Positions 1 through 39,639 of a stretch of DNA of 39,639 nucleotides are shown in pieces. How positions within the stretch are numbered: position 1 is the stretch's first letter; each line of letters begins with the position of its first letter. The notes under the pieces were generated by a model. The model had not been told where the DNA came from, ran no database searches, and was given only the letters and a program-made list of their open reading frames with translations. The stretch covers positions 1 to 39,639 of the forward strand of contig JAJRWS010000388.1 in NCBI GenBank assembly GCA_024276705.1. The letters are read 5' to 3'. Source of the DNA: Planctomycetota bacterium (GTDB taxonomy: Bacteria > Planctomycetota > Planctomycetia > Pirellulales > Lacipirellulaceae). Position numbers and translations under genes: made by a program.

Positions 1-139
1 AATATCGTACTCGTACTCAGCAAAGCGGTACTCGTACTCGAACCCGACTGGGAGGCAAGGTCGGTCATCATCAATATCCATGGCCTTATGTTTCTGTTGA
101 ATGCAATGATTCCAGTCGAGTACGAGTACGAGCACGAAC
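1..139. repeat. Hexanucleotide (GTACTC) repeat patches
   Basis: GTACTC is repeated at about 7-18 and 28-39. The same hexamer recurs in inverse orientation (GAGTAC) at about 115-138. The arrangement is two direct patches plus one inverted patch around an otherwise featureless segment. No gene is supported here. Confidence 0.7.
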
Positions 140-172
140 AATATCACTACGGAACTGTCGAACTCTGCCAGT

Positions 173-196
173 CCCCCGGCAAAGCCGGGGGTTTTC
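173..196 (+). terminator. Rho-independent terminator-like hairpin
   Basis: A perfect 8-bp GC stem (CCCCCGGC / GCCGGGGG) with an AAA loop is followed by TTTTCT. It reads on the plus strand, so it probably ends a gene lying left of the window. It could also be a REP-like palindrome. Confidence 0.6.
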
Positions 197-211
197 TCAA
201 GGGAATAACTA

Positions 212-295
212 TTGACAATTGACAGGTTCCTACACCTGAAACCCGACACCTGAAACCTTCTTTCCTGAACCCTGAACCCTGAACTCAGAACCCTG
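212..295. repeat. Mosaic heptamer array upstream of MFS gene
   Basis: Ordered 7-bp units: TTGACAA x2, then ACACCTGAAACC-type units, a TTCTTTCC spacer, then CCTGAAC-type units. The last unit runs directly into the ATG at 296. The same order appears inverted at 8589-8645, so this is a mosaic repeat, not a simple microsatellite. Confidence 0.8.
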
Positions 296-2320
296 ATGTC
301 CGACTCCTCTCTCCAGGCACTGACCGCCTCCCCGAAGTCTCACTCCTGGCGCTGGATTCCCAGTCTCTACTTTGCCGAAGGGTTGCCCTACGTCGTAGTG
401 ATGTCGGTATCGGTTCTGCTCTATAAGCGGCTGGGTATCTCCAATACCAAGATTGCCCTCTACACCAGTTGGCTTTACCTGCCTTGGGTCATCAAGCCGC
501 TATGGAGCCCTCTGGTCGAGGTATTCAAGACACGCCGCACCTGGATCGTGCTGACGCAATTGCTCGTCGGAGCCGGTCTGGCGGGAGTTGCCCTGACGAT
601 TCCCGGCGACAACTTTCTCCGCTGGACCATGGCCTTCTTCTGGCTGCTTGCCTTCAGCTCGGCCACCCACGATGTGGCGGCCGACGGATATTATATGCTC
701 GCCTTGGACGACCACCAGCAAGCCTGGTTTGTCGGCGTGCGGAGCACCTTTTACCGTCTGGCGATGATTGCCGGACAAGGCTTGCTGGTGATGCTCGCCG
801 GATATCTGGAAGTGACCACGGGCCTGCCGGAACGGATCGTTGAAGTACGGGCGGTTGAGGGTACCACTACGAGTGTCGATTTTTCTCCCCGGACGCTTGC
901 TCCCGCGACCGTTGCTGGCCCTCAGCAATTGCTGGCACAAAACGAGTCGATTGAAATTGACCTGGCCACCATGGAGCAGCCGGCGGTGGACACGCTGGTG
1001 CGCGCGGTTCGTGACTGGAATGTTCGCCATGGTTTCTACCCTTTGCCCGAAGGGGCGACGATGGGCGAACCACCGCAAGACAATTCTCCGAGCAGAAAAC
1101 CGCCAGACGCATCTTCCGGTCAGGCAGAAGCCGGACAGCCCGAGGCGATCCCAGGCAGTATCCCAGCCAGGGACATCCGTCCTCCACCCGCCAGATCGGG
1201 GCTGGTCGCCTCAATCGAACGGCTCATCACCGACTGGTTCGGTCCCGTCAAACCGGCCATCCGCGCCGACGCGCTGGCGGGGAATTGTGGGGTGATCTAT
1301 TTTCGCTGCAATCTGCCGGTGCCCAAAGGCCAGTCGCTCGTGGTCCTCTTTGGCCGGGGGCAAGGCGATGCCAGTTTCCAGGTGATCGAAGGAACCCGTT
1401 TCGTGGTCACGCCGGAGAATGCCGATCAACCCTTTGCCGCAGTCGTCCAGCTCGACCACAAAATGGACCGGCCATCCCAGGCCACGTTTGTCGCCCGCTC
1501 GGGAAATTTCCCCTTTGCCTGGGCCTGTACGTTTTATGTCCTGGCCGGTTTTTTCCTGCTGGTTTGCCTCTACCATGGCCTGATCTTGCCGAAACCAGTG
1601 GCCGACATCTCGCGGCCGGACTTGAATGTCACCCGTCTGCTGGGTGAATTCATCACTCCGTTCGTTACGTTTTTCCAGAAGAAGCATCTACTCATCTTCC
1701 TGGCCTTCCTGCTGCTCTACCGGTTTGCCGAAGCGCAACTGGCCAAACTGGCGGCGCCGTTCCTGGTCGATGCACGCGAAGTGGGCGGGTTGGGACTGAC
1801 CACCGGCGAAGTCGGTTTTGTTTACGGTACGGTCGGCATCCTCATGCTCACGTTGGGAGGCTTACTGGGAGGTTTCGCTGCGGCCAGACTGGGACTCAAG
1901 TACTGGATCGGCTGGATGGTGGTGGCTATCAATCTGCCCAATGCGGCTTACATCTATTTGTCGCAAGCGATGCCTGAGAACTTCGCGCTGGTGAACGTGG
2001 CAGTCGGGGTCGAGCAGTTTGGCTACGGGTTTGGTTTCACCGCGTATATGCTCACCATGCTTTACATCGCTCGCGGAGAGCATCAAACGGTTCATTTCGC
2101 CCTCTGCACGGGCCTGATGGCGTTGGGCATGATGATTCCCGGCATGTTCAGCGGCTGGTTACAGGAGCTGCTCGGCTACCAGCATTTTTTCATCTGGGTC
2201 ATGCTGGCAACGATTCCCGGCTTCCTGGTCACCTGGCTGGTTCCGATCGACCCACAGTTTGGCAAGAAACGGCAGGCCGAGGAGAACCTCCACGAAGGTG
2301 CGCCGGGAGCCTCATCTTGA
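296..2320 (+). CDS. AmpG-like MFS permease with large extracytoplasmic insert
   Basis: Major facilitator superfamily transporter, 674 aa, in the inner membrane. The N-terminus resembles AmpG-type muropeptide permeases: 'SLYFAEGLPY' near residue 23 and 'ATHDVAADGYY' near 123. Five or six membrane segments lie in residues 20-175 and the rest in about 402-660. Between them, about 178-402 is a hydrophilic, Pro-rich then beta-rich segment that standard AmpG (about 490 aa) lacks. Substrate is not proven; anhydro-muropeptides are suggested by family likeness and by the cell-wall genes downstream. The ATG sits directly in a heptamer repeat, with no clear Shine-Dalgarno. The GNAT gene follows with a 4-nt overlap. 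Confidence 0.85.
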   Translation: MSDSSLQALTASPKSHSWRWIPSLYFAEGLPYVVVMSVSVLLYKRLGISNTKIALYTSWLYLPWVIKPLWSPLVEVFKTRRTWIVLTQLLVGAGLAGVALTIPGDNFLRWTMAFFWLLAFSSATHDVAADGYYMLALDDHQQAWFVGVRSTFYRLAMIAGQGLLVMLAGYLEVTTGLPERIVEVRAVEGTTTSVDFSPRTLAPATVAGPQQLLAQNESIEIDLATMEQPAVDTLVRAVRDWNVRHGFYPLPEGATMGEPPQDNSPSRKPPDASSGQAEAGQPEAIPGSIPARDIRPPPARSGLVASIERLITDWFGPVKPAIRADALAGNCGVIYFRCNLPVPKGQSLVVLFGRGQGDASFQVIEGTRFVVTPENADQPFAAVVQLDHKMDRPSQATFVARSGNFPFAWACTFYVLAGFFLLVCLYHGLILPKPVADISRPDLNVTRLLGEFITPFVTFFQKKHLLIFLAFLLLYRFAEAQLAKLAAPFLVDAREVGGLGLTTGEVGFVYGTVGILMLTLGGLLGGFAAARLGLKYWIGWMVVAINLPNAAYIYLSQAMPENFALVNVAVGVEQFGYGFGFTAYMLTMLYIARGEHQTVHFALCTGLMALGMMIPGMFSGWLQELLGYQHFFIWVMLATIPGFLVTWLVPIDPQFGKKRQAEENLHEGAPGASS

Positions 2321-3222
2321 ACATTCGCGCGCTGACTCGCAACGACGCCGCGGCTCTCCTGCAAGTGTGGAACCGGGCGGCCATTTACGATCCGATGACT
2401 GCCTCGTTGCTCAAGGAAAAAATCTGGGGCGATCTGAATTGTTACGAGGACCTGGCGTGGGTCATCGAGGTGAATAAACAGTTGCTGGCCTTTGTCGTAG
2501 GCGTGTTTCGCCCCGTGATTCCGACCGCATTGGGCTACATCAAGCTGCTTGCCGTGGAACCCGATCGGCAGGGACAACATCTTGGCAGCCAGTTGCTGAA
2601 GCAGGTGGAAGATCGGCTTGGACAACAGGGAGTGAAAGAAATCCGCATCGCCGAGAGTGCCCCCAACTATCTTGTACCGGGCGTGGACCAACGCAATACG
2701 CGAGCACTCTCGTTCTTCAAACAGCACGGCTACGAACCGTTCGCGGAAGCCCACAACCTGTCGGTCGATCTGCAAGCGGAAGATTTTGGCACTCAGCAAG
2801 CGGAACAGAATCTGCGGAACCGGGGAATCGAAGTTCATCGTGCGACGCTGCCCGATCGGCCCGCGCTGGCCACCTTCCTGGAAACGCATTGGCCTTCGTG
2901 GCGAGACGAAGTGGAGTGTGCGCATACGGGCAACCCGATCCGCTTGCATCTTGCCTGGATGGACAAGGCGGTCATCGGCTTTGCCGCCTACGAGGGCAAC
3001 AACAGGGGGACCGGCTGGTTCGGTCCCATGGGCACCGATCCAGCGTATCGAGGCAGGGGGATTGGCGCGGTACTCCTGCGACGCTGCCTGCGCGACCTCC
3101 GGCATTCGGGACTCGCCCAAGCCGTCATCCCTTGGGCCGCCCACATTGGTTTTTACCAGCAACATGCAGGTGCGCGACGGAGCCGGACATTTCAGCGTTT
3201 TCGAAAACGGATTTACCCGTAA
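2317..3222 (+). CDS. Tandem GNAT-family N-acetyltransferase
   Basis: A 301-aa protein with two GNAT folds. The first (about 1-145) has the acetyl-CoA loop 'LLAVEPDRQGQHLGSQLL'. The second (about 165-300) has 'DPAYRGRGIGAVLLRRC', an R-G-R-G-I-G pyrophosphate-binding loop. Both loops look intact, so both halves may bind acetyl-CoA; the acceptor is unknown. The start is TTG at 2317, overlapping the permease stop by 4 nt, which indicates translational coupling. The 3' end overlaps the convergent SpoIID-like gene by 10 nt. The gene could acetylate an imported amino sugar or peptide, but this rests only on the neighbouring permease. Confidence 0.8.
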   Translation: MNIRALTRNDAAALLQVWNRAAIYDPMTASLLKEKIWGDLNCYEDLAWVIEVNKQLLAFVVGVFRPVIPTALGYIKLLAVEPDRQGQHLGSQLLKQVEDRLGQQGVKEIRIAESAPNYLVPGVDQRNTRALSFFKQHGYEPFAEAHNLSVDLQAEDFGTQQAEQNLRNRGIEVHRATLPDRPALATFLETHWPSWRDEVECAHTGNPIRLHLAWMDKAVIGFAAYEGNNRGTGWFGPMGTDPAYRGRGIGAVLLRRCLRDLRHSGLAQAVIPWAAHIGFYQQHAGARRSRTFQRFRKRIYP

Positions 3223-4631
3223 CATCGCACGACTTCGGTCCCAGGGTAGTAGTGAGTAAGAATCTCACGGTAGCCGATTCCCTGGCAGGCCATCACAGCC
3301 GCGCCGATCTGGCAAAGACCCACCCCATGCCCCCAGCCGGCGCCGGTCAAGAGAAAAGCATCCGGCCGTTCCGTTGGCCCCTCGGAGTCGATGACAAAAG
3401 CCGAACTGTACAAGTGGGTCGGAGAGAGCGCACGGCGGATTTCCAGTTCCTTGCCGACCACCAGACTGTTCGTTTCGCCTACCAGACGCAGCCTCTTCAG
3501 TCGCCCGGAGGGTCCACGTTCGATTGGTTCCAACGCCACCAGTCGGCCCAGGTCGATACCCAGTTTCTCGGCCACCAACTGGCCGGCTTGTGCCGCATCG
3601 AGCCGTACTTGCCAGCGAAAAAAATCAGCTGTCGCCTGGTCGTAATCGTTAAGCACCCGTCTCAGGATCGACGCATCGTGGCAGTTGCAATAGGCGGCCG
3701 GCGGGTCCTGAAGAAACGCCCGCAGCGTGTTTTCTTCGGTTAGCGCAGGCAGGTTAGGGTCATGACCTGGAGCAGGTTCCGAGCCGGGCCTGTCCGGCAA
3801 GGCGACCAGATAAGGAATTTCCTCATCGCCCCAAGCGGTCTGATACTGTTCGGTGACGCCACCACAACACTTACTGAAGCGGGCATCGCAAGCCTTGCCC
3901 GCAAACAGCAGGACTTGCCCCCGTGTCTCGGCAATGGCGTCCGTAACCTGGGGGGAACCGGTGCGGCCAATTCCCTGGTAGCGCTGGCAATGATCGTCCG
4001 CGCAGACGTCGTAGTCGGTATGTGCCTCGCGTTCGGTCCAGCGGATGCGAATCGCAAAAGAGGGCAGGTCTCTTTTTTGCCCCAAATCAACTTTTGGTAC
4101 CGGTTTGGTGCCTTGCAAAAAAGAGACCTGCCCCCTTTTGCGATCTAGCTGGGCAAGCAGCCAACTGCGCGAGATCACCGCATGCGTACGAATCGCTTCG
4201 ACCGGCGATTCGGCATTCATTTCCGAGCAGATCACCGACGTGATGTAAGTTTCCAACGCCACTTGATTGATGACCGTAAGATGACTTTCGTCGCGGACCA
4301 GCAACCGCAAACCGCCCCGAAACGCCTCGGTTTCGGTTTGCTGCCAATGAAAATCGATGCCGATGGTCGCTGCCAATACAAACCGGCAGTTGGCGGGGTC
4401 TTCTGGCTCCAGTTCCAGTGTCTCGAACTCTCCACGCAGTGCCCCCTCGCAAGATAAACGACCGTCCCTGCAGATGACGCGAATCTCACCTGGGCCAACA
4501 CGGTGGCCATCGGCAAATCGGTAAGAACCTTCCAAGCGGACCACCACCGACTCGGTCCGATCGATAATTCCCACATCGATGATCGGCTCTCGGGTGGGAG
4601 GCGATTTTTTGGCCGCTTCGTTGTTGGTCAT
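3213..4631 (-). CDS. SpoIID/LytB-domain protein without signal peptide
   Basis: A 472-aa SpoIID-domain protein; family members are lytic transglycosylases that cut denuded peptidoglycan glycan strands. Visible motifs are 'ICSEMNAESPVEAIRTHAVI', carrying the Glu expected to be catalytic, 'KCCGGVTEQ' (the usual 'SGGxTE' region but Cys-rich) and 'GWGHGVGLCQIGA' near the C-terminus. No signal peptide or membrane segment is seen at the N-terminus, unlike exported SpoIID, so a cytoplasmic role is possible. A palindromic element (4052-4143) is inserted in frame and encodes about 31 residues between 'LLAQLD' and 'RIRWTE'. The start overlaps the upstream DUF4922 stop by 4 nt. Confidence 0.85.
   Translation of the reverse strand: MTNNEAAKKSPPTREPIIDVGIIDRTESVVVRLEGSYRFADGHRVGPGEIRVICRDGRLSCEGALRGEFETLELEPEDPANCRFVLAATIGIDFHWQQTETEAFRGGLRLLVRDESHLTVINQVALETYITSVICSEMNAESPVEAIRTHAVISRSWLLAQLDRKRGQVSFLQGTKPVPKVDLGQKRDLPSFAIRIRWTEREAHTDYDVCADDHCQRYQGIGRTGSPQVTDAIAETRGQVLLFAGKACDARFSKCCGGVTEQYQTAWGDEEIPYLVALPDRPGSEPAPGHDPNLPALTEENTLRAFLQDPPAAYCNCHDASILRRVLNDYDQATADFFRWQVRLDAAQAGQLVAEKLGIDLGRLVALEPIERGPSGRLKRLRLVGETNSLVVGKELEIRRALSPTHLYSSAFVIDSEGPTERPDAFLLTGAGWGHGVGLCQIGAAVMACQGIGYREILTHYYPGTEVVRCYG
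4052..4143. repeat. Palindromic REP-like element inserted in frame in the SpoIID gene
   Basis: Two 29-nt inverted arms (4052-4080 and 4115-4143) match with a single mismatch around a 34-nt loop (4081-4114). The arm core is GCAGGTCTCTTTTTTGC. The reading frame of the host gene stays open and gains about 31 codons. The design (29-nt arms, one mismatch, short loop) matches the element at 29223-29318. Confidence 0.9.
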
Positions 4632-5626
4632 GCAAAGTCCTCAAGCTTCCTGACTTCTTCCTCAAACTGTTCAAACCGGGCGTCGTCCAGACTGACCTCC
4701 TGATAAATAGACAGGGCGATTTTCGCACCAACCCGATCGAACTGTTCCGGCTCAGCCACCACCAACAAGCCAGCCATCTCCAGAACCGCCGGGCTGATCG
4801 CCAGTTGCCCGGCACCTTCGGCAAAATAACAAGCGGGCCGGTGCGCGACGCGGGGGAAGAGTAAGGCATAATAACGGGGTTTCCGGTAGAATGCCAGCAA
4901 GCTGAACAGGGGTTCTTCGCCAGGGGTTCCCGAGCCCGCGACGGGTGTCCGGCCCAACACGGCCACTGCTTGCTCCAACCGCTTTCGCAATCGAGCCGCG
5001 CTTGGATCGGCCAGCACCAGCAGATTCCGACCAAAGCTGTTATGCGCTTGCAACATGGGCTCCGTACCTTCGAGAGCCAATTCCTGCAGTATGGGGACTT
5101 GCCACGCGTCACAAGCCTGAAAGTGAAAATGATCGGGCGCGGACGCGCCGGTGCGGGGCCCATTGTAGAGTACTAGCATGTCGGGCCCGAGCGCCCGGGC
5201 GATCTTGAGCATCGAGGCGACACGTCCAGCCAGGCGCTGCGGCCGATGCGATCGATCGGGAATCGTGCAATGCCGTTTTAAAATCGGATACGGGTTGGGC
5301 AGAATCACCAGGTTGCCAAAACCGAGGCCTCGCTCCTCGACAGGCAAGTTTTCCAGGCAAAGAAAACAGGGCCGGGCGGCAAACGCTTGGGCATCGGTGC
5401 GGGCATGGATCGATCGCTTCCGACCAGGATTCGCCTGAACAATAATCTGGGCATCGCCGTGAGTCAGGATCTTGGTCCGGCTGGATGACATTGCAGCTTC
5501 GGCTTGCCGAAAGAAGTCCCAGGTGTCACGCGCATGGACAAACAGCGCGTCGATCCGGGCCGGCCATGACGTAATTTGCTCCAGATGTTCCAGTACGATC
5601 GTATCCCAGCCGTTCATGGCGTCCAT
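4628..5626 (-). CDS. DUF4922 protein, HIT/GalT-like nucleotidyltransferase or phosphorylase fold
   Basis: A 332-aa protein of the DUF4922 type. It has a Cys pair 'CFLC' at 87-90, 'ILPNPYPILKRH' at 108-119, and 'YNGPRTGASAPDHFHFQ' ending at 170. The H-x-H-x-Q triad (H166, H168, Q170) and preceding 'NPxPI' segment are typical of the GalT / Ap4A phosphorylase / GDP-hexose phosphorylase branch of the HIT superfamily, in which the His forms a nucleotidyl intermediate. The substrate cannot be read from the sequence. It sits in a minus-strand operon, 9 bp after the SUI1 gene, and overlaps the SpoIID-like start by 4 nt, which points to a shared process. Confidence 0.75.
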   Translation of the reverse strand: MDAMNGWDTIVLEHLEQITSWPARIDALFVHARDTWDFFRQAEAAMSSSRTKILTHGDAQIIVQANPGRKRSIHARTDAQAFAARPCFLCLENLPVEERGLGFGNLVILPNPYPILKRHCTIPDRSHRPQRLAGRVASMLKIARALGPDMLVLYNGPRTGASAPDHFHFQACDAWQVPILQELALEGTEPMLQAHNSFGRNLLVLADPSAARLRKRLEQAVAVLGRTPVAGSGTPGEEPLFSLLAFYRKPRYYALLFPRVAHRPACYFAEGAGQLAISPAVLEMAGLLVVAEPEQFDRVGAKIALSIYQEVSLDDARFEQFEEEVRKLEDFA

Positions 5627-5635
5627 CCTGGTTCC

Positions 5636-5989
5636 TCAGCCACCTGATGAATTGGCCTGGTAGCCGAGCTCGATAAGCTTTGCAATGACTGCGTCGCGAT
5701 GGTCCCCTTGGATGATCAGTTCGTTGTTTGAGATTCCGCCACCGGTGCCCAGGCTTGTGCGGAGAGTTTTTAAGAGCCGTTTCAAATCGGTGGCGTTAGC
5801 ATCAAGCTTCCCGATGATCGTACACCACTTACCCCGGCGTTTTTCTCGGTGGACTCTTGGCTGCTGATCGCTTGGCTGACAGACCTCACCCGACACATTG
5901 CGCGGGCATGTGCATGCCGCAGCTTCGTGGCCGCAATCCGTGCAATGGATAGGCCGCTGGAAAGGTGTTCCGTCGAAAAGTCCTGGCAT
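5636..5989 (-). CDS. SUI1/YciH-family translation factor
   Basis: A 117-aa protein with a C-terminal SUI1 (eIF1-like) domain at about 45-112. It includes 'KRRGKWCTIIGKLD', 'LKRLLKTLRTSLGTGG' and 'IIQGDHRDAVIAKLIELGY'. The N-terminus holds a possible metal site 'CTDCGHEAAACTC'. Bacterial YciH proteins are thought to act at translation initiation on the small ribosomal subunit. It is the first gene of the minus-strand operon followed 9 bp later by the DUF4922 gene. Confidence 0.9.
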   Translation of the reverse strand: MPGLFDGTPFQRPIHCTDCGHEAAACTCPRNVSGEVCQPSDQQPRVHREKRRGKWCTIIGKLDANATDLKRLLKTLRTSLGTGGGISNNELIIQGDHRDAVIAKLIELGYQANSSGG

Positions 5990-6024
5990 GGCTGGATTCT
6001 AGCATAACAAAAATAAAAGTCAGT

Positions 6025-6119
6025 AGTTCCAAGAATGGCCGATGAAGCCGACCCGGAAAACGTGCTAGCGATTAATAACGTCGGTTCCCGGGCGGCTTAT
6101 CGCCCCGCCCCACGTAGGG
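6025..6119 (+). repeat. ~95-bp hairpin element, copy 1
   Basis: Similar by eye at roughly three quarters of positions to the reverse complement of 23842-23936. Arms GATGAAGCCGACCCG (6041-6055) and CGGGCGGCTTATC (6089-6101) are complementary with a bulge and are conserved in both copies, while the loop differs. It lies about 170 bp upstream of the DUF1611 gene, in the same orientation. The rest of the 5990-6289 gap shows nothing else recognisable. Confidence 0.7.
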
Positions 6120-6289
6120 TTACGAGGAAATTTGGAAGTACTGAAAGTACATTCCCGAGCCCCCCACACACTCTTTCCGTATCCTGCCGCAGGCATTAGA
6201 CTTGTGAGTTCCGTTAGCGATTCCAGCCATAGAAGCCGGAAAGGCTGATTCCAGCATCCGCCTCTACCGTCCATATCCCCACGCCTCCC

Positions 6290-7390
6290 ATGAAGCCTGC
6301 CAGTCCCACGCCTGACTCCAACTCTTCCGAACCGCGCCGTCTCGTCTTGCTGACCGACGGACACACCAATCCGCTCACGGCCAAAACGGCCACTTGCATG
6401 TTGCGCTACTGCCGCGAAGAAGTGGTGGCGCTGCTGGACCGTTCGCAAGTGGGCCGGTCGGCCGGCCAGCTGCTCGGCGTGGGAGAAGGCGTCCCGATCA
6501 TCGGGGAACTGGCTGCGGCTCCCGAGGCGAAAGGGCTGATGATTGGCATAGCGCCCCCGGGGGGCCGCATCCCGGAGGCCTGGCGACCGGTGGTGCTGGA
6601 AGCCATCAGCCGAAAGATGACGATCTATTCGGGCCTGCACGAATTTCTTGCCGATGACCCGCAGTTCGCTGCGGCCGCCGCTCAGAACGGAGCCGCGCTG
6701 GTGGATGTACGTAAAAACAATGAACACCAGGTTGCCCAATACGAGCCGCTACCCAGCCAGTGCCTGCGCATCCATACGGTGGGTAACGATTGCAGCGTGG
6801 GAAAGATGGTCGTCGCCCTCGAATTGGCCAACGCGTTGAAGCGGCAGAATCGGGACGCCCGGTTTATTGCTACCGGCCAAACGGGCATCCTGGTCGCCGG
6901 AGATGGCTGTCCGGTGGACTGTGTCGTGGGCGACTTTATCAGCGGTGCAATCGAGAAACAAGTTATCGCCCATCAGCAGCGGGAGATGCTTCTGATCGAA
7001 GGGCAGGGGTGCCTGGCCCATCCTCGTTACGCGGCGGTCACCCTGGGCCTCCTGCATGGCTGCCGCCCGCAGGCGATGATCCTCTGCTACGAAGCCGGCC
7101 GCGAGGTCGTGCATGGCATGGCTGAAATACCGCTGAAAACACTGGCGGAGATCCGCACGCTCTACGAAACGATGGCCAGCCTCCTGCATCCATCGCGGGT
7201 GATTGGAATCGCCATGAACAGCCGCAATATCCGTGCCGCCGAAGCCAGCGCCGAGCGCGAGCGGGTTCGCGACGAATTGGAACTTCCCGTATGTGACGTC
7301 TTGCGGCATGGTCCGGACGATCTGGTGCAAGCGATTTGTCAATTCCAGCAAACTCATCTTCAGAATGCAGGGCCCCACACGTGCAACTGA
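6290..7390 (+). CDS. DUF1611 protein (DgcN-like), P-loop
   Basis: A 366-aa DUF1611-family protein. The N-terminal half has a Rossmann-like start 'RRLVLLTDGHTNPLTAKTA' at about 16-34. A P-loop-like 'GNDCSVGKM' at 165-173 begins the C-terminal half, followed by 'FIATGQTGILVAGDG' and 'LLIEGQGCLAHP'. DUF1611 proteins paired with an enolase-superfamily racemase have been described as DgcN/DgcA, a D-glutamate catabolic route through N-acetyl-glutamate. The downstream gene is exactly such a partner and overlaps this one by 10 nt. The specific substrate here is inferred from the pairing. Confidence 0.75.
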   Translation: MKPASPTPDSNSSEPRRLVLLTDGHTNPLTAKTATCMLRYCREEVVALLDRSQVGRSAGQLLGVGEGVPIIGELAAAPEAKGLMIGIAPPGGRIPEAWRPVVLEAISRKMTIYSGLHEFLADDPQFAAAAAQNGAALVDVRKNNEHQVAQYEPLPSQCLRIHTVGNDCSVGKMVVALELANALKRQNRDARFIATGQTGILVAGDGCPVDCVVGDFISGAIEKQVIAHQQREMLLIEGQGCLAHPRYAAVTLGLLHGCRPQAMILCYEAGREVVHGMAEIPLKTLAEIRTLYETMASLLHPSRVIGIAMNSRNIRAAEASAERERVRDELELPVCDVLRHGPDDLVQAICQFQQTHLQNAGPHTCN

Positions 7391-8427
7391 ATTTCCACCC
7401 CTACGAATTGCCATTACGGCATGTCTTTACCATCTCGCGTGGATCGGTGCGCGTGCGATCGACGCTCATTGTCGAACTAACCGATGGGACGCACCGTGGG
7501 TATGGGGAGGCGACGACCAACTCCTATTACGGCGCCACGATCGAGCGCATGACGGACTCCCTCGATCGGGTGCGGCCTCTGCTCGCACCGATCGATCGGT
7601 GCGAACCGGAACAACTTTGGCGACTGGCCGCTGAAAATATTGGCGACGATTCGTTCGCCCTCTGTGCGCTCGATCAGGCCGCCCATGATCTGTGGGGGAA
7701 GCAACAGGGAGCTCCGCTCACCCAACTCTGGAGCCTCGACCGGACCGACTGTCCGGTTTCCAACTTCACCATTGGTATCGATTCGATCGAGACGATGGTC
7801 GATAAAATGCGTGAAGTTCCCGACTGGCCGATTTACAAAATCAAACTTGGCACGCCCCACGACCTGGAAATTATCCGCCAATTACGCGCTGCGACCGAGG
7901 CGATTTTTCGAGTCGACGCCAACTGTGGCTGGACCGTCCAGGAAACGATCGACAATTCGCATCAGCTCAAAGCGCTCGGAGTGGAGTTTATCGAGCAACC
8001 TCTGCCGGCCGACGATGTCCAAGGCAGCAGGCACGTGTTCGAGCAGTCGGCCTTGCCGATCATCGCCGATGAAAGTTGTATTCGCGAAGAGGATGTTCCG
8101 CGCTGCCATGAGCATTTTCACGGCGTGAACATCAAGCTGGTCAAATGTGGCGGCCTGACCCCGGCCCGGCGGATGATCAGGCAGGCACGCAAGCTGGGCA
8201 TGCGGGTGATGGTTGGCTGCATGACCGAGTCGACCGTCGGCATCTCGGCAATCGCCCAGTTGCTGCCACTGCTGGATTACGTCGACATGGACGGCGCGGC
8301 CTTGCTCGCCCGCGACATCGCCACCGGCTCACGGTTGGAAAACGGTCGCTGCCTGTTTGCCGAAGGCAACGGGACGGGGGTGGAGCTGATAGGAAGTGAG
8401 CAGGGGGCAGTCGACAGAGGGCAGTAA
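7381..8427 (+). CDS. Dipeptide / N-acyl-glutamate epimerase (enolase superfamily, DgcA-like)
   Basis: A 348-aa muconate-lactonizing / L-Ala-D/L-Glu-epimerase-type enzyme. It has the K-x-K acid/base motif 'YKIKLG' (K153, K155) and metal ligands D179 ('RVDANCGW'), E205 ('FIEQPLP') and D230 ('IADESC'). The opposing Lys is in 'NIKLVKCGG', followed by 'DMDG'. The GTG at 7381 is preferred because it starts directly at the conserved capping domain; an upstream in-frame ATG at 7336 would overlap DUF1611 by 55 nt. The last ten or so codons and the stop come from a heptamer-type repeat (GGGCAG units), giving an unconserved tail. The likely role is converting D-Glu-containing dipeptide or N-acetyl-D-Glu to the L form. 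Confidence 0.85.
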   Translation: MQLNFHPYELPLRHVFTISRGSVRVRSTLIVELTDGTHRGYGEATTNSYYGATIERMTDSLDRVRPLLAPIDRCEPEQLWRLAAENIGDDSFALCALDQAAHDLWGKQQGAPLTQLWSLDRTDCPVSNFTIGIDSIETMVDKMREVPDWPIYKIKLGTPHDLEIIRQLRAATEAIFRVDANCGWTVQETIDNSHQLKALGVEFIEQPLPADDVQGSRHVFEQSALPIIADESCIREEDVPRCHEHFHGVNIKLVKCGGLTPARRMIRQARKLGMRVMVGCMTESTVGISAIAQLLPLLDYVDMDGAALLARDIATGSRLENGRCLFAEGNGTGVELIGSEQGAVDRGQ

Positions 8428-8828
8428 GGATCGGGCAATTAATAACTGTCGTTTTTGGACGTAAAATCACTTCTCTTGAGAGATTCAATAAATTTACTGA
8501 TTGTACGGGCAAGAAATGTGTTCGGCATATGACACAAACAAAACATTAAATGATTAGATAATGCTAAAAATGGCGGGAGTGAGAAGTAAGGGTTCAGGGT
8601 TCAGGAAAGAAGGTTTCAGGTGTCGGAACCGGTCAATTGTCAATAGTTATTTGTCAATTATCTTTTGGCAATTGGTTGCAAGGCCTTATGATTCGTCGAG
8701 GATCTTGTTTCTTCTTTTCGCAATGACAAATGACTACTGTTAAATGACTAATGATAAATTCTTTGTCAGGTTTCAGGGTTCAGGGAAAAGTGTTGTGGAA
8801 AGTAGATTGCGGGAAAGTGGATAATAGC
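8428..8828. repeat. AT-rich intergenic region with inverted mosaic heptamer array
   Basis: Positions 8589-8645 are nearly the exact reverse complement of 212-282, in the same unit order (TGAACCC, TTCTTTCC, ACACCTGAAACC, TTGACAA). Positions 8721-8760 hold a different 7-bp family, AATGACA/AATGACT. Positions 8766-8787 hold more TTCAGGG units. The stretch 8430-8580 is distinctly AT-rich and probably carries the promoter of the next gene; I see no gene. Confidence 0.75.
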
Positions 8829-11003
8829 GTGAAAATTATCAATGTGGTTAAACACCAGAGGGCGCGGGAACCTGGTTCCGAACTCCTCGACGTGGCATCC
8901 TGGCCCCGTCTTATCGTTTGCGCCCTCGTTCTGATTTTCTTTGGACTGGAACGACCCGGTCATGGTCAATCGATCGCCGTCGACTTCTCGGACCAGTTGC
9001 AAGCTTCTGTCCAGCCTCTGATTGACGCCCACGAGGGCCAGGTGGCGGTGGCGATCAAGCATTTCGACAGTGGCACAACGTACCTCTATCAGGCAAAACG
9101 GCCGATGCCCACGGCCAGCCTGATCAAATTCCCTTTGATGGTCGCCACCTACCAGGCCGTCCACGAAGGCCGGCTGAAGTTGGAACGAATGATCACGCTC
9201 CATGAAGAAGACAAAGTCGGCGGCTCAGGCATCCTCGCCCCGAATTTTTCGGAGGGAACGACCCTTTCGTTGGGCGACGCCATCGGGCTGATGATCGCCC
9301 ATTCCGACAACACGGCCACCAACCTGGTGATTGACCAGGTCGGTCTGGGAACCACGACGGAGCTGATGGAAAAACTCGGTTGTTCCGACACGAAGCTCCA
9401 CTCCAAGGTATTTCGCCGCGACACATCGATCGCTCCCGAGCGAAGCCGCCAGTTCGGACTGGGCAGCACTTCAGCCGCTGACATGCTGAGGTTGCTGGAG
9501 CTTCTGCACCAGGACAAACTGGTCAGCAAAACGGCCAGCCGACAGATGTTCGAGCGTCTGCTCACCTGCAGCGACACAACCCGGCTTACCCGTCTGTTGC
9601 CCGAAGGCACCCGGGTCGCCCATAAAACCGGTTCGGTTTCGGCCGTGCGGACCGCCGCCGGATTGATCGAAAGCCCTACCGGGTCCATCGCCGTCTGTGT
9701 GCTAACCCGTGAAAACGAAGACCGACGCTGGAGTAGCGAGAATGCGGCCAACTTACTCTGTGCCCATATCGGGCGGGCCGCATATCGATGTTTCAATCCG
9801 GAGGCCGACGGCCTGTCTCCCGTTCCGCCGGTGGTGCTAAGCGAGGGAGCAAGCGGCAAGTTGGTGGAAGCGCTGCAGCGCACGCTCAATGCACGATTGA
9901 AACCATCGCCCGACATTGGAGTCGACGGCGATTTTGGACCGCAAACGCGGCGCACCGTGCTCCAGTTCCAGCAAGCCAGCGGCCTGGCCGCAACAGGCCG
10001 CGTCGATGGGGCAACCTGGAAATCGTTGGGACCGCTGGAAACAAAGGCCCAGCCGGTACCGGACCCCGCAGTCGTCAACCGCGAAATACTTCCCAGGCAG
10101 CCTGCCGATCCGGCCAGCGGTTTTCCATTCGTGACCTGCCGGGCATGGGCAATCGCCGATGGGAAGACCGGCCAGTTGCTGTGGAGCAAACATCCGGACC
10201 AGCCGCTCGACATGGCCAGCACGACTAAAATCATGACCGCGCTGCTGGTGGTCCGCCTGGCTGAAACCGACCCCGGAATCTTGAACGAAACGATCACCTT
10301 CTCGCAACGAGCCGACGACACGACCGGTTCGACGGCTGGACTGCTCGCTGGTGAAACTATTTCGGTGGGCGAACTTCTGTATGGCCTGCTCCTTCCCTCA
10401 GGCAACGATGCCTCGGTCGCGTTGGGGGAACATTTTGGCCCCCGCGTGGCAGGCAGCCATGTTGAGGACGCCGATCCGTTGGATCTGTTCATTGAAGCCA
10501 TGAATTCCCATGCCCAATCGCTGGGACTGAAGGCGACAAGCTTTAAAAATACGCATGGCATCACCGCTGCTGGGCACCATGCCAGTGCCTACGATCTGGC
10601 TCGCCTGGCCTGGCAGGCGATGCGGCAACCGCTGTTTGTACGCTATGTACAGACCCGCCAACATGGCACGACCGTCATCGGACCGGGCGGCTACCGGAAA
10701 AATTTGCTGTGGAAAAACACCAACCGGCTGCTTGGCACGACCGGTTACGATGGTATCAAGACAGGCACCACCAACGCCGCCGGCTCCTGCCTGGTATCGC
10801 GGAGTCATCGCGATGGCCAGGCCCTGATTGCCGTCGTCCTCGGGTCCAGTTCGTCGGATGCCCGTTACGTCGACACCAGGAATCTCTACCGGTGGGCCTG
10901 GCAGGAACTGGAAGGGGAGAAGAAAATGAAGGGAGGAGAGGGGAAGGCGGAAGGCGGAAGCAGTAACCCAACCGGCAGCTTGCAATCCTTTCGAATTGAA
11001 TAG
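8829..11003 (+). CDS. Class-A-like serine hydrolase / PG-binding / D,D-carboxypeptidase fusion
   Basis: A 724-aa exported protein with a hydrophobic signal segment at about 26-40. Domain 1 (about 50-320) is a class A beta-lactamase fold with S97-L-I-K100, S159-D-N161 and K266-T-G268, but the omega-loop E-x-x-L-N motif is not seen. Domain 2 (about 342-402) is a peptidoglycan-binding_1 repeat ('GVDGDFGPQTRRTVLQFQ'). Domain 3 (about 430-695) is an S11 D-Ala-D-Ala carboxypeptidase with S464-T-T-K467, S524-G-N526 and K644-T-G646. It would trim or hydrolyse muropeptide stems in the periplasm. The GTG at 8829 is chosen because the in-frame ATG at 8751 begins inside repeat sequence; the start is uncertain. 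The C-terminal tail after 695 is low-complexity, GGAAGGCGG-derived. Confidence 0.85.
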   Translation: MKIINVVKHQRAREPGSELLDVASWPRLIVCALVLIFFGLERPGHGQSIAVDFSDQLQASVQPLIDAHEGQVAVAIKHFDSGTTYLYQAKRPMPTASLIKFPLMVATYQAVHEGRLKLERMITLHEEDKVGGSGILAPNFSEGTTLSLGDAIGLMIAHSDNTATNLVIDQVGLGTTTELMEKLGCSDTKLHSKVFRRDTSIAPERSRQFGLGSTSAADMLRLLELLHQDKLVSKTASRQMFERLLTCSDTTRLTRLLPEGTRVAHKTGSVSAVRTAAGLIESPTGSIAVCVLTRENEDRRWSSENAANLLCAHIGRAAYRCFNPEADGLSPVPPVVLSEGASGKLVEALQRTLNARLKPSPDIGVDGDFGPQTRRTVLQFQQASGLAATGRVDGATWKSLGPLETKAQPVPDPAVVNREILPRQPADPASGFPFVTCRAWAIADGKTGQLLWSKHPDQPLDMASTTKIMTALLVVRLAETDPGILNETITFSQRADDTTGSTAGLLAGETISVGELLYGLLLPSGNDASVALGEHFGPRVAGSHVEDADPLDLFIEAMNSHAQSLGLKATSFKNTHGITAAGHHASAYDLARLAWQAMRQPLFVRYVQTRQHGTTVIGPGGYRKNLLWKNTNRLLGTTGYDGIKTGTTNAAGSCLVSRSHRDGQALIAVVLGSSSSDARYVDTRNLYRWAWQELEGEKKMKGGEGKAEGGSSNPTGSLQSFRIE

Positions 11004-11068
11004 GTAGTAGCTCTGTAAGGATGGAAGACGCGTTGACTGGGCACACAGTTCCGCATAGAATGTGCAGC

Positions 11069-11299
11069 ATGAAGAATATCACGCTCAGCATCGACGAAAA
11101 GGTTCTAGCGGCCGTGCGGCGGTATGCGGCCGACCGCGGGTCGTCGGTCAATGCGCTGGTCCGGGAATTCCTATCGGGTATTTCTCGCCACCAGAATCGA
11201 GCGAGCAAAGCGCGCAAACGGATTCGTGAAATGAGCCACAAGTCAAAGGCGCGTATCGGTTCCGCACCCTGGAGTCGGGACGAACTCCATGAACGCTAA
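11069..11299 (+). CDS. Antitoxin, VapB-like (ribbon-helix-helix type)
   Basis: A 76-aa protein beginning 'MKNITLSIDEKVLAAVRRYA', a beta strand and helix typical of RHH/DUF6364-type antitoxin DNA-binding regions. A basic tail ('KARKRIREMSHKSK') would contact the toxin. The ATG at 11069 is preferred over the in-frame ATG at 11021, which adds 16 unconserved residues. It overlaps the PIN-domain toxin start by 11 nt, the normal antitoxin-first arrangement. The pair is probably autoregulated, but I see no clear operator. Confidence 0.75.
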   Translation: MKNITLSIDEKVLAAVRRYAADRGSSVNALVREFLSGISRHQNRASKARKRIREMSHKSKARIGSAPWSRDELHER

Positions 11300-11708
11300 T
11301 TGCCTGCTCGACACCAATGTTCTGGTTTACGCGGCGGCGGGTCGCGGTGCGGAAGAGGCAAAGCGGAAACAGGCAGTCGAATTGATTGAGAACGTGGAAT
11401 TCGGTCTCTCAGCCCAGGTTCTGCAAGAGTTCTATGTTACGGTCGTACGCAAGATCGAAGTTCCGTTATCGGCGGCACAGGCACTCGAATGGATTGAACA
11501 ATTCGACGCTTTTCCATGTGTGGCAATCGATAGGGCGCTGGTGAAGATCGCCATGGAACTTAGCGAGCTTTACCAGATTTCCTACTGGGATGGAGCGGTG
11601 ATTGCGGCTGCCGAGACATTGGGAGCAAAAACTCTGTTTAGCGAAGATTTGAATCACGGCCAGCTTTATGGTTCGGTGCAAGTGGTCAACCCGTTTCAAA
11701 CGGATTGA
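11289..11708 (+). CDS. PIN-domain ribonuclease toxin, VapC-like
   Basis: A 139-aa PIN-domain protein. The acidic metal-binding set is visible: D8 ('LLDTNVLVY'), E47 ('VLQEFYV'), D101 ('YWDGAVIAAA') and D120 ('LFSEDLNHG'). Family members cut tRNA or other RNA and are neutralised by the cognate antitoxin, encoded here just upstream with an 11-nt overlap. Length and motifs are complete, so it should be active. The NhaC-family gene starts 56 bp downstream and is probably unrelated. Confidence 0.9.
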   Translation: MNANCLLDTNVLVYAAAGRGAEEAKRKQAVELIENVEFGLSAQVLQEFYVTVVRKIEVPLSAAQALEWIEQFDAFPCVAIDRALVKIAMELSELYQISYWDGAVIAAAETLGAKTLFSEDLNHGQLYGSVQVVNPFQTD

Positions 11709-11764
11709 TGTTAGCGTCCAATGCCGTTCCCAAAATCCCTCAGAGCCAATAAGCCGACCCCTCC

Positions 11765-13531
11765 ATGCCTCCTCATCCCTATGGACTGCTGAGCCTGGCC
11801 CCACCGGTGGTGGCGATCGGTCTTGCCATCGTGACTCGCCGGGCCGCCCTTTCACTGGTGGTGGGAATCTACTTCGGCGCCCTGGTAACGGGTGGCGGCA
11901 ATCCGTTGGCGGCCCTCTACGACACGTTGGAAGTGCAACTCTGGCCCACGCTCACCGACCCGGGAAAACTGCGGGTTTTTGTATTCACGTTGTTGATGGG
12001 GGCAATGATCGGGGTGGTTTGCCGCAGTGGCGGCATGCGTGGACTGATCCAGTTGATTGCTCCTTTGGCGAACTCGCGCCGTAGCGGTCAGATGACGACC
12101 TGGTTTTTGGGGCTGCTGATATTTTTCGACGATTACGCCAATACGATCCTGCTGGGCAACACGCTCCGCCCGCTATGCGAGCGGCTGCGGATCTCGCGTG
12201 AAAAGCTGGCCTACCTGGTCGATTCGACCGCCGCGCCGGTAGCCGGCCTGGCCCTGGTCTCTACCTGGGTGGCCGTGGAAATCGATTACTTGCGTGACGG
12301 GCTGGAGATGCTGCCCGCCCGCCATTCCTTAAAGGCCTTCGACCTGTTCATCGCCAGCATTCCGTACCGGTTTTACGTATTGATGGCCCTGCTGTTTGTC
12401 CCCCTGGTGGCATTGCTGGGCCGTGATTTTGGCCCCATGCTGACCGCCGAACGACGCGGGCTCCGCGATCCGCACCCTTATGGCGAGGATGCGGAAGCAC
12501 AACTCGAAGAATCGGCGATGGTCGAAACGGATCAATCCGCCCGCTGGTACAATGGCGTATTGCCTATCGCTGTTACGCTAGGGGTTGTGATGGTACTGCT
12601 GATCGTGACCGGCCGTCAGGCTCTGGCCGCGGCCGGCATGGAGCCAGACGCGCCGCTCAGAGATGTCCTGGGTTCCGCCGCGTCGAGTTTATCGCTCTTT
12701 TACGGCTCGCTGGCCGGTCTGGGGGTTGCCGCATTGCTCGCCCGCCTGCAAGGACTTTTGACGGCCCGGCAAATCACCGAGGCGGCAGGGCAGGGAGCGC
12801 GGGTCGTTCTGCCGGCCATCGTTATACTGTGGTGCGCTTCATCCCTGTCACGAATGACCAGCAACAAATCGGTCGCTGGCGAGCCGACACGCACACCGTA
12901 TCAGTTTAAGGATCATCGTCTCTATACGGGCGACTACCTGGCGGAGCTGATTGTCCCGAATGGCGGGAGTCAAGCCAGCGCCAACTGGGAGGACCAGCAA
13001 GCGACCAGCAGGAATCAGCCAGGCGGACCCGCCATCGTGGCCACGATGCCACGCACGATCACCGAGGGGTCGGCGGGGTCGGCCAGAATCCCGATCGAAC
13101 TGTTGCCAACGGTCGTGTTTCTGCTGGCCGCGGTGGTTTCATTTTGCACCGGCACCAGCTATGGGACCATGGGGATCTTGTTGCCAATGGTTCTGTCGCT
13201 CACCTACACGATGCTCGCCTCGGGCGGACAAGCCGTCACTCCTGGCGATCCCATCCTGCTCGCCTGCGTCGGCGGCGTGCTAGCCGGGGCGATATTCGGT
13301 GATCATTGTTCACCCATCTCCGACACGACCATTCTTTCGTCCCAGGCATGTGCCTGCAATCACATGGCCCATGTGGTTACGCAAATGCCCTACGCGCTGA
13401 CCGTAGCTACAGTCGCCGTCTTGTTTGGCACCCTGCCCCTGGGCTGGGGTGTTTCCGTGTGGATCTTGTTGCCAGTACAAGCGGTGGTGCTGGTGCTATT
13501 CCTGCGGGTGGTAGGAAGCAAAGTGCAATAG
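11765..13531 (+). CDS. NhaC-family Na+/H+ antiporter
   Basis: A 588-aa inner-membrane protein with about ten to twelve hydrophobic segments. Family hallmarks are 'DDYANTILLGNTLRP' (about 121-135), 'DSTAAPVAGLALVSTW' and, near the C-terminus, 'FCTGTSYGTMGILLPMV' and 'GAIFGDHCSPISDTTILSS'. It would exchange Na+ for protons, or an organic acid in related subfamilies. A hydrophilic, non-conserved stretch of about 70 residues (translated from roughly 12855-13090) separates the core from the last helices and is longer than usual. A palindromic REP begins 1 bp after the stop. Confidence 0.85.
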   Translation: MPPHPYGLLSLAPPVVAIGLAIVTRRAALSLVVGIYFGALVTGGGNPLAALYDTLEVQLWPTLTDPGKLRVFVFTLLMGAMIGVVCRSGGMRGLIQLIAPLANSRRSGQMTTWFLGLLIFFDDYANTILLGNTLRPLCERLRISREKLAYLVDSTAAPVAGLALVSTWVAVEIDYLRDGLEMLPARHSLKAFDLFIASIPYRFYVLMALLFVPLVALLGRDFGPMLTAERRGLRDPHPYGEDAEAQLEESAMVETDQSARWYNGVLPIAVTLGVVMVLLIVTGRQALAAAGMEPDAPLRDVLGSAASSLSLFYGSLAGLGVAALLARLQGLLTARQITEAAGQGARVVLPAIVILWCASSLSRMTSNKSVAGEPTRTPYQFKDHRLYTGDYLAELIVPNGGSQASANWEDQQATSRNQPGGPAIVATMPRTITEGSAGSARIPIELLPTVVFLLAAVVSFCTGTSYGTMGILLPMVLSLTYTMLASGGQAVTPGDPILLACVGGVLAGAIFGDHCSPISDTTILSSQACACNHMAHVVTQMPYALTVATVAVLFGTLPLGWGVSVWILLPVQAVVLVLFLRVVGSKVQ

Positions 13532-13532
13532 G

Positions 13533-13555
13533 AAAAAGGTGTCCGACACCTTTTT
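13533..13555. repeat. REP palindrome, copy 1
   Basis: A 23-nt near-palindrome with core AGGTGTCCGACACCT. It is the exact reverse complement of 13717-13739. It lies directly after the antiporter stop and truncates the RAYT fragment. Confidence 0.9.
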
Positions 13556-13649
13556 GGCTATCTGTGTGAAAAATAGTTTCTTTCTTATTAGCCCGATTCA
13601 GCATGTGGTAGATACCACCCGCTTCATCCGCACGTTTAGTTCGTCCCAC
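13556..13649 (-). pseudogene. N-terminal remnant of a RAYT (REP-associated tyrosine transposase)
   Basis: On the minus strand, a GTG at 13649 opens about 31 codons that read as the start of a Y1/RAYT transposase: 'GRTKRADEAGGIYHMLNRAN' then 'KKETIFHTD'. 'YHxLNRxN...IF' is the family's first conserved block. The catalytic HUH and Tyr motifs are absent because the frame runs into REP copy 1 at 13555. With REPs on both sides this is a decayed REP-RAYT-REP unit, or a minimal element carrying a transposase stub. It cannot be an active transposase. Confidence 0.8.
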
Positions 13650-13706
13650 ATCGACACCCCCTATGATGAACGCTGGACAATAATCACGATGTGTTACCCA
13701 TATGCC

Positions 13707-15428
13707 CTATTCTTTCAAAAAGGTGTCGGACACCTTTTTTCTTATGCCGATCCCCACTTTGCCGGAGACACGCGGGTCGTGGATTCCGATGAGCTTGCCC
13801 CCCTCACGGCCGATCGCCTGGGTCACCCCAAACTGGTCGACTTGCTCGATACGATGTCCCCGGTGCTGCAAACCTTGATTCCATTCTGCCGGAAACGCTT
13901 GCTCGACGAGTACCTGATCGGGTAGCCACTGGTGATGGTAGCGGGGTCGGGCAACGGCCTCGGCCAGCGTCTGGCCGTAGTCGATGGTGCGTAGCAGTGT
14001 GAGTACTACTTGGGTGATGATGGTCGGTCCCCCGGCCGCTCCGACGGTGAGGAGCGGCTGTCCATCCTGGAGTACTAGGGTGGGACTCATGCTGGACAAA
14101 GGCCGCTTGCCGGGTGCAATCGCGTTGTTCTCCGCACCGACCAGGCCAAAAGCATTCGGTGTGCCTGGCTGACTCGAAAAGTCATCCATCTCGTTATTCA
14201 GCACAATCCCTGTCCCGGGGACAATCACGCAGGAGCCAAACGAAGTGTTCACCGTGGCTGTGATGGCCACCCAGTTGCCATCGCTGTCGGCGGCGGCAAT
14301 GTGCGTGGTGTGGCGGTTGCCGAACAGATCGCTGGTGCCTTGAGGCGGATTGCCGTGGGCCTCGACTTTCGCCGCCCGACACGGATCGATCGTTTGGGCC
14401 AGCCGGGCAGCGTACGATTTATCAATCAGGCCTCGAGGCACATCGACATAATCCGCATCACCCAGCCAGTGGGCCCGGTCGGCGAAGGCCCGCTTCAGCG
14501 CTTCGACGATCAGGTGGGAAGCGGCCACCGGATCTTTGGCCTGGAGCGACCGCAGGTCAAAATTTTCCAGTATGTTGAGAATCTGGGCCACATGCACGCC
14601 GCCGGAACTGGGAGGAGGGAAACCGACAATCGTGTAACCGCGGTAAACTGTTACGATCGGTTTTCGCTGGCGGGCCATGTAGTGGGCAAAGTCCGCCGCA
14701 GTCACGATGCCCTCATGACGGGCCATCCAGGAACCGACCGCCTGGGCGTATGGGCCCCGATAGAACCAATCGGTCCCATGGCGGGCGACCTGACGATAGG
14801 AGCGGGCCAGGTCCGGCTGCTTGAGAATTTCGCCTGCCCGGTAAGGCATGCCATCCGGCTTGAGCAGTACGGCCCGAGTCGCTGCAAACCGGGCAAGGCT
14901 GCTGGCGGTCTTGGCCAGGTTGGCCGCATAACGGCCATCGATGGCGAAACCCTCTTCGGCGATTCGGGCGGCTGGCAACAACAAATCCTCGAGCTTGCGT
15001 TGCCCGTACTTTTCCAGCACCAGCGCATAGGCGGCCAGGGCACCCGGCACGCCGACCGCCAATGGACCGATGGTACTCAATTCAGGCACAACCTGGCCGT
15101 CGCGGAGGTACATGTCGCGAGTGGCGGCAGCCGGGGCCATTTCGCGACCTTCGATCGCCACCAATCGGCCATCCGCCAGGCGGAGCAAGATAAAACAGCC
15201 TCCGCCCAGGCCAGAATTGTGGTTGTCAACCACGCCCAGGGTCAGCGCGGCCGCAACTGCCGCGTCAATCGCATTGCCACCACTCACAAAGGCTGCGGTG
15301 GCCGCATCGGTCGCCAACGGCTGTACGGTCGCCACGATACAGCGGCTCTGGGCCCAGACGACCGGCCTTGATTCACAACAGAGAGTCAGAACCAATACGG
15401 ATACAATCCAGGCCAGGGAGATACGCAT
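13707..15428 (-). CDS. ggt: Gamma-glutamyltransferase
   Basis: A 573-aa Ntn-hydrolase, exported, with a signal peptide at about 1-27 ending near 'VWAQS'. It transfers or hydrolyses gamma-glutamyl groups, for example of glutathione, in the periplasm. The autoprocessing nucleophile is T374 in 'RHTTHIAAAD'. Other family residues are R95 ('EGREMAP'), 'NTSFGS' at 394-399, 'NNEMDDF' at 411-417, the oxyanion 'PLSSMSP' at 443-449 and 'GAAGGP' at 463-468. The heavy and light chains are both complete. The last ten or so residues come from a REP palindrome and are not part of the family. The gene follows uxaC after 1 bp, indicating co-transcription. Confidence 0.92.
   Translation of the reverse strand: MRISLAWIVSVLVLTLCCESRPVVWAQSRCIVATVQPLATDAATAAFVSGGNAIDAAVAAALTLGVVDNHNSGLGGGCFILLRLADGRLVAIEGREMAPAAATRDMYLRDGQVVPELSTIGPLAVGVPGALAAYALVLEKYGQRKLEDLLLPAARIAEEGFAIDGRYAANLAKTASSLARFAATRAVLLKPDGMPYRAGEILKQPDLARSYRQVARHGTDWFYRGPYAQAVGSWMARHEGIVTAADFAHYMARQRKPIVTVYRGYTIVGFPPPSSGGVHVAQILNILENFDLRSLQAKDPVAASHLIVEALKRAFADRAHWLGDADYVDVPRGLIDKSYAARLAQTIDPCRAAKVEAHGNPPQGTSDLFGNRHTTHIAAADSDGNWVAITATVNTSFGSCVIVPGTGIVLNNEMDDFSSQPGTPNAFGLVGAENNAIAPGKRPLSSMSPTLVLQDGQPLLTVGAAGGPTIITQVVLTLLRTIDYGQTLAEAVARPRYHHQWLPDQVLVEQAFPAEWNQGLQHRGHRIEQVDQFGVTQAIGREGGKLIGIHDPRVSGKVGIGIRKKVSDTFLKE
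13717..13739. repeat. REP palindrome, copy 2, inside the ggt 3' end
   Basis: Exact inverse of copy 1 (13533-13555), with core AGGTGTCGGACACCT. It encodes most of the C-terminal 'KKVSDTFLKE' of the gamma-glutamyltransferase, so the palindrome overlaps coding sequence. Confidence 0.9.
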
Positions 15429-15429
15429 G

Positions 15430-16833
15430 CTACAGCTCCAGCCCCAGGTAATCCCGCGCGTTTCCGTAGCAGATTTTTCGGATCATCGGCCCGAGCAGTT
15501 CCTCGTCGTCGGGAAGCACTCCTCGCTCGACATCCGTGCCCAAGAGATCACACAGACAGCGGCGAAAATATTCATGCCTGGGATAGGACATGAACGAACG
15601 CGAATCGGTCAGCATGCCGACAAACTGGGAAAGAAGACCAAGATTCGACAACGCGTTCATCTGCCACTGCATCGCCTCCCACTGGTCGAGAAACCACCAG
15701 CCGCTGCCCCATTGGACCTTGCCCGGCATTTCGCCCGACTGGAAATTGCCAACCATCGTCGCGAAGATGTAATTGTCGCTGGGATTGATGTTGTAAAGGA
15801 TCGTCTTGGGAAGGCTGTTTTCCTGCTCCAGGCGGTCGAGGTATGCTGACAGGCTGGCCGCTTGCGGCAAGTCGCCAATCGAATCGCAGCCAATATCACG
15901 GCCCAAGGCTGCCAGTAAGCGACGATTGTTGTTCCGCAACGGTCCCAAATGAAGCTGCTTCGTCCAACCTTTCTCGGCGTCGAGATGGCCGAAAAAAAGC
16001 ATCAACTGGGAAGCGAACTGCCGCTGCTGGAGTGGTGAGGCCGGTTCGCCGCGGCGTACATGATCGAAAATAACCGCCGTCTGCTCGTCGCCGCTAAAGT
16101 CGGCATAGCACTGTTCCAGCCCATGGTCCGAAAGCCGGCAACCATGGGCATGGAACGTATCGTGCCGCTGCCGCAAGGCGTCCAGCAGGTCCTGGTAACT
16201 TGCAATGTGGATGTCGCTGGCCGCCGCCAGGCGATCGACCCACCGGTTGAAAGGTTCGGGCTGGTCGACTGCCAGCACCGTGTCGGGGCGAAAGGTCGGA
16301 TAGACTCGCGTCGTCAGGTCACTGGCCGCGATCGTCCGATGGTGAGCCAGGTCGTCGGTCGGATCGTCGGTGGTGCAGAGTGCCCGAACGTCGAATTTTC
16401 GCAGGATACCATGGGCCGAAAGTTCGTCCGTGGCCAACTGTGCGGTAGCCGTTTCCCAGATGTCGGGTGCCGTCCGCTCGTCGAGCAACTGGTCCATGCC
16501 GAAATAACGCTTCAGTTCCAGGTGGGTCCAGTGGTAGAGCGGATTGCGAAGTGTCTGCGGTACCGTGCGGGCCCAGGCGATAAATTTTTCATAGGGCGGG
16601 GCAGCGCCCGTGCAGTACTGCTCCTCAACTCCCGCCCAGCGCATCGCCCGCCACTTGTAGTGGTCGCCCTCCAGCCAGATTTCCGTCAGGTTATGGAACC
16701 GGCGATTGCCGGCGATGTCCGCCGGTGGCAAGTGGCAATGGTAGTCGAGGATAGGCTGCCCGGCGGCATGGGCGTGATAAAGGTGCCGGGCTGTACTGGT
16801 CTGCAACAAAAAATCGTCGTGGATAAATGCCAT
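15430..16833 (-). CDS. uxaC: Glucuronate isomerase
   Basis: A 467-aa uronate isomerase (UxaC) of the amidohydrolase superfamily. It interconverts D-glucuronate/D-fructuronate and D-galacturonate/D-tagaturonate in the cytoplasm. The N-terminus 'MAFIHDDFLLQTSTARHLYH' and metal site 'DYHCHLPP' (H32, H34) are canonical, and 'GSGWWFLDQWEAMQWQMNAL' and 'DSRSFMSYPRHEYFRR' mark the C-terminal third. The ATG at 16833 is chosen because the family starts there; a longer frame to 16899 reads into a 20-bp repeat array. It is the first gene of a pair with ggt. The next pathway enzymes are probably those at 22939-26489. Confidence 0.93.
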   Translation of the reverse strand: MAFIHDDFLLQTSTARHLYHAHAAGQPILDYHCHLPPADIAGNRRFHNLTEIWLEGDHYKWRAMRWAGVEEQYCTGAAPPYEKFIAWARTVPQTLRNPLYHWTHLELKRYFGMDQLLDERTAPDIWETATAQLATDELSAHGILRKFDVRALCTTDDPTDDLAHHRTIAASDLTTRVYPTFRPDTVLAVDQPEPFNRWVDRLAAASDIHIASYQDLLDALRQRHDTFHAHGCRLSDHGLEQCYADFSGDEQTAVIFDHVRRGEPASPLQQRQFASQLMLFFGHLDAEKGWTKQLHLGPLRNNNRRLLAALGRDIGCDSIGDLPQAASLSAYLDRLEQENSLPKTILYNINPSDNYIFATMVGNFQSGEMPGKVQWGSGWWFLDQWEAMQWQMNALSNLGLLSQFVGMLTDSRSFMSYPRHEYFRRCLCDLLGTDVERGVLPDDEELLGPMIRKICYGNARDYLGLEL

Positions 16834-16880
16834 ATGATCCCGTTTGTGCCCGCATGTTCTGCTGCAGACTCGCAGCGCAT

Positions 16881-16980
16881 TACCAAAAAGGCCCTTCATC
16901 CCTTAAAAGGCCCGTTCATTCCTTAAAACGGCCGTTTGTTCCTTAAACGGGCCGCCTGTTCCCTCAGCGGACTTGAACTC
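16881..16980 (-). promoter_or_regulatory. Tandem 20-bp repeats upstream of uxaC, possible operator array
   Basis: At least three clear exact-period 20-bp units (16901-16920, 16921-16940, 16941-16960), each CCTTAAA...GGCCG/GGCCC...TT, with degenerate units on both sides (16881-16900 and 16961-16980). The centre of each unit is palindromic, e.g. AACGGCCGTT. The array starts about 48 bp before the uxaC start codon, a place suited to cooperative regulator binding. Confidence 0.55.
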
Positions 16981-16982
16981 CT

Positions 16983-17399
16983 TTAGTGATCGCCAGCAAA
17001 TGGATTGACGAGCTTCACGTTCGCATGTTGAAAATCGGCAATGTTTCGGGTCACTACCATTAACTCATGTTTTATAGCAACGGCAGCGATCAGGCTGTCC
17101 TTGATCGGCATTGCCTGGCCCTTCCGTTTCAAACGGGCCAACAAACGTGCCCACGCCTCGGCGGTAGCGGTGTCGAAATCCAATGAGGGGAACCTTTTTA
17201 CGCCCTCGGCAAACCATTCGAGCAATCGAGTTCGTTTTCGCCCCGCGGGAAGAAGTAAAATCCCGTATTGCAACTCACCCAGAACGATGGGACTGACAAC
17301 CAATTCCGACTCATGTCGCCTCAACCACTCGATCACCGCGGCATGAGGTTGTGGCTTGGTCGGTTCGCTCAACACATTCGTATCAGCGAGGTACTTCAC
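16983..17399 (-). CDS. PIN-domain toxin, VapC/FitB-like
   Basis: A 138-aa PIN-domain ribonuclease of the 'MKYLADTNVLSEPTK' type, resembling FitB-like VapC. Acidic residues D6, E42 ('LGELQYGI'), D101 ('PIKDSLIAA') and D122 ('NIADF') form the metal site. All are present, so the enzyme looks intact. It overlaps the AbrB-type antitoxin gene by 4 nt and follows it in the transcript. It is the second toxin-antitoxin pair in the window and differs in antitoxin class from the pair at 11069-11708. Confidence 0.9.
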   Translation of the reverse strand: MKYLADTNVLSEPTKPQPHAAVIEWLRRHESELVVSPIVLGELQYGILLLPAGRKRTRLLEWFAEGVKRFPSLDFDTATAEAWARLLARLKRKGQAMPIKDSLIAAVAIKHELMVVTRNIADFQHANVKLVNPFAGDH

Positions 17400-17626
17400 A
17401 GCAAGTCCGTCGATTCCGAGGGCATTGGCTCAAACCAGCCCTTCTCCGGGCAACTCAGCAACCAATCGACCAGTCCCGAGGAATCTCCACCAGACAACTT
17501 CTTGAGCAGATACTCGCCCGACTCGATTCGCTCAATGGCAAATTCCTGCCCCGGTTGGATATGATCTTGATTGCGCAGTTCCGCCGGAATGACGATCTGC
17601 CCTTTGGAGGATATGGTGGTTCGCAT
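17396..17626 (-). CDS. AbrB/MazE-type antitoxin
   Basis: A 76-aa protein with an N-terminal SpoVT/AbrB swapped-hairpin domain, 'MRTTISSKGQIVIPAELR', and a C-terminal acidic, toxin-binding tail ending 'PMPSESTDLL'. It should bind DNA as a dimer and neutralise the PIN toxin encoded directly downstream (4-nt overlap). A perfect 9-bp inverted repeat lies just before its start codon, consistent with autorepression. Confidence 0.9.
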   Translation of the reverse strand: MRTTISSKGQIVIPAELRNQDHIQPGQEFAIERIESGEYLLKKLSGGDSSGLVDWLLSCPEKGWFEPMPSESTDLL

Positions 17627-17628
17627 GC

Positions 17629-17649
17629 AGGTAAGATACCATCTTACCT
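17629..17649 (-). promoter_or_regulatory. Inverted-repeat operator before the antitoxin gene
   Basis: A perfect 9-bp inverted repeat AGGTAAGAT-ACC-ATCTTACCT ends 2 bp before the antitoxin ATG. A further half-site (CTTAC...) lies just upstream on the transcribed strand. This matches the usual autoregulatory operator position; it would also cover the ribosome-binding region. Confidence 0.65.
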
Positions 17650-17674
17650 CTTGTAAGTCAACCAGAAGCCATGC

Positions 17675-18664
17675 CTAAAGAGACCAGTCGGGAGCCGCCG
17701 CCCGTACCCTTTCGGTAAGCTGCAATAGAGTTGCCACATCGAGCTGTTCGGTCCGCGTGTCGCTGGCCAGTCCCATGGGCTGTAAAATCGCATCGACTTC
17801 GCTTTTACTCAGATGGCGTTTCATTGCCGCCACGACATTGGCCCGCAGGAATTTGCGGCGGTGGATGAAGATCGCCTTGACGAATTGGTGAAAGTAGCGC
17901 AAATCCCCAATTGCCGCCCGCCGCTCGGGATCGATGACCACACGTACGATGGCCGAATGGACTTTGGGCGCAGGCCAGAAAACCGAAGGCGGCATGACCC
18001 GTACAATCTCCGTGTGAGCCTGGGCTTGCATCCAGACACTCAGCGCTCCGTATTCCTTGCTCCAGGGCCGGGCGACCATCCGGTCGGCCAGTTCCTTCTG
18101 GATCGTCGCGACCATCAGATAGGGTGTCTGCTCCCAGAGCAGCATGTTCGAAAGCACCGGCGTGGCGATGTTGTAAGGCAGATTGGCCACCAGCTTGAGC
18201 CGGCGATCGGGCGCTTCGGACATCCGCTCCTTGACCGCATCGAGCAGTTCGGGGGCAAAGTGGTTCTTGTTGTGCAGCGCATCCTGCCTGAGCATCGTCA
18301 CATTATCCAGCTCCAAGAGCAGCTCGCTGGCCAGTTCGAACAGGTGGCCGTCAATTTCTACGGTGACGACCGCGGCGGCCCGAGCGGCAAATTGGGCGGT
18401 CAACGACCCAGTCCCCGTACCCACTTCCAGGACCACATCGCGCCGGTCCAACTGGGCTGCGTCAACAATCATCTGCTGCAGATTCAGATCGATCAGAAAA
18501 TTCTGCCCATGTCGGGTTGCCGGCGCGATGCCCATTTCCCGGAAGCGTTGGATCAGAAACGATTTCGTCTGGCGGTTGCCATCTTGCCGGCCGCCGTTTT
18601 GCCGATTGTCATCTGGCCGGTTGCCTGCATCTTCATCCTTACGGTCCGTGTTTACTGCTTCCAC
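17675..18664 (-). CDS. rsmA: 16S rRNA adenine dimethyltransferase RsmA/KsgA
   Basis: A 329-aa SAM-dependent methyltransferase that dimethylates A1518 and A1519 of 16S rRNA late in 30S assembly. Visible are 'RHGQNFLID' (51-59), the SAM loop 'EVGTGTGSLT' (80-89) and the catalytic 'NLPYN' (161-165). The C-terminal 'FIHRRKFLRAN' follows. The first 35 residues are a low-complexity Asn/Arg/Gly stretch built from DNA repeats and may not all be translated. It overlaps ribE by 13 nt and is the last gene of the gnd-psd-pssA-ribE-rsmA run. Confidence 0.93.
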   Translation of the reverse strand: MEAVNTDRKDEDAGNRPDDNRQNGGRQDGNRQTKSFLIQRFREMGIAPATRHGQNFLIDLNLQQMIVDAAQLDRRDVVLEVGTGTGSLTAQFAARAAAVVTVEIDGHLFELASELLLELDNVTMLRQDALHNKNHFAPELLDAVKERMSEAPDRRLKLVANLPYNIATPVLSNMLLWEQTPYLMVATIQKELADRMVARPWSKEYGALSVWMQAQAHTEIVRVMPPSVFWPAPKVHSAIVRVVIDPERRAAIGDLRYFHQFVKAIFIHRRKFLRANVVAAMKRHLSKSEVDAILQPMGLASDTRTEQLDVATLLQLTERVRAAAPDWSL

Positions 18665-19353
18665 TGCAACTGCCTTTCGACATATTTGGCCAGGACGTCT
18701 GTTTCCAGATTCACCCGATCGCCAGGTGCGCGCGAGCCGAGTGTCGTGACTTTCAACGTGTGGGGAATCAGGGCCACGCTGAATCGATCCGATTCCACAT
18801 CGACCAGCGTCAGGCTTACTCCATCGACCGCTACCGAGCCCTTGCTGGCCATCTGCCGCATCAGTGGCCCGGACGCATTAAACCAGAGTGTCGACCAGTC
18901 CGCATCGTCGATTCGCTGTTGGACCGTGCCGACTCCGTCGATATGGCCGGTGACCAGATGCCCGCCGAGCGAATCACCCAGGCTGAGCGACGTTTCAAGA
19001 TTGACCAGTGATCCGGGGACCAATTCCCCCAGGTTGGTACGCTCGAGCGTTTCGGGCCCTGCGTCGAATGCCAGGTGCTCGTCCTCCACGCCCACGACGG
19101 TCAGGCAGCAACCATTGATGGCAATGCTGTCGCCTACAGAAGCTGCTGCGAACAAGGCGACTCGATCCCCCAGGCCAGTCTCGGATCGCCCTGTCCCTGG
19201 GAGGGTCGTCCCGGCTCGCGTTGCATTGGCATCGGAGCCGATCGTTTCGCACATTTCCGCTTCCGGCCGCGCGCCGATGACCAGTCGCATGCCGGGGGGC
19301 GCGGAGACCAGCTCCACCACCTCGGCCAATTGTTGAACCAATCCAGTAAACAT
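18652..19353 (-). CDS. ribE: Riboflavin synthase, alpha subunit
   Basis: A 233-aa enzyme that dismutates two 6,7-dimethyl-8-ribityllumazine molecules to riboflavin. It has two lumazine-binding barrels: 'MFTGLVQ' with 'SVGDSIAINGCCLTV', then 'GHLVTGHIDGVG' with 'KGSVAVDGVSLTLVDV'. Compared with the usual length of about 200-215 aa, barrel one holds an extra segment of about 30 residues (about 33-68, 'MCETIGSDANATRAG...') between the first strands. The start is 3 bp after the pssA stop, indicating an operon. Confidence 0.93.
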   Translation of the reverse strand: MFTGLVQQLAEVVELVSAPPGMRLVIGARPEAEMCETIGSDANATRAGTTLPGTGRSETGLGDRVALFAAASVGDSIAINGCCLTVVGVEDEHLAFDAGPETLERTNLGELVPGSLVNLETSLSLGDSLGGHLVTGHIDGVGTVQQRIDDADWSTLWFNASGPLMRQMASKGSVAVDGVSLTLVDVESDRFSVALIPHTLKVTTLGSRAPGDRVNLETDVLAKYVERQLQWKQ

Positions 19354-19356
19354 TGC

Positions 19357-20235
19357 TCAAGTCGCCTCATGGGGAGAAGGGTGTCGCGTGGCTCGTCGTT
19401 GCCGAATTCCCAGCCAACCATAACGCAGCAGGGGAAATACCGCATAGAGTACGCACAAGGCGGGAACCGCATACCAGCGAACCGAGAGCAATACCATCAG
19501 GGCGAAGACAATCCCCACGACATGCGAAAAACTACGCTGCCCACGCAGCAGCTGCGTGACCACATGCGGGTAGGGAATGCGTGACACCATCAGCAGGGCG
19601 ATCAACAAGGCAAATGGGGGTAAGGTCCGTTGCAGCCACCAATCGAAACCGGCGAAATCATCATGATTTATTTCGTTCCGGAGCGTGTAGGTAAGGATGG
19701 CCGCGCTGGCAATGACCGCGGCCGCCGCGGGAGAGGGCAAACCGGCGAAGCGGCTATGGTCGTCGGTCTCGTCAATTTCCACATTGAATCGGGCCAATCG
19801 CAACGCCGCACAACAGGCAAACAGGGCGGCGATGCTCCAAATGGCTTCGCGATGCACATTGGTAAATTCCGGGCACATCTTGACCAGCAGGATCGCCGGC
19901 GCCACGCCGAAAGAGACGACGTCGCAAAGACTGTCGAGCTGACCGCCAAAATCGCTGGCTGCCCGGGTGAGCCGGGCAACCTGGCCATCGAACGTGTCGA
20001 ACAGCATGGCCAGAAAGATCAAGCCACCGCAGAGCATCAGATTGTGAGTCGGGTCGCCACTGCCGATCAGTTGCTTCGCCTTTTCCAGCATAGGCGCCTC
20101 CAGCATCGGAGCCGGCACGAAGATATCTCCCGCTCGGGCAATTCGCGAGGCGACCACGATCGCAAAGAACCCACAGACGAGGTTTCCCAACGTGCAGAGC
20201 GTAGGCAAAACGGCGATCGCGCGAATGGGTTTCAT
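19357..20235 (-). CDS. pssA: CDP-diacylglycerol--serine O-phosphatidyltransferase
   Basis: A 292-aa integral membrane enzyme making phosphatidylserine from CDP-diacylglycerol and serine. The CDP-alcohol phosphatidyltransferase signature D-G-x2-A-R-x8-G-x3-D-x3-D is complete at D83 to D105 ('FDGQVARLTR...DSLCD'). About seven hydrophobic helices are visible. The ATG at 20235 ('MKPIRAIAVLPTLCTLGN') is chosen over the upstream start at 20268, which would overlap psd by 28 nt. It lies 5 bp after psd, whose product uses the phosphatidylserine made here. Confidence 0.92.
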   Translation of the reverse strand: MKPIRAIAVLPTLCTLGNLVCGFFAIVVASRIARAGDIFVPAPMLEAPMLEKAKQLIGSGDPTHNLMLCGGLIFLAMLFDTFDGQVARLTRAASDFGGQLDSLCDVVSFGVAPAILLVKMCPEFTNVHREAIWSIAALFACCAALRLARFNVEIDETDDHSRFAGLPSPAAAAVIASAAILTYTLRNEINHDDFAGFDWWLQRTLPPFALLIALLMVSRIPYPHVVTQLLRGQRSFSHVVGIVFALMVLLSVRWYAVPALCVLYAVFPLLRYGWLGIRQRRATRHPSPHEAT

Positions 20236-20240
20236 GGGAA

Positions 20241-21194
20241 CTACTGGTACCTTGCCAACACCGTACACCCCGCCTTCACTTTCTGGCCGACGGTCACTTC
20301 CACCTCCACAGCGGCCCGGGGCAAAATCAGTTCGGTCCGTGAGCCCAGCTTAATCATACCAAACTTTTCGCCCCGCTGGACCGTTTTCCCTGGACGTAAT
20401 ACGCAAACGATCCGCCGGGCGATCAGGCCGGAGATGACCCGGACGGCAAATCGTCTGCCCGAAGGTTCTTCGAAACCGAGCCACAAAAATTCATTCCGTA
20501 GCGCACTTTCCGGGTTGATGGCATTGAGAAACTCGCCCGGTTTGTAGTGCATTGCCACCACCCGGGCATCCCGGGGTGAACGGTTGATATGGACATTGAA
20601 AATCGACAAAAAGATGCCAATCCGCACAGCCGGCCCATCGAGATAATCGTAATGATCGATCGGTGTAACTTCCGCGATGGTGCCATCAGCCGGCGAGACG
20701 ACCGTATCGGCCGCGGTTGGAATTTGCCGGGACGGATCGCGAAAGAAATATACGATCAGCCCCAAAGCCACGCCGAACACCGCCGCCAGCAGTCGCCACC
20801 AACCGCCCAGCCAGAATGCCAGACATGCCAGTGCCAACAAAGGCCAGCCCATCAACTGCAGTTCGGCCAGGCCCCAGCGGGCAAACGGCAGTCGTTCACG
20901 CCAGGTGAAGGGATCATGCTCCCTGGCCCAGGAGGCCGTGCACTGATTGCAGCAGAATTTCAGATCGCGTGAGTCGAGGATTTCATGAGGTGCGCCATCA
21001 GTGTCGCCCTGCCGCAACCGGGCCATGCGTTGGAGGTAGCTGGGCCGAAACCGCTTGAGATACCAGCGGCGCAGCCGCCCCCAGGCCAGCTCGATCTGGT
21101 AGCAGACTCCGCCTCCCGGCTGCACGCTGCCAATATTTTCCGGCAGGGGAGGGTAGGTTGCGGAAGGCGGGTCGGAAGCAGGCAGGTCGGTCAT
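20241..21194 (-). CDS. psd: Phosphatidylserine decarboxylase with N-terminal extension
   Basis: A 317-aa membrane enzyme converting phosphatidylserine to phosphatidylethanolamine. The catalytic set is D170 ('VSPADGTI'), H202 ('NVHINRSP') and the self-cleaving G284-S285 in 'IKLGSRTEL', which yields the pyruvoyl group. Helices around 113-150 anchor it. Residues 1-110 are an extra region with a Cys cluster 'FCCNQCT' at 80-86, possibly metal-binding, not found in the short family form. The ATG at 21194 is preferred; the longer frame to 21404 runs through gnd coding sequence. It begins 4 bp after gnd ends. Confidence 0.9.
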   Translation of the reverse strand: MTDLPASDPPSATYPPLPENIGSVQPGGGVCYQIELAWGRLRRWYLKRFRPSYLQRMARLRQGDTDGAPHEILDSRDLKFCCNQCTASWAREHDPFTWRERLPFARWGLAELQLMGWPLLALACLAFWLGGWWRLLAAVFGVALGLIVYFFRDPSRQIPTAADTVVSPADGTIAEVTPIDHYDYLDGPAVRIGIFLSIFNVHINRSPRDARVVAMHYKPGEFLNAINPESALRNEFLWLGFEEPSGRRFAVRVISGLIARRIVCVLRPGKTVQRGEKFGMIKLGSRTELILPRAAVEVEVTVGQKVKAGCTVLARYQ

Positions 21195-21198
21195 TGAT

Positions 21199-22695
21199 TT
21201 ACGCAATGTAGGTTGAGGACGCGGTGCTGCCTCCGTGTCCGGTCCAGTTGGTGTGGAAGAACTTGCCGCGTGGCCGGTCGATCCGTTCGTAGGTGTGGGC
21301 CCCGAAATAATCGCGCTGGGCTTGCAGCAGATTGGCTGGCAGGCGCTCGCTCCGATAACCGTCGTAGTAGGCCAGGGCGGAACCGATCGCTGGCATGGGG
21401 ACACCCATTTCTACGGCCGCAGTGACCACGCGCCGCCACGACTTCTGGGCCTTGGTGACCGCCTTCTGGAAGAACGGATCGACCAGCAGATTGGTCAGCT
21501 TGGGATCGCGATCGAAGGCCTCTTTGATTTTACCCAAAAATGCCGAGCGGATAATGCAGCCGCCCCGCCACATCATGGCGATCTCACCATACTTCAGCTT
21601 CCAACCATAATCCTCGGCCGCGGCTTGCAGCAACTGATAGCCCTGGGCGTAGGAGACGATCTTCGAGGCATAGAGGGCCTGCATCAAATCCTTGACCATC
21701 TGGTCATTGTCACCGCGGAAACGACCGGAAGGTCCTTTGAGTACCTTGGCAGCACTGACTCGCTCCTCCTTGAGTGCCGACAGGCAGCGCGCAAAGACGG
21801 CTTCGCCAATCAGGGTCAACGGTTGGCCCGCGTCCAAAGCAGCAATGGCGGTCCATTTTCCGGTCCCTTTCTGGCCGGCCGTGTCGAGAATCACATCCAA
21901 CGTCGCCGCGCCATCGGGTTCCCGGTAACCAAGAATGTCTCGTGTGATTTCGATCAGATACGAATCGAGAACGCCCCGATTCCAACGCGTGAATACCGCC
22001 TCCATCTGATCGTTGGACATACGCAGACCCGACTTCATCATCTGGTAAGTCTCGCAGATCATCTGCATGTCGCCATATTCGATGCCGTTGTGGACCATTT
22101 TAACGAAATGGCCCGCACCGTTCTCGCCAACCCAATCGCAACAAGGGACACCTTCGTCGGTGTGGGCGGAGATTTTTTGAAATATCTTTTTGACGGCGGG
22201 CCACGCTTTTTTCGATCCCCCCGGCATGATCGACGGCCCCAGCAATGCCCCTTCTTCACCGCCGGAGACACCCGTGCCGATGTAAAGGAGGCCTTTGCTC
22301 TCGACATACTCGGTTCGCCGGATTGTATCGGGAAAGTGCGAGTTTCCCCCATCGATGATGATGTCGCCTTTTTCAAGATGGGGAATCACTTTTTCAATAA
22401 ACGCGTCCACGGCCTCCCCGGCTCGGACCATCAGCATCACTTTACGGGGCCGCTTGAGGTTTTTGCAAAACGTCTTGAGCGACTTGCAGCCGATGATGTT
22501 TTTACCCTTCGCCCGTCCACGTTTGACGAAATCATCCACCTTGCTGGTCGTACGATTGTAGCAGGCGACGGTGAATCCCTTGCTTTCCATGTTCAGAATG
22601 AGGTTCTCCCCCATGACGGCCAGTCCCACGACCCCGATGTCCGCAAGCCCTGGTTGGGAGGATGTTTTGCTGGTTGTTTTTTTCTTGGTTGCCAT
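21199..22695 (-). CDS. gnd: 6-phosphogluconate dehydrogenase, decarboxylating
   Basis: A 498-aa enzyme oxidising 6-phosphogluconate to ribulose 5-phosphate and CO2 with NADP+. It has the Rossmann start 'GVVGLAVMGENL' at 21-32, 'DGGNSHF' at 115-121, the signature 'GVSGGEEGALLGPSIMPGG' at 142-160, catalytic K199 and N203 in 'KMVHNGIEYGDMQ', and 'GTGKWTA' further on. This is the long, classical dimeric form. The first 17 residues are a Lys/Ser/Thr-rich extension. It heads a tight run with psd, pssA, ribE and rsmA, but lies downstream of the sugar-acid genes on the same strand. Confidence 0.95.
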   Translation of the reverse strand: MATKKKTTSKTSSQPGLADIGVVGLAVMGENLILNMESKGFTVACYNRTTSKVDDFVKRGRAKGKNIIGCKSLKTFCKNLKRPRKVMLMVRAGEAVDAFIEKVIPHLEKGDIIIDGGNSHFPDTIRRTEYVESKGLLYIGTGVSGGEEGALLGPSIMPGGSKKAWPAVKKIFQKISAHTDEGVPCCDWVGENGAGHFVKMVHNGIEYGDMQMICETYQMMKSGLRMSNDQMEAVFTRWNRGVLDSYLIEITRDILGYREPDGAATLDVILDTAGQKGTGKWTAIAALDAGQPLTLIGEAVFARCLSALKEERVSAAKVLKGPSGRFRGDNDQMVKDLMQALYASKIVSYAQGYQLLQAAAEDYGWKLKYGEIAMMWRGGCIIRSAFLGKIKEAFDRDPKLTNLLVDPFFQKAVTKAQKSWRRVVTAAVEMGVPMPAIGSALAYYDGYRSERLPANLLQAQRDYFGAHTYERIDRPRGKFFHTNWTGHGGSTASSTYIA

Positions 22696-22783
22696 GGCAG
22701 GCTACTCCTTGGTACTACGATGGTTGAGGTCTTATTTATCTCTGTATCACGCACACGCCGTGCACGAGAAAAAACATTGGTAA

Positions 22784-22830
22784 ATTCAGGGTTCAGGGGT
22801 CGGGTGTCAGGGTTCAGGTGCCGGGAAAGG
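22784..22830. repeat. Heptamer array between gnd and SDR gene
   Basis: TTCAGGG / GTCAGGG / TCGGGTG 7-bp units, the reverse-strand form of the CCTGAAC/CCTGACA families. No other feature is seen between 22696 and 22938. Confidence 0.7.
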
Positions 22831-22938
22831 TAGCTGGTAAAGACATGCTGCAAATCCAGGTAACTGTTTGGTGACAGCATTGGTGTCTCACATGCTGAAC
22901 ACTCAACTAGAGAACCGAAAGTTATTATTGAGTCCACC

Positions 22939-23787
22939 CTAAACTCCGCTGAATGAGGAAAAGCCTCCATCCACCGGGATGACGGTTCCGGTGACGAATG
23001 CCGAAGAGTCGTCATCCACGAGCCATAACAGGGTTCCCGCCAGATCGTCCGCCTCGCCAAACCGGCCCATCGGAGTCTGGGCAATGATCGCTTCGCCACG
23101 AGGCGAGAGGTTGGAGCCCTCGCTGAACAACAGATGGTGGTTCTGATTGGTGTCGAAAAAACCTGGCGCGATCGCGTTCACGCGGATGCCAACTTTTGAC
23201 ATGTGGACCGCCAGCCACTGGGTAAAATTGCTCACGGCCGCCTTGGCACCGCTGTAGGCGGGTATCTTCGTCAATGGCGTGAATGCGTTCATCGAGGAAA
23301 TATTGATGACCACTCCCGACTTTCTTTCCGCCATGCTCCGGGTGAAGACCTGGCTTGGCAACAACGTCCCCAGTAGATTCAAATTGAAGACGAACTGGAT
23401 CCCTTCCAGTTCGAGGTCGTAAAATGTAATCAGATCGCTGGAGGGTTGCTTGAGATCCTCCGGCGTCAAATACTCCTTCGTCGTGGTCCCCTTGGGATGG
23501 TTCCCACCCGCGCCGTTGACCAGGATGTCGACCGGTCCAAAATCAGCCTCGATCTGGTTGTTGGTTTTTTCCAGGCTCTCCTTTTCCAGTACGTTGCAGG
23601 CATACCCTTTGGCCTGCCCGCCCTGGGCGACAATTTTTTCGGCTGCCTGAGTCGCGGCCTCCGCGCGTAAATCAAGCACGGCGACTTGGGCCCCGCAACG
23701 GGCCAATGCGGCAGCCATCGCGCCGCACAAGATGCCACCGCCGCCGGTTACCACGGCCGTCTTTCCTGATAAATCGGGTTGAATCAT
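22939..23787 (-). CDS. SDR-family D-mannonate oxidoreductase-like enzyme
   Basis: A 282-aa classical short-chain dehydrogenase. It has the cofactor loop 'TGGGGILCGAMA' (14-25), 'NGAGGNHP' (91-98), catalytic S164/S165 with Y178-x3-K182 ('YSGAK'), and 'PGFFDTNQN'. The 'NGAGGNHP' and 'GFF..xQN' blocks resemble SDR-type D-mannonate (fructuronate) oxidoreductases, which reduce fructuronate to mannonate. This fits the uxaC gene elsewhere in the window and the adjacent LarA-type and kinase genes. Another polyol or sugar-acid substrate is possible. Confidence 0.75.
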   Translation of the reverse strand: MIQPDLSGKTAVVTGGGGILCGAMAAALARCGAQVAVLDLRAEAATQAAEKIVAQGGQAKGYACNVLEKESLEKTNNQIEADFGPVDILVNGAGGNHPKGTTTKEYLTPEDLKQPSSDLITFYDLELEGIQFVFNLNLLGTLLPSQVFTRSMAERKSGVVINISSMNAFTPLTKIPAYSGAKAAVSNFTQWLAVHMSKVGIRVNAIAPGFFDTNQNHHLLFSEGSNLSPRGEAIIAQTPMGRFGEADDLAGTLLWLVDDDSSAFVTGTVIPVDGGFSSFSGV

Positions 23788-23841
23788 GATCGGATCATTT
23801 CCTGGTTTAAAGTGTCTTCCAAAATTCCAAAAGGTTACTCA

Positions 23842-23936
23842 GCCCGACGCTGGACAGGACGATAAGCCGCCCGAGAACCAACGCCATTACAGCTTACACG
23901 TCGTACGGGTCGGCTTCATCGGCCATTCTTGGGACT
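23842..23936 (-). repeat. ~95-bp hairpin element, copy 2
   Basis: Inverse-orientation counterpart of 6025-6119. The arms are 23906-23920 and 23861-23873. It supplies the last codons and stop of the LarA-type gene and ends about 55 bp upstream of the SDR gene, in the same orientation as that gene. Confidence 0.7.
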
Positions 23937-25217
23937 TCTGGAATTCTCAAATCGTCCCCGGTAGGCCCACAAGCCGAGTGCCGGGTTGGAGATGAAGAAG
24001 ATCTCTTCTCCATCGGGCATGGTATTCATCCCATCCTTGAGCTGCTGGGGATCGTACCGCCGCAACATCGGTTCCAGCTCTCCGTATTGAAAATTCACGC
24101 CCTCGATCTCTTCGCGTGTCAACTGGCCCGGACAGTAGGTGATACGGAAACGGCCTTCGGACGAACCGTGAATCAAATGGGCCGCCGCGCTGAGGTTTTG
24201 TCGCAACTCCTCGTCCCGCTCGACGGCGGCCAGGATCTCGGGCGTTTTCAAGTATCCGTATTTGCGGATGAGCCGGTCGATCTGGGCATCTTCACCAAAT
24301 TCTTGAACTCCCGGAGCGAGTACGATCAGTTCGCCTCCGTCGGCAATCGCCATGCGCGTACGATAGACGCTCTTGTTTCCCAGCCAGGTGCTCTTGAATT
24401 CCGCCGGATCGAGATAAACAACCACTTTGGTCAGCGGCGCATCGAGCATTTCGAAGTTGACCTGCAACGACAGTTCCGCCGCCCGTTCGAAGCATTCCCG
24501 ATCGTCGCCCACAAACAGGCCTTTCACTTCCAACTGGCCCTCGGCATTGGCCGCAACCACGGTGTGAACGTAGACGATGGGCAGGTCGCTGGCAAAATGC
24601 GCGCTGGCATAGTCGAGCACGCTACGTACGGGTGTATCAGCCCTGCCCATGATGCGTTCCATGCCATGGACGGCGCCCAGGAAATGGCTTCGGTGAATCC
24701 CCTTCGGCCCTCCGGTTCCCACGAAGATGTTTTTGTTGTAATTGGCCATGCCAATCACTTCGTGCGGGACGACCTGGCCAAGCGACAAGATCAGGTCATG
24801 CCCGCCCTGGGCAATCAACGTGGCCACCTGGGCGGGCCAATCGTAGTCGATCTTTCCTTCCGACACTTCCCGTAAAAAATCGGCCGGAACCGTTCCCAGC
24901 GTGTGAATCCCGTGGCGCCAGTCGTGCTCTCGAAACAACCCTTTGGGCACATCCCCGAACATGCCGCCAATTTGTTCGCCGGTCATTGGCGTATGCGTAC
25001 CCAGGGCCGGCAGGATGTCGACCAGCGCGTCGCCGTAATGCTGCCAGGCGTAACGAGTCAGATCTCCCGCGAAGGAATGGAGCCGGGTGGCATCGGGCGG
25101 CACGGCCAACACACGTTTGCGCGGACCAAGCTTTTCCAATGCCGTCGTAAGCCCTTCCTGGAGCGCGGTGGCATCCAGGCAGTCCGTCTCCGAGCCGCGG
25201 CTGAAATAAAGCATCAA
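23916..25217 (-). CDS. LarA-type (nickel-pincer nucleotide) racemase/epimerase
   Basis: A 433-aa protein of the lactate racemase (DUF2088/LarA) superfamily, which uses a nickel-pincer nucleotide to shift hydride at the alpha carbon of 2-hydroxy acids. The spacing of key residues fits LarA: D42 and R45 ('PPDATRLHS'), H75 ('GTHTPMTG'), H152 ('VPHEV'), K162 and H178, with H152-K162 10 apart and H152-H178 26 apart, as I recall for L. plantarum LarA H174, K184, H200. LarB/C/E cofactor-synthesis genes are not in the window. The context of an aldonate oxidoreductase, sugar kinase and gnd favours an aldonate epimerase over lactate racemase. Confidence 0.8.
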   Translation of the reverse strand: MMLYFSRGSETDCLDATALQEGLTTALEKLGPRKRVLAVPPDATRLHSFAGDLTRYAWQHYGDALVDILPALGTHTPMTGEQIGGMFGDVPKGLFREHDWRHGIHTLGTVPADFLREVSEGKIDYDWPAQVATLIAQGGHDLILSLGQVVPHEVIGMANYNKNIFVGTGGPKGIHRSHFLGAVHGMERIMGRADTPVRSVLDYASAHFASDLPIVYVHTVVAANAEGQLEVKGLFVGDDRECFERAAELSLQVNFEMLDAPLTKVVVYLDPAEFKSTWLGNKSVYRTRMAIADGGELIVLAPGVQEFGEDAQIDRLIRKYGYLKTPEILAAVERDEELRQNLSAAAHLIHGSSEGRFRITYCPGQLTREEIEGVNFQYGELEPMLRRYDPQQLKDGMNTMPDGEEIFFISNPALGLWAYRGRFENSRSPKNGR

Positions 25218-25352
25218 TAGCCTCTACTTTGGTGGATGAAGCCGACCTGGCAGCCTCTTACTCGTGGCGATACCCCTGGCAGGCGGTTTTCCCACTTGCC
25301 CCTGGTGGTTTGCCATTGGGTAAATTTGGAAGCATGGGGCATGGTTCTAACT
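25218..25352. repeat. Spacer with a partial hairpin-element match
   Basis: GATGAAGCCGACC at about 25233-25245 matches one arm of the element at 6025-6119, but no good second arm is visible. Nothing else is recognised in this gap. Confidence 0.35.
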
Positions 25353-26489
25353 TCAACGATCGACGCGCGTGTTGCCTTCCCAGATTTTCCAGACCTGCTC
25401 TTCGTCCGCGGGCTGGCCGTAGTCGGTCAACATGGTGGTTGCCAGCGCACCGGTCGCCCAACCGAAACGAAGCCAGTTCAAGGGCATCATTTGGCGCAGC
25501 ACGGCGTAGAGCATCCCGCCCACGTAACCGTCGCCACCTCCAATCCGGTCAAGCACGACAATTTCGCGAGGCTCTTCGACATACCACTGGCCAGCAGCCG
25601 ATAGAATCGCTCCCCACCGGTGGCAATTCGCGTTGACCACCTGCCGCAACGTGGTGGCAAAAGCCGTGGCGTGCGGAAATGCCTCACTAACCCGTTGGAT
25701 CATTTTCTTGAAATCTTCGATTTTTTCCACCAGTTTCTTGCCACCTGCCTCCGGCCCCTCGATACCCAGACAGAGCTGAAAATCTTCTTCGTTGCCTACC
25801 AGGATATCGGCGGCGGTGGCAATTTCGGTGAAAATCTCGCCCAACTGAGTTTCGCGATTTTTCCAGAACGTGGCGCGGTGGTTCAGGTCGAACGACACCC
25901 GTGTGCCATGTTTTTTCGCCGCCCGGGCAAGCTCCAGGCAGAAGGTGCCGGTTTCCGGGGAAAGAGCAGCGATCAAACCGGACAAATGAATAATTTGCAC
26001 CCCTTCCTGGCCGAAAATGCGTTCCAGGTCGAAATCCTTGACGTTCAACGTGCGCCCCACTTCGCCGGCGCGATCATTAAAGACGCGAGGGCCGCGGCTG
26101 CCGCAACCGCTGTCGGCCAGATTGATCTGATGCCGATAACCCCAGGGACCTCCCTGGTCGAGCTCCGGACCTTCGTAGTCCAAGTGGCGGCTGGCCAGGT
26201 CGTCTTGAATGAACCGGGCGATGGGACTGCCTTTGACAAAAGTGGTCAGCACCTTGGCCGACAAACCCAGGTAAGAAGAAACGGAGGCCACGTTCGATTC
26301 GGCACTGGTCGCCTGCAGCATCAAGGGGCCGCCGGTATGCATCGGTTGGCCCTGGGCAGGGGTGAGCCGGGTGCCCATGCTGGTCGGGACCAGCAGGCTG
26401 TATTTGCAATCCTGCCGCAACGGGAGGGTTCCATCGTTGCGTGGGTCCTCGCGCGGGTCGTCGACGCCCGGCTTCGTATGGTCGGCCAT
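25353..26489 (-). CDS. PfkB-family sugar kinase (2-keto-3-deoxygluconate kinase-like)
   Basis: A 378-aa ribokinase-fold kinase. The C-terminal signature 'DRIGGGDGYVGG' at 314-325 carries the catalytic base D320. 'DRxGGGD' rather than 'DTxGAGD' is typical of KDG kinases. Other core parts are 'IHLSGLIAAL', 'VSFDLNHRATFW' and 'ILVGNEEDF'. The first 40 or so residues are not conserved. The ATG at 26489 is preferred over the frame start at 26534. The gene lies upstream of the LarA-type and SDR genes on the same strand, so it likely phosphorylates KDG or an aldonate in hexuronate breakdown. Gluconate as substrate is an open alternative. Confidence 0.75.
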   Translation of the reverse strand: MADHTKPGVDDPREDPRNDGTLPLRQDCKYSLLVPTSMGTRLTPAQGQPMHTGGPLMLQATSAESNVASVSSYLGLSAKVLTTFVKGSPIARFIQDDLASRHLDYEGPELDQGGPWGYRHQINLADSGCGSRGPRVFNDRAGEVGRTLNVKDFDLERIFGQEGVQIIHLSGLIAALSPETGTFCLELARAAKKHGTRVSFDLNHRATFWKNRETQLGEIFTEIATAADILVGNEEDFQLCLGIEGPEAGGKKLVEKIEDFKKMIQRVSEAFPHATAFATTLRQVVNANCHRWGAILSAAGQWYVEEPREIVVLDRIGGGDGYVGGMLYAVLRQMMPLNWLRFGWATGALATTMLTDYGQPADEEQVWKIWEGNTRVDR

Positions 26490-26606
26490 TGAATACTCCC
26501 TGTGGATAGATCGTTTCCTGTTAGGTGGGGTCATGAAAGACGAGCGGTAAGCTCTAACCAGAAGGGAAATGCCCGGATGGAGGGGCGGCGGGGCTGGCTA
26601 AAGCGG

Positions 26607-26636
26607 CCACACGGCGAGCTGAAAAACTCGCTGTGG
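26607..26636. other. Imperfect hairpin between kinase and PQQ-like genes
   Basis: CCACA-(CG)-GCGAG pairs with CTCGCTGTGG around an 8-nt loop. No T-tract follows on either strand, so a palindromic repeat is as likely as a terminator. The rest of 26490-26726 shows nothing recognisable. Confidence 0.4.
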
Positions 26637-26726
26637 AAGTTCCTCTGGTCCTCGCCTCTTACGATAACCAAATCGAACCGTTTGCGGGAGGTCTGAATTC
26701 CACCAGATTCTGAAAAATGCCCTGAT

Positions 26727-28022
26727 TTACTGGCCGAGACAGTAGAGGCACTGGTTCGATCGGATGAGCAACCGGTTGCCGGCGATTGCCGGGCTGCCGT
26801 TGAAAATGCTCTCGTCGAGTGGACCGTTGTGGGCAAGTAACTCGAACTCGGGCCGCGCGGCCAGGACGTAGGTGCCTTTCTCGCGGCTGACGATGTAAAT
26901 TTTCCCATCCGCAATCACCGGCGAGGCGTAGATACGGCCGGGACGAGGTTTAATTCGCTTTTTATAGACCACTTCGCCAGTCTTGGCGTCAGCGCAAAAT
27001 GCCGTTCCCTGCTGTTCGTGGACCCAGTAGAGATAACCCTGGTGATAAATGGGCGACGATACGTTCGAGCCTTTATTGATGAGCCATTTACGACGCGTTT
27101 CCGTCACATCGCCACGCCCGCCCGCTGCAACCGCCAAGGCCGAACCTTTCCTGGCCCCGATGGCATAAACGATCCCATCGTGCGCAATCGGACTGGGACA
27201 GACATAGTCCTTGAAGCTGTCGCAAGTCCATAGTTCTTCACCGGTAGCCGGATCGAAGGCACGCAAACGGTTCTTGATACTTACGACCAATTCCGCCGAA
27301 GCCCCCGGCACCTCGACCAGCACGGGCGTATTCCAGGAGTCGTCGATCCCCTCGGCCCGCCATACCTGCTGGCCGGTTCTTTTGTCCAGTCCCACCAGCG
27401 CGCCACTCTCAACGCTCGCATTGAGAATCACCAGATCCCCGGCAAGAACGGGCGACGTGCCACTGCCCCAGTTGTGCGTCTTTGTGCCGACACTCGTCTG
27501 CCAAAGTGGTTTACCAGCGAGTGAAACCGCGCCGGCTCCCGAGCTGCCAAAGAAGTAAAAGAGCGACTCGCCGTCGGTAGCCAACGTACTCGAGGCGTAG
27601 CCATGCAGTGCCTGGAAGCCCTGATACTCGTGGATCGGTTCCGTGGGCTTGAATGTATGCTGCCAAACCACCTGGCCATTGGCTAGGTCGACACAGAGAA
27701 GGTGCCGTTTGAGCGCTGTCTCGTCTCCCGGTTCATCCTCGTTCAGGCCGTAACCACTGTAGCAGGTCAGGTAAGCGCGATCTCCCAGCACAATCGGACT
27801 GGAGGCACCATAGCCGGGCATGGGAGTTTTCCATACAATATTATCAGTTGGACTCCACTCGGTCGGCACACCGCGGGCATCGTGGGTGACCCCGCTACCA
27901 TCGGGTCCACGGAATTGGGGCCAGTCCGCGGCGAGACCATCTTCGGCAAGCCAACTGAGTGCCCAACCGAGTGAAAGCAGAGCAAGCAGCACGAACAGAC
28001 CACGGTGGAGTGAATGTTGCAT
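26727..28022 (-). CDS. Exported PQQ-like beta-propeller protein
   Basis: A 431-aa protein with a signal peptide (about 1-31, 'LFVLLALLSLGWALSWLA'). The mature part begins 'ADWPQFRGPDGSG', the blade signature common in planctomycete secreted propellers. Repeated blades such as 'VCVDLANGQVVWQ', 'VGLDKRTGQQVWR', 'RAFDPATGEELWT' and 'FCADAKTGEVVYKK' follow. No PQQ-dehydrogenase active-site residues are apparent, so this is probably a binding or assembly scaffold rather than an enzyme. It is divergent from the next PQQ-like gene across 183 bp, where both promoters should lie. Confidence 0.85.
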   Translation of the reverse strand: MQHSLHRGLFVLLALLSLGWALSWLAEDGLAADWPQFRGPDGSGVTHDARGVPTEWSPTDNIVWKTPMPGYGASSPIVLGDRAYLTCYSGYGLNEDEPGDETALKRHLLCVDLANGQVVWQHTFKPTEPIHEYQGFQALHGYASSTLATDGESLFYFFGSSGAGAVSLAGKPLWQTSVGTKTHNWGSGTSPVLAGDLVILNASVESGALVGLDKRTGQQVWRAEGIDDSWNTPVLVEVPGASAELVVSIKNRLRAFDPATGEELWTCDSFKDYVCPSPIAHDGIVYAIGARKGSALAVAAGGRGDVTETRRKWLINKGSNVSSPIYHQGYLYWVHEQQGTAFCADAKTGEVVYKKRIKPRPGRIYASPVIADGKIYIVSREKGTYVLAARPEFELLAHNGPLDESIFNGSPAIAGNRLLIRSNQCLYCLGQ

Positions 28023-28205
28023 GATTTATCCCTCGTGTGAATATACGACCGATATACGGAACGGCCATGAGACCCTGTCCTGTTGTACCCGTTTCCCAAC
28101 CAACTTGTCCAGGTTCGCCAAAACTGGCTAAGGCTTTGCGAGTCGAATAATTAGCCTTCCTTAGGCCACCTGCTCTGCCGGTGGTACCTGACTTGATAAT
28201 ACCTG
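28023..28205. promoter_or_regulatory. Divergent intergenic region between two PQQ-like genes
   Basis: The genes on both sides point outward, so both promoters are expected here. A near-direct repeat, TATACGACCGATATACGG, is visible at about 28042-28059. I cannot assign -35/-10 boxes with confidence. Confidence 0.35.
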
Positions 28206-29711
28206 ATGTCTGGTCCCATGAAAATTCGATGGTCCAATCTGCTACTCCCCGGATTGCTGGCGGTACTCGGAGCCTGGCTGATCGTGGCGTGGCTGGGTAC
28301 AGGGTCGTTGGGTAATTTACAAATTCGCGTCCCAGGCATGGACCTTCCCGCTGGCGGCAGTGGTTCAAGCCAGGAGGCCCTGCCACCGCCCGTGGCCGGC
28401 AAGACGATCCGGGGCGACGGCCAACCGGCGGACCTGGCCGGCAGTTGGCCCTGGTTCCGCGGCCCCAGGCACGATGGCATCTGCCACGACATGTTCCGAT
28501 TGGCCCGATCGTGGCCCGAGTCAGGACCGGCCCTCCTCTGGACCGTTGAAATGGGAGAGGGCTACGCCAGCCCGGCGATCCACGACGGCTGCGCCTATGT
28601 TCTGGACTACGACGAGCAAGCCAAAGCCGACACGATGCGCTGCTTGTCACTTGCCGATGGGCGGGAAGTCTGGCGCAACAGCTACCCGATTCTCGTCACT
28701 CGCAATCATGGCATGTCCCGCACGGTACCAGCCATCATCGATGACTGCGTCATTTCGCTCGGCCCACGTTGCCACGTGGCCTGCTGGGATACCAAGACCG
28801 GCGACTGCCGCTGGTTGGTCGACCTGGCCGGGCAGTACGGCGCCACGGTACCGCGGTGGTACGCGGGCCAGTGTCCGCTGATCGACCGCCAGCAACTGGT
28901 TCTGGCTCCATGCGGCGAGTCGATGCTGATCGCCTTGGATCCCAAGACCGGCAGCCTGCTCTGGAAGAGCCCCAACCCCCGTGGCTGGCGCATGACCCAT
29001 GCCTCGATCGTGCCGATGGAATTTCAAGGACGCCGCACCTATGTCTACTGCGGCAGTGGCGGCGTGGCCGGTATCGACGCGGAGGATGGAACATTGCTCT
29101 GGGACAGCACTGCATGGCCAGAGCAATTTGCCACCAGCCCTTCCCCCGTGCCGCTACCCGATGGCCGCATTTTCCTGTCGAGCGGCTACAACAGCAAAGT
29201 GGGCAGCCTCATGCTACAGTTGCGGAAAAAGGTGTCAGGAACCTTTTCTCCCCAAACAGTGCGGAAAAAGGAGAATGAATCCTTTTCTGAGAAAAGGTTC
29301 CTGGCACCTTTTTCCGCGGAAGTCGCTTTTCGTCTGACCCCCAAACAGTTCAATTCGGAACAGCAAACGCCCATCTACTTCGACGGACACCTGTTTGCCG
29401 TTCGTAAGCGGGGTGGCGGCCAACTGGTCTGCATGGATCTGGCAGGGGACGAGCTCTGGAACAGCGGCTCGGACCGTTTTGGCCACGGTCCCTACATGAT
29501 CGCGGACGGCTTGATCCTGGCCATGGACAATCGGGGAAAACTCACGATGGCCGAAGCTACTTCCGCCCATTACCGGCGTCTCGGCCAGTGGACCGTTTTT
29601 CAGGATGGTCACGACGCCTGGGGCCCCATGGCGTTGGCCGACGGCCGGTTGATTGTCCGGGATATGACCCGAATGGCATGTCTCGATATCGGCGCGAAAT
29701 CGGATAAATGA
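28206..29711 (+). CDS. PQQ-like beta-propeller protein carrying an in-frame palindrome
   Basis: A 501-aa membrane-anchored or exported protein; 'LLLPGLLAVLGAWLIVAWLG' near residues 12-31 is the signal or anchor. The propeller starts near 'SWPWFRGPRHDGI', with blades including 'RCLSLADGREVWR', 'ACWDTKTGDCRWL' and 'IALDPKTGSLLWK'. A 96-bp palindromic element (29223-29318) adds exactly 32 codons between 'GSLMLQL' and 'EVAFRLTP' without breaking the frame. An alternative ATG at 28218 ('MKIRWSN') is equally plausible. The stop overlaps the start of the esterase gene (ATGA). Confidence 0.85.
   Translation: MSGPMKIRWSNLLLPGLLAVLGAWLIVAWLGTGSLGNLQIRVPGMDLPAGGSGSSQEALPPPVAGKTIRGDGQPADLAGSWPWFRGPRHDGICHDMFRLARSWPESGPALLWTVEMGEGYASPAIHDGCAYVLDYDEQAKADTMRCLSLADGREVWRNSYPILVTRNHGMSRTVPAIIDDCVISLGPRCHVACWDTKTGDCRWLVDLAGQYGATVPRWYAGQCPLIDRQQLVLAPCGESMLIALDPKTGSLLWKSPNPRGWRMTHASIVPMEFQGRRTYVYCGSGGVAGIDAEDGTLLWDSTAWPEQFATSPSPVPLPDGRIFLSSGYNSKVGSLMLQLRKKVSGTFSPQTVRKKENESFSEKRFLAPFSAEVAFRLTPKQFNSEQQTPIYFDGHLFAVRKRGGGQLVCMDLAGDELWNSGSDRFGHGPYMIADGLILAMDNRGKLTMAEATSAHYRRLGQWTVFQDGHDAWGPMALADGRLIVRDMTRMACLDIGAKSDK
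29223..29318. repeat. Palindromic REP-like element inserted in frame in a PQQ-like gene
   Basis: 29-nt arms (29223-29251 and 29290-29318) match with one mismatch, around a 38-nt loop that itself holds a smaller palindrome (AAAAGGA...TCCTTTT). The arm core GGTGTCAGGAACC shares AAAAAGGTGTC with the REPs at 13533 and 13717. Total length is 96 bp, or 32 codons. Confidence 0.92.
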
Positions 29712-30625
29712 TCTTGGGACCGGGCGACCATCAACGTGAGGTATCTTCGGAAGGTGCGGACAGGATCTATCTGGTGCACGCGCCCCGACAGTACGACGGC
29801 GCGACCCGACTTCCCGTCGTGGTGGTGCTGCACGGCGGCGGCGGTTCCGCCTCGTTTGCACGACGCGTCCATGGCTGGCCCAAATTGTCGGAACACGAAG
29901 GTTGTTTGCTTGTCTTTCCCGAAGGGTCGCTCGAGGATCCGTCCCGTCCCGCGGACGTTCGTGGGAACCCGCGACTCTGGAACGATGGCAGCCGTCGCAG
30001 TGCCGTTGCCCGGCGCAACGTGGATGACATCGGCTACCTGGCCGCTGTGCTGGATGACCTGCAGGCGAACTTTGCCATCGACCCGAATCGTATCTTTGTG
30101 ACCGGTTTTTCCAACGGCGCATCGATGGCATTTCGCGTGGGAGTCGAACTGGCCAACCGGGTCGCGGCGATCGCGCCCGTTTCGGGACATCTCTGCCTTG
30201 CGGACCCGCAGCCAGCTCGGCCCCTGTCGATGCTCACCATCGCGGGCCTGGCCGATCCGATCAATCCGATCGCTGGGGGCCCCGTTGAGTCTCCCTGGGG
30301 CACTCGCCGCTGGAAACCACCCATGGTCGAATCGATCCACGCGTGGGCTCGTTTGATCGGAGCATCTCTACAGCCCACTTGGATGGACGACACGGACGGT
30401 GTGAAGCGGGTCCGCTATGGACCGGGAAAATCGGGATGCGACCTCTGGTGGTATACGATCGAAGGCCAGGGGCATGAATGGCCCGGCGCTCGGAGGACTT
30501 TGCCACGCAGTATCTCCGGTCCACAAACCGACAAACTTAATGCGACTCAAGTCGTCTGGGATTTTTTCGCCAACACCTCCACGCCAAGCCCAAAGCGGCT
30601 TCCAGGTTTTCCCGGCCAAAGATAA
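29708..30625 (+). CDS. Alpha/beta-hydrolase esterase (PHB depolymerase/feruloyl esterase-like)
   Basis: A 305-aa esterase of the LpqC/PHB-depolymerase type. Motifs are 'VVLHGGGGS' (oxyanion region, 40-48), nucleophile S135 in 'GFSNGASM', D183 in 'GLADPINP' and H256 in 'GQGHEWPG'. It would hydrolyse ester bonds of a polyester or of feruloyl or acetyl groups on plant polysaccharide. No signal peptide is visible, which is unusual for this family; an upstream start is blocked by the overlapping PQQ-like gene. It is translationally coupled to that gene (4-nt ATGA overlap). Confidence 0.85.
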   Translation: MILGPGDHQREVSSEGADRIYLVHAPRQYDGATRLPVVVVLHGGGGSASFARRVHGWPKLSEHEGCLLVFPEGSLEDPSRPADVRGNPRLWNDGSRRSAVARRNVDDIGYLAAVLDDLQANFAIDPNRIFVTGFSNGASMAFRVGVELANRVAAIAPVSGHLCLADPQPARPLSMLTIAGLADPINPIAGGPVESPWGTRRWKPPMVESIHAWARLIGASLQPTWMDDTDGVKRVRYGPGKSGCDLWWYTIEGQGHEWPGARRTLPRSISGPQTDKLNATQVVWDFFANTSTPSPKRLPGFPGQR

Positions 30626-30854
30626 TGGTTGAAGCAGGTTTTTCTGAAGGCTCGGACAAATCCCAAGAAGGCCAATGGTTCCATTCGAGTACGACAAAAC
30701 GGCAGAGCCTGATGGGTACTCACCAGCAGAGCTGGTGGTTTACGGACCGAAAATTATTTTTGAGACGTTCCTAAAAACCTGATTTTAGCATAAGATGCAG
30801 AGGTTAAGGTTCCCTCCACTAGCCTGACTCAGGTCGACCGACCCTTCCGTTCGC
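30626..30854. other. Intergenic region with CACCAGC/GCTGGTG hairpin
   Basis: A perfect 7-bp stem with an AGA loop lies at 30721-30737. It could be another REP-type palindrome or a weak terminator after the esterase; no strong T-run follows directly. No gene is seen here. Confidence 0.45.
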
Positions 30855-31940
30855 ATGACAAATCGATCCATCACCGTTGGCCGCTTGCTGATCGCCGCAA
30901 CTCTTTTCATTGCGGCAATCGTGGGGACGTATGCCTTGGTTCGCGTGGTCCCACAAACCGGCCGCCGCAATGAATTGCCGCCTGCTTTTTCACTCGATTT
31001 GAAAGACAAGTTCAGCGTCGATCCGTCTCTGATTCGATTTACCCAAACTGCCGAGATTGCCGCCGGGCTTGAAGAGGTCCGGGCCCTGGCCGTCGGCCCC
31101 GAAAATCGCATCTACGTCGCAGGTGACCGGGCCATTGCCATTTTTCAACCTGACGGCACGCCGCACACCGACATTGCCGTCAAAGGTCAGCCACGCTGCC
31201 TGGCTGTGGGTGGCAACGGCTGGAAGGATCCCGGAAGCCTTTATGTGGGAACGGATCAGGGTATTGAAGTATTCAGTCCCAACGGCGAAGCTCTCGACGC
31301 CTGGCCCGCCGTCAGTGATAAATCGCGGATCACGTCGATCGCCATCGCCAAGGAAAGCGTCTACGCTGCTGACGCGGGTGAAAAGGTCGTGTTGCGTTAC
31401 AGCCCCGAAGGCGAGCTGGTCGGCCGGATCGGCCGCCCGGACCCCGAACGAGAAATGCCCGGCTTTATCATCCCGAGCCATTCGTTTGACGTTGCCATAG
31501 GCCCGGATGACGAGCTTTACGCGGTGAATCCCGGCGCTCGGCGCGTGCAGAGCTATACGCCCGACGGCGAACTCGACAGTTTCTGGGGCACGTCCAACGC
31601 GTCGATCGAAGGCTTTTTTGGCTGCTGCAACCCGGCCCATCTGGCAGTTTTGCCCGATGGGCGGTTCGTGACCTCGGAAAAAGGCATCCCCCGAATCAAA
31701 ATTTACACGCCCCTGGGGGAATTCGACAGCGTTGTGGCGGGCCCCACGGAACTAGGACTCCATGAGACCGCGGCCGGCGACGCGCGCACAAGCAAGGCCA
31801 ACCGTATCTATGATATCGCCACCGACCGGCTCGGCCATGTATTGGTCCTCGATCCGGTCGGCCGATGTGTTCGGGTATTCAGCCCCACCGGCAAGCCCGA
31901 CTCGACGGAAGAGGGCAAGGGACAGGTAAGTAGGAGATAG
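30855..31940 (+). CDS. Membrane-anchored NHL-repeat beta-propeller protein
   Basis: A 361-aa protein with an N-terminal signal anchor (about 8-31, 'VGRLLIAATLFIAAIVGTYAL') and six-bladed NHL-type repeats such as 'VRALAVGPENRIYVAGDRAI', 'VAIGPDDELYAVNPGARRVQ' and 'IATDRLGHVLVLDPVGRCVR'. It should face the periplasm. It begins the redox cluster: a small Cys protein, a Tat ferredoxin and a NapH-like protein follow on the same strand. The last residues ('EEGKGQVSRR') derive from a purine-rich repeat that provides the stop. Specific function is unknown; scaffold or sensor are options. Confidence 0.8.
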   Translation: MTNRSITVGRLLIAATLFIAAIVGTYALVRVVPQTGRRNELPPAFSLDLKDKFSVDPSLIRFTQTAEIAAGLEEVRALAVGPENRIYVAGDRAIAIFQPDGTPHTDIAVKGQPRCLAVGGNGWKDPGSLYVGTDQGIEVFSPNGEALDAWPAVSDKSRITSIAIAKESVYAADAGEKVVLRYSPEGELVGRIGRPDPEREMPGFIIPSHSFDVAIGPDDELYAVNPGARRVQSYTPDGELDSFWGTSNASIEGFFGCCNPAHLAVLPDGRFVTSEKGIPRIKIYTPLGEFDSVVAGPTELGLHETAAGDARTSKANRIYDIATDRLGHVLVLDPVGRCVRVFSPTGKPDSTEEGKGQVSRR

Positions 31941-31950
31941 GGAGAAGGCA

Positions 31951-32175
31951 GTGACTCGACCTCACCGAGACTTGACGACTCGCCGCGAGTGGTTCGCCCG
32001 CTGGGCCCGCGTGTCGATTCTTGCCACGCTCGCCGTTCTCGTCGTGCGTCTGCTCATCCGAGCGCCCGGCGCGATTTGCCGCCGCCCCACCAATCGATGC
32101 AACGATTGCGGCCTGCTCGCCCAATGTGGAACCACACGGGCCATTTTGGCAAGTAAACGCGAGTCACGAGTCTGA
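31951..32175 (+). CDS. Small Tat-like/TM protein with four-Cys motif
   Basis: A 74-aa protein starting at GTG 31951, 10 bp after the NHL gene. The N-terminus 'TTRREWFARWAR' resembles a twin-arginine motif, followed by a hydrophobic segment (about 22-36). The C-terminus carries C43-x6-C50-x2-C53-x5-C59. I recall similar short 'RRxFL...CxxCxxxxxC' proteins next to ferredoxins in other anaerobe or planctomycete clusters, but no function is established. The Cys set could bind an Fe-S cluster or zinc. It would be easily missed because of its size and GTG start. Confidence 0.65.
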   Translation: MTRPHRDLTTRREWFARWARVSILATLAVLVVRLLIRAPGAICRRPTNRCNDCGLLAQCGTTRAILASKRESRV

Positions 32176-32200
32176 CCCCGCAAAGCCTGACCCTGCAAAG
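32171..32200. repeat. Two 15-bp direct repeats (CTGACCCYGCAAAG)
   Basis: Two copies differing at two positions, partly overlapping the stop of the small Cys-protein gene. Confidence 0.6.
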
Positions 32201-32219
32201 CCAATCGCGAAGTCCACTA

Positions 32220-32289
32220 AGAACCTGTCCCAGAACTCCTTGCAGGCATAGTTGGCTAGGACGAATGGCAAGGTTCTGGGACAGGTTCT
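32220..32289. repeat. REP-like palindrome (GAACCTGTCCCAGAAC)
   Basis: Arms 32220-32243 and 32268-32289 are inverted copies differing by a short insertion (AACTCC versus AACC), around a 24-nt loop. It is intergenic, upstream of the Uma2 gene. Design resembles the in-frame elements but the core sequence differs. Confidence 0.85.
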
Positions 32290-32334
32290 AAAGGTTCGAT
32301 TGCCCAGCTCCCTCGGTAAGTGTAGAATAATGCC

Positions 32335-32931
32335 ATGCCTCCCGCTGAGCCCATGCCGCTGTTGTCTGTCGAAGATTACTTAGCCGCCGAGACCGATGGC
32401 GAGGTCCGACACGAGTACCTGGGCGGGTATCTCTATGCGATGGCTGGGGCGAAAACGGTCCACAATCGCATTGCGGCAAATTTTCTCGGCGCGCTGCATT
32501 TTCAACTCCGGGGCCAGCCATGCGAACCATTCAATTCGGACATGAAGCTTCGCATTCAGATGACCAGCCATACGCGGTTTTATTATCCTGACGGGATGGT
32601 GGTCTGTACTCCGAATCCGCCTGACGATCCTTACCAAGACCAACCGGTGGTGATTGCCGAAGTGATCTCGGAGTCGACTCGCCGTACCGACGAAGGCGAG
32701 AAACGCGAGGCCTATTTGTCCATTCCGTCACTGCGTGTTTATTTGCTGATCGAAACCGATCAGCCGCGCGTCGTCGCCTATCGTCGCGATACCGATACTG
32801 CTGGCAGCACGGGCGGTTTTAGTTCGGAGCTTTACGCTGGTCTTGAAGAGGCCGTGCCCTTGGACGAGGTTTCCGCCAGGCTGGCATTGATCGATTTGTA
32901 CGAGCGGGTAAAGTTTCCACCCGTTGGTTGA
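32335..32931 (+). CDS. Uma2-family (DUF820) PD-(D/E)xK nuclease-fold protein
   Basis: A 198-aa Uma2 family protein. The family start 'SVEDYLAAETDGEVRHEYLGG' is present, then D86 ('YYPDGMVV'), E109 ('VVIAEVISEST') and K123 ('GEKREAY') of the restriction-like fold. Members are numerous in cyanobacteria and planctomycetes and have no firm function. It interrupts the redox cluster, sits directly after a REP palindrome, and ends about 20 bp before the ferredoxin gene. It looks like a later insertion between co-functioning genes. Confidence 0.85.
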   Translation: MPPAEPMPLLSVEDYLAAETDGEVRHEYLGGYLYAMAGAKTVHNRIAANFLGALHFQLRGQPCEPFNSDMKLRIQMTSHTRFYYPDGMVVCTPNPPDDPYQDQPVVIAEVISESTRRTDEGEKREAYLSIPSLRVYLLIETDQPRVVAYRRDTDTAGSTGGFSSELYAGLEEAVPLDEVSARLALIDLYERVKFPPVG

Positions 32932-32951
32932 TGAATGAAAAACCACCCACC

Positions 32952-33602
32952 ATGTCCGACACCCAGCCTGCCAACAACCGCCGCGATTTTCTCAGCGATG
33001 GCCTGCGCGTTGCCGGCGTATTGACCGTAGGGTCGCTGGCCGGCTACCTGGCCGGTCGACGGGGTCAGCCAGGGGCGCTGCGGTGGCAGATCGATCCCGA
33101 CAAATGCATGGGCTGTGGCAACTGCGCCACCCATTGCGTACTCGATTTGTCCGCTGTGAAAGCCGTGCAATGTTTTGAAATGTGCGGCTATTGCGATATC
33201 TGTACGGGATTCTATGACGTTGGCTACACGCAACTCGACACGGCCGCGGAGAACCAACTCTGTCCGACCGGCGCGATTGTGCGAAAACTGGTCGAAGAGA
33301 AGGCGGGGCAACGATTCTACGAATATACGATCGACAATCCCCAATGCATAGGCTGTGCCAAGTGCGTCAAAGGCTGCGCGTTGATGAACGGCTCGCTTTA
33401 CCTGCAGGTCTTGCACGATCGGTGCCTGAACTGCAACGAATGCTCGATCGCCGTTGCCTGCCCGACCGAAGCTTTTGTGCGGGTACCGGCCGACAGACCT
33501 TACCGGATGAAGAAGCAGGCATTGCCGTTGATCCAGCAGAAGGCAAAAGACCCATCGAATCGGGCGGCACGTGACCTGGCCGATCGGGTGCAATCTTCAT
33601 GA
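32952..33602 (+). CDS. Tat-exported polyferredoxin (NapG-like)
   Basis: A 216-aa iron-sulfur protein with a twin-arginine signal 'NNRRDFLSDGLRVAG'. Four Cys groups: C52/55/58/62, then C74/78/81/84 with C104, C132/135/138/142, and C158/161/164/170. These could hold four [4Fe-4S] clusters, so it probably passes electrons on the outer face of the membrane. The arrangement with a NapH-like partner immediately downstream (4-nt ATGA overlap) is like NapG-NapH quinol dehydrogenase modules. The ATG at 32952 is preferred to 32928, since the twin-Arg follows at the usual distance. Confidence 0.88.
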   Translation: MSDTQPANNRRDFLSDGLRVAGVLTVGSLAGYLAGRRGQPGALRWQIDPDKCMGCGNCATHCVLDLSAVKAVQCFEMCGYCDICTGFYDVGYTQLDTAAENQLCPTGAIVRKLVEEKAGQRFYEYTIDNPQCIGCAKCVKGCALMNGSLYLQVLHDRCLNCNECSIAVACPTEAFVRVPADRPYRMKKQALPLIQQKAKDPSNRAARDLADRVQSS

Positions 33603-34924
33603 CACGCCTGCTGCGATATGGGTTGCCCTGGATTTTTCTTCTCCTGCTGGCGGGTCAGGGAGCGGCCGAGCTCATTCCAACTCCCGAGTTTTCCGACCAT
33701 CCGATCCCCACGGCCGGGGTCCCCGACTCGCGCGCCAACCTGTGGCAAGCGGTGGACGTGGCCGCGCTGCTCGTGGCATTGTCGCTGGCATCCTATTTTG
33801 CTTTGGTCACTCGGTCACGACGCAACTTGCTGTTGCTGACCATTGTGTCTCTCTTCTGGTTCGGCTTTTGGCGCGGCGGCTGCGTCTGCTCGATCGGGGC
33901 GACCCAAAACGTCGCCCTGGCCCTGTTCGACACCACCTACGCCGTGCCGGTCACCGTGGTGATTTTCTTCACGCTGCCTCTGGTCTTTACCCTGTTTTTC
34001 GGCCGCACATTCTGCGCCGCCGTCTGCCCACTCGGCGCGATCCAGGAACTGGTCTCCCTGGGCGGCATGACCGTCCCGCGCTGGCTGGACCATGCGCTGG
34101 GACTGATTCGTTACATCTACCTTGGCGCGGCGGTACTCTTCGCGGCGACCGGAACGGCATTCATTATTTGTCGCTACGACCCGTTCGTGGCTTTTTTTCG
34201 CCTCTCGGGCAGCACGGGCATGCTGATTTTCGGCGGTTCCTTGCTGCTGGTGGGCCTGCTGATTGGCCGGCCCTACTGCCGTTACCTCTGTCCCTACGGG
34301 GCGATCCTCGGCTTGCTGTCGAGTGTTTCGAAATGGCATGTCCGCATCACCCCGATTGAGTGCATCCAGTGCCGGCTCTGCGAGGATGTCTGCCCCTACG
34401 GCGCCATCGTCCCTCCCACCGTCGACCAGGACGCCAACGTGAAAACTCACGGCAAACGGCGGCTGTTGCTCATGCTCATACTCGCGCCGGTACTCATCGG
34501 CGCATTTGCCTGGTTGGGCACCCTCCTGGCTGTTCCCATCTCATGGATGCATCCGGAGGTGCAATTGGCCGAGCAAGTCCGCCAGGAGGAGATGGGAACC
34601 GCCCAGCCAACCACCGATGCCAGTGACGCGTTCCGCAATTCGGGGCGCCCGGTAGACGAGCTTTATGCATCGGCGCTTGCCCACAGAGCCCGCTTTGGCT
34701 GGCTGGGGGGTTGGCTCGGCGCGTGGGTGGGACTGGTGATCGGTGTCAAATTGATCCATCTTTCCATTCGGCGACGACGCGATGACTACCGCACCGAACG
34801 CTCGGGCTGCGTCTCGTGCGGCCGCTGTTTCTGGTATTGCCCTAACGAGCAACTTCGACTTGGGTTGATCGAGGATATTTCCGAAATGGTCCCCGCGGGG
34901 AGCCCAGGGGGAGCCGATTCGTAA
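33599..34924 (+). CDS. NapH/NosR-like membrane polyferredoxin
   Basis: A 441-aa membrane protein with a signal-like N-terminus and about six helices. Family marks are 'RGGCVCSIGATQN', 'RTFCAAVCPLGAIQE' and 'RPYCRYLCPYGAI', then a [4Fe-4S] ferredoxin motif 'CIQCRLCEDVCPYGA'. A second motif 'CVSCGRCFWYCPNEQ' lies at the very C-terminus after another helix pair. In NapH/NosR-type proteins these move electrons between the quinone pool and periplasmic partners. The second cluster is set apart from the first by about 130 residues, which is unusual. It is coupled to the upstream ferredoxin gene. Confidence 0.87.
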   Translation: MTRLLRYGLPWIFLLLLAGQGAAELIPTPEFSDHPIPTAGVPDSRANLWQAVDVAALLVALSLASYFALVTRSRRNLLLLTIVSLFWFGFWRGGCVCSIGATQNVALALFDTTYAVPVTVVIFFTLPLVFTLFFGRTFCAAVCPLGAIQELVSLGGMTVPRWLDHALGLIRYIYLGAAVLFAATGTAFIICRYDPFVAFFRLSGSTGMLIFGGSLLLVGLLIGRPYCRYLCPYGAILGLLSSVSKWHVRITPIECIQCRLCEDVCPYGAIVPPTVDQDANVKTHGKRRLLLMLILAPVLIGAFAWLGTLLAVPISWMHPEVQLAEQVRQEEMGTAQPTTDASDAFRNSGRPVDELYASALAHRARFGWLGGWLGAWVGLVIGVKLIHLSIRRRRDDYRTERSGCVSCGRCFWYCPNEQLRLGLIEDISEMVPAGSPGGADS

Positions 34925-34970
34925 CGAATTGTTATTGAAACTGACTAGAATTTGGACGTACGGACTTTCG

Positions 34971-35038
34971 ATCCCGATCCCGACACCTGACACCTGACAC
35001 CTGACACCTTCTTTCCTGAACCCTGAACCCTGAACACT
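34971..35038. repeat. Mosaic heptamer array before the PQQ-like membrane gene
   Basis: CCTGACA x3-4, then TTCTTTCC, then CCTGAAC x2-3. This is the same order as at 212-295 and inverted at 8589-8645. Confidence 0.8.
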
Positions 35039-35087
35039 CTGTTTGAATGTGGAAGTTACCAACCGGCCGCGACTGAACCACGAAACC

Positions 35088-36908
35088 ATGCCTCTCCGTA
35101 CCGACCATTATCCGACCGTTTTGCTGACCGCGATCGTCGCCGGTCTGTTTTCGATCGTGGTGGCTGCGTTGCTGGTGGTCGACTACACCCGGCGGTCGAA
35201 TGACCTGGCGTTGGAGCTGCCCGAGTATCAGACGCTGAAGCAGCAGTTGTCGCAAGAGCCGGATAATACATCCTTGCGCGAACAGATTCGCAAGATCGAT
35301 TTTCAACTGCGCGAGGAGTACTTCCGCCAGCGCCGTTTTACTTCGCATGGGGCGTACCTGCTTGCAGGTGGAGTTGTATTCTGGCTGATCACCCTCCGAC
35401 TGGCCTTCACATTGCGACGCAAGCTGCCCAAACCGACTGGTCAGCCATCTCGCGAGGACCCCGATGCGCGGGTTGCCGACTATGGCATCCCGGCCGTGGC
35501 AATGCTTGTCCTGCTGCTGGCCGGTACCACCTTCGCCCTCCGCACTCTCTCTCCCGACGCGCTCCCCGACCAACGCGAGGAACTGGCTACCTTGTCGAAG
35601 TTGGGCTTGTCGAAGTTGGGCTTGTCGAAGTTGGGCTTGTCGAAGTTGGGCAAAACGCAGAATGAATCCACACCCTCCCCGAAGGGGCCGGCCGACACGA
35701 AGTTGCCGACCCCAGCAGAGATCGCGAGAAACTGGCCTCGTTTCCGCGGCCCCCGGGGCAACGGTGTTTCCGCCTACACGAATAGTCCCACAACGTGGGA
35801 CGCCTCGACGGGTGCGGGCATCCTTTGGCAAACGCCCGTGCCGTTGCCGGGAAACAGCTCGCCAACCGTTTGGGGAGACGCCGTTTTTGTGACCGGTGCC
35901 AGCGACCAACGTCACGAGGTTTACTGCTTCGATGCGAAATCCGGAGCTATTCGTTGGCAAAAGGAAATCCGCCGTACCCCGCAAGGAGCCAAAACACCCG
36001 AAGTGAGCGAAGAGACTGGTTACGCCGCATCGACCTGCGCGACCGATGGCCTGCGCGTCTATACCATGTTCGCCAATGGAGATGTGGCCGCGCTCGACTT
36101 CAACGGCCAACTCGTCTGGACCGTTGGTCTCGGCACACCGAAAAACATCTACGGCCACGCCGCATCCCTGGCCCTGGCACGCGACTTATTAATCGTGCAG
36201 TTCGACCAGGGCTCCGCCAAGGAAGGCAAATCGCAACTACTCGCATTGCGGACCGCGACGGGCCAGATCGCCTGGCGGGCGGCTCGGGATGTACCCAACT
36301 CCTGGTCGTCGCCGATTGTTGTCGAAGGCGAGGGCCAGGCACGAATCATCACCGCCGCCAGCCCGTGGGTCATCGCTTATCGGGCGACCGATGGGGCCGA
36401 ACTGTGGCGTTCAAAGTCCCTGCGCGCAGATGTCGGCCCATCGCCCGTCCATGCCGATGGGGTCGTCTACGTGGTCAGCGAGTTTCCTTGCCTGTCGGCC
36501 ATACGCGACGACGGAAAGGGAGACATCACCAAGACGCACGTGGCATGGACCGCGGACGCTGGTCTGGCCGATACCTGCGGGCCTCTGGTCACCGACCAGT
36601 TTGTACTCTTGCTGGCTTCGTTTGGCACGCTCACCTGCTATGATAAAAAGGCTGGGGGTGAACCGTTGTGGGAGATCGATTTTGACGATAGTTTCAGCTC
36701 GTCCCCCGGACTGGTGGGAAATCGGGTCTATCTCTTTGGCGAAGAAGGCAAGTCCTGGGTAGTGGAGATCGATCGGGACGGTGGTAAAATAATATCGGAA
36801 TCCAATCTTGGCCAGCCCTGCGTTACCAGCCCGGCCTTTCAGGATGGGCGGATTTATATTCGCGGAAAAGAAACCCTGTTTTGCCTGGGAACGAAAGAGG
36901 AGAACTAA
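35088..36908 (+). CDS. Membrane PQQ-like beta-propeller protein with 15-bp tandem repeat
   Basis: A 606-aa protein with three helices (about 9-31, 86-107, 132-154) and a charged, helical stretch between the first two. A linker follows, then a C-terminal propeller starting 'NWPRFRGPRGNGV', with blades 'YCFDAKSGAIRWQ', 'AALDFNGQLVWT' and 'ALRTATGQIAWR'. The linker holds four perfect copies of a 15-bp unit encoding S-K-L-G-L. The ATG at 35088 is chosen over an upstream TTG (35043) that lies beside repeat sequence. It lies within the redox cluster between the NapH-like and NuoEF-like genes, so a link to electron transfer is possible but unproven. Confidence 0.83.
   Translation: MPLRTDHYPTVLLTAIVAGLFSIVVAALLVVDYTRRSNDLALELPEYQTLKQQLSQEPDNTSLREQIRKIDFQLREEYFRQRRFTSHGAYLLAGGVVFWLITLRLAFTLRRKLPKPTGQPSREDPDARVADYGIPAVAMLVLLLAGTTFALRTLSPDALPDQREELATLSKLGLSKLGLSKLGLSKLGKTQNESTPSPKGPADTKLPTPAEIARNWPRFRGPRGNGVSAYTNSPTTWDASTGAGILWQTPVPLPGNSSPTVWGDAVFVTGASDQRHEVYCFDAKSGAIRWQKEIRRTPQGAKTPEVSEETGYAASTCATDGLRVYTMFANGDVAALDFNGQLVWTVGLGTPKNIYGHAASLALARDLLIVQFDQGSAKEGKSQLLALRTATGQIAWRAARDVPNSWSSPIVVEGEGQARIITAASPWVIAYRATDGAELWRSKSLRADVGPSPVHADGVVYVVSEFPCLSAIRDDGKGDITKTHVAWTADAGLADTCGPLVTDQFVLLLASFGTLTCYDKKAGGEPLWEIDFDDSFSSSPGLVGNRVYLFGEEGKSWVVEIDRDGGKIISESNLGQPCVTSPAFQDGRIYIRGKETLFCLGTKEEN
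35591..35650. repeat. Perfect 15-bp tandem repeat x4 within coding sequence
   Basis: CTTGTCGAAGTTGGG repeated four times with no mismatch, encoding SKLGL repeats in the linker. Identity between copies suggests recent expansion and likely length variation. Confidence 0.95.
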
Positions 36909-36938
36909 ATGCGGAATTCGGACTGCGGATTGCGGAAT
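36902..36938. repeat. Stop-codon-spanning repeat, copy 1
   Basis: GAACTAAATGCGGAATTCGG... covers the stop codon (TAA at 36906) and continues as 7-bp GCGGATT units. It matches 39433-39469 with one difference. Confidence 0.85.
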
Positions 36939-36960
36939 TCAGAAGGGGGAAAATGATTTT

Positions 36961-37075
36961 AACCTGTCAGCCGACTTCTTTTTTCCTGAACCCTGAACCC
37001 TTTTTTCCCCGACACCTGACACCCGACACCTGACACCTTTTTTACTGCCCCCTGCCTACTGCCCCCTGCCCACTC
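36961..37075. repeat. Compound heptamer array upstream of the NuoE-NuoF fusion gene
   Basis: CCTGAAC, CCTGACA / CCCGACA and CTGCCCC-type 7-bp units in succession, separated by T-rich spacers. It fills nearly the whole gap before the ATG at 37085. Confidence 0.8.
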
Positions 37076-37084
37076 TTTTACTCC

Positions 37085-39439
37085 ATGTCCGACCTCGACC
37101 TTACTTTTGTCGATCAAACCGTCGCCCGGGTGGGGGATGCGCCGGATGGGGTGATTCCGATTCTGCAGTCGCTCCAGTCCCATTATCGCTACCTGCCGCA
37201 AGAAGCGCTCCAGCGCGTTTGCGAGCTGACCGACATCACGCCGGCAACGATTACCGGCGTGTCGACCTTCTACACGCACTTCCGCCACCGGCCGGTCGGA
37301 AAACATGTGATCCGTGTCTGCACTGGTACGGCCTGCCACGTGAAGGGGGCCGACCTGATCCGTGATTCCCTGGCCCATCAACTTCGGCTTGCACCTGGCG
37401 AAGAGACCGATGCGACGGGCAAGTTCACCCTGCAGGAAGTTGCCTGCGTCGGTTGCTGTACGCTCGCCCCGCTGTTTCAAGTGGACGAGTCGACTTACGG
37501 TCGCTTGACGCCGCAAACCGTCCCGAACGCCCTCGACGATTTCCAGCGTCAATCGAACGGCAAGACGCGGCGAAAACGCCGTCCGGTTCCCGTGCCGAGC
37601 AGCCCAGCGGCGGAGATTCGAGTTGGGCTTGGCTCCTGTTGCGTTGCCCAGGGCAGCAATCATGTCCACGACGCCATCGAAAACGTACTGGCCGAATCGG
37701 GCGCGCTCGCGACGGTCAAACAGGTAGGCTGCGTCGGCATGTGCCATCAGACGCCACTGGTCGAACTGGTCACACCGGCTGGCGACACGTCGCTCTACTG
37801 CAACGTCCAATCGGACGATGTCCCGGGAATTATTCTGAGCAATTTCAAGCCACGAGGTTTCACCCGGCGCGTTCGGTATGCCGCTTCCCGGCTCCTCGAC
37901 AAACTCTACTCGGATGAGCAAAACGGCTCGGCCTTGCAGCCGGCCAGTGATGCGCGAGAATCGCCCGTCTGTTCGTTTCTCGGTCCGCAGAAACATCTGG
38001 CCACCGAATACTGTGGTCAGATCGATCCGCTCGACCTGGACGAATACATGCGGCACGATGGTTTCGTCGCTCTCCGGCGTTGTCTGGCGGAATTGAGTCC
38101 GGATCAGATCGTAGCTCAAATACGTACCAGCGGCTTGCGCGGACGGGGTGGGGCAGGGTTCCCCACCCATATCAAATGGGCGACCGTGCGCAACACGACG
38201 GAAACAACCCGGTACGTCATCTGCAATGGCGACGAAGGAGATCCGGGTGCGTTCATGGACCGGATGATCCTGGAATCGTACCCCTACCGGGTCATTGAGG
38301 GGATGGCGATCGCGGCGAAAGCGGTTGGGGCAAGGGAAGGAATTTTCTACATCCGCAACGAGTATCCACTCGCCGTACGACGGATTCGGGCAGCGATTCG
38401 CCGCTGCGAAGAGAAAAACCTCCTGGGCGATTCCCATCAGGGAAGCGACTTCGGCCTCCGGCTCTCAGTTCAGGAAGGTGCCGGAGCATTTATCTGTGGT
38501 GAGGAAACGGCTCTGATCCACTCGATCGAAGGCCACCGAGGCACGCCTCGCTTGCGGCCGCCGTACCCGGCCGAGAGTGGCCTGCGGCAGAAACCGACCC
38601 TGATCAATAATGTCGAGACGCTCGCCCTGGTCCCATGGATTTTCCGCCATGGCGCCGAAGCGTTTGCCGCCCTCGGAACCGAAAAGAGCAAAGGGACCAA
38701 GGTCTTCGCCCTGGCCGGCAAGATCGCCCGAGGAGGCCTGATCGAAGTGCCCATGGGGGTTACGCTGCGCGAAATCGTCGAGCAGATTGGCGGCGTCATC
38801 GCAGCGGGACGCCAGTTCAAAGCAGTCCAGGTGGGAGGCCCGTCGGGTGGCTGCATCCCCGCCGCGCTGGCCGATACGCCCGTCGATTACGAGGCGTTAC
38901 GGGAAGTGGGAGCCATCATGGGCAGCGGTGGGCTGGTCGTGCTGGACGACACCGATTGCATGGTCGACATCGCCCGTTACTTCCTCCGTTTCACCCAAGA
39001 CCAGTCGTGTGGAAAATGTACCTTCTGCCGCATTGGCACGAAGCGGATGCTTGAAATCATGAATCGCATCTGCACGGGCCATGGTCGCCGGGGCGACCTG
39101 CAGACGCTGGAGCTGCTGGCCGGGCAGGTCGCGGACGGCAGTATCTGCGGACTCGGCAAGACCGCGCCGAACCCGGTCCTCTCGACCCTCCGCTATTTTC
39201 GCGAAGAATACGAGGCGCATCTGAAAGGCCATTGTCCGGCCGGAAAGTGCAAAGAGTTGATCGCCTACCGGGTTGCGGGCGATTGCGTGGGTTGCACGCT
39301 TTGCAGCCAGTATTGCCCTGTCGATGCGATCCCGATGACACCCTACCGGCGGCACTGGATCGACATGGAAAAATGCACTCGCTGCGATACGTGCCGGGAA
39401 GTCTGTCCGACCGGAGCAATCGAGGTGGGAACGAACTAA
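37085..39439 (+). CDS. Fused NuoE-NuoF (HydC-HydB-like) NADH/Fe-S flavoprotein
   Basis: A 784-aa soluble Fe-S flavoprotein. Residues 1-155 are a NuoE/HydC domain ([2Fe-2S] at C79, C84, C121, C125). Residues 177-250 are a second thioredoxin-like [2Fe-2S] domain ('GLGSCC', 'GCVGMC'). Residues 315-630 are the NuoF core with FMN/NADH sites 'RGRGGAGFP' (352-360), 'CNGDEGDPG' (380-388) and 'GAGAFICGEETAL' (465-477). [4Fe-4S] ligands are C642, C645, C648, C688. A C-terminal 2[4Fe-4S] ferredoxin has C734-C744 and C764-C774. This order equals HydC plus HydB of electron-bifurcating hydrogenases or NAD-linked formate dehydrogenases, fused. Complex I NuoF lacks the C-terminal ferredoxin. Confidence 0.9.
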   Translation: MSDLDLTFVDQTVARVGDAPDGVIPILQSLQSHYRYLPQEALQRVCELTDITPATITGVSTFYTHFRHRPVGKHVIRVCTGTACHVKGADLIRDSLAHQLRLAPGEETDATGKFTLQEVACVGCCTLAPLFQVDESTYGRLTPQTVPNALDDFQRQSNGKTRRKRRPVPVPSSPAAEIRVGLGSCCVAQGSNHVHDAIENVLAESGALATVKQVGCVGMCHQTPLVELVTPAGDTSLYCNVQSDDVPGIILSNFKPRGFTRRVRYAASRLLDKLYSDEQNGSALQPASDARESPVCSFLGPQKHLATEYCGQIDPLDLDEYMRHDGFVALRRCLAELSPDQIVAQIRTSGLRGRGGAGFPTHIKWATVRNTTETTRYVICNGDEGDPGAFMDRMILESYPYRVIEGMAIAAKAVGAREGIFYIRNEYPLAVRRIRAAIRRCEEKNLLGDSHQGSDFGLRLSVQEGAGAFICGEETALIHSIEGHRGTPRLRPPYPAESGLRQKPTLINNVETLALVPWIFRHGAEAFAALGTEKSKGTKVFALAGKIARGGLIEVPMGVTLREIVEQIGGVIAAGRQFKAVQVGGPSGGCIPAALADTPVDYEALREVGAIMGSGGLVVLDDTDCMVDIARYFLRFTQDQSCGKCTFCRIGTKRMLEIMNRICTGHGRRGDLQTLELLAGQVADGSICGLGKTAPNPVLSTLRYFREEYEAHLKGHCPAGKCKELIAYRVAGDCVGCTLCSQYCPVDAIPMTPYRRHWIDMEKCTRCDTCREVCPTGAIEVGTN

Positions 39440-39469
39440 ATGCGGAATTCGGATTGCGGATTGCGGAAT
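39433..39469. repeat. Stop-codon-spanning repeat, copy 2
   Basis: Same sequence as 36902-36938, again covering the TAA of the preceding gene (39437-39439). Confidence 0.85.
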
Positions 39470-39479
39470 GGAATGCATG

Positions 39480-39545
39480 CGACACCGTCACCTCAACACC
39501 CGACACCCTTTTTCCTGCCCACTGCCCACTGCCCACTGCCCACTA
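39480..39545. repeat. Heptamer array (CCCGACA, ACTGCCC x4)
   Basis: ACTGCCC is repeated about four times after CCCGACACC units. It lies between the flavoprotein gene and the next start codon. Confidence 0.8.
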
Positions 39546-39552
39546 ATATCTC

Positions 39553-39639
39553 ATGCCTACCTTAACGATCGATAAACGCCAGATCGAAGTTCCGCCGGGG
39601 ACGACCTTGCTGGAAGCGGCAACCCGGCTTGGCATCGAC
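39553..39639 (+). CDS. Partial: N-terminus of a [2Fe-2S] ferredoxin-domain subunit (HydA/NuoG/FdhA-like)
   Basis: Only 29 codons are present; the window ends inside the gene. The start 'MPTLTIDKRQIEVPPGTTLL' followed by 'EAATRLGID' is the typical opening of the plant-type [2Fe-2S] domain found at the N-terminus of [FeFe]-hydrogenase HydA, NuoG, HoxU and NAD-linked formate dehydrogenase catalytic subunits. The cluster Cys residues would lie beyond the window. Following the fused HydC-HydB-like gene, it is the expected third subunit of the complex. Confidence 0.75.
   Translation, partial: MPTLTIDKRQIEVPPGTTLLEAATRLGID

Follow-up and report, generated by a model that had tools for sequence, protein, structure and literature searches.

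Palindromic elements carried in frame inside protein-coding genes are known already as a kind, since both the Rickettsia palindromic elements (RPEs; Ogata et al. 2000, 2002, in PMC10969869) and intragenic REPs (Di Nocera et al. 2013, PMC3733652) have been described. The RPEs, selfish DNA which unrelated host proteins tolerate as an additional peptide, are the classic in-frame palindromes in proteins. Di Nocera et al. (PMC3733652) report REP monomers and dimers in frame within unrelated ORFs, the dimers typically covering 20-30 residues, with uvrA repeatedly among the hosts and REP ends which give stop codons to adjoining ORFs; the same paper describes TIRYT Y1 transposases with GGGGWSAS inverted repeats (TIRtron/TIRYT elements). 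REPINs (Bertels and Rainey 2011, PMC3116915) consist of two inverted REPs with a short spacer, are dispersed, and occur together with REP-flanked Y1 genes.

The element described here lies at 4051-4144 of contig JAJRWS010000388.1 (Planctomycetota bacterium, GCA_024276705.1), in a stretch of 39,639 nt which was analysed as a whole and is called the window. In the assembly of the host genome (6.36 Mb, 698 contigs, 85% complete), the window corresponds to contig C307. In all probability, the sequence is a non-autonomous REPIN-like element of the RAYT/TIRYT repeat class, inserted by a transposase into a SpoIID gene and translated as a disordered loop.

With REPINs (PMC3116915) it shares the inverted REP pair, the REP-flanked Y1 transposase and, in the arm family of its sister at 29222-29317, the dispersal in the genome; it differs in that REPs are mostly extragenic there and coding here, and in that just a single near match to the SpoIID-type arm is present in this genome. 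Compared with the REPs of PMC3733652, the likeness extends to in-frame intragenic copies, a uvrA host and REPs at stop codons, whereas the intragenic list given there consists of GTAG- or CGTC-tagged REPs and the present elements are untagged; they appear to fit the TIR class (GGGGWSAS) at TIRYT transposases better than the tagged REPs. The likeness to RPEs, as described in PMC10969869, is that of a selfish palindrome in frame in unrelated hosts (SpoIID, PQQ, CarA, NadE, XDH, UvrA, ggt), and is functional rather than a claim of sequence homology; the differences are the phylum, the transposase family with matching terminal repeats, and the location of most copies outside supported CDSs. New here are the Planctomycetota cases, the replacement of a linker, and the apparently repeated occupation of the same protein's linker in different phyla. 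Variable-linker replacement and recurrence in the same linker across phyla are absent from the accessible text of PMC3733652, and neither these nor a Planctomycetota coding-sequence family appeared in the literature searched, a limited open-access set.

Palindrome and linker in the SpoIID gene

The host gene was recognised by Pfam SpoIID (E = 2e-21, 129 residues aligned to 97 profile positions) and by NCBIfam SpoIID_LytB (E = 4e-51). Its features are as follows.

3213..4631, minus strand: SpoIID/LytB-domain protein of 472 aa, with profile matches and homologues 60-63% identical in two relatives (G014, G008)
4051..4144, minus strand: REPIN-like palindrome, about residues 163-193 (DRKRGQVSFLQGTKPVPKVDLGQKRDLPSFAI), nearly the whole variable linker
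4051..4080, plus strand: left arm, REP-like hairpin AAAAGAGGGCAGGTCTCTTTT
4115..4144, minus strand: right arm, REP-like hairpin AAAAGGGGGCAGGTCTCTTTT, one mismatch against the left arm

The palindrome spans 94 bases, and its 30-nt arms are 97% complementary and 34 nt apart. Apart from it and a sister in a second gene, the window contains, under the criteria applied, no inverted repeat whose arms reach 20 nt within 160 nt, and none of 30 dinucleotide shuffles contained any; the single-strand folding z-scores of the two range from -9 to -11 against shuffles. Every arm is a hairpin of the form AAAAGG-N9-CCTTTT, to which the SpoIID arms have one or two mismatches, and because each arm is itself a hairpin, the palindrome is a pair of inverted REPs, showing the REPIN trait of two inverted REP hairpins around a short spacer. 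The GTAG/CGTC tetranucleotide is absent from the hairpin feet, which read ATCGC/GCGAT and GCGG/CCGC. Rfam at gathering thresholds returned no match, and neither did the comparison of the window palindrome with plasmids.

The linker is located between SRSWLLAQ and the VCADDHCQ block, and varies in length and sequence among homologues. It counts 45 residues here; measured between fixed anchors, the linkers of 55 parsed homologues range over 31-61 residues with a median of 35, which makes a net change of about +10 from the median and of -9 from the nearest relative (G014); the linkers of both G014 and G008 are palindrome-free. Since homologous linkers are comparably long and those of these two relatives contain no palindrome, the element appears to replace the native linker rather than to add to it, and the native loop would have been lost during or after insertion. 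In an AlphaFold2 model built on a 34-sequence alignment (mean pLDDT 82), residues 169-190 fall below 50, and the loop is predicted to be disordered. Closer than about 63% protein identity, no genome with an empty site turned up, and we infer the insertion from homologues and not from an allele pair.

A sequence-only reading of this DNA had described inverted arms with one mismatch inside SpoIID coding sequence and a frame which stays open through them. Both points were borne out, with the arms at 30 nt and the ORF at 3213-4631(-) uninterrupted across the palindrome and intact before and after it. Its claim that the element adds about 31 residues between conserved blocks has to be revised: about 31 residues are encoded, but in place of a native hypervariable linker, and the alignment of homologues reveals no clean insertion.

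REPs in coding sequences and the integrity of the host gene

The sister palindrome is found in a beta-propeller gene further along the window.

28206..29711, plus strand: PQQ/BamB-like beta-propeller protein (PQQ_2 E = 1e-21), host of the sister
29222..29317, plus strand: sister REPIN-like palindrome, encoding RKKVSGTFSPQTVRKKENESFSEKRFLAPF in an open frame

Its arms (29222-29250 and 29289-29317) are 29 nt long, 97% matched and 38 nt apart, with a third, weaker REP hairpin between them at 29260-29288. The PQQ loop exceeds that of most homologues by about 23 residues, but the nearest relative (G014) carries an unrelated extension of comparable size at this place. PQQ/BamB-like beta-propeller proteins number three in the 40-kb window (26727-28022, 28206-29711, 35043-36908), and a 15-nt tandem repeat at 35591-35665, CTTGTCGAAGTTGGG, encodes LSKLG repeats in a PQQ_2 protein.

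A REP census was carried out on the host genome by pattern searches. Because the pattern AAAAGGN9CCTTTT is noisy when one mismatch is allowed (63 matches against 41 in controls), the count was restricted to sites whose REP loops could be recognised. About 40 distinct REP/REPIN sites were obtained, seven of which are in homology-supported CDSs: SpoIID, PQQ, ggt, CarA, NadE, a xanthine-dehydrogenase-like protein (XDH) and UvrA. Three sites adjoin transposase genes; in at least four, the REP overlaps the stop codon of a long ORF; the rest have no supported gene. Left out of the coding count were long ORFs over REPs on four contigs (C11, C237, C297, C286), which have no Pfam match, and a Cas3-HD ORF (C281) with tandem REPs right after the domain, which may be a broken gene. 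Coding sequence usually makes up roughly 85-90% of bacterial genomes. The share of REP sites in coding sequence, about one sixth, is far below this and would fit the purging of most coding insertions.

The supported cases besides SpoIID and PQQ are also placed in variable linkers or tails. The CarA copy lies between the CPSase and GATase domains, in a loop within the length range of relatives; the NadE copy separates the amidase and synthetase domains, and the XDH copy occupies a variable loop, neither loop being longer than in relatives; the UvrA copy is just past the last conserved block. A clean-insertion model was rejected for SpoIID, NadE and XDH, since the loops of homologues are of roughly equal or greater length. 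The ggt copy forms the C-terminus of its protein and has a neighbour at the end of the adjacent ORF.

13712..13740, minus strand: single palindrome AAAAAGGTGTCGGACACCTTTTT, the C-terminal tail KKVSDTFLKE of a gamma-glutamyltranspeptidase (ggt) ORF at 13707-15428
13525..13556, plus strand: matching single palindrome, which overlaps and follows the stop codon of the 11765-13531 ORF

These two single VSDTF-type palindromes (within 13525-13747) are 159 nt apart, and the motif is read as KKVSDTFL in NadE, UvrA and XDH.

Instead of a tolerated passenger, the palindrome could be adaptive, its KR/KK-rich loop or strong mRNA hairpin serving to regulate or diversify the host protein. In favour of this are the high stability of the hairpin and the frame KKVS[D/G]TF, which is used by every one of the five arms of the GGTGTC type in supported CDSs (PQQ, NadE, UvrA, XDH, ggt). 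However, the other two frames can meet a TGA stop (VSDTF type) or encode Cys, so that purging alone can explain the frame bias; moreover, five cases are few, the host proteins are unrelated and the loop is disordered in the predicted structure, and an adaptive role is accordingly considered unlikely.

It is very unlikely that the SpoIID gene is a pseudogene or otherwise non-functional, with the palindrome as intergenic-type debris which keeps the frame by chance. As the arms are 97% identical, differing at one position only, the insertion may be recent, in which case the open frame says little about tolerance over long periods, and most of the strong conservation on the two flanks is older; the frame would be kept by only one third of random net lengths. 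Yet the frame is intact, the residues conserved in 34 homologues, including GAGWGHGVGLCQ, are retained, and dN is lower than dS on both sides of the palindrome in comparison with G014 and G008, with dS near saturation and most of the divergence preceding the insertion.

Arm families, transposases and proposed origin

The arm family of the sister is abundant in the host genome, with about 46 matches against one in the control; the exact arm at up to three mismatches gives 41 matches against none. Arms of this type often form inverted pairs with a total length of 45-90 nt. Among the five Y1 transposase genes of the genome, one (on C27; Pfam Y1_Tnp 54 bits) lies between inverted repeats of the sister type, 37 nt in length and reading AAAAAGGTGCCAGGAGCC..., and another (on C467) has a single sister-type arm close upstream. 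The SpoIID-type arm, in turn, has no other copy in the host genome at up to two mismatches, the next best having three, and with one close copy in an 85%-complete genome its own transposase is not seen here.

It does occur in relatives. A 21-nt SpoIID-type arm at up to one mismatch was detected in 11 of 396 other Pirellulales genomes, and the reversed control gave none. In one of them (G057), the arm, as AAAAGGGGTCAGGTCTCTTTT, is present in pairs 60 nt apart; in another (G114), perfect 23-nt inverted repeats of this type, 696 nt from each other, enclose a 225-aa transposase. SpoIID-type arms are found at the ends of Y1/RAYT-like genes in both genomes, an association parallel to that of the sister type on C27. 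The genes concerned display the RAYT-like signature MPNHWHFVVRP...GHLYQGRFKSFPV...YVERN and are Y1_Tnp by Pfam; they match the NCBIfam RAYT model at 45-72 bits, which is below its 80-bit cut-off.

The arms were also compared with the GGGGWSAS motif. Dispersed repeats AAAAGGGGTCAGGAGCC of the host genome fit it; the two arms of the window, GGGGGCAG in SpoIID and GGTGTCAG in the sister, each depart from it at one position, and the SpoIID-type relatives as well as the copies on C576 and C582 read GGGGTCAG. The likeness to the TIRtron/TIRYT elements of PMC3733652 lies in a Y1 transposase between inverted repeats and in these dispersed repeats, the difference in the one-position deviation of both arms.

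The sequence-only reading had related the palindrome to RAYT/REP-type sequences, regarded it as a mobile element retained as coding sequence, and held that it was not a single accident. The arm type at transposases of other Pirellulales agrees with the first two statements, and the six further REPs in homology-supported CDSs agree with the third. As to the search for further arm copies which it proposed, the sister belongs to an abundant family in this genome, and the SpoIID arm is nearly unique.

A local origin by template switching or repeat expansion in the linker, with the REP likeness as convergence, is highly improbable, because, even if the exact arm is almost unique in the host genome and the linkers of relatives can hold low-complexity palindromes such as the polypurine in the CarA of G002, the 21-nt arm recurs in 11 other Pirellulales genomes, in some as inverted pairs or around Y1 transposases.

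For a REPIN-like element moved by a transposase, the most likely course would be that a cognate enzyme of the RAYT/TIRYT class (IS200-like HUH-Y1) inserted the palindrome via a single-stranded hairpin into a stretch of the SpoIID gene encoding a disordered, length-tolerant loop. As the product is in frame and free of stops, the palindrome would be translated, presumably in an expressed protein, and would now form almost the entire loop. Copies which broke the frame or struck structured parts would have been purged. A mobile palindrome may in this way enter a protein without visible damage, by landing where the loop sequence varies freely.

Palindromes in linkers of other phyla and further repeats of the window

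The longest inverted repeat in the SpoIID linker has a median of 8 nt across 79 parsed homologues, the gene of the window included. Long palindromes of unrelated sequence were present in the same linker in Bacteroides salyersiae (L087; 34 nt) and B. xylanisolvens (L063; 28 nt), with a weaker one in B. congonensis (L089), while codon shuffles of the Bacteroides and window linkers reached a maximum of 12-15 nt. In 550 kb of flanking DNA, 25 inverted repeats of at least 20 nt were counted, and three fell in the SpoIID linker against 0.29 expected by length (Poisson P = 0.003), a value calculated after the fact and one to which B. xylanisolvens and B. congonensis perhaps do not contribute independently.

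Records of B. finegoldii contain repeats which match the palindrome of B. xylanisolvens. In carA of B. finegoldii, one arm (95% over 43 nt) immediately precedes the GATase block and the other is in the preceding linker, the inverted repeat measuring 22 nt and spanning 132 nt (shuffle maximum 14). Furthermore, in CarA of G002, a relative from the same family, the linker contains a 26-nt polypurine palindrome (shuffle maximum 15). Loops such as those of SpoIID and CarA give the impression of places where selfish DNA lands more than once, and the linker of a single protein may be hit again and again in distant phyla. It is conceivable, if somewhat less than probable, that disordered linkers are recurrent sinks for unrelated palindromes across phyla and that selfish DNA is a main source of linker turnover; were this to apply widely, REP-type elements would account for much of the rapid change of interdomain linkers in bacteria.

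Other repeats were observed in the window. Dispersed CCTGAACCCTGAACCCTGAAC/CCGACACCTGACACC units occur in both orientations at several gene boundaries (229-298, 8583-8626, 8765-8794, 22785-22835, 34980-35035, 36978-37064, 39479-39534). Two distant intergenic regions, 6021-6119 and 23843-23940, have two inverted-repeat pairs in common (49 nt at 86% and 47 nt at 79%), together about 100 bases. A 37-nt direct repeat, GAACTAAATGCGGAATTCGG..., is 97% identical between 36902-36938 and 39433-39469, and the CarA linker of the host genome (on C635) holds a GGAATGCGGAATGCGG / GGAATGCGG string similar to it.

Follow-up and report, generated by a model that had tools for sequence, protein, structure and literature searches.

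REPs were named for being extragenic. REPINs, which Bertels and Rainey are said to have described in 2011, reportedly consist of two inverted REP units with a short spacer, are about 100 bp long, and are dispersed in genomes that contain a RAYT gene. REPs and REP dimers also occur within genes, where over half of them encode 20-30 residues; uvrA is among the targets, and loops and linkers were proposed as the tolerant places (Di Nocera et al. 2013, PMC3733652, in the part of the paper used here). The Rickettsia palindromic elements (RPEs) are about 150 bp long, and lie in frame in many unrelated genes with a conserved peptide (PMC10969869, in the part used). In the Planctomycetes, class 3 TnpA_Y1 comprises hairpin-flanked Y1 transposase genes without GTAG, with the foot CnGA and the motif YV[VI][AENY]EQ (PMC6006769, in the part used). 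No report of in-gene REPs in the Pirellulales was found in the literature searched.

The palindrome and its host gene

The window (the whole stretch of DNA that was analysed, 39,639 nt) corresponds to contig C307 and comes from a Lacipirellulaceae draft genome (6.36 Mb, 698 contigs, 85% complete). One of its genes, described as PQQ-like in an earlier note, indeed gave a Pfam PQQ_2 match, and matches were found in 111 of the 117 genomes searched (E<=1e-20). The gene contains a palindrome, across the whole of which the reading frame is uninterrupted. The features are as follows:

28206-29711, plus strand: host gene for a 501-aa PQQ_2 / BamB-like beta-propeller protein (Pfam PF13360, E=1.1e-21)
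29222-29250, plus strand: left arm, holding REP unit R1 AAAAGGTGTCAGGAACCTTTT at 29227-29247 (repeat and pattern search)
29223-29327, plus strand: loop of 35 codons separating the LMLQL strand from the FRLTP strand; most homologues have 12 codons here (homologue alignment)
29266-29286, plus strand: middle, diverged REP unit R2 AAAAGGAGAATGAATCCTTTT, a nested palindrome (repeat and unit search)
29289-29317, minus strand: right arm, holding inverted REP unit R3 AAAAGGTGCCAGGAACCTTTT at 29292-29312 (repeat and pattern search)

The repeat search located the inverted repeat at 29222-29317, with 28 of the 29 arm positions complementary. The earlier description (29-nt arms with one mismatch, a 38-nt loop, 96 bp in total) was reproduced in full; its position of 29223-29318 was one base off. 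With a score of matches minus 2 per mismatch, the palindrome reaches 26; when the whole window was shuffled 100 times with its dinucleotides preserved, the best score per shuffle had a median of 11 and never exceeded 16. The palindrome is real and beyond chance. It consists of two inverted REP units of the form AAAAGG-N9-CCTTTT; between these lies a third unit, the diverged R2, which is the smaller palindrome that had been noticed within the loop. The palindrome had also been described as exactly 32 codons. The 96-nt repeat begins at codon position 3, so that "32 codons" reflects the choice of the cut and not the insert; in homologues that lack it, the protein is shorter by 23 codons. This genome has three inverted pairs within genes, with spans of 96, 94, and 92 nt, which is at odds with the idea that in-gene copies have lengths in multiples of 3; an open frame is what selection alone would leave.

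Alignment with homologues showed that the element is absent from most of them. The loop has 12 codons in 15 of the 16 aligned loci, which come from other genera and beyond, versus 35 codons in the window (a net gain of 23). Among five GTDB r220 records, L189-L192 have the short loop, and L188 has the long one. The long-loop exceptions, G013 and L188, are apparently the same organism, with an identical loop. In this sister genus (G013), the loop has exactly 35 codons, equal to the window. The loop DNA of the two is identical at 39 of 105 positions (shuffles 26.0, s.d. 4.4, P=0.0024), whereas the two flanks agree at 79 and 85 of 105. The G013 loop also contains an 11-nt inverted repeat, AAAGGAAGCGG/CCGCCTCCTTT, which is 10/11 complementary and lies at the corresponding places. 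The likeliest reading of these sequences is that the two loops derive from a shared old insertion, which would have decayed in G013. The near-perfect arms in the window may be due to refreshing in place or to a second insertion.

An AlphaFold2 model of the host protein (11 sequences, mean pLDDT 82) has strands at residues 335-341 and 369-376, and the pLDDT falls below 50 at residues 345-364, the REP-encoded part. In this model, the REP-encoded segment is a disordered loop of a beta-hairpin between two strands of a propeller blade.

The REP family and its link to RAYT genes

The core AAAGG-N3-C-N-G-N3-CCTTT has 26 copies in the genome, which merge into 18 sites, versus 1 copy for the reversed control pattern; AAAAGGTGYC alone was uninformative (81 versus 50 in the control). 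The exact 21-mer AAAAGGTGTCAGGAACCTTTT was found in at least seven relatives (G011, G017, G019, G020, G023, G036, and G040) among the 43 genomes searched. At L286, L291, and L292 of the relatives, a RAYT gene lies between two inverted AAAAGGTGTCAGGAACCTTTT-type units spaced by about 730 bp, in a REP-RAYT-REP arrangement. At L295, the RAYT gene lies between two REP units, the first of which is at the contig end; at L298, it has a REP unit on one side. These RAYTs show 66-76% identity to the own-genome RAYT of contig C467, with 70-76% for those at L286, L291, and L292. The C467 RAYT has a REP unit 30 bp upstream and contains the motifs NHWH and YVERNA. In total, five Y1_Tnp genes are present in the own genome. 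The RAYT at L072 11500-12177, with NHWH and YVERNA, scores 61.9 against the cut-off of 80 of NCBIfam REP_Tyr_transpos, and may represent an undescribed RAYT subclass.

The window itself contains a second REP locus:

13533-13555, no strand assigned: REP unit AAAAAGGTGTCCGACACCTTTTT (repeat and pattern search)
13557-13649, minus strand: remains of a decayed RAYT N-terminus, flanked by both REPs (tblastn with residues 4-34 of the C467 RAYT)
13717-13740, no strand assigned: REP unit AAAAAGGTGTCGGACACCTTTTTT (repeat and pattern search)

The earlier note had proposed that these REPs (13533-13739) flank a RAYT remnant and share their core with the palindrome, which would thus belong to a RAYT-associated family. 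The remnant was recovered (31 aa, 52% identity, E=2.8e-6), and AAAAAGGTGTC is common to the palindrome and to both REP units. The link to RAYT holds, because the 21-mer flanks the intact RAYT genes of relatives in inverted orientation and sits next to the RAYT of the own genome. No conserved guide tetranucleotide was recognised beside the REP stems. Neither GTAG (or GTGG) nor CGTC was seen by eye against the stem foot in the oriented units listed, which sets the family apart from the GTAG/CGTC REPs.

Other palindromes were met in the scanned loci. Seven of them hold members of a MITE-like family, about 101 bp long, whose terminal repeat is AGGATCGTTCGAGAAATAACTG (L096 3376-3476, L098 379-477, L099 10385-10485, L101 17475-17575, L118 87-187, L119 5554-5654, and L124 4102-4200). 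Another family, of about 78 bp, has an arm close to TGAGCCGAAGGCGCTAGCCTCGGGT (L079 3836-3915, L090 10587-10664, L098 4280-4357, and L124 216-293). In the window, a perfect 17-nt inverted repeat, AGAACCTGTCCCAGAAC, at 32220-32289 is intergenic, and is apparently another small palindromic element.

REP copies inside other genes

To count as in-gene, a site had to lie inside an ORF of 200 aa or longer that continues for 60 codons in both directions from it. Seven of the 18 own REP sites pass this test, compared with 61% of random positions in the REP loci; the REPs are thus still depleted within genes. Other long palindromes, chosen regardless of REP matches, gave 0 of 30 in such ORFs (510 kb); the difference from the REP sites has a one-sided hypergeometric P of about 4e-4, with those 30 being other families. 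The Pfam search at the in-gene sites identified CarA (C635), NadE (C643), a double UvrA gene (C680), a molybdopterin enzyme (C392), which is a selenium-dependent xanthine dehydrogenase (XDH) according to NCBIfam, and a Cas3-HD domain (C281). The C11 membrane protein had no Pfam match, yet 11 homologues could be aligned. Six in-gene sites are sound, on the basis of Pfam for the quinoprotein PQQ gene, CarA, NadE, XDH, and UvrA, and of the homologue alignment for the C11 membrane protein. The genome-wide search suggested in the earlier note thus revealed in-gene copies in several other genes. The REP units in these genes are read in three different codon phases.

The Cas3-HD ORF passes the test, but it was left out of the six, since the frame closes shortly past the REPs and no part of a helicase was recognised. 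This frame (L073 1315-2313) contains two direct REP units and stops about 100 codons on, and is possibly a gene broken by the REPs. REPs of a related type near a pilin-like gene (C297) are actually upstream; they only seemed intragenic because the frame is open before the likely start. The L280 and L281 sites were judged by eye to have a frame open ahead of the likely start, and C672 seems to be a chance match. A REP pair at L105 3658-3737 overlaps the final codons of a DUF4129 gene.

A palindrome with a variant or related core is an additional in-gene case in the window:

4051-4144, minus strand: second in-frame palindrome, core AAAAGGGGGCAGGTCTCTTTT, making up a variable loop in the SpoIID-domain gene at 3213-4631 (minus strand; repeat search and Pfam)

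A matching architecture had been suggested for 4052-4143; the in-frame palindrome is there, with a span of 94 nt instead of 92.

Of the 31 REP sites in the relatives, 4 qualify as in-gene by the ORF test, and L297 alone looks real. At L297 2578-2636 (G020), an in-frame REPIN follows directly on the second domain of a 1057-aa ORF for proline dehydrogenase/aldehyde dehydrogenase. The ORF at L298 is the RAYT running open upstream, and L276 passed on its ORF. The in-gene REP share of this genome is unusually high; since only one of the four passing sites in relatives looks real, this share is a trait of the genome and not of the family as sampled.

Placement was compared with homologues for PQQ, CarA, NadE, C11, and SpoIID, and with PDB 1sij for XDH. 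The CarA linker segment is 61 aa, versus 46-71 aa in 24 informative homologues (of 29; L220, L221, L228, and L243 were blank, and L223 was partial). The NadE segment is 69 aa, versus 71-78 aa, and is shorter than in all 27 informative homologues (of 29; L254 and L272 were blank); the REP therefore replaces native codons without any gain. The C11 loop exceeds all 11 homologues in length, as judged by eye, and XDH is a few residues longer than 1sij. The SpoIID loop of about 31 aa is nearly all palindrome, versus about 20 aa in G007 and about 42 aa in G013. The in-gene REPs are in frame, lie in variable loops or linkers, have no fixed phase, and cause a net length change unequal to the element. 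As the net gain in the PQQ gene is 23 rather than 32 codons, and is zero in NadE, simple clean insertion cannot explain every case.

Origin of the palindrome and comparison with known systems

The palindrome is very probably a REPIN-like element of a RAYT-mobilised REP family, which survives within a gene where the frame and the loop tolerate it. It comprises the inverted pair of REP units and the diverged unit R2. The RAYT (Y1/HuH) transposase most likely moves the REPs as single-stranded hairpins, and an in-gene copy would persist only with an open frame and with the extra residues in a loop or linker. The small number of passing sites in relatives (4 of 31), the absence of a recognisable guide tetranucleotide, and the net length changes speak against this reading. 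The palindrome would be translated as most of the 35-codon loop extruded from the propeller blade, and the segment may be nearly neutral for the host protein. A further proposal, that the RAYT-driven REPs here swap short stretches of loop codons and are refreshed in place, so that a REP would keep turning over in one protein loop for longer than a genus is old, is unlikely.

Local template switching at a small quasi-palindrome, unrelated to mobile repeats, would leave almost perfect arms, as seen here; loops are permissive to such changes, and the net length change is unequal to the element length. However, exact copies of the 21-mer are present in at least seven other genomes of the family, and the RAYT-flanking units are likewise identical to it. 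These shared 21-mers weigh strongly against template switching, which is very unlikely. The REP might instead have been recruited and kept as an in-gene nucleic-acid signal, such as an attenuator, an mRNA stability element, or a protein-binding site. This would explain why the arms are still near perfect (28/29) despite the decayed repeat in the sister-genus loop of equal length (39 of 105 identical, versus 79 and 85 in the flanks), and a single minus-strand match of terminator type overlaps the palindrome. But the terminator scan gave 1 site versus 1.6 on average in shuffles, and REP units occur in unrelated genes at differing positions, which leaves only a slim chance for recruitment.

Translational bypass has been described at strong hairpins within open genes, and the palindrome is a site of this kind. 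The stem-loop could trigger such a bypass, or the RNA could be processed, to give a protein without the segment. However, the frame is open throughout, and the element exceeds the net gain, so that skipping the palindrome would cost residues of the native length; the segment is also predicted to lie in a tolerant loop, where skipping would be unneeded. Skipping is highly improbable. The draft state of the genome (698 contigs, 85% complete) could point to a metagenome assembly artefact, but the frame is kept in each of several independent genes, the palindrome coincides with no contig break, and the same units are present in other assemblies; an artefact is scarcely credible.

In this genome, one REP family has a third of its sites in frame within apparently working genes, including CarA, NadE, and UvrA. 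Such a genome records, by natural experiment, the places at which proteins tolerate additional residues. It joins Rickettsia and Opitutus as an example of protein loops being remodelled by small mobile DNA. Because the sister genus has a loop of equal length, the age and turnover of such an insert become testable.

The palindrome resembles the REPINs in its paired inverted units (29227-29247 and 29292-29312) with a short spacer, its length of about 100 bp, and its dispersed family (26 cores versus 1 reversed control, well above chance). The genome also has a cognate RAYT with its own REP (C467), and in relatives inverted pairs surround this gene. The differences are the low copy number (26 cores), a core without GTAG, and the large in-gene share. 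Class 3 TnpA_Y1 (PMC6006769, in the part used) is similar in having planctomycete Y1 transposase genes and untagged flanking hairpins. However, the RAYT here has NHWH and YVERNA, motifs absent from the table rows of PMC6006769 compared; the feet vary, and neither the foot CnGA nor the Y....Q motif was found in the own RAYT and feet.

Like the RPEs, which are palindromes in frame within many unrelated genes (PMC10969869, in the part used), the palindrome lies in frame inside a gene. The elements here are 92-96 bp or a single 21-23-mer, and their varied codon phases, three in all, are incompatible with one conserved peptide in one phase. The intragenic GTAG/CGTC REPs (PMC3733652, in the part used) share the in-gene REPs and dimers, the uvrA target, and the proposed tolerance in loops and linkers, whereas the GTAG/CGTC tag is lacking here and the targets differ except for UvrA. 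In-frame REP insertion in loops is thus of a kind known from the Rickettsia RPEs and the intragenic GTAG REPs, here with untagged REPs.
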